Shown here: piece after piece, positions 1-37,584 of the stretch
How the letters are laid out: each line of letters opens with the position of its first letter
How positions within the stretch are numbered: the stretch's first letter is position 1
Notes under the pieces: model-generated
Told to the model about the DNA's origin: nothing
Database searches by the model: none
What the model saw: the letters and a program-made list of their open reading frames with translations, nothing else
Program-made: the position numbers and the translations under genes
NCBI GenBank assembly: GCA_030667985.1
Contig: DAOUUU010000008.1
Span: 1-37,584, forward strand
Source of the DNA: Candidatus Krumholzibacteriota bacterium
GTDB taxonomy: Bacteria > Krumholzibacteriota > Krumholzibacteriia > Krumholzibacteriales > Krumholzibacteriaceae
DNA length: 37,584 bases
Direction: 5' to 3'

Positions 1-685
1 ATGTCAAGCCTCCCAGAACGGCCGACTCCTCGTAGTGGCGGAAAAAATCTACAGTGAAACGCGCCGCCCCGTAAAAGATGCAGAAGAACGAGAAGGTAAA
101 TCCGTCGAACGACCGCTTTCGTTCCACTAGTATGAGAGCGGCGAGTATGAAAAGTCCATAGAAGGAGGAATAGAGCTGCGTCGGATGTATGGCAATTCCA
201 TCAAAGATATAGCCGGCGGGAGAATCGGCTGGGAAAACGACACCCAGAGAGCAGCTGGTCGGCAATCCGAAACAGCAACCGCTCAAGAAGCATCCTATGC
301 GGGTAATAACGATGCCTAGAGCTGTCGGAGCAGAGCAGATATCGGCTACCCTGAGAAAACTCACTTTCTTCTTTTTCAAATAGATAACGGCTCCGATGAC
401 TGAGAGTATGAGTCCGCCGTAATAGGTCGCCCCACCCTCCCAGAGAGCTATGATATCGAGCAGATTATGGTAATGATCACGGTGAGTGAGTATATAGAGC
501 ATTCTCGATCCGAGAACCGAGAGCAGGATCAGGATGATGCTCATGTCCTGTATGATCTCTTTCGGGACACCCCACTTATCGGCCCGGCGTCCCGCATACC
601 AGATGCCGATGAAGAAGCTGAAGGCCAGCATGAATCCGTAGGAATATACCCTGAATCTTCCGATCTCGATCAATATCGGGTGCAC
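1..685 (-). CDS. lgt: Prolipoprotein diacylglyceryl transferase (Lgt), C-terminus cut by window start
   Basis: This gene is absent from the ORF track because it runs off the window; I translated it by hand from a GTG at 685. Lgt moves diacylglycerol from phosphatidylglycerol to the lipobox cysteine of prolipoproteins in the inner membrane. About 228 residues are visible. They include the N-terminal 'RVYSYGFML' segment, several hydrophobic spans, 'GGATYYGGL' and the family signature region 'ITRIGCFLSGCCFGLPTS', then 'IHPTQLYSS'. The arginine of the signature is kept, but the region is of the cysteine-rich 'GCFL-GCC-G' type rather than the E. coli 'GRxGNFxN' type, and the E. coli His103 position reads Tyr. 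The start has a strong AGGAGG that overlaps the rodA stop codon 10 nt upstream, so the two genes are probably co-translated. A lipobox protein, the peptide-binding protein at 12828, lies in the same window. Confidence 0.93.
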   Translation of the reverse strand, partial: MHPILIEIGRFRVYSYGFMLAFSFFIGIWYAGRRADKWGVPKEIIQDMSIILILLSVLGSRMLYILTHRDHYHNLLDIIALWEGGATYYGGLILSVIGAVIYLKKKKVSFLRVADICSAPTALGIVITRIGCFLSGCCFGLPTSCSLGVVFPADSPAGYIFDGIAIHPTQLYSSFYGLFILAALILVERKRSFDGFTFSFFCIFYGAARFTVDFFRHYEESAVLGGLT

Positions 686-695
686 CGATTCCTCC

Positions 696-1967
696 TCAAT
701 ATTCGTAGAAGCGCATACTGAAATTCATAAGGACTCCGGCGAGAAAACAGCTGATCAACATCGAACTCCCGCCATAGCTAAGAAAGGGAAGCGGAAGCCC
801 GGTCACCGGAGCAAGCCCGATCGTCATACCGATATTCACTATAACATGAAACGCGAAGTATGAACAGATACCGATTGCCGCAATCGAGGCGAATCGGTTC
901 TTTACCTGCGTCGCGAGATAATATCCCCTAAAAACAAAGAGGCCGTAAAGAACCAGGATGACAAACGCTCCGATGAATCCGAGTTCCTCGGCCAGCACGG
1001 AATATATAAAATCGGAGTGCCGCTCGGGCAGAAAGGCCAGGAGCTTCTGTGTCCCGTGCAGATACTGCTTTCCCAAAAACCCACCCGATCCTATCGCGAC
1101 CTTCGACTGGTAGACCTGCCATCCTGAACCGAGGATATCGGATTCAGGCCGCATGAAATCGAGGATCCTCTTCTGCTGATAGAGCTGCAGCTTGTTCCAG
1201 AAGTTCGGTACGGTGAGCATCACGGTGAGGTTCAGTATGACCAGCAGCGAGCTCTGGAATATGTAGCGCCTCCTCCTGTACGCGACAAAAAGCACGATCA
1301 TGAAGAAAACAAGAAGGGGAAAGGGATAATCTTCCGCCCCCGGAAGGCTACGCGAGCTGTAGATGGTGAGAATCGCGCTTATCACTGGCGAAAGCAGCAA
1401 TAATATTATCCCCTCGTTCAATCCGCGCCAGTAGAGGATCGGTAGAAGGAGCGCAGGGAATACGAGGGCCGTTCCCAGATCCGGCTGCTTCATTACGAGC
1501 AGGGTGGGCAGGGCCACAGCCGCCATCGATATTGCTATGACACGGATCTTATTGGGATCGTTCTTCTTCTCGGCAAGGAACCGGGCAATAATGAAAATCA
1601 CGGCTATTTTCATGAACTCGCTAGGCTGAAGGTTGAAACCTCCGATGACTATCCACCTGCTCGTCCCGCTCTCCGGCGATTGAAAGAAGGTGACGAGCAG
1701 CAGCATGACACCGACTGCATAGAAGAGCACGGCGGCGCTCTCGTAATTGCGAAACGGAACAGCCATGGCGGCGATCATCACCGCGATGCCGAGAGCCACC
1801 CATATCAACTGTCTCGTGAAGAATTGACTCTCAGCCGGTTGAAACGTGTCCTTCAGCTCCTCTGGAACATGACCCACCGAATAGAGGGTCAGGAGTCCGA
1901 ATCCGATGAGAAGCAACACCGGCAGCAGTATTAGAAGATCGAAATGTCCCAGCAGCTTTTCAGTCAT
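696..1967 (-). CDS. rodA: Rod-shape SEDS peptidoglycan polymerase RodA
   Basis: RodA is the SEDS-family glycosyltransferase that polymerises lipid II during side-wall growth, working with PBP2 in the inner membrane. The 423-residue product has about ten hydrophobic spans, the 'LQPSEFMKIAVI' stretch after the first spans, the periplasmic-loop region 'GSGWQVYQSKVAIGSGG', 'ERHSDFIYSVLAEELG', and the C-terminal SEDS hallmark 'GLPLPFLSYGGSSM'. The ORF track begins at a TTG at 1979. I prefer the ATG at 1967, which overlaps the mrdA stop by 8 nt (ATGACTGA), the usual coupling between these two genes. The stop is TGA and the lgt Shine-Dalgarno starts inside it. FtsW is the main alternative, but the mreBCD-mrdA context makes RodA much more likely. 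Confidence 0.96.
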   Translation of the reverse strand: MTEKLLGHFDLLILLPVLLLIGFGLLTLYSVGHVPEELKDTFQPAESQFFTRQLIWVALGIAVMIAAMAVPFRNYESAAVLFYAVGVMLLLVTFFQSPESGTSRWIVIGGFNLQPSEFMKIAVIFIIARFLAEKKNDPNKIRVIAISMAAVALPTLLVMKQPDLGTALVFPALLLPILYWRGLNEGIILLLLSPVISAILTIYSSRSLPGAEDYPFPLLVFFMIVLFVAYRRRRYIFQSSLLVILNLTVMLTVPNFWNKLQLYQQKRILDFMRPESDILGSGWQVYQSKVAIGSGGFLGKQYLHGTQKLLAFLPERHSDFIYSVLAEELGFIGAFVILVLYGLFVFRGYYLATQVKNRFASIAAIGICSYFAFHVIVNIGMTIGLAPVTGLPLPFLSYGGSSMLISCFLAGVLMNFSMRFYEY

Positions 1968-3789
1968 TCTGCAGTCCAAAGAAATAATAGGTTAATATCT
2001 CGCGTGCCACTGGGGCCGCCATCGCCCCGCCGTGCCCCGCGTTTTCCATCACTATGGCCAGGACGATCTCGGGATCCTCGGCAGGAGCATACGCGACGAA
2101 TAGAGCGTGATCCTCGCCGTGAGGATTCTGCGAGGTCCCGGTCTTCCCCGCTATCTTGATACCCGGTACCGCCGACGCTCTTCCCGTGCCTCTCTCGCCG
2201 GAAACGACGCCCTCCATCGCGCTCCTGATAATCCCCAACAGCTGCTTATCGATAGTGGGCAGCTCGACCGCGGGCCACTCGTAGTTCGAGGCCTTTCTAC
2301 CGTCGAAATCGACTATCTGATATACCATGTGGGGTTGAACGCGCTTCCCGCCGTTGGCGAATATCGCACTCATCATGCAGATCTGGAGCGGCGTGGCAAG
2401 TAGCTCCCCCTGCCCTATCGAATAGTTGAGAAGATGCCCCCTCGTCCATTTTCTCTTTCCGAAACGCCTGTCGAAATATGCATGGTCCGGGATGGTCCCG
2501 ACTGCCTCACTGGGCAGATCGATCCCGGACTTCTTTCCATAACCGAAAATGCGGCCCGTCTCGCCGAATTGGTCGGCCGACAGCAACTCCCCCAGTTGAT
2601 AGAAGTATATGTCGCACGACTGCTCGATAGCCCCCTTCATCGAGAGGGAACCGTGTCCCTCCGGTCTCCAGCACCCGAAATTCCTGTTGCCGAACCGGTA
2701 GGAACCGTAGCAGGGCTTTAGATGCTGTCTGGACCCGACAATCCTGTTACTCAATGCAGAATAAGCAGTTACGAGCTTGAATACCGAGGCGGGCGGATAG
2801 GTCGCCTGTATGGTCCTGTTGAAAAGAGGATTGTCCGGATTTTCGTAGAGCTTCTGCCAATCCTGTTCGCTCACGCCGCCGATGAACATGTTCGGATCAT
2901 AGGAGGGCCGGCTGACCCCGGCGAGTATCTCTCCGTTTCTGGGATCCATGACGACTACGGCTCCCTTGCCCCAGGTAAAGATCCTCTCCACCTCACGTTG
3001 GAACTTGATATCAATCGTCAGCCAGATATCCCTGCCCGGCACAGGAGCTCTGGACCCGACAAAACCATCCACACCTTCGATTCCGTCGAGTCCGTCGATC
3101 GTCCCTATCACGACACCGTCAGCACTGATCTCGACGAGCCGCTCTCCGTCGACTCCTTTGAGATAATGCTCATAGTTGAATTCTATTCCGGTGCGACCGA
3201 TCATATCGCCCCTGTGATAGTTGGAGATCTTGCCCAGTTCGTCATCGGTCACCTCTCCAACGTAGCCCAGGACATGAGCCGCGATCGTGCTGTCGGGGTA
3301 CTGGCGCCTGTGCTTCGAGACCAGTTTGAAGAATGTGAAGAACTCGCGGTTCTCCATCAGTATCGATATCTGTTCCTTATCGGCCGCCTGGACGACCGGC
3401 ATCTCCCTTCCATCGGGGAAACGTTCGGTCCACTCCTGCAGATTGCTCCTGAGTCTCTCTTCGTCGACTCGGAGCAATCTGCAGGCGACAGATAGTACAC
3501 CGCTCTTACCTCTTGTCTTCCGGGGCAATATGCAGATCTGATAGATGGGTATATTGACGACAAGTTTCGTTCCGCGTCGATCCCTGATGAAGCCGCGCGG
3601 CGCTATGACACGCTCTTTCCTGATACGGTTGGACAGGGCGAGCTCCTTGTACTGCTCCGCGCGCACCACCTGGAGGTAGAACAGCCTTCCGAGAATGATC
3701 AGTAAGACGGCGAGTATTATGAAGATCAGTTTCCTGAATCGGGCGTTGAGGGCCGCCACATCATGCCGGTCACTTCCCTCCACGTACAC
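1960..3789 (-). CDS. mrdA: Penicillin-binding protein 2 (elongation transpeptidase)
   Basis: PBP2 is the monofunctional class B transpeptidase that crosslinks side-wall peptidoglycan made by RodA. The 609-residue product has a short cytoplasmic tail, one membrane anchor at about residues 20-42, a dimerisation/pedestal region beginning near 'RVIAPRGFIRDRRG', and a transpeptidase domain. The active-site motifs are all present: SxxK as 'SVFK' near residue 333, SxN as 'SCD' near 390, and 'KTGTS' near 549. A Cys-Asp in the second motif is common in PBP2 proteins. The GTG start overlaps the end of mreD by 20 nt and has GGAAGG upstream. An internal GTG nearer the membrane anchor is possible but has poorer spacing. 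It lies between mreD and rodA, the classical elongasome order. Confidence 0.96.
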   Translation of the reverse strand: MYVEGSDRHDVAALNARFRKLIFIILAVLLIILGRLFYLQVVRAEQYKELALSNRIRKERVIAPRGFIRDRRGTKLVVNIPIYQICILPRKTRGKSGVLSVACRLLRVDEERLRSNLQEWTERFPDGREMPVVQAADKEQISILMENREFFTFFKLVSKHRRQYPDSTIAAHVLGYVGEVTDDELGKISNYHRGDMIGRTGIEFNYEHYLKGVDGERLVEISADGVVIGTIDGLDGIEGVDGFVGSRAPVPGRDIWLTIDIKFQREVERIFTWGKGAVVVMDPRNGEILAGVSRPSYDPNMFIGGVSEQDWQKLYENPDNPLFNRTIQATYPPASVFKLVTAYSALSNRIVGSRQHLKPCYGSYRFGNRNFGCWRPEGHGSLSMKGAIEQSCDIYFYQLGELLSADQFGETGRIFGYGKKSGIDLPSEAVGTIPDHAYFDRRFGKRKWTRGHLLNYSIGQGELLATPLQICMMSAIFANGGKRVQPHMVYQIVDFDGRKASNYEWPAVELPTIDKQLLGIIRSAMEGVVSGERGTGRASAVPGIKIAGKTGTSQNPHGEDHALFVAYAPAEDPEIVLAIVMENAGHGGAMAAPVAREILTYYFFGLQND

Positions 3790-4267
3790 CCACCATCCTT
3801 CCCGTGACCATCTCGACGACGAAGAAGATCACAACAGCTATCACCGCCGTATAGAGAGAGGATAGCAGCGAGTAGCGGAAGAATGAGAACAGGATATCCG
3901 GAATGGAAAATCTCAGAGTGATCGAGAAGAATATGATATCGTTCACGAGGCAAGCCGCCATGACGATAAATCCCCTGAAAAGCGGGTTTTCCGGGAGGAA
4001 TTCCGCTCCGAACCGCGAAACCCAGTAGGCTATGAGCGACTTGGCGAGAGCATTCGCCCCCAGGTGCTCGGCGTTACCCAGGTCCTGGAGAAAACCGAGT
4101 ACGAACCCGATTATGACCGCCGGAACCGGATTTCTCCCGAGGACGAGAGCGACTATGGCCATGATCATGAGCTTGGGATAGACATCGGCCAATCCCATAT
4201 GCGGAATCAGGGTGAGTTGCAGGACCAATATGAAAAACGCAAGCGTTGCGATCCTGACCGCGTTCAC
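3770..4267 (-). CDS. mreD: Rod-shape-determining protein MreD
   Basis: MreD is the small multi-span inner-membrane component of the elongasome that works with MreC. The 165-residue product starting at GTG 4267 has about five to six hydrophobic spans, 'LQLTLIPHMGLADVYPKLM' near the N-terminus and the 'GFVLGFLQDLGN' segment typical of the family. The ORF track extends it upstream to 4336, but that extension overlaps the mreC end and is basic and hydrophilic. The GTG at 4267 overlaps the mreC TGA by 4 nt (GTGA) and gives the normal family length of about 160-170 residues. It is translationally coupled to mreC upstream and to mrdA downstream. Confidence 0.92.
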   Translation of the reverse strand: MNAVRIATLAFFILVLQLTLIPHMGLADVYPKLMIMAIVALVLGRNPVPAVIIGFVLGFLQDLGNAEHLGANALAKSLIAYWVSRFGAEFLPENPLFRGFIVMAACLVNDIIFFSITLRFSIPDILFSFFRYSLLSSLYTAVIAVVIFFVVEMVTGRMVGVRGGK

Positions 4268-5124
4268 CTCGAAACCCCCGATCCGCCGCTTTCGGTGGCC
4301 TTCTCGAACTCCTCGTAGATCGCCGGTTTCTCCCATTCCTTTCCGCCGGTGATGATGAAGAGCTCCTCGAGTTTATTCAGATCGGACATGCTTATCGCCC
4401 TGACCTTCTTGCTGAGCCCTCCCTTCTCGTTAGTCACCTGCAGGACAGTGGCGACAAGAAATCCTTTTGGAAACAACCTTCCCAGCCCGCTCGTCACGAG
4501 CGTGTCACCGCGCAGAACATCCTCCTCCTTGCCGACGTAATCAAGTCTGAAGAAATTTTCCCGGTCCCACTCGAGAAGTCCCACGATCCTGCTCCGGCGG
4601 TTTATGCAACTTACCGAGACCGCTTTGTTGCTGAGAAGCAGAACATTCGAGAAATTAGAGAATACATGTTTCACACGACCGACGAGCCCCTTGTATCCGA
4701 CGACCGCCATCCCGACCCGGACGCTGTCCTGTGAGCCGCGATCGACGACGACGAAATTATGAGACCGATCCAAAGATCTGGCGATCACCTCGCACGGAAG
4801 GAATTCATGGAACGAGTCATCCTTCAACCCTATCAGCTCCCTGAGCCGGTTCCTCTCCGCCCCGAGCTGGAGCAGGCGCTATCGCTCGTGAGAGAGAGTC
4901 GCGACATCCTTCTTGAGCCGCAGGTTCTCCTCCACGAGTCGATCCATCGCCAAAAAATATGATTCGACCCTGTCCACGGGCCCAAGGAGAAAGGATTCGA
5001 CCGAGCGAGCGGTCTGGACCTGGCTATCGTCGCCAAGCGTAAGCAGAAAGACGGATAGGGCGACGGCGATGACGATCACCGTCTTGTCGAGATGCTTTTC
5101 GAAAAGGAAGGATAGAAACTGCAT
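4264..5124 (-). CDS. mreC: Rod-shape-determining protein MreC, interrupted by an in-frame TAG at codon 82
   Basis: MreC is the periplasmic scaffold of the elongasome, with one membrane anchor, a coiled coil and a two-beta-barrel domain. The ORF track shows two pieces, 4879..5124 (81 aa) and 4264..4827 (187 aa). They are in the same frame. The only thing between them is a TAG at 4879-4881, followed by 17 sense codons reading 'RLLQLGAERNRLRELIG' that complete the coiled coil. Read through the TAG, the product is 286 residues with anchor at about 17-33, coiled coil at about 55-105, and the C-terminal domain with 'VVDRGSQDSVRVGMAV' and 'GDTLVTSGLG', all as in intact MreC. The second piece could reinitiate at a TTG (4827), but it would lack the anchor. 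Error, nonsense mutation and readthrough are all possible. The gene starts 1 nt after the mreB stop. Confidence 0.9.
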
Positions 5125-5125
5125 G

Positions 5126-6160
5126 CTAGAACCGGGAGCTCTTCATAATGATTCGCTCGTATGAGTGCAAATTACCCAGGATCTTACCGCTTCCCAAAAC
5201 GACACAGGTCAATGGGTCCTCGACGATGTTTATCGGGAGATTCGTCTCCTCCTTGACGAGGGTGTCGATGCCCTTTAGGAGCGATCCGCCGCCAGTCATG
5301 ACGATACCGCGATCAACGATGTCGGCGGCGAGCTCGGGAGGAGTCTGCTCGAGCGCCGTCTTGAGAGCCGCGACGATCTGGCTGAGCGGCTCGGCGAGCG
5401 CTTCGCGGATCTCCATGCTCGAGATCCTGAGGGTCTTGGGTATCCCGGATACGAGATCCCGCCCCTTGATCTCCATCTCCTCCTCTTTCTCCATCTTCGT
5501 CGCCGTTCCGATGACCATCTTCACGTGTTCGGCGGTCTGGTCCCCGATGAGAAGGTTATAGGCCTTCTTCACGTGCTGGACGATCACCTCGTCCATCTCG
5601 TCGCCTCCCACGCGGATCGATATATCGGTCACGATCCCGTTGAGCGCAATGACGGCGATCTCAGTTGTTCCTCCCCCGATATCGATCACCATATTGCCTG
5701 AAGGTTTGTCGACGGGAAGCCCCACACCGATTGCAGCGGCGATCGGCTCGGCGATCAGATAGACTTCCCTCGCTCCGGCATTCTGTGCGGAGTCGGTGAC
5801 CGCCCGGCGTTCAACCTCGGTTATGCCGGAGGGAACGCTTATGACAATGCGCGGGCGGATGAAGAACCGCTTTTTCTGCGACTTCTTTATGAACTCCCGC
5901 AGCATCACTTCGGTGATCTCGAAATCAGCGATAACACCGTCTTTGAGCGGCCTTATGGCGGTGATGTGATCGGGAGTCTTGCCGAGCATAGCCTTCGCCT
6001 CGACGCCGACGGCATAGATCTTCTTCGTTTTCTGGTCGACAGCGACGACGGAAGGCTCGTTCAGGACGATTCCACTACCCTTGAGATAGACCAGTGTATT
6101 AGCCGTACCGAGATCTATTGCGATATCGTTTGACATGTATGCTGCTAAGCGCCCAAACAA
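5126..6160 (-). CDS. mreB: Actin-like cell-shape protein MreB
   Basis: MreB is the bacterial actin that forms membrane-bound filaments and positions the elongation machinery. The 344-residue product is full length. It has the phosphate-1 loop 'DLGTANTLVY' near residue 16, the phosphate-2 loop 'DIGGGTTEIAVI' near residue 165 and the adenosine motif 'MTGGGSLLKGI' near residue 290. The start is a TTG at 6160: AAGGAAGG lies 6 nt upstream, while the internal ATG (MSNDIAIDLG) has no Shine-Dalgarno, and many MreB proteins begin with an 'MFG' segment like this one. The stop is TAG at the normal family C-terminus, which matters for the question of whether TAG is reassigned here. It sits 14 nt after radC. 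Confidence 0.97.
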   Translation of the reverse strand: MFGRLAAYMSNDIAIDLGTANTLVYLKGSGIVLNEPSVVAVDQKTKKIYAVGVEAKAMLGKTPDHITAIRPLKDGVIADFEITEVMLREFIKKSQKKRFFIRPRIVISVPSGITEVERRAVTDSAQNAGAREVYLIAEPIAAAIGVGLPVDKPSGNMVIDIGGGTTEIAVIALNGIVTDISIRVGGDEMDEVIVQHVKKAYNLLIGDQTAEHVKMVIGTATKMEKEEEMEIKGRDLVSGIPKTLRISSMEIREALAEPLSQIVAALKTALEQTPPELAADIVDRGIVMTGGGSLLKGIDTLVKEETNLPINIVEDPLTCVVLGSGKILGNLHSYERIIMKSSRF

Positions 6161-6174
6161 TTCGTACCTTCCTT

Positions 6175-6855
6175 TCAGCGAGGGATCAGGTCTCTCTCCC
6201 TCATGCTCACGAATCTTTCCCCTCCGATAATGATATGGTCGATGAGCTCGATACCCATCAACTCACCGCACCGGGCGAAACGCAGGGTAAGATCGGCGTC
6301 TTCGTTACTCGGCTCGGGGTTGCCGGTCGGATGGTTGTGAACCATTATGATACCGGCTGCACTCGCTTTCACCGCCGCCTTAAATATCTCGCGCGGATGC
6401 ACGAGAGCGGCGTTCAAGGAACCGATGGCCACAGTCACGATACGTATTATACCGTTCTTTGTATCGAGCAGAACCGCCTTGAAATGTTCCCGGTCGAGCC
6501 CCTTGAGCTCGGGGATCATAAGCTCGGCGATATCCCCTGGGGAGCGGACCTTGGTAATCCTGTTCTCCCTCTCGCGCGTCACACTACGTATTCCGAGCTC
6601 GAAGGCCGCCTTGAGCCTTATGGTCCCTGCTCTCCCCAGGCCACCGAATCCAAGGAGATCCTCGATTCCCGCCTCCGCGATCCCGTCGAGCCCTCCGTAC
6701 CGCTCCACGAGCTCCTGGGCGATCGCACCGGCCGACCGGTGATTACAGGCGCCGATGACCATCGCGAGAAGATTCTCGTCGCCGATTCCCTCGGATCCCC
6801 TGAGATAAAACCTCTTCCTGAGCGCCTCAAGGGACGCTTTTCCTTCTGTTTTCAC
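6175..6855 (-). CDS. radC: RadC family JAMM/MPN protein
   Basis: RadC proteins have an N-terminal helix-hairpin-helix-like part and a C-terminal JAMM metalloprotease-fold domain; the original link to DNA repair is doubtful and the true role is not settled. The JAMM residues are visible: Glu in 'VHPREIF' and the metal site 'VHNHPTGNPEPSNED'. The N-terminal part has 'LLGFGGLGRAGTIRLKAAFELG'. The ORF track starts at a TTG (6909). I prefer GTG 6855, which has GGAG 5 nt upstream and gives 226 residues, close to the usual 224-231. Placement immediately before mreB matches the frequent radC-mreBCD arrangement in other bacteria. A 55-nt gap separates it from the rhomboid gene upstream. Confidence 0.93.
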   Translation of the reverse strand: MKTEGKASLEALRKRFYLRGSEGIGDENLLAMVIGACNHRSAGAIAQELVERYGGLDGIAEAGIEDLLGFGGLGRAGTIRLKAAFELGIRSVTRERENRITKVRSPGDIAELMIPELKGLDREHFKAVLLDTKNGIIRIVTVAIGSLNAALVHPREIFKAAVKASAAGIIMVHNHPTGNPEPSNEDADLTLRFARCGELMGIELIDHIIIGGERFVSMRERDLIPR

Positions 6856-6910
6856 ACCCTCTCCCCACATCCACCGCTGAAAACTAACAGAAGCCTTGGT
6901 ACAGTTCAAG

Positions 6911-8182
6911 CTATTTCACACCGCTCGGCTGCTCCCCTCCATTGCCTCCGGACAGGCTTATCCTGAGCCGTTCGATCCTGTCGATCTCGCTCTTTGCGTA
7001 GTCGATCCAGACGTCACCCGGGAATCCGTCGACGATGGCCCTGTAGCACGACAGCGCCTTGAGCGGCTTCTGAAACCGCCTCTCCAGTATCCCCGCCATG
7101 CGGAACAGCACGAAGGGCACCTCGGGTGAATCAGTATAACGCTCTATAAAATTATCATATGCTGCGGCCGCAGTCTTGAACTTGAGCGTCCGCTCCATCC
7201 GGTATGCAAGATCGAGGTGCAGATCCGCGTCGAGTGTGAATCCGGGAATGTGCCTCATAGCCTCTGCAAACGCCTGTTCGGCCAGATCACGCACCCCTTC
7301 GTTCAGGTAGTTGCGGATAGCTTCGATGAAATGATAACGGGCCATGCCGGAATCACCGCTGCAGACGAATGCCCGAGCGATAGCAGCGTGCGCATCCGGA
7401 TCGCTGGGAACAATAGCGAGGTAATTACCGTATTCGACCTGGCAGGCGAACCAGTTCGCCTTCTTGAAATGCTTCTTCGCTTTGACAACGTGGTTTTCAG
7501 CCCTGGCCGCCGTCCATGCTCCGAAAAAGAGGGAGAGCGCTATGCCGGCCGCGAAACCGCCGATGTGAAGGCTGTAGGCGACCTGCAATCCGGGCGATCC
7601 CAGCTGGACAACGGCGTAGACCCCCTGCAGGATCAGCCAGAGGACCAGGGCGAAAACAACAGGGACATAGGTTCTTCCCGCCCGGTTAACTCCCTGCAGC
7701 GGCATGAATATCCAGTAGGCGACCCTGACCCTGCTGAAGTAGCAGCGGGTCATGTAGGCTCCCAGGAGCCCGCTTGTGGCCCCAGAGGCTCCGACGACCG
7801 GGTATATAAGAAACTCAGGGCTGAAGAGAGTTGTGAAGAGCAGGTGAGTGTATGCCCCCACCACGGTCGATAAGAGGAATATCAGATAGAACCGCCCCGG
7901 CCCGAAACGGTCCTCGACAGCCCTGCCGAAGATAATCAGGTAAACGATGTTTCCGAAGAGGTGCAGATATCCGCCGTGGAGAAAGGTATAGGTAACGGCG
8001 TTTCCCGGATTGGGCGCGAGGGGCTGGAAGACTAGGTTCCACGCGTTCCAAGAGCCCAATGCGGGGCTGTATCTGTATATTAAGAACATACCTATGCAGA
8101 CGAGCGAGATGAAATAGGTAATCGAGGCTCTCCGCCTCACCTCGAGATCCAGCCCTACCGGTATGTAGTAGAAGAAATACAC
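6911..8182 (-). CDS. Rhomboid intramembrane serine protease with C-terminal TPR-like region
   Basis: The product is a rhomboid-family protease fused to a helical repeat region, about 423 residues. Rhomboids cut transmembrane segments inside the lipid bilayer using a Ser-His dyad. Visible features are the 'LHGGYLHLFGNIVYL' segment, the catalytic 'GASGATSG' with Ser near residue 133, and the catalytic His in 'SLHIGGFAAG' near residue 206, spread over about six hydrophobic spans. After the last span a soluble tail of roughly 190 residues has TPR-like helices ('AHAAIARAFVCSGDSG', 'ALSCYRAIVDGFPGD'). The ORF track begins at 8368, inside the upstream terminator. The GTG at 8182 has AAGGAG 5 nt upstream and is the better start. 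It heads the radC-mre operon. The substrate is unknown. Confidence 0.88.
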   Translation of the reverse strand: MYFFYYIPVGLDLEVRRRASITYFISLVCIGMFLIYRYSPALGSWNAWNLVFQPLAPNPGNAVTYTFLHGGYLHLFGNIVYLIIFGRAVEDRFGPGRFYLIFLLSTVVGAYTHLLFTTLFSPEFLIYPVVGASGATSGLLGAYMTRCYFSRVRVAYWIFMPLQGVNRAGRTYVPVVFALVLWLILQGVYAVVQLGSPGLQVAYSLHIGGFAAGIALSLFFGAWTAARAENHVVKAKKHFKKANWFACQVEYGNYLAIVPSDPDAHAAIARAFVCSGDSGMARYHFIEAIRNYLNEGVRDLAEQAFAEAMRHIPGFTLDADLHLDLAYRMERTLKFKTAAAAYDNFIERYTDSPEVPFVLFRMAGILERRFQKPLKALSCYRAIVDGFPGDVWIDYAKSEIDRIERLRISLSGGNGGEQPSGVK

Positions 8183-8251
8183 CAGTCTCCTTTTATCCGT
8201 AACCTCATAATATCCTGCAAGTAACAGACCAAAGGAACGGCTCATGGATAA

Positions 8252-8281
8252 TAAAAAAAGGGGGAGCCGGGTGGCTCCCCC
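8252..8281 (-). terminator. Rho-independent terminator of the barrel gene at 8310
   Basis: On the minus strand the sequence reads a perfect 9-bp stem GGGGGAGCC / GGCTCCCCC around a 4-nt loop, followed directly by seven T residues. It lies about 30 nt after the TAG of the outer-membrane barrel gene, so it separates that gene from the rhomboid-radC-mre operon. Confidence 0.93.
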
Positions 8282-8309
8282 TTCTCTATCAGCTTGCACC
8301 TCTATCGGT

Positions 8310-9590
8310 CTAGAAGTGGTACTTGGCGCTGAGCATCCACATGGCGACCTCGTCAGATTCATTACCACTGGGCTGTCCCATACCGGTCAGCCAGTAGCCG
8401 AGACGGAATGGTGTGGCGTTGTTGAGGACGCAGTCGATGTCCCAGTCTCCCAGGTGGAATCCGAGACCCATGTAATAGCTGAAGTCGCTCCAGGTACTCG
8501 TCACAACACGATCGGGATCAGTCGCAAAGGATTTGTCCTCACGCTTGACCAGAGCGTGCGAACCGCCCATCCTGAAGGTCAGCCAATCCTTGATGTCGGA
8601 TTCGAGGCCGAGGATAAAGCGGGGCATCACCTTGTATGTGCTGGTCCAATCTCCTTCTACACCCTCCGGAATCTCGCTCGCCTCGCGCTTCGCGTAGGCG
8701 TAGGGCTCGATCGCGAAGAGGAGCAGGTTGTCCTCGTTCACAGCGATGTTGGTTCCGATACCCAATTCCATCATCGAACCCTTGTCGCCCCAGAAGGTGT
8801 CGTTGTAATCGGCCGAATCCGCCTTGAAGCTGAAATCGTACGATGTCCAGCCGAAGTAGGGCACCAGTGTGACCGTTTCGGTCCACTCGTAGAACATACG
8901 GGCCTTGAGACCGTAAGTCATGTTGCCGTCTTCGGTGACCTCGCCGAAAGGCTCCCCCGCAAACGAGCCCTGCCAAGTCCCCGAACCCATGCCGAGGTCT
9001 ACGTTCAGGTCCATGTAGGCGGCTTCGCCCACGTCGAAGCGGACGCCGGCACTTATCGTCGTGTAGGCGTAATGTTGCTCATCGATAATTCCGTCCTCGG
9101 ACTTGTAGCTGTCGTCAGCGCGCGTCAGGGCGAAACCGAAGGAGAGGCCCTCCATCGCGTAGCCGTAGAGGAGATGGAACTTCTGGGCGTTCGACCACAT
9201 GAACGCGTAATCGGTGTACCAATTCACGCCCCAATCGTAATTCCAGAATGGATTCATCGGCTCTGACGATTCATAGAAAAACATCGCCAGAGTTCCGTAC
9301 GCGCCGTCCTCGCCGAGTCCGAATGAGGCGCCGATCGCCGGGATGACCTCGTAGCAGTCGAGATCTTCGGGGCAGCTGCTACCACCCCACCACTGCGAGG
9401 TCATGAGCTCGATCATAACAATATTGCTGTAGGAGGGCAATGTGGCCGGCCACTCGAAGACATTGAAATCATCCTCGAGGTACCTTCCGTAACCGCCCAT
9501 TGCCGCTACCCTGCTCTGCGTGGCCATGGCCGGCATAACGAATGCGGCTGTCATGACGATCGCGAGAGCTATCACGAATAACTTCTTCAT
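8310..9590 (-). CDS. Predicted outer-membrane beta-barrel protein
   Basis: I do not recognise a named family. The 426-residue product begins with a clear signal peptide (MKKLFVIALAIVMTAAF... cut after 'MPAMA') and is followed by many alternating, aromatic-rich strands such as 'TETVTLVPYFGWTSYDFSF', 'AYMDLNVDLGMGSG' and 'WSDFSYYMGLGFHLGDWDI'. It ends in Phe ('SAKYHF'), the usual beta-barrel assembly signal. This supports a porin-like barrel of perhaps 14-18 strands; function and substrate cannot be told. It is a single-gene transcription unit with a long leader upstream and a strong terminator downstream, which fits an abundant surface protein. The stop is TAG. The start ATG has AGGGGG about 7 nt upstream. 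Confidence 0.85.
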   Translation of the reverse strand: MKKLFVIALAIVMTAAFVMPAMATQSRVAAMGGYGRYLEDDFNVFEWPATLPSYSNIVMIELMTSQWWGGSSCPEDLDCYEVIPAIGASFGLGEDGAYGTLAMFFYESSEPMNPFWNYDWGVNWYTDYAFMWSNAQKFHLLYGYAMEGLSFGFALTRADDSYKSEDGIIDEQHYAYTTISAGVRFDVGEAAYMDLNVDLGMGSGTWQGSFAGEPFGEVTEDGNMTYGLKARMFYEWTETVTLVPYFGWTSYDFSFKADSADYNDTFWGDKGSMMELGIGTNIAVNEDNLLLFAIEPYAYAKREASEIPEGVEGDWTSTYKVMPRFILGLESDIKDWLTFRMGGSHALVKREDKSFATDPDRVVTSTWSDFSYYMGLGFHLGDWDIDCVLNNATPFRLGYWLTGMGQPSGNESDEVAMWMLSAKYHF

Positions 9591-9964
9591 TTCAAACCCC
9601 CTGTCTAGATATCTTCCTTTAGGGAAGCACCCTCACAGGAACTTAAACATTCTATAAGACCGCGATTACTTCACGGATGGTTCCCATCAACGAATTCATG
9701 ATGCGCCTTCAAAGGACGCTCTTAATTTCTCCTCTACCCGGTACCTCCTCTCCCTCCAGGGTTTCGCGCTCTGGCGCTTGCGGCTGTTACCGCAAGACCG
9801 CTCAATTGTGAATAAGCGAGCAGAATAGTAGCTTCGGTCCTGTACGTACCCCCTTTCAAACACCTAAAAACCACACAGGTTTTCAGTTGGACGAAAAACT
9901 AAATCAGCTGAAAGAATCTGTCAACACTTTTTTTAACATGATCTTAATATTTTTAATCCGATCA
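9591..9964 (-). other. 374-nt gene-free region: promoter and structured leader of the barrel gene
   Basis: No ORF here looks coding. The distal 80 nt are AT-rich and hold a possible promoter (9896-9924). The remaining roughly 300 nt would be transcribed as a leader on the minus strand and contain several short perfect inverted repeats: 9777-9796 (CTTGCGG / CCGCAAG, 7 bp, 6-nt loop), about 9676-9688 (GATGG / CCATC) and 9613-9627 (CTTCC / GGAAG). I do not recognise a known riboswitch class. A regulatory leader or a small RNA is possible. Confidence 0.5.
9896..9924 (-). promoter_or_regulatory. Possible sigma70-type promoter for the barrel gene
   Basis: A perfect -35 box TTGACA (9919-9924) is followed after 17 nt by TAGTTT (9896-9901), a weak -10. 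Transcription would start near 9888 and leave a leader of about 300 nt. The -35 is convincing and the -10 is not. Confidence 0.4.
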
Positions 9965-11023
9965 TCAAGTAATTACACACCGTATCACTCTGAGATTTCC
10001 GGCGAGTTTCGGCTCGAAGAGCTCATCTTCCGTGTCCAGACTGTTTATACGAACCTCTCCCGACGCATGGATAAAGCGCTTCCCGCCCAGGTATATCGCG
10101 ACATGGGTGATCGCCTCCCCCTCTCCGAAGAAGAGCAACTCGCCCGGGGCCGATTCCTCGAGCGGGACCTCTTCTCCAACGAGCGCCTGGCGGTCGGAAT
10201 CGCGCGGCAGCTCGATCTCCTCCATCATGTAGACACGTTTGACGAGACCGGAACAGTCGAATCCCTTGGTCGACGTCCCTCCCCAGAGATAGGGGATCCC
10301 GATAAATCGCATCGCTCGCGATATGATACGTTCCCGCAGCAAACCAACCGGTGCTGCAATATCCTCCAGGTCCCGCTCCGGGGCAAATCCCTCTCTGCCG
10401 CCGGGGAGCAGGACCTTCCGAAATCCATCCGAGGCCCTGTCGGCCGCAACCCTTGTGCCGGCCACCAGGTCCGTTACGGGAAAGCTATCCGGATCGGCCG
10501 ATTGGCGGATATAGGCAATATTCGCTACGACCAGTGTATTCGCACGTTTCATGTAGGATGCGATATCCTCCGGGCGGGTTTCATGCACATACCAGGACCT
10601 GATCCATCCGTGGTAGCCGTCCGGCAGCATGACCAGATACCAATCGCCGTCGAGTTTCAGAGCAGCCGCATCCTCCCCCATGATAGCCTGCGTCACTAGC
10701 TCGGCCGCATGGGATGGCTCGCGCCTCACATCGGCGACACTCGACGAGACCCAGAGGCGCCTCCCCTCCAGCGGCCTCAGGAACCTGACCGTCACCCCAC
10801 CTCCTGCGGGGCCGGCTCGGAATTCCCCCTCCGGCCCAGGGACGACCTCGATTCCAGCGAGCCGCCCGGGCAGGGCCTCGAAAAGATCCCCCGCGCTCAG
10901 CTCGATAGTGCACTCCCCGCTCTCCGAGCGGGTGATACCGACGTAGCTGAAGCGCCAATCGATGTTCATCGAGTCTTCTATTTCCTTGATCACACTGCTG
11001 ATACGGTCGATCAAAGTATCCAT
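9965..11023 (-). CDS. SH3-domain NlpC/P60 peptidase, YkfC-like (probable murein-peptide endopeptidase)
   Basis: The 352-residue product has two SH3b-like regions (about residues 85-150 and 160-220) and a C-terminal NlpC/P60 cysteine peptidase domain. The catalytic residues are visible: Cys257 in 'FDCSGLVKRVY', His307 in 'ITHVAIYLG' and His319 in 'FIHASG'. This architecture is that of the YkfC/dipeptidyl-peptidase VI group, which cuts the gamma-D-Glu-diaminopimelate bond in murein tripeptides after uptake. No signal peptide is seen, so a cytoplasmic role fits. The gene follows peptide-permease genes dppB and dppC, and its ATG directly abuts the dppC stop (TGAATG). Together this supports recycling of imported peptidoglycan peptides; the exact bond cleaved is inference. 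Confidence 0.85.
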   Translation of the reverse strand: MDTLIDRISSVIKEIEDSMNIDWRFSYVGITRSESGECTIELSAGDLFEALPGRLAGIEVVPGPEGEFRAGPAGGGVTVRFLRPLEGRRLWVSSSVADVRREPSHAAELVTQAIMGEDAAALKLDGDWYLVMLPDGYHGWIRSWYVHETRPEDIASYMKRANTLVVANIAYIRQSADPDSFPVTDLVAGTRVAADRASDGFRKVLLPGGREGFAPERDLEDIAAPVGLLRERIISRAMRFIGIPYLWGGTSTKGFDCSGLVKRVYMMEEIELPRDSDRQALVGEEVPLEESAPGELLFFGEGEAITHVAIYLGGKRFIHASGEVRINSLDTEDELFEPKLAGNLRVIRCVIT

Positions 11024-11875
11024 TCAGCGGCCTTCCTTGCCTCTGGTCCTGGGATCGAGGCTGTCCCTGAGCCCGTCACCGAGCAGATTGAGAGCGCAGA
11101 CGGTCGATGTGAGCACCAACCCGGGAAAGAGCGTGAGCCACGGCGCCCGCCTCATGAAGGGGATGCCCCGTGATATCATCGAGCCCCAGCTTGGATCGGG
11201 GGGCTGAACGCCCAAGCCCAGGAAGCTGAGGGAGGACTCCGCCATGATCGTCATGCCGAGACCGAGCGTGTATACGACGATCACGGGAGCTATGCATTGT
11301 GGCAGGATATGCCGGAATACGAGTCCGAGGGGCCCTGTTCCCGCAGCCCTTGCCGCCTGCACATACTCCCGCTCTCGTACGCTGAGCACCTGAATCCTGA
11401 CCAGACGGGCCATGGCGGCCCAACCGACTATTCCGAGAGCAACGAAAAGCGATATCATACCAGGAGTTACGACCGCCATTATCGCGATCAGGAGAAGGAG
11501 CGCGGGAAATGCGAATGTGATGTCGGCGGCCCTCATGATCAGAGTATCCAGCTTCCCTCCGAAGAAACCGGCTATCGTCCCGAGCATGAGTCCAAGGAGC
11601 AGGGATATCGTACGCGCCATGAATCCAACGCCCAGCGAGATACGAGCGCCATACAAAACCCTTGATAATACGTCTCTTCCGAATGCGTCCGTCCCGAACG
11701 GATACTCGATGCAGGGGGGTGTCAGGGCGGCCTCCAGATTGATCTCGGACGGCGGCCGGGGAGCAATGAGACCGGCTAGAAGGGCCCCGCCCACGACGAC
11801 TGACAGAATCAGAAACCCTGCGAAGGCGGACCCGTTCCGCATCAGGCGGAGCGATCGATGGCGGCCATTTCTCAT
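11024..11875 (-). CDS. dppC: Peptide ABC transporter permease, DppC-like
   Basis: The 283-residue product is the second inner-membrane permease of a peptide/oligopeptide (DppBC/OppBC) importer. It has an N-terminal span, the 'HPFGTD'-like segment seen here as 'EYPFGTDAFGRDVLSRVLYGARISL' in part, and the EAA-type loop 'EYVQAARAAGTGPLGLVFRHILP' in part, which contacts the ATPase. The C-terminus 'GDGLRDSLDPRTRGKEGR' is typical. Its ATG overlaps the dppB stop by 4 nt (ATGA). Substrate specificity cannot be read from the permease; the neighbouring NlpC/P60 peptidase suggests murein peptides. The dppC symbol is by family, not proven orthology. Confidence 0.9.
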   Translation of the reverse strand: MRNGRHRSLRLMRNGSAFAGFLILSVVVGGALLAGLIAPRPPSEINLEAALTPPCIEYPFGTDAFGRDVLSRVLYGARISLGVGFMARTISLLLGLMLGTIAGFFGGKLDTLIMRAADITFAFPALLLLIAIMAVVTPGMISLFVALGIVGWAAMARLVRIQVLSVREREYVQAARAAGTGPLGLVFRHILPQCIAPVIVVYTLGLGMTIMAESSLSFLGLGVQPPDPSWGSMISRGIPFMRRAPWLTLFPGLVLTSTVCALNLLGDGLRDSLDPRTRGKEGR

Positions 11876-12810
11876 CCGCTCTTCTCCTTTACACGTATAC
11901 GCGGGTCGATAATCCCGTAACTCACGTCTACTAATAAGTTTACAAGCACAAAAACGATTGCCATAAAGAGTATCGAACCCTGGATCACGGGGAAATCCCG
12001 CTTAAGGATCCCCTGCACGATGAACCTCCCCAGGCCGGGCCACCCGAATATCGACTCGGTTAGGACCGATCCGCTCAGGTAACTGCCGAAGTCGGCACCC
12101 ACGATCGTGATAACGGGAACTAGCGCGTTTCTCAGCACATGCTTGCCGAGTACGAACATCTCGCCGAGGCCCTTGGCCCTCGCCGTGCGCACGTAATCCT
12201 CCCCAACCGCCTCGACCACCCCGGAACGCGTGATCCGCGCCACCGTGGCCATAGAGGCAAATGAGAGGGTCACGGCTGGCAGTATCAGGTATTTGATCGA
12301 TCCGCCACCGTAACCTGATGGTGGCAAAATAGATAGCTTTATAGCAAAGAGGTAGATCAGAAGAAGGCCGAGCCAGAAGACGGGGATCGAGACCCCGATT
12401 AGGCTGAAGACCATTGTGGCGCGTCCGAGCCATCGAAACCGCCCCCAACCGGCCAGGAGACCTATGGCTACACCGCCCACGAGGGCGAGCAGCATGGCGC
12501 TGAAGGCGAGTGCGAGCGTCCGGGGAAAGCGCTCGGTTATGGCGTCGGAGACCGGCCTCTTCGTCACAAAGGATTCTCCGAGGTCGAATCGGGCCAGGCG
12601 TCCGAGATAATTCAAGTATTGTACCGGCAATGGCTTGTCGAGTCCGAGCTCCGAGCGCATCCGCTCGAGGGTCTCGTCGTCATAGCGTTCCCCGACGAGC
12701 GTGAGGACCGGATCGCCGGGAATAACGTACATGAGCAGAAAGGTGACCGTGACGACTCCGAATAGTATCGGTACGAGCAACAACAGCCGTTTAAACAGGA
12801 ATCTCAGCAA
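11872..12810 (-). CDS. dppB: Peptide ABC transporter permease, DppB-like
   Basis: The 312-residue product is the first permease of the peptide importer. It shows the family N-terminus 'LLLLVPILFGVVTVTFLLMYVIPGDP', the 'LGLDKPLPVQYLNYLGRL' region and the EAA loop 'EDYVRTARAKGLGEMFVLGKH' in part. The C-terminus 'YGIIDPRIRVKEKSG' is also typical. The start is TTG with AAGGA 8 nt upstream, 17 nt after the stop of the binding-protein gene, and the stop overlaps dppC. DppD/DppF-type ATPase genes are not in the visible operon, so the complex must borrow an ATPase encoded elsewhere. Confidence 0.9.
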   Translation of the reverse strand: MLRFLFKRLLLLVPILFGVVTVTFLLMYVIPGDPVLTLVGERYDDETLERMRSELGLDKPLPVQYLNYLGRLARFDLGESFVTKRPVSDAITERFPRTLALAFSAMLLALVGGVAIGLLAGWGRFRWLGRATMVFSLIGVSIPVFWLGLLLIYLFAIKLSILPPSGYGGGSIKYLILPAVTLSFASMATVARITRSGVVEAVGEDYVRTARAKGLGEMFVLGKHVLRNALVPVITIVGADFGSYLSGSVLTESIFGWPGLGRFIVQGILKRDFPVIQGSILFMAIVFVLVNLLVDVSYGIIDPRIRVKEKSG

Positions 12811-12827
12811 GTATCAAATCCTTCGCT

Positions 12828-14390
12828 TCAGATCTCAACGTCCAAAAAGCGCTGCCCATTGAATATGACCGGTATCCTATACCCATCGAGCCGGGGAGAT
12901 ACGATCTCGTAACGGACCGGAAACCATAGGAATATCCAGGGAGCATCGGAGTAGACGATCTCCTCCGCGCGCCGGTAGAGCTCCCACCGCTCCTCCGCGC
13001 TACTGACCAGAGCCGCGGCGTCTATCACCGAATCGACCTCCTGATTGCTGTAACCGGTCCTGTTTCCTCCCCCTCCCCTGTTTCTCGAGTGAAAGAGGGG
13101 GGCCAGAAAATTCTCCGCGTCGGGGTAATCTGCAAACCAGTCGAGGAAAAAGGCATCGGGCGTACCCTGGTCGACAGCCTGCTTGAAAGCTCCCCACTCC
13201 CTCGTTACAAGCCGCGCCCGTACGCCTACATCTGCCAGATAGGCCTGAACGCTCTCGAGCACCCGGCCTCCCTCTGGATTCTCCCGCTGCCAGATCTCGA
13301 TCTCGAGGCCCTCTCCGTATCCAGCCTCTGCGAGAAGCTCCCTCGCCCTATCCGGGTCGTATGTGTATAGCTCACCAGGCGGGGGTGATCGCCTCAACGC
13401 GGTGGGTACGCTACCCCTCGCCTCCACGGCGGCCCCGAAGAGCACATGTACGATGATCGCCTCGACGTCGACGGCCATGTTGAGCGCCCGTCGCACCATA
13501 GGGTCGTCGAATGGAGGCCTCGAGTTGTTCAATCCGATATAGACGACTCTCAACTCCTCGGCACTGAGCAGCGGCGCGCCTGCCGAACGCCAGAGATCCA
13601 GCTCGGAACGCGGGATCTCGAGAATATCGAGATTGCCCACCTCGAATTCGGCTATCCTTGTCATCGATTCAGGAATGATGCGGATGGATATACCCTCCAA
13701 CGCCTGCCTGCCGCTACGTAATTGAGGATTCCTCACCAGGATAAGCTCGTCACCCTCTTTCCATTCACCGATACTCCACGGCCCGCTGCCGCACGGCTGG
13801 ATGCCGTACTCATCCCCCCTCTCCTCCGCGTCGTGCCTGCACACGATCCCTGCGGCTGGCATCGCGAGCAGGCTCAGAAAATGGGCGGAGGGCCTTGAGA
13901 GCCTGATGACGACGGTTGAATCGTCCTGATTAGAGATACCAAGTCCGTCCACAGCGTTTCCCGCGTGGAAAGCCGGCGCTCCCTCGATGTCTTCGAGAAC
14001 CCACCAGCGGGGCGAGACACGCACTGGATCGAGAAGGCGCCGGAAGGAGTAGAGAACATCCTCAGCCGTCACCGGACGCCCGCATGCGAACCGGGCGGCT
14101 CCCAGATGGAACGTATATTCTTTCTTGTCGTCTGAGATATCCCAACCTGTGGCGAGGTCGCTCACGAGCTCGCCGCCGGGAGTGAATCTGACTAGATTGG
14201 CATGTACGAGAGATGAGACCAATCCCGAGGAATAATCGACAGAACCGACAGGATCGGCCGTCGTCGGTTCGGTCTCGAGCGCGAGCCGGAGGTACCCGTT
14301 ATCGGGCTCCGTGCCGCAGGATGGCAGCACGGTCCCGATCCAGACGAGTAACGCGAATAGAGTTGCCCGTTTTCGCACTATGCTGGGCAT
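12828..14390 (-). CDS. Peptide-binding lipoprotein of an ABC importer (SBP family 5)
   Basis: The 520-residue product is a family-5 extracellular solute-binding protein, the periplasmic receptor that delivers peptides to DppB/DppC. The N-terminus is a lipoprotein signal, with lipobox 'LPSC' and Cys25 as the expected lipidation site (a substrate for Lgt encoded at the left end of this window). Family features are 'GDELILVRNPQLRSG', 'YIGLNNSRPPFDDPMVRRALNMAVD' in part, 'YDPDRARELLAEAGYG' and 'DWFADYPDAENFLAPLFHS'. It starts 3 nt after the GWxTD gene and is followed closely by dppB, so the five genes form one operon. Peptide or murein-peptide binding is inferred from family and context. Confidence 0.92.
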   Translation of the reverse strand: MPSIVRKRATLFALLVWIGTVLPSCGTEPDNGYLRLALETEPTTADPVGSVDYSSGLVSSLVHANLVRFTPGGELVSDLATGWDISDDKKEYTFHLGAARFACGRPVTAEDVLYSFRRLLDPVRVSPRWWVLEDIEGAPAFHAGNAVDGLGISNQDDSTVVIRLSRPSAHFLSLLAMPAAGIVCRHDAEERGDEYGIQPCGSGPWSIGEWKEGDELILVRNPQLRSGRQALEGISIRIIPESMTRIAEFEVGNLDILEIPRSELDLWRSAGAPLLSAEELRVVYIGLNNSRPPFDDPMVRRALNMAVDVEAIIVHVLFGAAVEARGSVPTALRRSPPPGELYTYDPDRARELLAEAGYGEGLEIEIWQRENPEGGRVLESVQAYLADVGVRARLVTREWGAFKQAVDQGTPDAFFLDWFADYPDAENFLAPLFHSRNRGGGGNRTGYSNQEVDSVIDAAALVSSAEERWELYRRAEEIVYSDAPWIFLWFPVRYEIVSPRLDGYRIPVIFNGQRFLDVEI

Positions 14391-14393
14391 CGC

Positions 14394-15704
14394 CTACATT
14401 ATCTCCGTCGATATGAGTTGATACTCGCCCGTTCCGACAGGATCCTCGAATACGAAGATCGTCCCGATGGAGTAATAGTACCAGTACTGGTAACCGCGTC
14501 CTAGCTGTCCCGGGTAATCGGAGACCTTGTCGGGCTTTCCAAATTCGAGATAGATCTTGCCCCGGTCGGTCTGCCAGCCCGGTTGGAACCTCGAGAAGTT
14601 TTTCATCACATATCCGAGCCTGCTGAAGAAATCGCTGAGGAACTCGTTCGCTCCGGTATTTGGAGTCGGATCCTTCGTTTTCCAGAAACGTTCCCACGCA
14701 TCGAACCGCTCCGCCGGCGGAACGGCCTCTAGCTCACGCAGATCGTCCCTGTCCGCTATGGCCGAAAGTATCTCGATCGTATCGTCGAAATCGGCAAGGA
14801 ACGATGATCTCGTAAAGAGAACCAGGAATCTGCCAACGGCTTCTGCATGCCCCTCGCCGCCCGGAATCATAGCGGACGCCTCTATCACGTATTCACCGAG
14901 CGACATGTCGTCGATGACGAAATCGGTGCAGAATTGCGCATGTCCCGCAGTGATCGACTCTATATGTTCGTGATGATAGGAGAGCACGTTGCCCCGCGCA
15001 TCCTTGATACGGACAACAAAGTCGACACCCTCGCCGGGGACCGGTCCCACGAGCGAGTGTGAGATCCTCGCCCAGGTGTCGAATCCGTGGTATATGGCTG
15101 ACGGGATTATTATGAATGACTCCTCGTCGATCTGCTCGCAGAGTGTGACGGACAGCTCCCCACCCGGAGGTTTCTGGGCGGAGGCGCTGCGTGTCGGAAA
15201 CATGAAGATCGGATCGGCAAGCAGCAGCTCGCCCTGGCTTCTCCCGACGATCCTGACCTTCTTCTCCTGCTCGAACCGAAGAGATGTATCGATGATCTCG
15301 AGCGTAACCTTGACCTTGTATTCCCCGGGCTCTATGTCAAAGCTCTTCTTCGATCTCGAAAGCGACGACCTCGCCTGAGTCTCCTTGTAGTCACCGGCCG
15401 CTATCGTCTCTTCCCAGACCTCTCCCCTGATGCCACCACTCTTCTCCCGCCGGAGCTCCATGAACACCCTGTACGAGGATACGTACGTGTCCTTTTTCAG
15501 AAAGAAAACGAGACGGTTGTATGGAATCGAGGTCGTCACCACGATCTGCGGTTGACTCTGCTCGTCGAACACCTGCCTGATTGAAAGCTCGAAGGCGACT
15601 CTTCGCTCCGAATCGAACATGTCCTGCATCGGAAGCGCTGACGAGGAACGGAACGAAATCACGATGAGAATGCTCGCTATGAATAAGGCTCTTCGCAGAT
15701 TCAT
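14394..15704 (-). CDS. GWxTD domain protein (canonical motif), secreted
   Basis: The product has about 436 residues. An N-terminal signal peptide ('RRALFIASILIVISF', cut near 'SSA') is followed by beta-rich regions and a C-terminal GWxTD domain with 'KDPTPNTGANEF' and the motif 'GWQTDRGKIYLEFGKPD'. GWxTD is a family defined by this motif and found in several uncultured and FCB-related phyla; its function is unknown to me. The ORF track starts at 15749. I prefer ATG 15704, which begins the signal peptide and has a purine-rich GAAGAGAGACGAG just upstream. It leads the peptide-uptake operon under the promoter at 15809-15837. It is a distant paralog of the protein at 24715. The stop is TAG. Confidence 0.87.
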   Translation of the reverse strand: MNLRRALFIASILIVISFRSSSALPMQDMFDSERRVAFELSIRQVFDEQSQPQIVVTTSIPYNRLVFFLKKDTYVSSYRVFMELRREKSGGIRGEVWEETIAAGDYKETQARSSLSRSKKSFDIEPGEYKVKVTLEIIDTSLRFEQEKKVRIVGRSQGELLLADPIFMFPTRSASAQKPPGGELSVTLCEQIDEESFIIIPSAIYHGFDTWARISHSLVGPVPGEGVDFVVRIKDARGNVLSYHHEHIESITAGHAQFCTDFVIDDMSLGEYVIEASAMIPGGEGHAEAVGRFLVLFTRSSFLADFDDTIEILSAIADRDDLRELEAVPPAERFDAWERFWKTKDPTPNTGANEFLSDFFSRLGYVMKNFSRFQPGWQTDRGKIYLEFGKPDKVSDYPGQLGRGYQYWYYYSIGTIFVFEDPVGTGEYQLISTEIM

Positions 15705-15808
15705 CTCGTCTCTCTTCCGGCACTTAGCCGATGCACCGACGACGATCACGAATAATCCGTTCTAAGGGGCCACCCAAAAGCAGGCGAGGCGCTCCCGCTC
15801 CAGCTCGA

Positions 15809-15837
15809 AGTATAGTCCCACCCTCGGCCGGTGGCAA
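15809..15837 (-). promoter_or_regulatory. Sigma70-type promoter for the GWxTD-SBP-dppBC-NlpC operon
   Basis: TTGCCA (15832-15837), a 17-nt spacer and TATACT (15809-15814) read on the minus strand, about 105 nt before the chosen start at 15704. It lies in the 197-nt gap after the MacB-type permease, where no other feature was seen. No clear terminator precedes it. Confidence 0.72.
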
Positions 15838-15901
15838 CCATTTAAGGTTTCGCCGGGGATATGGCGGAGTGCTGTAATGGAGAGGGGGAAACAGATCGGG
15901 C

Positions 15902-17191
15902 CTACTCGTGCCCGAGGGCCTGGATCGGATCCATCTTCGCAGCCCTGTTCGCCGGGTAGAGGCCGAAGATGATACCGATCAAGGCGCTGAACACGAATGC
16001 GATTACGATCCAATGGAAGGGAACGGAATATGGGAAACTGATAAGATTGGCGACACCGCGGGCAACCAGCAGCCCTAACAGGATCCCTATGATCCCTCCG
16101 GCGCCGGTCAGTGTCGCAGCCTCTATGAGGAACTGCTGGAGAATATCGGTCCTCTGCGCCCCCATCGCCATCCGTACACCCACTTCCCTCGTACGCTCGG
16201 CCACGGAGACGAGCATGATGTTCATCACCCCTATGCCGCCGACCATGAGGCCGATTGAGGAGATCACGATCAGCACGAGCCCGATGGACTTCGTTATGTT
16301 GCCGAGCAGCTCGGTGAATGCCTCCGAGGTCGTGACATAGAAATCGTTCGGCGCCCCCGGTTCAACCTTTCGGCGGGCCCTCAGCAACGCAGTTATCTCT
16401 TCCTTCGCCTCCTCGAGGGTGAATTCAGGCTTGACGGTCAGGACGATCACGTGATCGTCCTGCTTTCCGCTGAAATCCTTCATGAATGTCGTGTAGGGAA
16501 CCGCGGCGAAGTTATCCCCCAAGCTGCCGATGATGTGCTCCCTGGACACCATCGTACCCACCACCTCGTATAAGGTGTTACCTATTTTGATCTGTTTTCC
16601 GATCGGATCGCGGTTGGGAAAGAGGTCCTGAGCGGGACCGTATCCGAGGACGACGACCCTTCTGCGCCTCTCCTGCTCGAACTCGTTATAGAACCTTCCC
16701 TCGTCGACCTGGAGGGTAAACATCTGGGAAAAGTTGTTAGACACACCGATGACCTGTATCAGGCCGGTCCTCTCCCCCTCATACCTGAGGACCCTCATAT
16801 TGCCCCCCGAATCGACCTCGAAATCGATCAGATCGGCTGATCTGCACCTCTCCTCGATCGCCGCAGCGTCGTCAGGCATGAGCTTTTTCCTGCGGAGGAT
16901 GTCCCGCCTGTCCTGCTCTCCCCCTATCGGATCGTACCTCGTTATCATGATGTATGGACGGTCGACCGAGAGAAAATCCTCCGTGACCCTTCTACCGAGA
17001 CCCGACATTACCGTCACCATAGCGAGCACCGTCGTCACGCCTATCGCGACTCCAAGGACGAGCAGGCCTGAACGCATCTTGTGACTGCGTATGACCCCAA
17101 GAGCCAGTTTTAGGTTCTCCAGCCAGATACCGCCCCTGCTTCGCTTGACGGCGGTTTTCCGGTCCTCTGACTTTGAAACGCTTTCCTTCAT
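15902..17191 (-). CDS. MacB-type ABC exporter permease (second of two)
   Basis: The product has about 429 residues and no ATPase domain. It has an N-terminal span ('KMRSGLLVLGVAIGVTTVLAM'), a large periplasmic MacB core domain (about residues 60-270) and a C-terminal FtsX domain with three spans, including the conserved 'GIGVMNIMLVSVAERTREVG' and 'YPANRAAKMDPIQALGHE'. Such permeases transmit ATP-driven motion to a periplasmic adaptor rather than carrying substrate through the membrane. The ORF track starts at 17263. ATG 17191 is better because it has GAGGAT 5 nt upstream and lies 7 nt after the first permease stop. The two permeases probably form a heterodimer served by one ATPase. Confidence 0.9.
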   Translation of the reverse strand: MKESVSKSEDRKTAVKRSRGGIWLENLKLALGVIRSHKMRSGLLVLGVAIGVTTVLAMVTVMSGLGRRVTEDFLSVDRPYIMITRYDPIGGEQDRRDILRRKKLMPDDAAAIEERCRSADLIDFEVDSGGNMRVLRYEGERTGLIQVIGVSNNFSQMFTLQVDEGRFYNEFEQERRRRVVVLGYGPAQDLFPNRDPIGKQIKIGNTLYEVVGTMVSREHIIGSLGDNFAAVPYTTFMKDFSGKQDDHVIVLTVKPEFTLEEAKEEITALLRARRKVEPGAPNDFYVTTSEAFTELLGNITKSIGLVLIVISSIGLMVGGIGVMNIMLVSVAERTREVGVRMAMGAQRTDILQQFLIEAATLTGAGGIIGILLGLLVARGVANLISFPYSVPFHWIVIAFVFSALIGIIFGLYPANRAAKMDPIQALGHE

Positions 17192-17198
17192 GACATCC

Positions 17199-18428
17199 TC
17201 ATTCGTAATGGAGCGCAACCACCGGATCCATCTTGGCCGCCTTGGCAGCCGGATAGGTGCCAAAGATCAGGCCGATGACGAACGTGACGATGATACCGGC
17301 CGCTATCGACCAGGTAGCGATCACGTAGGGCAGCGGCGAGACGAGCGAGATGACAGCTGCAATCGAAAAACCGAACGTTATGCCGAGGATCCCGCCCAGA
17401 AGCGATAGAGTGATCGATTCTACGATGAACTGCCAGATGATATTCGATCTCCGCGCCCCGAGAGCCTTGCGTATCCCCACCTCCCTCGTACGCTCCGTCA
17501 CAGAGACAAGCATGACGTTCATCAAAACGATCCCTCCGATCACAAGAGCGATCGAGGCGATGAATATAAGAGCGTTGAAGATCGATGCCGATACTTTCTG
17601 CCATAACGAAACGAGCATCTCCGACGTGGAGATAGCGAAATCGTCCTCGTCGAGAGGGCGCAGCTTGTGCCTTATGCGCATTGCGACACGCGCCTCCTCC
17701 ACCGCCTGGTTTAACAGGCGTATATCGTTCGCCTTCACCTTGATCTCGATGGACGAACGGGATCCGTACATCTTGAGAAACGCAGTTATCGGTATATAGA
17801 CGAACCTGTTCCTCGACTCTCCGAAGAGCGTGCCCATGTCCTTCGTGACGCCGATGACGCTGAAATGCTTTCTGCCGATCTTGATCTTCCGGCCGATCGG
17901 ATCGAGACCACCGAAGAGTCTCTCGTAGACATCCCAACCGATGACGGCGACCGGCGTACTCCGCTTCGCCTCGAGCAGTGAGATATGCCGCCCCATGTGC
18001 AGATCGGCGTTCTCTATCATCGCGTACTCGTAAGATCTTCCCCTGATCCTGATATTCTCGACATAGGACTTGCCGCTAACGATCTTGTCCGAGCCGTTGA
18101 TGGCCGATCCGATAAATGAGGCGCTCGGCACCTTGTCCTTGAGGTAATCAACATCGCTGAGCCTTACCACTTTGTTCCGCGCGAGTGCGTCGAGGAAAGC
18201 GTCGAGATCGGTTATCGCATCGAAGAAGCTGACGCGCTCGATCGTGAATACGTTGCTTCCTTCGTCTGCTACCTTTTCACGCACATAATTGTCTATGCCG
18301 CCGATCAATGACACCACGGCGATCACAGACATGGTACCGACGATGTTCCCAAGGAGCGTCAGAAACGTACGGAGTTTGTTCTCCCTGAGCGCATTGAACG
18401 CGATTCGGATTCCCTCGAATAGAAGCAT
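17199..18428 (-). CDS. MacB-type ABC exporter permease (first of two)
   Basis: The 409-residue product has the same layout as its downstream neighbour: an N-terminal span ('KLRTFLTLLGNIVGTMSVIAV'), a periplasmic MacB core and an FtsX domain with 'GGIVLMNVMLVSVTERTREVG' and the C-terminal 'YPAAKAAKMDPVVALHYE'. It lacks a nucleotide-binding domain; that is encoded separately at 19794. The spacing is 46 nt from the adaptor gene and 7 nt to the second permease. The two permeases clearly differ across the periplasmic core, so they are an old duplication rather than a recent copy. An FtsX/LolCE-type lipoprotein transporter is an alternative, but the adaptor and TolC genes favour a MacAB-TolC-like exporter. 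Confidence 0.9.
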   Translation of the reverse strand: MLLFEGIRIAFNALRENKLRTFLTLLGNIVGTMSVIAVVSLIGGIDNYVREKVADEGSNVFTIERVSFFDAITDLDAFLDALARNKVVRLSDVDYLKDKVPSASFIGSAINGSDKIVSGKSYVENIRIRGRSYEYAMIENADLHMGRHISLLEAKRSTPVAVIGWDVYERLFGGLDPIGRKIKIGRKHFSVIGVTKDMGTLFGESRNRFVYIPITAFLKMYGSRSSIEIKVKANDIRLLNQAVEEARVAMRIRHKLRPLDEDDFAISTSEMLVSLWQKVSASIFNALIFIASIALVIGGIVLMNVMLVSVTERTREVGIRKALGARRSNIIWQFIVESITLSLLGGILGITFGFSIAAVISLVSPLPYVIATWSIAAGIIVTFVIGLIFGTYPAAKAAKMDPVVALHYE

Positions 18429-18474
18429 GATCTGCCTGAAGCCCTGGTTGGAGAACCGGCCGGTTACCGAGCCG

Positions 18475-19710
18475 TTATTTCTTCTTGCCCTTCTTCTCGG
18501 TGATCTTGACCAGCTGACCGTCCTTGAGATCCCGAATCGCCCGGTAATTCCCGCTGACGACCTTCTCGTCCTGCTCGAGTCCCCCGACCACCTCGAAATG
18601 CCGCTGGCTGCTTATACCGATCTCGACCGGCTTGAACTTCGCCCGCCTATCCTCTACGACGAACACGCCCTCTATCTCCTCGTTGGCCGCCTCGTCACCG
18701 GTCTGCGTGGAGTCGGGTTCGTAACCCTTGAGATCCTTCTCTCTTCGCACTGTGAGGCTCTGGATCGGTATGCTCAGGGCCCCTATGCGCTCAGCCACGG
18801 TTATTTCGGTATCGGCGCTGAGCCCGGGTCTCACGTTGGGGATGGATTCGATGATCGTGATGATGACATTGAAATCCACTCCCTGCTGACCCGTAATGCT
18901 GCTGGACAGGATGGGGCTATTGCCGATCTCCGTCACCTCTCCGGCGAACGATGTGTCTGGAAAAGCATCGAGGGTCACGCTCGCGCTGTCTCCAAGGTTG
19001 ATGTGCACAACCTCTGTCTCGTCGACCTCGACCTCTGTCTCTATCACCGATAGGTCGGCAATCGTCATGAGCACAGTCCCTGCGATATTCATCGAGCCCA
19101 TGATCGCACTCTCGCCCTCCTCGACATTGAGGCGGGTAATGATGCCGTCCATCGTCGCCTCTATGGTAACCTCCTCGTAACTGTGGCGCGCACTCTTCAG
19201 GCTCGCCTCCTGCTGCTCGATCTGATGGAGGGTCGCCTGATGATTTGCGACCGAGATGTCGTAGTTCGCCTGGGCCTGATCGACCTCCTGGCTGGTCAGG
19301 AAACCCTGCTCTGAGAGTTTGAGGACCCTGTCGAGATCGTTCTTGGCCTTGGTCTTCTGAGCAAAGGTCTGGCGCTCGTTCGCACGGGCCGCCAGGAGCA
19401 ACGCTTCGATCTGATTCACCATCGATTCGAGCTGGATCGGATCGATCTGAAGGAGAAATTGTCCCTTCTTCACATATTCCCCCTCCTTTACAGCTACGCG
19501 TGTGACCTTGCCGATCGCGCTGGCGCTCACGTCGACCTTTCGCTTGGGCTGAATACTGCCCGATGCGCTGATCACCATCGATATGTCACGCTCGCTGACC
19601 TCCTCGACCTGGACCTCAAGTCCACTGTCATGCCTCGCCCGCACGTTTATCAGCACGAGCGCCGCTATTACGACGGCGACGATGATGAGCAACCAGTGTT
19701 TCCTCTTCAT
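18475..19710 (-). CDS. MacA-like periplasmic adaptor (HlyD/RND membrane-fusion family)
   Basis: The 411-residue product links the inner-membrane permeases to the TolC-like channel. An N-terminal anchor ('HWLLIIVAVVIAALVLINV') is followed by a barrel-sandwich half ('VDVSASAIGKVTRVAVKEG'), a long alpha-helical hairpin at about residues 80-175 with many Gln/Glu, the second half ('DGIITRLNVEEGESA'), a beta-barrel region and a membrane-proximal domain. The tail is lysine-rich ('ITEKKGKKK'). The ATG has GAGGGAG upstream and lies 83 nt after the ATPase stop. Exported substrate is unknown; macrolides, lipids or peptides are all known for the family. Confidence 0.92.
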   Translation of the reverse strand: MKRKHWLLIIVAVVIAALVLINVRARHDSGLEVQVEEVSERDISMVISASGSIQPKRKVDVSASAIGKVTRVAVKEGEYVKKGQFLLQIDPIQLESMVNQIEALLLAARANERQTFAQKTKAKNDLDRVLKLSEQGFLTSQEVDQAQANYDISVANHQATLHQIEQQEASLKSARHSYEEVTIEATMDGIITRLNVEEGESAIMGSMNIAGTVLMTIADLSVIETEVEVDETEVVHINLGDSASVTLDAFPDTSFAGEVTEIGNSPILSSSITGQQGVDFNVIITIIESIPNVRPGLSADTEITVAERIGALSIPIQSLTVRREKDLKGYEPDSTQTGDEAANEEIEGVFVVEDRRAKFKPVEIGISSQRHFEVVGGLEQDEKVVSGNYRAIRDLKDGQLVKITEKKGKKK

Positions 19711-19793
19711 TATTCTCCCTCTGAGTGAAAATAGACATCGAGCGAATCCATTGCCTCGGTTCTTGTGGATCAGCGCGGATTTCCCTGCAATTG

Positions 19794-20477
19794 CTAACTG
19801 CCTACAACTGTATCCGATTCTATCAGACCATCTCGAAGACGCACAATTCGTTTTGCGTGCTCCGCTATATATTCCTCGTGAGTGACTATGACGATCGTGT
19901 TCCCCGCGTCATGGATCTCGTTCAGTATTGCCATGATCTCCTCGCCCGTACTGCTGTCGAGGTTGCCCGTAGGCTCGTCGGCGAGGATGATCGAAGGGCG
20001 ATTGACAAGTGCCCTGGCAATCGCCACCCTCTGTCTCTGTCCCCCGGAGAGTTCATTCGGGCGGTGCACGGCCCTGTCACCGAGCCCGACCGCCTCCAGA
20101 GCGTCCGATGCCCTTTTGCGTCGTTCCGTGGTAGAGATCCCGCCGTATATCAGAGGGAGTTCGACATTCTGGAATGCAGTGGCGCGCGGCAGCAGATTGA
20201 AGGTCTGGAACACGAATCCGATCTCTTTGTTTCGTATCCGGGCCAGTTCGTCATCCGACATGTTGCTCACTTCCTGACTATTCAGTATATATGTGCCCTC
20301 TGTCGGAGAGTCGAGACATCCGAGAATGTTCATGAAGGTCGATTTTCCGGAGCCGGAGGGTCCCATGATAGCAATGTATTCGTTCGCCGCAATCTGCAGA
20401 TCCACTCCAGCAAGGGCTTCGATTTTCTGGGTTCCCACTTCGTATATCTTTTTTACACCATGCACATCGATCATCAT
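19794..20477 (-). CDS. ABC exporter ATPase, MacB/LolD family
   Basis: The 227-residue product is a stand-alone nucleotide-binding subunit. It has Walker A 'GPSGSGKST', Q-loop region '[12 protein letters not shown]', signature 'LSGGQRQR', Walker B '[14 protein letters not shown]' and the switch 'VIVTHEE'. These are characteristic of the MacB/LolD/FtsE group. It lies 31 nt after the TolC-like gene and before the adaptor and two permeases, so it probably drives that tripartite exporter. The first two codons are both ATG, so the exact start is uncertain by one residue. The stop is TAG. Confidence 0.93.
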
Positions 20478-20508
20478 ATGAATGCTCCTGCTATACCGGT
20501 TTGCGTTA

Positions 20509-21855
20509 TCAGTTCACCCTTTTTCCAGTGGCCCTTGCCAGATCCGCAACGGCGATAAGGTAATCGCACTTGGCATCGATGACATCGGCCTTGGCCTGGG
20601 TCATCGCCATCTGAGCATCGATCGTTTCGAGCATCGTTCCAGCGCCGACACGGTAACGTTCCTCCGCAAGCCGCACGTCCTCCTGAGCCTGCTCGACCGT
20701 CTCGGTAGCGACGAGAATGCGCTCTTTCGCCTCACCGATCAAAAAGATGAGTTTCTTGACCTCTTTTATGGCGTTGAGCTTGGCCCTCTCCAGACCATAC
20801 TCGGCTCTTCGGAAATCGGCCTTCGCCATACCGACGCTCGAGCTGGTCAGAAACCTGTCGAATACGTTGAATGTCACACTCGCTCCTACCGACCATGAAT
20901 ATTCATCCTCGAAGAAGTTAAAGTTATTGGCCATCTCGCGATCGCTCCAGGAATAGTTGAATCCCGCTCCGATCGACGGCCACCAGCCGCTTTTCGCCGC
21001 CGTTATGGAGGCGTAGGCGGCTCCCTTGCTGTATTCGAGGCTCTTCAGGTCGGATCTGTTCACAAGGGCAAAACCGATCTCTTTCTCGGCGTCCGGCTCG
21101 ATGAATTCGATCACCATCGTCGTATCGACGTCGACCGATGAATTATCGCGGACGCTGAGCACCGAAATCAGATCCTCTCGGCCGAACTCGACCGCGTTCC
21201 TGGTTCTGATCATCGTCAGGCGTGTGTTCGAGTGGCGGACTCTCGCCTTCAGTACATCGGCCCTGGTCGCCGACCCGACCTCGAGCAGCGCCTCGCTGCG
21301 ATCGAGGTTCTGTTTCGCCTGCTCCATGCTCTCGTCAGCTACCACGAGAAGCATCTTGGCGCGCACGAGATTATAGTACTTGTTGATGACCATCGCTGTC
21401 ACTATGTCCTTCGCGTACCGGAGCTCCTCGCGGGCAGCATCTCTATACTTTATCGAGGATTGGATCCTGCCGATATTCCCGCCGCCGTCGAACAGGGTAA
21501 TACCCGACGACATATTGAAAGAATAGGAGCCGTAATCAAATCCTTCGTTCTGTACCGGTCTTCCCTGTGCATCGTACTGTATGGACGAAGGCCCGTAGTA
21601 TGCGTGGCCGCCGGTAAAACCGACGCTGAAGCTTGGAAGAAGCTGTCCATAGCTCTGCAGCAGCCCGTTCTCGGCCGTTTTCAGCCCCGAATGCGACATG
21701 CCGATATCGGGATTGTTCTGAAGAGCGATCGAGATACAATCCTCGAGAGATAACACCTTTTGAGCCAGGGCATCCGTTGTGATGAGAGAACCCGCGAATA
21801 AGAACGGCACGAGCAGGAATGCCGCCGCTCTGAGATACGATCCTCTACTATTCAT
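20509..21855 (-). CDS. TolC-like outer-membrane efflux protein
   Basis: The 448-residue product is an outer-membrane factor that forms the exit duct of the exporter. After a signal peptide ('[17 protein letters not shown]') the two-fold repeated OEP pattern is visible: '[17 protein letters not shown]' and long helices in the first half, '[22 protein letters not shown]' in part, and '[22 protein letters not shown]' in part in the second. The length matches TolC relatives. It is the first gene of the exporter operon, under the promoter at 21971-21999. The start ATG has AAAGG 8 nt upstream. Confidence 0.93.
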
Positions 21856-21970
21856 TCGTCTGACCTTTCTTCGAAAGTCGTAAACATCCTTTAAAAAAAA
21901 AACGGTTAGTTAGCATAGATACGTTCAAATGAGGGCTCGAGTTTCATGTATGGGTGGATATATGGGAAAA

Positions 21971-21999
21971 TATATACCATTTAAGGAGTGAAATCTCAA
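21971..21999 (-). promoter_or_regulatory. Sigma70-type promoter for the tripartite exporter operon
   Basis: TTGAGA (21994-21999), 17 nt and TATATA (21971-21976; an overlapping TATATT lies 2 nt further) read on the minus strand. The leader of about 110 nt to the TolC start contains a run of ten T residues (plus-strand A run at 21893-21902). The rest of the 228-nt gap holds only the terminator of the tonB operon. Confidence 0.68.
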
Positions 22000-22029
22000 C
22001 ATACTTCCTTGATCCTGCGTCCAATCGAT

Positions 22030-22053
22030 AAAAAACCCGGCTGTAGCGCCGGG
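22030..22053 (-). terminator. Rho-independent terminator of the exbB-exbD-exbD-tonB operon
   Basis: On the minus strand a 6-bp stem CCCGGC / GCCGGG with a 6-nt loop is followed by six T residues. It lies about 30 nt after the tonB stop codon and just before the exporter promoter. Confidence 0.88.
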
Positions 22054-22083
22054 TATATTTGTAACTACCTGCTGTAACAGCTC

Positions 22084-22716
22084 TTAGCTGCCATGCAGCT
22101 TAAATCTGATCGGCACCATCATGGTCGCCTTGACCGGAACGGTCCGCTGTTTTGCGGGCTTGAACCTGAACTGTTTCGCAGCCGAGATAGCAGCCTTTTC
22201 CATCATGGGAGTAACATCGGACTGAAGAACATTCGCGCTTACGACCTTACCGTCCTTTCCCACGAGGACCCTGAGGAGCACCGTCCCCTCGATTCCCGCC
22301 TGGCGGGCGAGATCGGGGTACTTCGGGCTTACGTACTTAATCAGCACCGGCGGTTCATCGAAAGCATAGAACTCCTTCGACTGCTCGGAAGGAGGAGGAG
22401 GAGGAGGAGGCAAATCATCGAGGTCATCAAACGTCGTCGGGGCGATATCGGCCTCTTCGTCGACCTCTTCACCCTCAGCGGCCTCCAGCGGAATCGCCGG
22501 CTGGGCGACCTCCTGAGGCGGAGGGGGAATATCGAACTGCTCCGGCAAATCGATAGCTTCGAAATACTCTTCCCGAAGCACGTAGGGCTTGAACTCGAAT
22601 TGCGGCGTGAAATAGAAGACCAGAAAGTGTATAACGATCGCACCGAACAGAGAATTCCGCAGATACCTGTTGTAACCCTTCTTAAATTTTACATTTGCGA
22701 CAGATGCAAGAGCCAC
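22084..22716 (-). CDS. tonB: TonB-family energy transducer
   Basis: The 210-residue product has a cytoplasmic basic N-terminus, one anchor span ('LFGAIVIHFLVFYF'), a proline-rich and acidic periplasmic stretch with seven consecutive prolines, and a C-terminal TonB domain ('PVLIKYVSPKYPDLARQAG', 'GTVLLRVLVGKDGKV', 'AISAAKQFRFKPAKQ'). TonB passes the proton-motive force captured by ExbB/ExbD to outer-membrane receptors. It is the last gene of the exbB-exbD-exbD operon and is near a TonB-dependent receptor gene (29710), its likely client. The start is GTG with GGGGAG 4-5 nt upstream. Confidence 0.94.
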   Translation of the reverse strand: MALASVANVKFKKGYNRYLRNSLFGAIVIHFLVFYFTPQFEFKPYVLREEYFEAIDLPEQFDIPPPPQEVAQPAIPLEAAEGEEVDEEADIAPTTFDDLDDLPPPPPPPSEQSKEFYAFDEPPVLIKYVSPKYPDLARQAGIEGTVLLRVLVGKDGKVVSANVLQSDVTPMMEKAAISAAKQFRFKPAKQRTVPVKATMMVPIRFKLHGS

Positions 22717-22733
22717 ACCGCTCCCCTTTGCCG

Positions 22734-23144
22734 TTACCTGCCATCCTCGAACAACGAGGTGAAGGAAACATTGATTGCGTTCGCTTCTTTTAACTGTTCT
22801 ATTATCTGCGAGACGAGACCATAGCGGGTCCTCTGATCGATGTTGAACGCAACGATCAGCCCCCTGTTCTCGGCTAATCTCGCTGCGATAATCGCATTGA
22901 CGTTATCCAGGTTTACAAGCTTGTCGTTGATGCTGATCCTGCTGTAACGGTCGGCCCAGATATGCACCAACCTCTCGCGATCCTGGTCAGCTCCCGATTC
23001 CGCCCGCGGCAGGGAAATCGGAAGGCCTTCCTCCAATTTGAATATCGTAGTAACCATGAAGAAGATCAAGAGCAGAAAGATGATATCCGCCATCGACGCG
23101 GTCGGGATCCTGTTCTCAACGCCAAGCCTTCTTACGAACTTCAA
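22734..23144 (-). CDS. exbD: ExbD/TolR family protein (second copy)
   Basis: The 136-residue product has the ExbD pattern: a short basic N-terminus, 'PTASMADIIFLLLIFFMVTTIF' in part containing the membrane aspartate required for proton coupling, and a periplasmic domain. The start is TTG: AAAGGAG lies 6 nt upstream and overlaps the end of the first exbD, and no ATG is available. It forms a motor with ExbB and the other ExbD. The TolR alternative is less likely because the operon ends in tonB and has no tolA/tolB/pal. Confidence 0.92.
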   Translation of the reverse strand: MKFVRRLGVENRIPTASMADIIFLLLIFFMVTTIFKLEEGLPISLPRAESGADQDRERLVHIWADRYSRISINDKLVNLDNVNAIIAARLAENRGLIVAFNIDQRTRYGLVSQIIEQLKEANAINVSFTSLFEDGR

Positions 23145-23156
23145 ACGAGCACTCCT

Positions 23157-23567
23157 TTACAAAGTTGTTTTCAAGGTCCTCAGAGATATCCTCGTCGCTT
23201 TCGCCAATCGGAGCTCATCGAGAATATCTACCATGATTCCGTAATCCGCGTCGGGATGCGTCTCGATAACCACGACGAGCTTGGGATTCTGCAGAAGCTT
23301 TTGCTCGATGAGGGGCTTGATCTCCCTGACATTGACGGGACCCGAGCCACGTATCACGATCGACCCGTTTTTATAGGCCTGGATAGTGAGTACGTTGTCC
23401 CGCTTTAGCTTCACGGTTTGGGATGCTTTGCCCGGCAGGGCCATGGGAAGCCCTTTCTCCACGGCAAACATCGTGCTCACCAGGAAAAATATCAGCAGCA
23501 GGAAGTTGATGTCCGACATCGACGCCGTATTGAACTCCGAGGTTACCTTACTTCTTTTCTTGATCAT
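23157..23567 (-). CDS. exbD: ExbD/TolR family protein (first copy)
   Basis: The 136-residue product has a membrane segment with the key aspartate ('FNTASMSDINFLLLIFFLVS') and a periplasmic domain ('HPDADYGIMVDILDELR'). It is a diverged paralog of the next gene downstream, from which it is separated by 12 nt. Tandem exbD genes after exbB are common in Bacteroidetes-like lineages, where the two may form a mixed dimer inside the ExbB pentamer. The ATG lies 20 nt after the exbB stop. Confidence 0.92.
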   Translation of the reverse strand: MIKKRSKVTSEFNTASMSDINFLLLIFFLVSTMFAVEKGLPMALPGKASQTVKLKRDNVLTIQAYKNGSIVIRGSGPVNVREIKPLIEQKLLQNPKLVVVIETHPDADYGIMVDILDELRLAKATRISLRTLKTTL

Positions 23568-23587
23568 CTAGATCATCTCCGACAGGC

Positions 23588-24460
23588 TTATCTGCTAACA
23601 TTCAACTCGATAAGTTCGTTCACGAGCTCCGCCGAAGCCTCTTCCATCTCGAGAACGAAACGATCGATCTGAGAGACGAAGAACGAGTGGCCGATACTCG
23701 TCGGGATAGCGATTATCAGACCAGTCGCGGTAGTGATCAAAGCTTCCTCGATACCGGAAGCCACTACCTTTGCGCTGACCTGCTCGGCTGCGGCAATCGC
23801 GGCGAACGCGCTGATCATACCAGATACAGTCCCGAGAAAGCCCAGCAGCGGCGCCACCTGGGCAACCGTTGCGATAGCCACGAGACCTCGCTCCAGGAAC
23901 GATGTCTCGATACTACCGGCCGTCTCAATCGCCTCCTTCACCGCGTCGGGTCCCCTGCCTGACCGGAGAAGCCCCGAATGCAGGATTGCGGCAATCGGAC
24001 CTCTCGTCCGCTCACAGACATTCATCGCCGCTTCGACTCCCTCGGAATGAAGGGTCTTGATGATGTCGCTCATGAGTCTCCGTACGTTCACACGGGCACG
24101 GAAGAGTGTAAAGAATCTCTCTATAATAAATACTACTCCGATAATCGATGCAAAGAGCAGCCCGTGCATGAAGTTTCCGCCCTGGACATACTTTTCACCG
24201 ACCCCGCTGTGCTTGAGGTTGTAGAACCATCCCAGCCTCTTGCGCTCGAGCATGTCATCGATCTTTCTAGCGACCATGATGGAATCGCCCTTAGCGAGAG
24301 CTAGTGAATCCATCTCGGACTGGACCTGATACTCGGGCGGAGGCGGAGGTGTAGATTCCTCATTCGCCTCCTGGGCCATGAGCACTGCCGGGAAAACAAC
24401 GGCGAATACCAGAACGAAAGCCAACAGAACGCTGATCCTTGGGAGACTTGTCTTAGCCAT
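23588..24460 (-). CDS. exbB: ExbB/TolQ/MotA family proton channel with signal-peptide-like N-terminus
   Basis: The 290-residue product has an N-terminal hydrophobic segment ending 'LMAQE' (signal-like), then a proline run and a charged periplasmic stretch, followed by the ExbB core: 'HGLLFASIIGVVFIIERFF' as the first span, a cytoplasmic helical loop, and 'APLLGFLGTVSGMISAF' and 'ALITTATGLIIAIPTS' as the pore-forming spans. ExbB is the stator ring of the TonB motor. The ORF track starts at 24613. ATG 24460 is preferred: it has GAAGGAG 9 nt upstream and begins the hydrophobic leader. It is the first gene after the consensus promoter at 24631-24659. The stop is TAA. Confidence 0.93.
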   Translation of the reverse strand: MAKTSLPRISVLLAFVLVFAVVFPAVLMAQEANEESTPPPPPEYQVQSEMDSLALAKGDSIMVARKIDDMLERKRLGWFYNLKHSGVGEKYVQGGNFMHGLLFASIIGVVFIIERFFTLFRARVNVRRLMSDIIKTLHSEGVEAAMNVCERTRGPIAAILHSGLLRSGRGPDAVKEAIETAGSIETSFLERGLVAIATVAQVAPLLGFLGTVSGMISAFAAIAAAEQVSAKVVASGIEEALITTATGLIIAIPTSIGHSFFVSQIDRFVLEMEEASAELVNELIELNVSR

Positions 24461-24630
24461 ACAACGCACTCCTTCTCCAGGCTGACGGGAAGTTGAAATT
24501 GATTCCTGTTCCATTAAGAGAGAATCGTTCGTTCCCATTGGAAAACCGAATGGACAAACTGTTTGAAACGGTACGACCCTCCAAGCTAACAGCTTTAAAG
24601 ATAGCTGCTTCATGCCTTTTCAACTCAAAT

Positions 24631-24659
24631 AAAATAGTGGATGTCCACCCCATTGTCAA
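24631..24659 (-). promoter_or_regulatory. Strong sigma70-type promoter for exbB-exbD-exbD-tonB
   Basis: A perfect -35 TTGACA (24654-24659), a 17-nt spacer and TATTTT (24631-24636) read on the minus strand. The predicted leader to the exbB ATG is about 165 nt. It sits directly after the possible terminator of the receptor operon, which makes the motor genes an independent unit. Confidence 0.8.
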
Positions 24660-24661
24660 CC

Positions 24662-24679
24662 AAAAATTCCCCTGGGAAT
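24662..24679 (-). terminator. Possible terminator of the receptor-GWxTD operon
   Basis: On the minus strand ATTCC-CAGG-GGAAT forms a 5-bp stem with a 4-nt loop, followed by four T residues. It lies about 35 nt after the stop of the GWxTD gene at 24715 and touches the exbB promoter. The stem is short and AT-rich, so its strength is doubtful. Confidence 0.42.
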
Positions 24680-24714
24680 CCACTTCAGATCCACATCTCC
24701 ATTCTTTATTGTCC

Positions 24715-26193
24715 CTAATTTTGGTATTCCTCGCTCGTGCCGACCAGTTTGAACTCGCCCACTCCTTCCCGATCGACGAATAAGAACCTTAGCCCCGCGT
24801 AGACCGTCATCAGTCGATCCCTCTCGAAGAGCGGATCCCCTTTCAGATTATAGATCCAGAGCTCGTATCCTCCCGTATCGAAACCGTCACCGACGAACGG
24901 GGAGCTCTTTCCCTCCACCACGATGCGGGCCACGGGGGCGGCCATACTGGCGGCCGAGGTACTGTGTGTGATGATATTGTATTTGTCCTCGAGCTGGTCC
25001 ATAGCTTCGGCAACGTCGCCGCGGTTGAAGGGCACCGGCTGCTGCTCGATCTCGTCTGGCGAACCGAACCGTATATAGATCAACCCCCTGTCACTAAGCG
25101 CGCCCCTCGTAAAACTCTTGAAGTTGTTGTCAGCGTAGTACATACGGCGCATGAACTCGCTGTAGGTCTCGTTGACAGCGGTATGGGGAGTCGGATCCAG
25201 TTTGTTCCAGTAGGAGTTCAGGTAGCTCTCCTGCTCGCCGATACTCCAGTACTGAAACTGCTCGAATTCCGAGTCGGGCAGCAGCAGTCTCGCCTCGACA
25301 AACAGATCGCGCATCGGTCTCTGCCAGTTCATCAGCTCCCACGAGACGGTGAAATCCTTGCCCCCCACAGCTCTGTATCCCTCGCAGAAAGCGACAGTGT
25401 TTATCCTGTAGGAGCTGGCTGGAAATGAGTTCAGGTCGAACGCGGCGAAAAAGGATGTCTCCCGCCCTCCAGTCGGAACCTTGGCTCTCTGTTCCTTCAC
25501 TATTTCGCCGCTCCTGCCCTCTATCCGGACATAGACATCTACGGAGTCCGCCTCGATACCCTCCGGTATCCTGCCTTTCATGAAGAAGGAGAGCGTATCG
25601 TTTCTGAGTCCGTAGATCCCCATCGGGTTCGGAATGAATCCACCATTCTTATCCACTTTCCAGATGAGAACGGGTTCGCTGAGAACAAACCTGTCCGGAG
25701 CGAAATGGGGCACATCGACATAGATATCAACGAGATCCGACGAGAGATACTGTCCCCGGAGAATACCGACGAGTGTCTTCTTCTTACGGTTCAAATCCTC
25801 GACCTTCACCTCGAGGCCGTAGAGGCCAGGCTCGACGAAGCTGGAATCTACTACATAAACGAATTCGGATAGGTCCTTGCCTTGCGGAGGATCTTCTCTC
25901 GTGTCATAAACCATAAAGGCCCGCTCCCAGGCGGTGCCTTCCTTGGTCATGAATCTTATCTGGATGCGCAGAGATGCCTCGAAACCGGTCTCTTGTTCCT
26001 TGTAGAGGATCTCTTTGGCGGGTACGGCTATCTGGATGAGTTCGAGGGTCTTCTGGCCCGGCCAGGGCAAAGGTGCGAGATCGACATAGAACTCGAAATC
26101 CCCCTCGCCTCTCATCGCCGTGCCGAAGCTCGTCCCAGCAGCGGCAAGGACGAGCGACATCGCTGTGATGACAAGCAAAAAGGCCTTATTCAT
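24715..26193 (-). CDS. GWxTD-family secreted protein with a degenerate motif
   Basis: The 492-residue product has a signal peptide ('FLLVITAMSLVLAAAGTSFG') and beta-rich middle regions. The C-terminal domain is alignable by eye with the GWxTD protein at 14394: 'YWNKLDPTPHTAVNETYSEF' corresponds to 'FWKTKDPTPNTGANEFLSDF', and 'GALSDRGLIYIRFGSPDEI' to 'GWQTDRGKIYLEFGKPDKV'. The Trp and Thr of the defining motif are therefore replaced here. Function is unknown; I infer a periplasmic or surface role. It is the last gene of the receptor / FlgD-CTD / PorV-like operon, 31 nt after the PorV-like gene. A hairpin separates its Shine-Dalgarno-like AAGGAG from the ATG. The stop is TAG. Confidence 0.8.
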   Translation of the reverse strand: MNKAFLLVITAMSLVLAAAGTSFGTAMRGEGDFEFYVDLAPLPWPGQKTLELIQIAVPAKEILYKEQETGFEASLRIQIRFMTKEGTAWERAFMVYDTREDPPQGKDLSEFVYVVDSSFVEPGLYGLEVKVEDLNRKKKTLVGILRGQYLSSDLVDIYVDVPHFAPDRFVLSEPVLIWKVDKNGGFIPNPMGIYGLRNDTLSFFMKGRIPEGIEADSVDVYVRIEGRSGEIVKEQRAKVPTGGRETSFFAAFDLNSFPASSYRINTVAFCEGYRAVGGKDFTVSWELMNWQRPMRDLFVEARLLLPDSEFEQFQYWSIGEQESYLNSYWNKLDPTPHTAVNETYSEFMRRMYYADNNFKSFTRGALSDRGLIYIRFGSPDEIEQQPVPFNRGDVAEAMDQLEDKYNIITHSTSAASMAAPVARIVVEGKSSPFVGDGFDTGGYELWIYNLKGDPLFERDRLMTVYAGLRFLFVDREGVGEFKLVGTSEEYQN

Positions 26194-26201
26194 CGGAATC
26201 A

Positions 26202-26217
26202 GGGGTGAAAATACCCC
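26202..26217 (-). promoter_or_regulatory. Hairpin between an upstream AAGGAG and the start of the 24715 gene
   Basis: On the minus strand GGGGT-ATTTTC-ACCCC forms a 5-bp stem. The only good Shine-Dalgarno (AAGGAG, overlapping the PorV-like stop codon) lies about 26 nt from the ATG, too far in linear form. Folding the hairpin would bring it to about 10 nt. This may tune coupled translation; it is inferred from spacing only. Confidence 0.4.
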
Positions 26218-26224
26218 TTACTCC

Positions 26225-27166
26225 TTAGTAGCTGAAGTTCACCGTGATCCTGTGGGTGCTCCCCAGGAACCCGAGGTCCTCCCACGCGTAATCAAGTCCT
26301 ATATCAGAGGTTTGGCTAGTGTCGATCCTGAATCCAAGCCCCCACGCGAGGCCTTCGGTATCGTAATTTATATTGTAACCGCCGCGCATATAGAAGAACT
26401 GATTGAACGCATACTCCATACCTACGTTCATTCTCTCTTTGTTATCGGCGGGATGCGAGAACTCGCCCGCCGCGAGCAATGCATGCGCACCCCTCCGGAA
26501 AGCGTCAACCGACAAACCCACCTTGAAGAGTGTTGGGAGTTTCGACGCGCGATCGTCGAAATCCACTTCTCCTCCGAGACTCTGGATCATCATACCGAGT
26601 TTCATGCCCTGAATTCCGATGCGATACACCAGCCCGAAATCGAAGGCGAGCGTCTCCTCGCTCCTGTCCGCAAGACCCATGTGGATAAAATGGCCCGTAA
26701 AACCGGCGCTGAACCGATCGGTGAAATACATCGCATACGAGAGACTGAATGACATATCGCCCGCATCGAAGAATCTATCCGTACCCTCGGGCATATAGAT
26801 CGTTCGTTCCTCCTGCGGATCCATAGCAAGAGCTCGAGCACTGATCCCGAATGTGCCGGGGAGATAGGGCGTCGTGAAGACCGCGCCGACAAAGTAGATA
26901 TCGATATCCGCCGGCCAGACCACTGTATTGAGTGTCACCTGCGTACGGGTGAGCTCCACCATCCCGGCCGGGTTCCAGTAGATCGATGTCGCATCGTTGG
27001 CGACCGCGGTATAGGCGTTTCCCATACCAGCAGCACGTGCTGATACCCCGATCTTCAGGAACTGCGCGGCGAAGGTTCCCACCTTCTCGAACGGCTTCGT
27101 TCCTCCCAAAGCGAAACCGGGAATCAGCATCAGGAGAAGAACCCCCATGAATGCCTTGCGCTTCAT
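26225..27166 (-). CDS. PorV/PorQ-like (UPF0164) outer-membrane protein
   Basis: The product has about 313 residues with a signal peptide ('MGVLLLMLIPGFALG') and the family N-terminus 'AAQFLKIGVSARAAGMGNAY' followed by 'ATSIYWNPAGM'. The rest is amphipathic beta strands typical of FadL/PorV-type barrels, ending in an aromatic ('ITVNFSY'). In Bacteroidetes PorV shuttles type-IX cargo, and PorQ-like relatives have less clear roles. Here it directly follows a secreted protein with a type-IX-like C-terminal domain, so a role in its export or anchoring is a reasonable inference. The ORF track starts at 27208. ATG 27166 has GAGGAGG 7 nt upstream and begins the signal peptide. Confidence 0.87.
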   Translation of the reverse strand: MKRKAFMGVLLLMLIPGFALGGTKPFEKVGTFAAQFLKIGVSARAAGMGNAYTAVANDATSIYWNPAGMVELTRTQVTLNTVVWPADIDIYFVGAVFTTPYLPGTFGISARALAMDPQEERTIYMPEGTDRFFDAGDMSFSLSYAMYFTDRFSAGFTGHFIHMGLADRSEETLAFDFGLVYRIGIQGMKLGMMIQSLGGEVDFDDRASKLPTLFKVGLSVDAFRRGAHALLAAGEFSHPADNKERMNVGMEYAFNQFFYMRGGYNINYDTEGLAWGLGFRIDTSQTSDIGLDYAWEDLGFLGSTHRITVNFSY

Positions 27167-27208
27167 CACCAAACCTCCTCGGAGAGAATGAATCATTAAT
27201 AATCTCAT

Positions 27209-29680
27209 CTATCTGATAACGACGAACTTCCCGATCGTCCTCGGGAAACTGTCGTCTTCAGGCTCCACTGAAAAAAGGTAGACGCCGCTCGTTACATCCT
27301 GGCCGTTCCGCGATACCAGATCCCAAGAGAGCGTCCCGTTCGATCCGTCGTTGTGGAGGATCTCGACCAGGTCCCCTGCCACACTGTAGATCCTGACCGT
27401 GCTCTGGCAGGCCGGGAGATTACGGAACTCTATCTTGATCCCGGTCGGATCGTCCTGGTTCGGCTCCAGCCGCCACGGTTCCATAGTCTTCTCGGTTGCG
27501 GGATTCGGCACGACATATACTTCGTTCTCGTTATACCCGGCCGCGAGCTGTGCGTCCGAGACAGGATTGGTGAATATGAAGTTGGACGAAGGATCACCGT
27601 AATAGTTGGGCCGTACAGGCACGCCGTCCATAATCAGGTGGTCATAGGCCGTCACACTGTAGAAGTAATTCATACCATTGTGCACGTTGTAATCGACATA
27701 CTTGTAATACTGTAGCCCACCCTCGAAACCCAGGTTGTACCGGGCCATCGCCTCGAGTGTGTCGCACTCCTCGTTAGTCAGGCCGGGCGGGCATGGAACA
27801 GTATCGAGAGGCGCATAGTAAACGCTCTCCTCGAACATCTGTATGATCTTTTCCTTTTCACCCAGGTTCACGAGCGGTTCGTACTGCCATCCTCCTTCGC
27901 TGAATGGCCTCTTGAACTCTACGTCGGGCAGGATGCCGTTGATGAGATCCCGTTCCTCGAGAAGCTGCCAGAGATCCCTTCCGGGTCCGCTCATGACCGT
28001 AGTGCCGAGCGGCCTGTTCCATCCATCGGCACGCCATATGCGAAAACCCTCGAAGTCGAGTTCGAGCGTACTCACATCGGGTGTGATCTCGCTGAAGTTA
28101 TCCCATAGCAGAGTCACCTTGTTGTCTCCGGGAATTATCCGCATTTTGGGCGGCGGTGGAGCGGAACCGACGAGCCAGTTGATCTGGGTCTCCTTGCCTT
28201 CGACACCGGTCTGGTAATCGGTGAATGTCGCATTTCCCTTCGAACAACGCGTATCCGCCCAGAGGGCGTCCTCTTCACGGCAATCGTTGTTGATCCAGAT
28301 AATCTCGCCCTTCACGGCGGACTTTATCTCGTCGACTCCATCGCAGGAGTCGGTCTCGATTCCTATTGCCGGACCGTACAGAGGTGTTTCCCTGCCATTG
28401 ATCCCTGTCTCGGAATTGCCGTCGATATCGAACCAGTTGCCCTTGTAGGTGAGCGCAGCACTCGCCGCGCTCTTCAGCATTCCGTCAATGCCCAAGCCGC
28501 AGCAGAAGGCAATCTGCAGGACCATCATGCTGTCCGGTTCTAGTTGCCTGAAGGGCCCTGTAGCGAGAAGCATCCGGTAATCCCTCGGGACTATCCCGGG
28601 ACGATCTATGCCGGCCTTGCTCATCAGCTCGTAACGCTGAAAATCGTTCGTCGGATCACCGCCGCTCTCGTAAGGCTGGTCGCCCGAAAAGTTCTGATAG
28701 GACGTGATACCGACCGTCGGGGGAGCATTCTCTCCCAACGGATCGGTATCATGTCCAAGGAAGAGAACGCCGAGGATACCGAGCGTCTGGCCCTCGTCGC
28801 CGTCGTCATCCTGAAAGGTCGCTATGTCTATTCGGATCGGGATTTCTCTTTCGCCCTGTTTGGCACAGACGATTCCCCTCCAAAGCGCGGTCTGGTCGTC
28901 CATCCAGTACTGCTCGCGGAGACGGGGACCAGCGTCACCGTCGGCGAAGAAACCGACATAGACATCCTCGATGATCTCATTGCCGTAGTTCCATATCTTG
29001 TACTCTATGCCGACGAAGTTGTAGAAACGCTCCTCCTCCCACTGGTAGCTCTCCTGGCGGACGAAGAGGCCGAGCGGAGTATGCTCGGGATTGATCTGTA
29101 GCGAGTAGGGCTGGTCGTCTGTGAACCAGCAGGAGAACATCTGCTTGCCTATAGCGGCGAAGTCCTCGTCTATCTTCCCGTCGAGATCGTCATCGCGGCC
29201 GTTCAGCCAATCCTCGTCTATCAAACCGTCCTTGTCGTCATCGGGAGGGCTCGGAAGTCGTGCACCGCCCGCCATGCCCTCGAAGGCCCGATATATGACG
29301 TCGACGTCCTCACGTGTCGGCCTGAACTCAGCAGCGTATGCCGATGTGGAAACAACCGGGATACCGCCTCTCTTCGCGCCAAACCAGAGGCCCGCAACAT
29401 ATATATATTCGACTCCGGAGTTGGCCGGCCACTGAGCGGACGGTGATTCCGACATCTCCTGCGTCGAGCTTGGGTAGGAACCGAACACGCCCCAGTTCGT
29501 AACGTTTACCTGAAGGTTGCCCACATTATGGACCGCGCTTCCATCGAGAACCATAATCCGTTCCAGGGCCTTGAGTTTATCCAAAGACTCCTGATTATTG
29601 TCCCTGGCTAGTAGAGGCGTCCCGGCAAGCGCGCAGACAAGTGCCGCCGTGGCCGCCAGTCGCAATCTTCTGTTCCCCAT
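27209..29680 (-). CDS. Large secreted protein with FlgD-like/type-IX-like C-terminal domain
   Basis: The 823-residue product has a signal peptide ('RLAATAALVCALAGTPLLA'), a long region of unknown fold and an acidic stretch with two calcium-loop-like repeats ('PDDDKDGLIDED', 'RDDDLDGKIDED') near residues 145-175. The C-terminal domain of about 85 residues begins 'VYVVPNPA' and ends 'GVYLFSVEPEDDSF...GKFVVIR'. Such 'PNPA ... SGVYLF ... GKFVV' domains are the FlgD-like/type A sorting domains found on secreted proteins of FCB bacteria. I do not recognise an enzymatic domain. It follows the TonB-dependent receptor by 29 nt and precedes the PorV-like gene. A decayed copy of the same family lies at 33095-33330. 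The stop is TAG. Confidence 0.83.
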   Translation of the reverse strand: MGNRRLRLAATAALVCALAGTPLLARDNNQESLDKLKALERIMVLDGSAVHNVGNLQVNVTNWGVFGSYPSSTQEMSESPSAQWPANSGVEYIYVAGLWFGAKRGGIPVVSTSAYAAEFRPTREDVDVIYRAFEGMAGGARLPSPPDDDKDGLIDEDWLNGRDDDLDGKIDEDFAAIGKQMFSCWFTDDQPYSLQINPEHTPLGLFVRQESYQWEEERFYNFVGIEYKIWNYGNEIIEDVYVGFFADGDAGPRLREQYWMDDQTALWRGIVCAKQGEREIPIRIDIATFQDDDGDEGQTLGILGVLFLGHDTDPLGENAPPTVGITSYQNFSGDQPYESGGDPTNDFQRYELMSKAGIDRPGIVPRDYRMLLATGPFRQLEPDSMMVLQIAFCCGLGIDGMLKSAASAALTYKGNWFDIDGNSETGINGRETPLYGPAIGIETDSCDGVDEIKSAVKGEIIWINNDCREEDALWADTRCSKGNATFTDYQTGVEGKETQINWLVGSAPPPPKMRIIPGDNKVTLLWDNFSEITPDVSTLELDFEGFRIWRADGWNRPLGTTVMSGPGRDLWQLLEERDLINGILPDVEFKRPFSEGGWQYEPLVNLGEKEKIIQMFEESVYYAPLDTVPCPPGLTNEECDTLEAMARYNLGFEGGLQYYKYVDYNVHNGMNYFYSVTAYDHLIMDGVPVRPNYYGDPSSNFIFTNPVSDAQLAAGYNENEVYVVPNPATEKTMEPWRLEPNQDDPTGIKIEFRNLPACQSTVRIYSVAGDLVEILHNDGSNGTLSWDLVSRNGQDVTSGVYLFSVEPEDDSFPRTIGKFVVIR

Positions 29681-29709
29681 TGCCTTATCCTCCCTGCCGT
29701 TAGGAGCGA

Positions 29710-32700
29710 TTAGAACTCAAATCCAAACCCGATCCTCCAACGTCTGTGCGAATCCCAGATCGTCGGATCGTTGATGGGTGTGAAATCGTCGATGCCGTCC
29801 TCGTCGAGATCCTGCAAGTAGGCTCCGCCGTACTGACCCGTCTCGGTGAGGTAGGAACCAAGATCCATCCGGGCGTTTACCATCCCCGGCCATGCTCTAG
29901 GGTCGGTGCCGCCCGGCAGAAGAAGATTTTCATCGAGGAGGTTCCGGCCCTCGAAGAAAAGTGCAAGCTCCTGTCCATATATTCTGAATTTCTTTCTTCC
30001 CTGCAGGTTTATAACGTGTGTCGAGGGCAGCCGCTCCGAGTTTTCCCAAAGGGGATCCTGACGGCGCGCGAAACGGTCATAAGGCGTCCAGGGAAGGCCG
30101 CTGCCGTACGAATAGACGACCGTAGCGCCCCACATGTTCTTGTTCTGGATCCTGAGAATCACGTTGAGGGTGTGCCTCTGATCCCAGTCAAGGGGCAGCT
30201 CCTGTGTCGGCAGGTGACTGAGTCCCACCGCCGTCACGCCGAAGTCCGCGTCGCTCGCCACACCGTCTGCATATGAGAAAGTGTATGATACCTCTCCGCC
30301 GATGTAATGGCTCAATCTCTTCTCAACACTCAACTCCACACCCCGCGAACTCGCGTAGGTCCTGTTTATATACCGCTGACCCTGGATCCCAAGCTCGGCA
30401 TCCGTTACACGGGTCGAGGAAATCAGACCGTAGATATCCTTGTTGAAGACGACCAGGTGGCTCGCGACCGTCTCGGTAAACTGGTGGGAGATGCCGGCCT
30501 GGTATGAGACGGTGAGCTCCTCGTCGAGGTCCGGGTTTCCGATGATCCCGACGCCGCTGATCAGATCCTGAGTCTGGAAGAGGTAGGCCCTGCTCGGCCA
30601 TTGTGTGAACCTTCCGTAGTGGAAGTGGAACTTGTCGCGGTCGGTGATCGGGAACGCGAATCCGAGCCGCGGGCTGATCTGGAATTTGTACTTCTCGACG
30701 TTCGGATCGATGTCGCCGCTGTTGATCAGGATCTGCGTATTGTTCCCCGGAGAGAAGAAATCGACACGGACGCCGCCGTTGACGACCATCCCCTGGTATT
30801 CCCACTTGTCCTGCACGTAATAGGAGGCTTCGGGATTGAAGTTATGAAAGATATTAACGCTCCGTCCCTGGATATAGTCGCCGCCCTCGACCGGGGTCTG
30901 ACGCCCGGGATAGAGCCTGTGCTCCTCGTTCAGGTCGTTGTATATAAACTGGATCCCTGTCTTGAAACGGTGGTTTTCCCATTTCTTCGAGGTCAGGTCC
31001 GCCTTGGCAATATAGGTGACTGAACTCCTGTCACGGTACTCCGGGTAGTCGTAGCCGGTGACAAAATAGGGGTAATCGGGGTCGGTGTAGAAGAGCTGGT
31101 TGCTCACGCCGCTGAACTGGAATGTTCCATTCGGCAGGATGACTGGCAGGCCGGCGGTCAAATAGTCGGCCGGTTCCTTGTCATCGACCGACTCCATCCT
31201 ATTGAACTGTACGCGGCTCAGATTGACCGTATAGAGGACATCATCGCTGACGTTATGGTTCATCTGAACCTTAAGGTTGATGTTGTCCGATGTGGTCGTC
31301 GTTGTCCTATCGGCGGAGTTAAAATAGACGTAGCTCGAATCATCCCTGAAGTAGCTGAAATTGCTCTCGGGGTTCTGGAAGCCCTCGAAGAGGACCATGC
31401 TCTCGTACCGTTCGAGCTGGCTGTTCTCGTTTATGATCGCCTCGTCCCAGATGACCTCGACTTCATCGCCTCTGGAGTTTCGAACGATCCGGGCAAAGAA
31501 ATTGTCGTAGCGGAGAATCTGCGCGGGTGCCGAGGGATTATTGGGATCGCGCACTTTCGCGAAGACGACTATCGGATAGATCGTCCTGCGGCGCTGCTCC
31601 AGGGTACCGGGGTAAGCGGTCGCCCGCGGTAGTTCCTGGTCTATCCAGGGACCGTGATAGACGCTCACGTATTCACCGAAGGATCTCGCGTATTCGGCCG
31701 GGACATCGCGGCTGGGACGGAGAACGGTGAAGCGGTAGATCTTCTGAACGTAGCCCTCGATGTTCCAGTTATGTATGTAGCGGTCGCTCACGCTGTGCGA
31801 GTAGATCGCCTCGCCGACCACCTTGAGTCTCGGATTGACCTTCCAGGCGAGCTTACCCTGGACGTTATAACTCGTTTGAAGCCGGGGTGTGTACTTGATC
31901 AGATCGTTGAGCAGTTTCTGCTCTTCCTTACGGGAGACTGTCCAGTTCTCGCCATCGGTGAAAGTCGCCTCTCCCGACAGATAATAGGTAAGGTTATCGA
32001 GGAATGTCGGCCCTCCTAATCCCAGGCTGACACGGTCGTAGTTTGTATAGGTCTTGTCCTTCCGGCCGAAATCATCGGTCATGTACCTGATCTGGCCTTC
32101 AAAGGTCTTGCCCCCCTCACGAGTGCTTACATTGATAATTGCCGATTGGGCATTTCCGTATTCCGCATCCATCCCTCCGGTGATGACCTCGCTGTTGTCG
32201 GTGGCAAGGAGACCGACCGAGATCGCTCCACCGCCCAAGGGATCATCGACGGGCACACCGTCGATCTGGAATGATACCTCTCCCGAACGTCCGCCGCGCA
32301 CGTGCAATTCGTCGCCGGTCTTCACAATGCCGCTCTTTAGTGCGAGAGCCTCGGCGATGTCATCCACTGGAAGATCCTGGAGCTCTTCACCCGATACGCG
32401 GTGGGAGACGTCACTCTCGGTAACTTCGATTTGGGGCAGCTCGGCCTCAACGATGATCTCCTGGGTTCTTCCTACGATCGTCTCTTCGAGCCTGAATGTG
32501 ATTTCGACGACCTCTCCTCCGCCTATCCTGACGTTGGGCTTATCCTCGGTCTTGTAACCCATCATCATGGCCCTGACGGTATACGTACCAACAGGAACGC
32601 CGACCACCGTGAAGGAGCCGTCGGTGAGTGTCATTCCTCCCATCGTCGTACCTAAGACCACAACGTTCGCGTAGGCGAGGGATTCTCCAGTGGCAGCATC

Positions 32701-32817
32701 TACGACCTTGCCGGTGATCCGGCCCGACTGCGCTTGGACATCAGCCGTAGTCATCAGCAAGGTCAAGGGCATAATTAGAACATAAAAAACAACGAAGAAT
32801 GCAGAGCGGCCTCTCAT
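29710..32817 (-). CDS. TonB-dependent outer-membrane receptor with carboxypeptidase-like regulatory domain
   Basis: The product has about 1035 residues. A signal peptide ('VFYVLIMPLTLLMTTADVQA') is followed by a CarboxypepD_reg-like beta-sandwich ('RITGKVVDAATGESLAYANV', 'GVPVGTYTVRAMMMGYK') at about residues 30-105, a TonB-box-like 'QEIIVEAE', a plug domain ('ELHVRGGRSGEVSFQIDGVP', 'GGMDAEYGNAQSAIINVSTREG' in part) and a large barrel ending 'WRIGFGFEF' with terminal Phe. It would import or display a ligand using the TonB-ExbBD system encoded 5 kb downstream; the ligand is unknown. The ORF track starts at 32850. ATG 32817 has AAGGAG 7 nt upstream and begins near the signal peptide. It is the first gene of a four-gene operon. 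Confidence 0.93.
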   Translation of the reverse strand: MRGRSAFFVVFYVLIMPLTLLMTTADVQAQSGRITGKVVDAATGESLAYANVVVLGTTMGGMTLTDGSFTVVGVPVGTYTVRAMMMGYKTEDKPNVRIGGGEVVEITFRLEETIVGRTQEIIVEAELPQIEVTESDVSHRVSGEELQDLPVDDIAEALALKSGIVKTGDELHVRGGRSGEVSFQIDGVPVDDPLGGGAISVGLLATDNSEVITGGMDAEYGNAQSAIINVSTREGGKTFEGQIRYMTDDFGRKDKTYTNYDRVSLGLGGPTFLDNLTYYLSGEATFTDGENWTVSRKEEQKLLNDLIKYTPRLQTSYNVQGKLAWKVNPRLKVVGEAIYSHSVSDRYIHNWNIEGYVQKIYRFTVLRPSRDVPAEYARSFGEYVSVYHGPWIDQELPRATAYPGTLEQRRRTIYPIVVFAKVRDPNNPSAPAQILRYDNFFARIVRNSRGDEVEVIWDEAIINENSQLERYESMVLFEGFQNPESNFSYFRDDSSYVYFNSADRTTTTTSDNINLKVQMNHNVSDDVLYTVNLSRVQFNRMESVDDKEPADYLTAGLPVILPNGTFQFSGVSNQLFYTDPDYPYFVTGYDYPEYRDRSSVTYIAKADLTSKKWENHRFKTGIQFIYNDLNEEHRLYPGRQTPVEGGDYIQGRSVNIFHNFNPEASYYVQDKWEYQGMVVNGGVRVDFFSPGNNTQILINSGDIDPNVEKYKFQISPRLGFAFPITDRDKFHFHYGRFTQWPSRAYLFQTQDLISGVGIIGNPDLDEELTVSYQAGISHQFTETVASHLVVFNKDIYGLISSTRVTDAELGIQGQRYINRTYASSRGVELSVEKRLSHYIGGEVSYTFSYADGVASDADFGVTAVGLSHLPTQELPLDWDQRHTLNVILRIQNKNMWGATVVYSYGSGLPWTPYDRFARRQDPLWENSERLPSTHVINLQGRKKFRIYGQELALFFEGRNLLDENLLLPGGTDPRAWPGMVNARMDLGSYLTETGQYGGAYLQDLDEDGIDDFTPINDPTIWDSHRRWRIGFGFEF

Positions 32818-32939
32818 TGTCTTGCTCCTTGCCTTACGATTTTCGAACATCGAGGTACATTCCCCTTAAGGTGCATGAAGAATGGACACGGGGGAACGTT
32901 GGGTGGGGGTTTCAATAACTCCCTCGCTTGCCATGGATA

Positions 32940-32968
32940 AATATATACAGCGCCTTGTTATTAGTCAA
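32940..32968 (-). promoter_or_regulatory. Sigma70-type promoter for the receptor operon
   Basis: TTGACT (32963-32968), a 17-nt spacer and TATATT (32940-32945) read on the minus strand, about 120 nt before the receptor ATG. The surrounding gap (32818-33094) is otherwise featureless apart from a run of eight A residues (plus strand) near 32988. Confidence 0.75.
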
Positions 32969-33094
32969 TTAATTTGCCGGCGGCCCCAAAAAAAAGAGAC
33001 CGCTTCACTTGGGACCATCTCCGTCCTCGTCACATTTCCATTTAACTCATTACAACAGCAGTGAATACCGATATAATACCATCCTTTACTCTCT

Positions 33095-33330
33095 CTATCT
33101 GATCAGGGTGAACTTCCCGATATGACTCGGGAGGCTGTCATCTTCCGGTTCCACTGAAAAGAGATATATGCCGCTCGTCACATCCTGGCCGTTCCGCGAC
33201 ACCAGGTCCCACTCGAGCGTCCCGTCCGACCCGTCGTTGTAGAGACGTCTCCCTACGGCCCATCCCTGTCATCGGATCACCGTCGATGTTAAACCAATTG
33301 CCTTCGGCGGTACTCTCGGGACCTCGCCGT
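33095..33330 (-). pseudogene. Remnant of a paralog of the 823-aa FlgD-CTD protein, with large internal deletion
   Basis: Two pieces of the family are joined here in different frames. The upstream piece reads 'GNWFNIDGDPMTGMGRRETSL', matching 'GNWFDIDGNSETGINGRETPL' near residue 413 of the protein at 27209. The downstream piece reads 'NDGSDGTLEWDLVSRNGQDV' and on to 'GKFTLIR' plus TAG, matching that protein from about residue 777 to its end. About 350 codons between them are missing, and the junction falls in a short shared CTCTACAACG-like stretch, so a deletion followed by decay is likely. No start codon or ribosome site is visible. It lies between the V-ATPase operon and the receptor promoter. 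Confidence 0.82.
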
Positions 33331-33388
33331 TATGGTCAAACGATTTCAAAGAATTGCGGGAGTACTACGTGGAGTGGAAATGACGCGC

Positions 33389-34021
33389 CTAGGAGCTGCC
33401 CTCACGCTGCTGTACCATATCCTTGATCTTCATCAGACGCGTCTGGTTGCTGCGTTCGTTCTCGCTCAGCTTGTCCTCTATGCTCCTGATGGCTCCTTCG
33501 AGATCGGGAATCAGGACATACTCGAGAGCGTTTACTCGCCGCCTCGTCTTCTCGAGCTCTTCGGACATCAGAAAGAGGGCGTTTTCGAGCTAGGTCAGAC
33601 GGAGCAGACCGCCGATAGATCCAAAGAGCTTTTCGAAAGCGTTATCGAGCTCCGGCGAGACAGCGACCACCGAATATGCCGGATCCCCCTCCGGCATGGT
33701 GAATTCGAACACGGGTATCTTGACGTTCATCTCGTTGCGCGTCTTGAGACGGAGCTCGCCCTGCTTCGTGCTGAGGCCCAGCGCATCCTCGAGCTGCTGC
33801 CGGCCGGTTGCCGCGCGACCCTCGAGAAAATGAAAACCGATAACGAGAAAATCGTCCTCTACACTTCGCCTCAGTTCGGTCGTCTCCTTGACGAGAGCGA
33901 AGAAGTTCTGCATCAACTTCTCCTGCTTGGTCTTGAGCAGCTTGTGGCCCCGCCTGGCGAGTTCGAGCCTGCGCCGCTGGCGGAGCAACATCATCCGGTT
34001 GGGATTGACCTTGCGTTTCAA
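33389..34021 (-). CDS. atpD: V/A-type ATPase subunit D, interrupted by an in-frame TAG at codon 144
   Basis: Subunit D is the coiled-coil central stalk of the V/A-ATPase rotor. The ORF track lists only 143 residues (33590..34021), but the same frame continues after the TAG at 33590-33592 for 66 more codons. These read '[20 protein letters not shown]', '[20 protein letters not shown]' and on to a TAG at 33389. Those are the conserved C-terminal helix sequences of subunit D, so the full length is 210 residues, as in the family. The amber falls at the equivalent of the third or fourth residue of the 'LAELENAL' stretch. Without readthrough the protein would lose half of its stalk. The start is TTG with AAGGAG 5 nt upstream, 9 nt after the B-subunit stop. 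It is the last gene of the operon. Confidence 0.9.
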
Positions 34022-34030
34022 CTCCGCTCC

Positions 34031-35425
34031 TTAAGCTCCCTTTGGGAGATACTTGTCGATGAACTCGTCCTTGATCCGCTTGATCTCGGTCCTCGGGATC
34101 ATCGTCAAGAGATCCCATCCTATCGAGAGCGTCTGCTCTATACCACGGTTCTCATCTATCCCCTGCCGGACGAAACCGCGCTCGAAGGATTCGCCGAAGG
34201 ACATAAAAGCCTTATCGGCCGGTGTCAGGGCCGCTTCCCCCAGAACGACCGCGAGCTCCTCGACCTCCCTGCTCCTCGCGTAGGAGCTGAAGAGCTGGTT
34301 GGCGATCTGGGCGTGGTCGTCCCTTGTCCTTCCCTCACCTATGCCCTTGTCCCTGAGACGGGAGAGGCTAGGCAGGACGTTGATCGGCGGATAGATCCCC
34401 TTTCGGTGCAGGTTCCGGTCGAGGATGATCTGCCCTTCGGTTATATAACCGGTCAAATCGGGAATAGGGTGCGTCTTGTCGTCGTCCGGCATCGAGAGCA
34501 CGGGGATCTGCGTGATCGAGCCCTCGAGCACCTCTCCCTCCTTCTTCCCCTTTAGGAGCCCGGCGCGCTCGTATATCGTCGCGAGATCCGTATAGAGGTA
34601 TCCAGGGTACCCTCGCCTTCCCGGTATCTCTTTTCTCGCCACCGAGACCTCCCGCAGCGCCTCGCAGTAGTTGGTCATATCTGTCATGATGACGAGCACG
34701 TGCATGCCGCGGTCGAATGCAAGATATTCCGCGGCGGTGAGAGCCGCTCTGGGTGTCGCGATACGCTCGATCGTCGGATCGTTGGCGAGATTGATAAACA
34801 GCACGACACGCTCCATCGCGCCAGTTCTCTGGAAATCTCGTATGAAATAGTTCGCCTCCTCGAAGGTGATTCCCATCGCGGCAAAGACGATGGCGAAGGC
34901 CGACTCCGCTCCGGGGACGGTCGCCTGACGTGCCACCTGGGCGGCAAGCTCTGAATGGGGCAGCCCGAATCCGGAGAAGATGGGCAGCTTCTGGCCGCGT
35001 ACGAGCGTGTTGAGACCGTCGATCGCAGAGATTCCGGTCTGGATGAACTCCTTCGGATAGATCCGCGCGTATGGATTGATAGGATTCCCGTTGATGTCGA
35101 GTTTTTTCTCGGGAATGATCTTCGGGCCGTCGTCGATAGGCAGGCCTAGACCGTTGAATATCCTGCCGAGAATATCGGGCGAGACCGAGAGCTCGAGCCC
35201 CCTGCCGAGAAAACGCACACGAGTCTTCTCGATATCGACCCCGCGCGTTCCCTCGAAGAGCTGGATCAGAACCTTCTTTCTGTTCACCTCTAGTACTTGC
35301 CCGCGACGGATCTCGCCGTCCGGCAGCTCCACTTCGACGAGCTCCTCGTAGGTCGCATGATCGACGTCGTCGAGGAGGATCAATGGACCCGCGATATCTC
35401 CGATTGTCGAGTATTCAGTTACCAT
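34031..35425 (-). CDS. atpB: V/A-type ATPase regulatory subunit B
   Basis: The 464-residue product is the non-catalytic nucleotide-binding subunit that alternates with A in the hexameric head. It has an N-terminal barrel ('[13 protein letters not shown]'), '[15 protein letters not shown]', the altered P-loop region '[19 protein letters not shown]' in part, '[18 protein letters not shown]' and the C-terminal helical part ending '[10 protein letters not shown]'. Length is normal. It lies 49 nt after subunit A and 9 nt before subunit D. The naming follows V/A-ATPase usage and should not be confused with F-type AtpB. Confidence 0.96.
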
Positions 35426-35474
35426 CCATATTCCCTTTCTTCGTTAATAGGGACGGGTCGTCCCTCCGCGGCCC

Positions 35475-37259
35475 TCATTCGCCGCCTGCGGTCTCTTTCG
35501 TAGAAAGCTTTGATATCTGCTCTTCGATATCCTTTGCTATCTCGTCAAACAGCCCGCTCTCCTTCTCGTGCGCATACCGCATCCGGGCTATCCTCCCGCG
35601 CACGGGCAGCTCGACCAGAGAGGCCAGGGGCACGCTCTTTTCGATGGCCCTCAGGCAAGCTTCGTGGAGCTCGAGTATGACGCCGAGCATGCGGCTCTGT
35701 TTCGATAGTTTCGTATATGCATCTTCCTGATCGAAAGCAGACTGATGGAGAAAATCCTCACGTATCGATTTTGTCGTCTCCATGATCATACGATCCTGGG
35801 GCGAGAGTGAATCCTGGCCTACGAGCCTGACCAGCTCCTTTAGCTCGGATTCCTTCTGAAGTAGAAGCATCGAGTATTTTCTCATCTCCTCCCACTTCTC
35901 CTCAAGCTCGTCCCTGAAATAGTCGGCGAGGTTTTCGTGATAGAGCGAGTAGCTGGAGAGCCACCCGATCGCCGGGAAATGCCTCTCGAAGGCGAGCTGA
36001 TCCTCGAGGCTCCAGAAAACCTTCACGACCTTGAGTGTAGCCTGCACGACCGGATCGGAGAGATCTCCTCCTGGAGGCGAAACGGCGCCGATCACGCTGA
36101 GTGTACCGATCCTCTCTTCAGAGGCGAGGCAGACGGTCCGACCGGCCCTCTCGTAAAAACTGGCTATACGCGACGGAAGGTAGGCGGGATAACCCTCTTC
36201 GCCCGGCATCTCCTCGAGCCTTCCGGACATCTCTCTCATCGCCTCGGCCCAGCGGGATGTCGAGTCGGCCATCACCGCCACGTTGTATCCCATGTCCCGA
36301 AAATACTCGGCGATCGTGATTCCTGTATAGACGCTCGCCTCTCTCGCCGCGACCGGCATATTGGAGGTGTTCGCTATCAATACGGTTCGTTCCATGAGCG
36401 GACGGCCCGTCGCCGGATCCTTCAGCTCGGGGAACTCTTGTAGAACATCGGTCATCTCGTTTCCGCGTTCCCCGCATCCTATGTAGACGATGATCTCGGC
36501 ATCGGACCATTTGGCGAGCTGATGCTGTATGACCGTCTTGCCCGCGCCGAAGGGTCCCGGAACACAGGCAGTGCCTCCCTGGCCGATCGGAAAGAACATA
36601 TCGATGACCCGCTGCCCCGTGACGAGCGGCTTTTCGGGAAGAAGTTTCCTTACTACAGGACGCGGCATCCTCACCGGCCAGCGATGCGAGAGCTTTAGCT
36701 CCCTCTTCCCCTTATCCGTCTCGATCACTGCGATCGTTTCTTCGATAGTGTAGCTTCCCTTTTCCGGCGCCTTGATGAGCCTGGCGCTCACGACATCGGG
36801 GGGAACCATGATGCGGTGAACGATCAACTCTGTCTCGGGGACCTCTCCGAGGATATCGCCGGCCTTGACCTCGACGCCCTCCTTTAATGCTTTGTTGGGA
36901 GTGAAATCCCACTTCTTCGCGTGGTCGAGACCGGGCACATCTATCCCTCTAGTAATATAATGGCCCACACTGCTGTATATAATGTCGAGCGGACGCTGGA
37001 TCCCATCATAGATCGACTGGAGAAGACCGGGCCCGAGCTCGATACTGAGCGATTGTCCCGTCGATGTGACTTCCTCTCCCGGCCCGAGTCCAGCCGTGTC
37101 CTCGTAGACCTGGATAAAAGCGTTATCGCCATGCAGCTCAATGATCTCCCCGATCAGTTTCTTTTCGCTCACGCGCGCGACCTCGAACATCTTCGCCCCA
37201 CTCATTCCCTCTGCCACAATGAGGGGGCCCGATACCTTGACAATCTTTCCAACGCTCAT
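35475..37259 (-). CDS. atpA: V/A-type ATPase catalytic subunit A
   Basis: The product of about 594 residues is the catalytic subunit. It has an N-terminal barrel ('VGKIVKVSGPLIVAEGM'), the A-type insertion region, the catalytic P-loop 'GPFGAGKTVIQ', 'YIGCGERGNEMTDVL', 'ADSTSRWAEAMREMSGRLEE' in part and a C-terminal helical domain. The ORF track starts at a TTG (37283). ATG 37259 fits the family N-terminus better, although the GGAG upstream is somewhat distant. In bacteria this enzyme may make ATP or pump H+ or Na+; the ion cannot be judged because the membrane ring subunit is outside the window. The order F-A-B-D matches Thermus-like operons. Confidence 0.96.
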   Translation of the reverse strand: MSVGKIVKVSGPLIVAEGMSGAKMFEVARVSEKKLIGEIIELHGDNAFIQVYEDTAGLGPGEEVTSTGQSLSIELGPGLLQSIYDGIQRPLDIIYSSVGHYITRGIDVPGLDHAKKWDFTPNKALKEGVEVKAGDILGEVPETELIVHRIMVPPDVVSARLIKAPEKGSYTIEETIAVIETDKGKRELKLSHRWPVRMPRPVVRKLLPEKPLVTGQRVIDMFFPIGQGGTACVPGPFGAGKTVIQHQLAKWSDAEIIVYIGCGERGNEMTDVLQEFPELKDPATGRPLMERTVLIANTSNMPVAAREASVYTGITIAEYFRDMGYNVAVMADSTSRWAEAMREMSGRLEEMPGEEGYPAYLPSRIASFYERAGRTVCLASEERIGTLSVIGAVSPPGGDLSDPVVQATLKVVKVFWSLEDQLAFERHFPAIGWLSSYSLYHENLADYFRDELEEKWEEMRKYSMLLLQKESELKELVRLVGQDSLSPQDRMIMETTKSIREDFLHQSAFDQEDAYTKLSKQSRMLGVILELHEACLRAIEKSVPLASLVELPVRGRIARMRYAHEKESGLFDEIAKDIEEQISKLSTKETAGGE

Positions 37260-37302
37260 ACGGGTCGACACTCCTTCAACCAACGATTGTAGTTTTCACC
37301 AT

Positions 37303-37584
37303 TCATGATTCCTCGATATTCGATATATCCTGACCGACCGCCTTCACAACGGCCTTTCTCAACTCGCCGAAGGCGACCCCCCTGGATCGGGGACTCCCCT
37401 CTTTCCACGGAGCTCCATGAACGTCTGGTATCACGTTCATGACCGGCAACATACCCTCCGTCGATCTGTGCAGCAGCTCCCTGCTCTCCTCGTAGACCTC
37501 TTCGGTGACCAGCAGCACCTTGAAATGCCGTTCCAGGATCTCTCCCAGGCGCTCCTCGGTGAGCCCGCCGGAACCGATATGGAA
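37303..37584 (-). CDS. atpF: V/A-type ATPase subunit F, N-terminus cut by window end
   Basis: The ORF track begins at an internal codon (37518), but the reading frame stays open to the window edge with 'FHIGSGGLTEERLGEILERH' in front, so the gene is partial. Subunit F is a small Rossmann-like protein at the base of the central stalk that tunes rotation. Its visible 93 residues include 'KVLLVTEEVYEESRELLHRS' in part and the loop 'VIPDVHGAPWKEGSPRSRG', which is typical ('IPgs... G...'). Position just before subunit A, 43 nt away, supports the call. The stop is TGA. Confidence 0.85.
   Translation of the reverse strand, partial: FHIGSGGLTEERLGEILERHFKVLLVTEEVYEESRELLHRSTEGMLPVMNVIPDVHGAPWKEGSPRSRGVAFGELRKAVVKAVGQDISNIEES

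What the first reader, a model, noticed from the sequence alone, without database searches (positions are those of the whole stretch)
4879..4881. In-frame amber codon inside mreC, with coiled-coil coding sequence continuing in the same frame
The ORF track splits mreC in two, but both pieces share a frame and only TAG 4879-4881 separates them. The 17 codons after the TAG complete the MreC coiled coil, and the rest of the protein is intact. MreC is required for rod shape in studied bacteria, and the rest of the operon is complete, so a simple dead gene is surprising. Explanations are an assembly/sequencing error, a recent nonsense mutation, or readthrough/suppression. One substitution from CAG, GAG, AAG or TTG would create it.
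Basis: partly seen in the sequence, partly recalled or inferred. Interest (0 to 1): 0.7.

Follow-up and report, generated by a model that had tools for sequence, protein, structure and literature searches.

The report
Stop codon in mreC, probably miscalled base
A cell-shape gene (mreC) in a draft genome from uncultured bacteria carries one stop codon in its middle, but the same draft has the same kind of stop in genes no cell can lack, such as ribosomal protein S10, so a wrong base in the draft is more likely than new biology.

Summary
TAG at 4881-4879 (minus strand) is codon 82 of the only mreC in this 2.5 Mb, 176-contig MAG, which groups with Krumholzibacteriota. The frame is intact on both sides. 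All 17 comparable same-family relatives have Glu (GAG/GAA) there, and no other mreC match in 80 phylum genomes contains a stop. One substitution, GAG to TAG, explains it.

The new evidence comes from the rest of the genome. In the 1.39 Mb that could be read, single in-frame TAGs also interrupt the only rpsJ (ribosomal protein S10), the only ftsB/DivIC, a QTMAN glycosyltransferase and probably an Ig-domain protein. A TAA interrupts an EamA transporter. A dead S10 gene is not viable, so either the bases are wrong or TAG is read efficiently.

Suppression has little support. No CTA-anticodon tRNA and no PylS were found, RF1 is intact, TAG ends 31% of genes, and back-up stops are not enriched. The residues replaced in mreC, rpsJ and QTMAN are Glu, Lys and Tyr, all by transversion. 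The TAG excess (5 of 6) is compatible with codon usage (P=0.16).

Best reading: substitution errors, or minor variants, in the MAG consensus. Natural amber suppression is not excluded.

The parts
4879..4881 (-). In-frame TAG, codon 82 of mreC; Glu in all same-family relatives
4882..5124 (-). mreC 5' part: start, membrane-anchor segment and first half of the coiled coil (81 codons)
4264..4878 (-). mreC 3' part: rest of coiled coil and complete beta-barrel core, ending at its normal stop. First possible restart codons are TTG at codon 100 and GTG at codon 113, which would lack the membrane anchor
   Evidence: (PF04085 E=3.9e-39)
5126..6160 (-). mreB, intact
   Evidence: PF06723 E=5.6e-148
3770..4336 (-). 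mreD, intact
   Evidence: PF04093 E=3.9e-11
1960..3789 (-). PBP2-like transpeptidase of the same cluster, intact
   Evidence: PF00905, PF03717

Best explanation
The TAG is a wrong base in the consensus of this metagenome-assembled genome (a sequencing/assembly substitution error, or a rare variant taken into the consensus). The cells most likely carry a sense codon, Glu as in all close relatives, and make an ordinary full-length MreC. Shown: one substitution separates the gene from its relatives, and the same MAG carries equivalent in-frame stops in genes that must be expressed (rpsJ, ftsB). Inferred: that these bases are wrong rather than read through. No reads were available.
For: Only one substitution is needed; the frame, barrel and operon are otherwise intact, with 1 of 51 family-invariant positions after the stop changed, as in relatives. 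The only rpsJ copy has TAG at a Lys that is invariant in its relatives, and the only ftsB/DivIC copy has TAG in mid-domain. A QTMAN gene has TAG at a Tyr, an Ig-domain protein probably has one, and an EamA transporter has TAA. A dead S10 gene is incompatible with life (general knowledge). The three ancestral residues that can be read are Glu, Lys and Tyr, all reached by transversion, which suits errors without transition bias. TAG is expected to be 55% of random single-base stops with this codon usage, so 5 TAG of 6 is unremarkable (P=0.16). RF1 and RF2 are intact and no CTA tRNA or PylS was found.
Against: No read data. No obvious frameshifts were seen, so errors would have to be substitutions only. 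At least six stops in 1.39 Mb imply an error rate of roughly 1-3 per 10 kb, high for a well-covered short-read assembly. All three interrupted core genes have TAG and none TAA or TGA (chance about 0.17 from the proportions). The ftsB stretch after its TAG is less conserved than in any relative (47.7% mean identity against 59-69%), which a random error cannot cause.
Confidence: 0.68

Rival explanations
1. Natural amber suppression: the lineage recently gained an efficient TAG-decoding tRNA, absent from the incomplete MAG, so TAG mutations in essential genes became tolerable and mreC, ftsB and rpsJ are read through.
For: Three interrupted core genes all carry TAG, and the one TAA is in a probably dispensable transporter. 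No obvious frameshifts. The MAG is 93.5% complete and lacks several expected tRNAs (for example His, Phe, Cys and Ile anticodons were not seen), so a suppressor could be missing.
Against: No CTA anticodon among 34 tRNAs, no tRNA from the TCTAR pattern, no PylS. RF1 is intact. TAG ends 31% of genes and back-up stops are fewer, not more, after TAG (29% against 38%). One inserted residue would have to serve Glu, Lys and Tyr sites. The TAG excess is not significantly above the codon-usage expectation.
Confidence: 0.12
2. Real recent nonsense mutation: mreC is truncated in this strain (or in a sub-population), with loss of the elongasome scaffold, as for other true pseudogenes.
For: Single-copy gene; truncation leaves only the membrane anchor and half the coiled coil. 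The mreC part after the stop has slightly low identity (60.0%; relatives 58.8-70.5%).
Against: Neighbouring mreB, mreD and PBP2 are intact. Barrel invariants are kept. The equivalent TAG in rpsJ cannot be a tolerated pseudogene, so nonsense codons in this assembly cannot be taken at face value.
Confidence: 0.15
3. Programmed (regulatory) readthrough of mreC conserved in the group.
For: The frame remains open and coding after the TAG.
Against: No relative has the TAG. The bases after the TAG differ between mreC, ftsB, rpsJ and QTMAN (CGC, AGC, TCG, TCC).
Confidence: 0.02

Closest known systems
MreC (Pfam PF04085), rod-shape operon mreBCD
   Same: Membrane anchor, coiled coil, complete barrel core, operon order mreB-mreC-mreD-PBP2
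   Different: One TAG in the coiled coil, seen in no relative
Consensus errors in draft assemblies, seen as truncated predicted proteins (e.g. the protein-length check in PMC6785717)
   Same: Interrupted reading frames scattered over unrelated, even essential genes
   Different: That paper deals with indels from long reads; here only substitutions were seen
Amber suppressor strains and UAG recoding (supE-type tRNAs, pyrrolysine, TAG=Gln phages; from general knowledge)
   Same: In-frame TAG in otherwise intact genes
   Different: No suppressor tRNA, no PylS, TAG is an ordinary common terminator

Membership tests
MreC (PF04085) | Complete barrel core | tested here: met
   profile 1-147 of 147, E=3.9e-39
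MreC (PF04085) | Uninterrupted frame from membrane anchor through coiled coil to barrel | tested here: not met
   TAG at codon 82 in the assembled sequence
Amber-suppressing / TAG-recoding organism | tRNA with anticodon CTA | tested here: not met
   none found; MAG incomplete, so absence is not proof
Amber-suppressing / TAG-recoding organism | RF1 lost or TAG depleted as terminator | tested here: not met
   RF1 with PVT and GGQ motifs intact; TAG ends 31% of 924 genes
Amber-suppressing / TAG-recoding organism | TAG at sites of one consistent amino acid | tested here: not met
   Glu, Lys, Tyr
Amber-suppressing / TAG-recoding organism | Full-length protein made from a TAG-containing gene | not testable with these tools
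   needs proteomics
Pyrrolysine decoding | PylS | tested here: not met
   only a sub-threshold 24-bit hit
Assembly/consensus error | Reads contradict the base | not testable with these tools
   no reads held
Assembly/consensus error | Stops also in genes that cannot be lost | tested here: met
   only rpsJ copy, 1 TAG; only DivIC copy, 1 TAG

The most novel reading that the evidence does not exclude
A Krumholzibacteriota lineage with standard termination at TAG and intact RF1 carries a recent natural amber suppressor efficient enough to express ribosomal protein S10, FtsB and MreC from genes with in-frame TAG.
Probability: 0.1. Interest if true: 0.85.

Novelty: not a real feature. Interest (0 to 1): 0.25.

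Why it matters
If TAG were really read through in rpsJ, ftsB and mreC, it would be a wild bacterium living with ambiguous TAG decoding in core genes, an intermediate stage of code change that is normally only inferred. If, as is more likely, the bases are wrong, the lesson is practical: in draft MAGs an in-frame stop in an essential gene should be checked against other essential genes of the same MAG before biology is inferred.

Tried and rejected
1) Second intact mreC copy: none. 2) Suppressor tRNA: RF00005 search of the whole MAG, ARAGORN on the tRNA loci and on 1.39 Mb, and the pattern TCTARN{14,32}GGTTCRA: no CTA tRNA. 3) Pyrrolysine: no PylS. 4) RF1 loss: RF1 and RF2 intact. 5) Enrichment of TAG among internal stops: 5 of 6, but 55% expected from codon usage, P=0.16. 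My first guess of one-third per stop type had made this look significant; it was dropped after computing the expectation. 6) Back-up stops after TAG: fewer, not more. 7) Relaxed selection: mreC not clearly relaxed, ftsB tail relaxed. 8) Frameshifts: candidates look like gene boundaries or shadow frames by eye. 9) Reinitiation downstream: would give a barrel without membrane anchor. 10) The first alignment ignored strand and was redone. 12) One search failed on a wrong frame and was rerun. 13) Paper searches for mreC nonsense and natural readthrough gave nothing specific.

Full report
Observation. The plus strand reads CTA at 4879-4881, TAG on the minus strand, in frame at codon 82 of a 286-codon mreC (5124..4264). 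The 204-aa downstream piece holds the complete MreC barrel core (E=3.9e-39), and mreB, mreD and the PBP2 gene around it are intact. The window is contig C144 of a 2.5 Mb, 176-contig MAG estimated 93.5% complete, with this as its only mreC. The three nearest named records are Krumholzibacteriota/Krumholzibacteriia MAGs.

Ancestral codon. Relatives of the same family have Glu (GAG or GAA) at codon 82 without exception; the next families have Glu, Gly or Ser. Across 80 genomes of the phylum no other mreC match contains a stop, although one (G048) is split as if by a frameshift. The simplest history is one GAG->TAG substitution. That relatives lack a stop is expected under every explanation except conserved programmed readthrough, so it does not separate the main ones.

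Effect if taken at face value. Termination at TAG leaves 81 residues: the membrane anchor and half of the coiled coil. The coiled coil is needed for MreC dimers (PMC8804602). The first possible restart codons, TTG at codon 100 and GTG at codon 113, would give a barrel without anchor.

Looking beyond mreC. I read 1.39 Mb of the MAG and scored stop codons flanked on both sides by in-frame coding sequence with a codon-usage model, then inspected the candidates by eye and tested the convincing ones against Pfam. Most candidates are ordinary gene ends. Real internal stops: ftsB/DivIC (C126, TAG; PF04977 spans it), rpsJ (C24, TAG; PF00338 spans it), QTMAN glycosyltransferase (C30, TAG; PF12038 spans it), an EamA transporter (C136, TAA; PF00892 spans it) and, less surely, a secreted Ig/FlgD_ig protein (C4, TAG). 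Family searches show that rpsJ and ftsB are single in this MAG and uninterrupted in relatives. The residue lost is Lys in rpsJ and Tyr in QTMAN. Selection by eye favours conserved genes and is not a complete count.

What this means. Ribosomal protein S10 is indispensable (general knowledge), so the rpsJ TAG cannot be a tolerated dead gene. Either the assembled base is wrong or TAG is decoded efficiently. The same choice then applies, by parsimony, to mreC.

Test of efficient decoding. There is no CTA anticodon among the tRNAs found in the whole MAG, none by ARAGORN in the part read, none from a pattern search of the whole MAG, and no PylS. RF1 and RF2 are intact. TAG terminates 285 of 924 well-supported genes, and in-frame back-up stops are less common after TAG than after the other stops (29% against 38%). 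Glu, Lys and Tyr are unlike residues for one suppressor to replace. All three identifiable changes are transversions; with a transition bias of 4 this has probability 0.14, without bias 0.53. Codon usage predicts 55% TAG among random single-base stops, so 5 of 6 is unremarkable (P=0.16). None of these points is decisive alone, and the MAG lacks several tRNAs it must have, so a suppressor could be in the missing part.

Test of pseudogene decay. The mreC sequence after the stop keeps its family invariants (1 of 51 changed, within the range of relatives), though its mean identity (60%) is at the low end (58.8-70.5%). The ftsB stretch after its TAG is clearly less conserved (47.7% against 59-69%) and has lost invariant residues by changes of more than one base. 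That part is not explained by random error and may mean that the ftsB truncation is real or that this FtsB tail has diverged for another reason.

Error rate implied. About 3.6% of random coding substitutions create a stop. Six found internal stops therefore imply roughly 170 or more substitution errors in the part read, of order 1-3 per 10 kb. This is my inference; it is high but possible for a low-coverage draft.

Verdict. Observation correct; most likely a base error or a minor variant in the consensus (0.68). Real nonsense (0.15) and natural suppression (0.12) remain. Reads over four sites would settle it.

Noticed in passing
L091 / L242 (G000 C24), rpsJ TAG at C24:340: Only rpsJ (ribosomal protein S10) copy has an in-frame TAG at an invariant Lys position.
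   Followed up: yes
L153 minus strand / L197 (G000 C126:18471-18704): Only ftsB/DivIC copy has an in-frame TAG; the stretch after it is unusually diverged, two invariant residues changed by more than one base. Not explained by random error.
   Followed up: partly
L097:14637-15731 (G000 C30): tRNA-queuosine alpha-mannosyltransferase (QTMAN) gene with in-frame TAG at codon 21 in place of Tyr.
   Followed up: yes
L163:2436-3350 (G000 C136): EamA transporter interrupted by an in-frame TAA.
   Followed up: partly
L071:15355-16683 minus (G000 C4): Secreted Ig/FlgD_ig protein with a probable in-frame TAG.
   Followed up: partly
L163:9654-11192 (C136), L172:3214-4662 (C161), L218 (C130:6953-7046): Probable selenoproteins: NiFe hydrogenase large subunit with TGA after RICGV, TlpA-like redoxin with TGA-Pro-Pro-Cys; tRNA-Sec present (69.8 bits). 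Sec use in this Krumholzibacteriota MAG.
   Followed up: partly
L087 and L091 (G000 C20, C24): Two contigs start with the same EF-Tu 3' end: tuf probably duplicated, assembly broken at the repeat.
   Followed up: no
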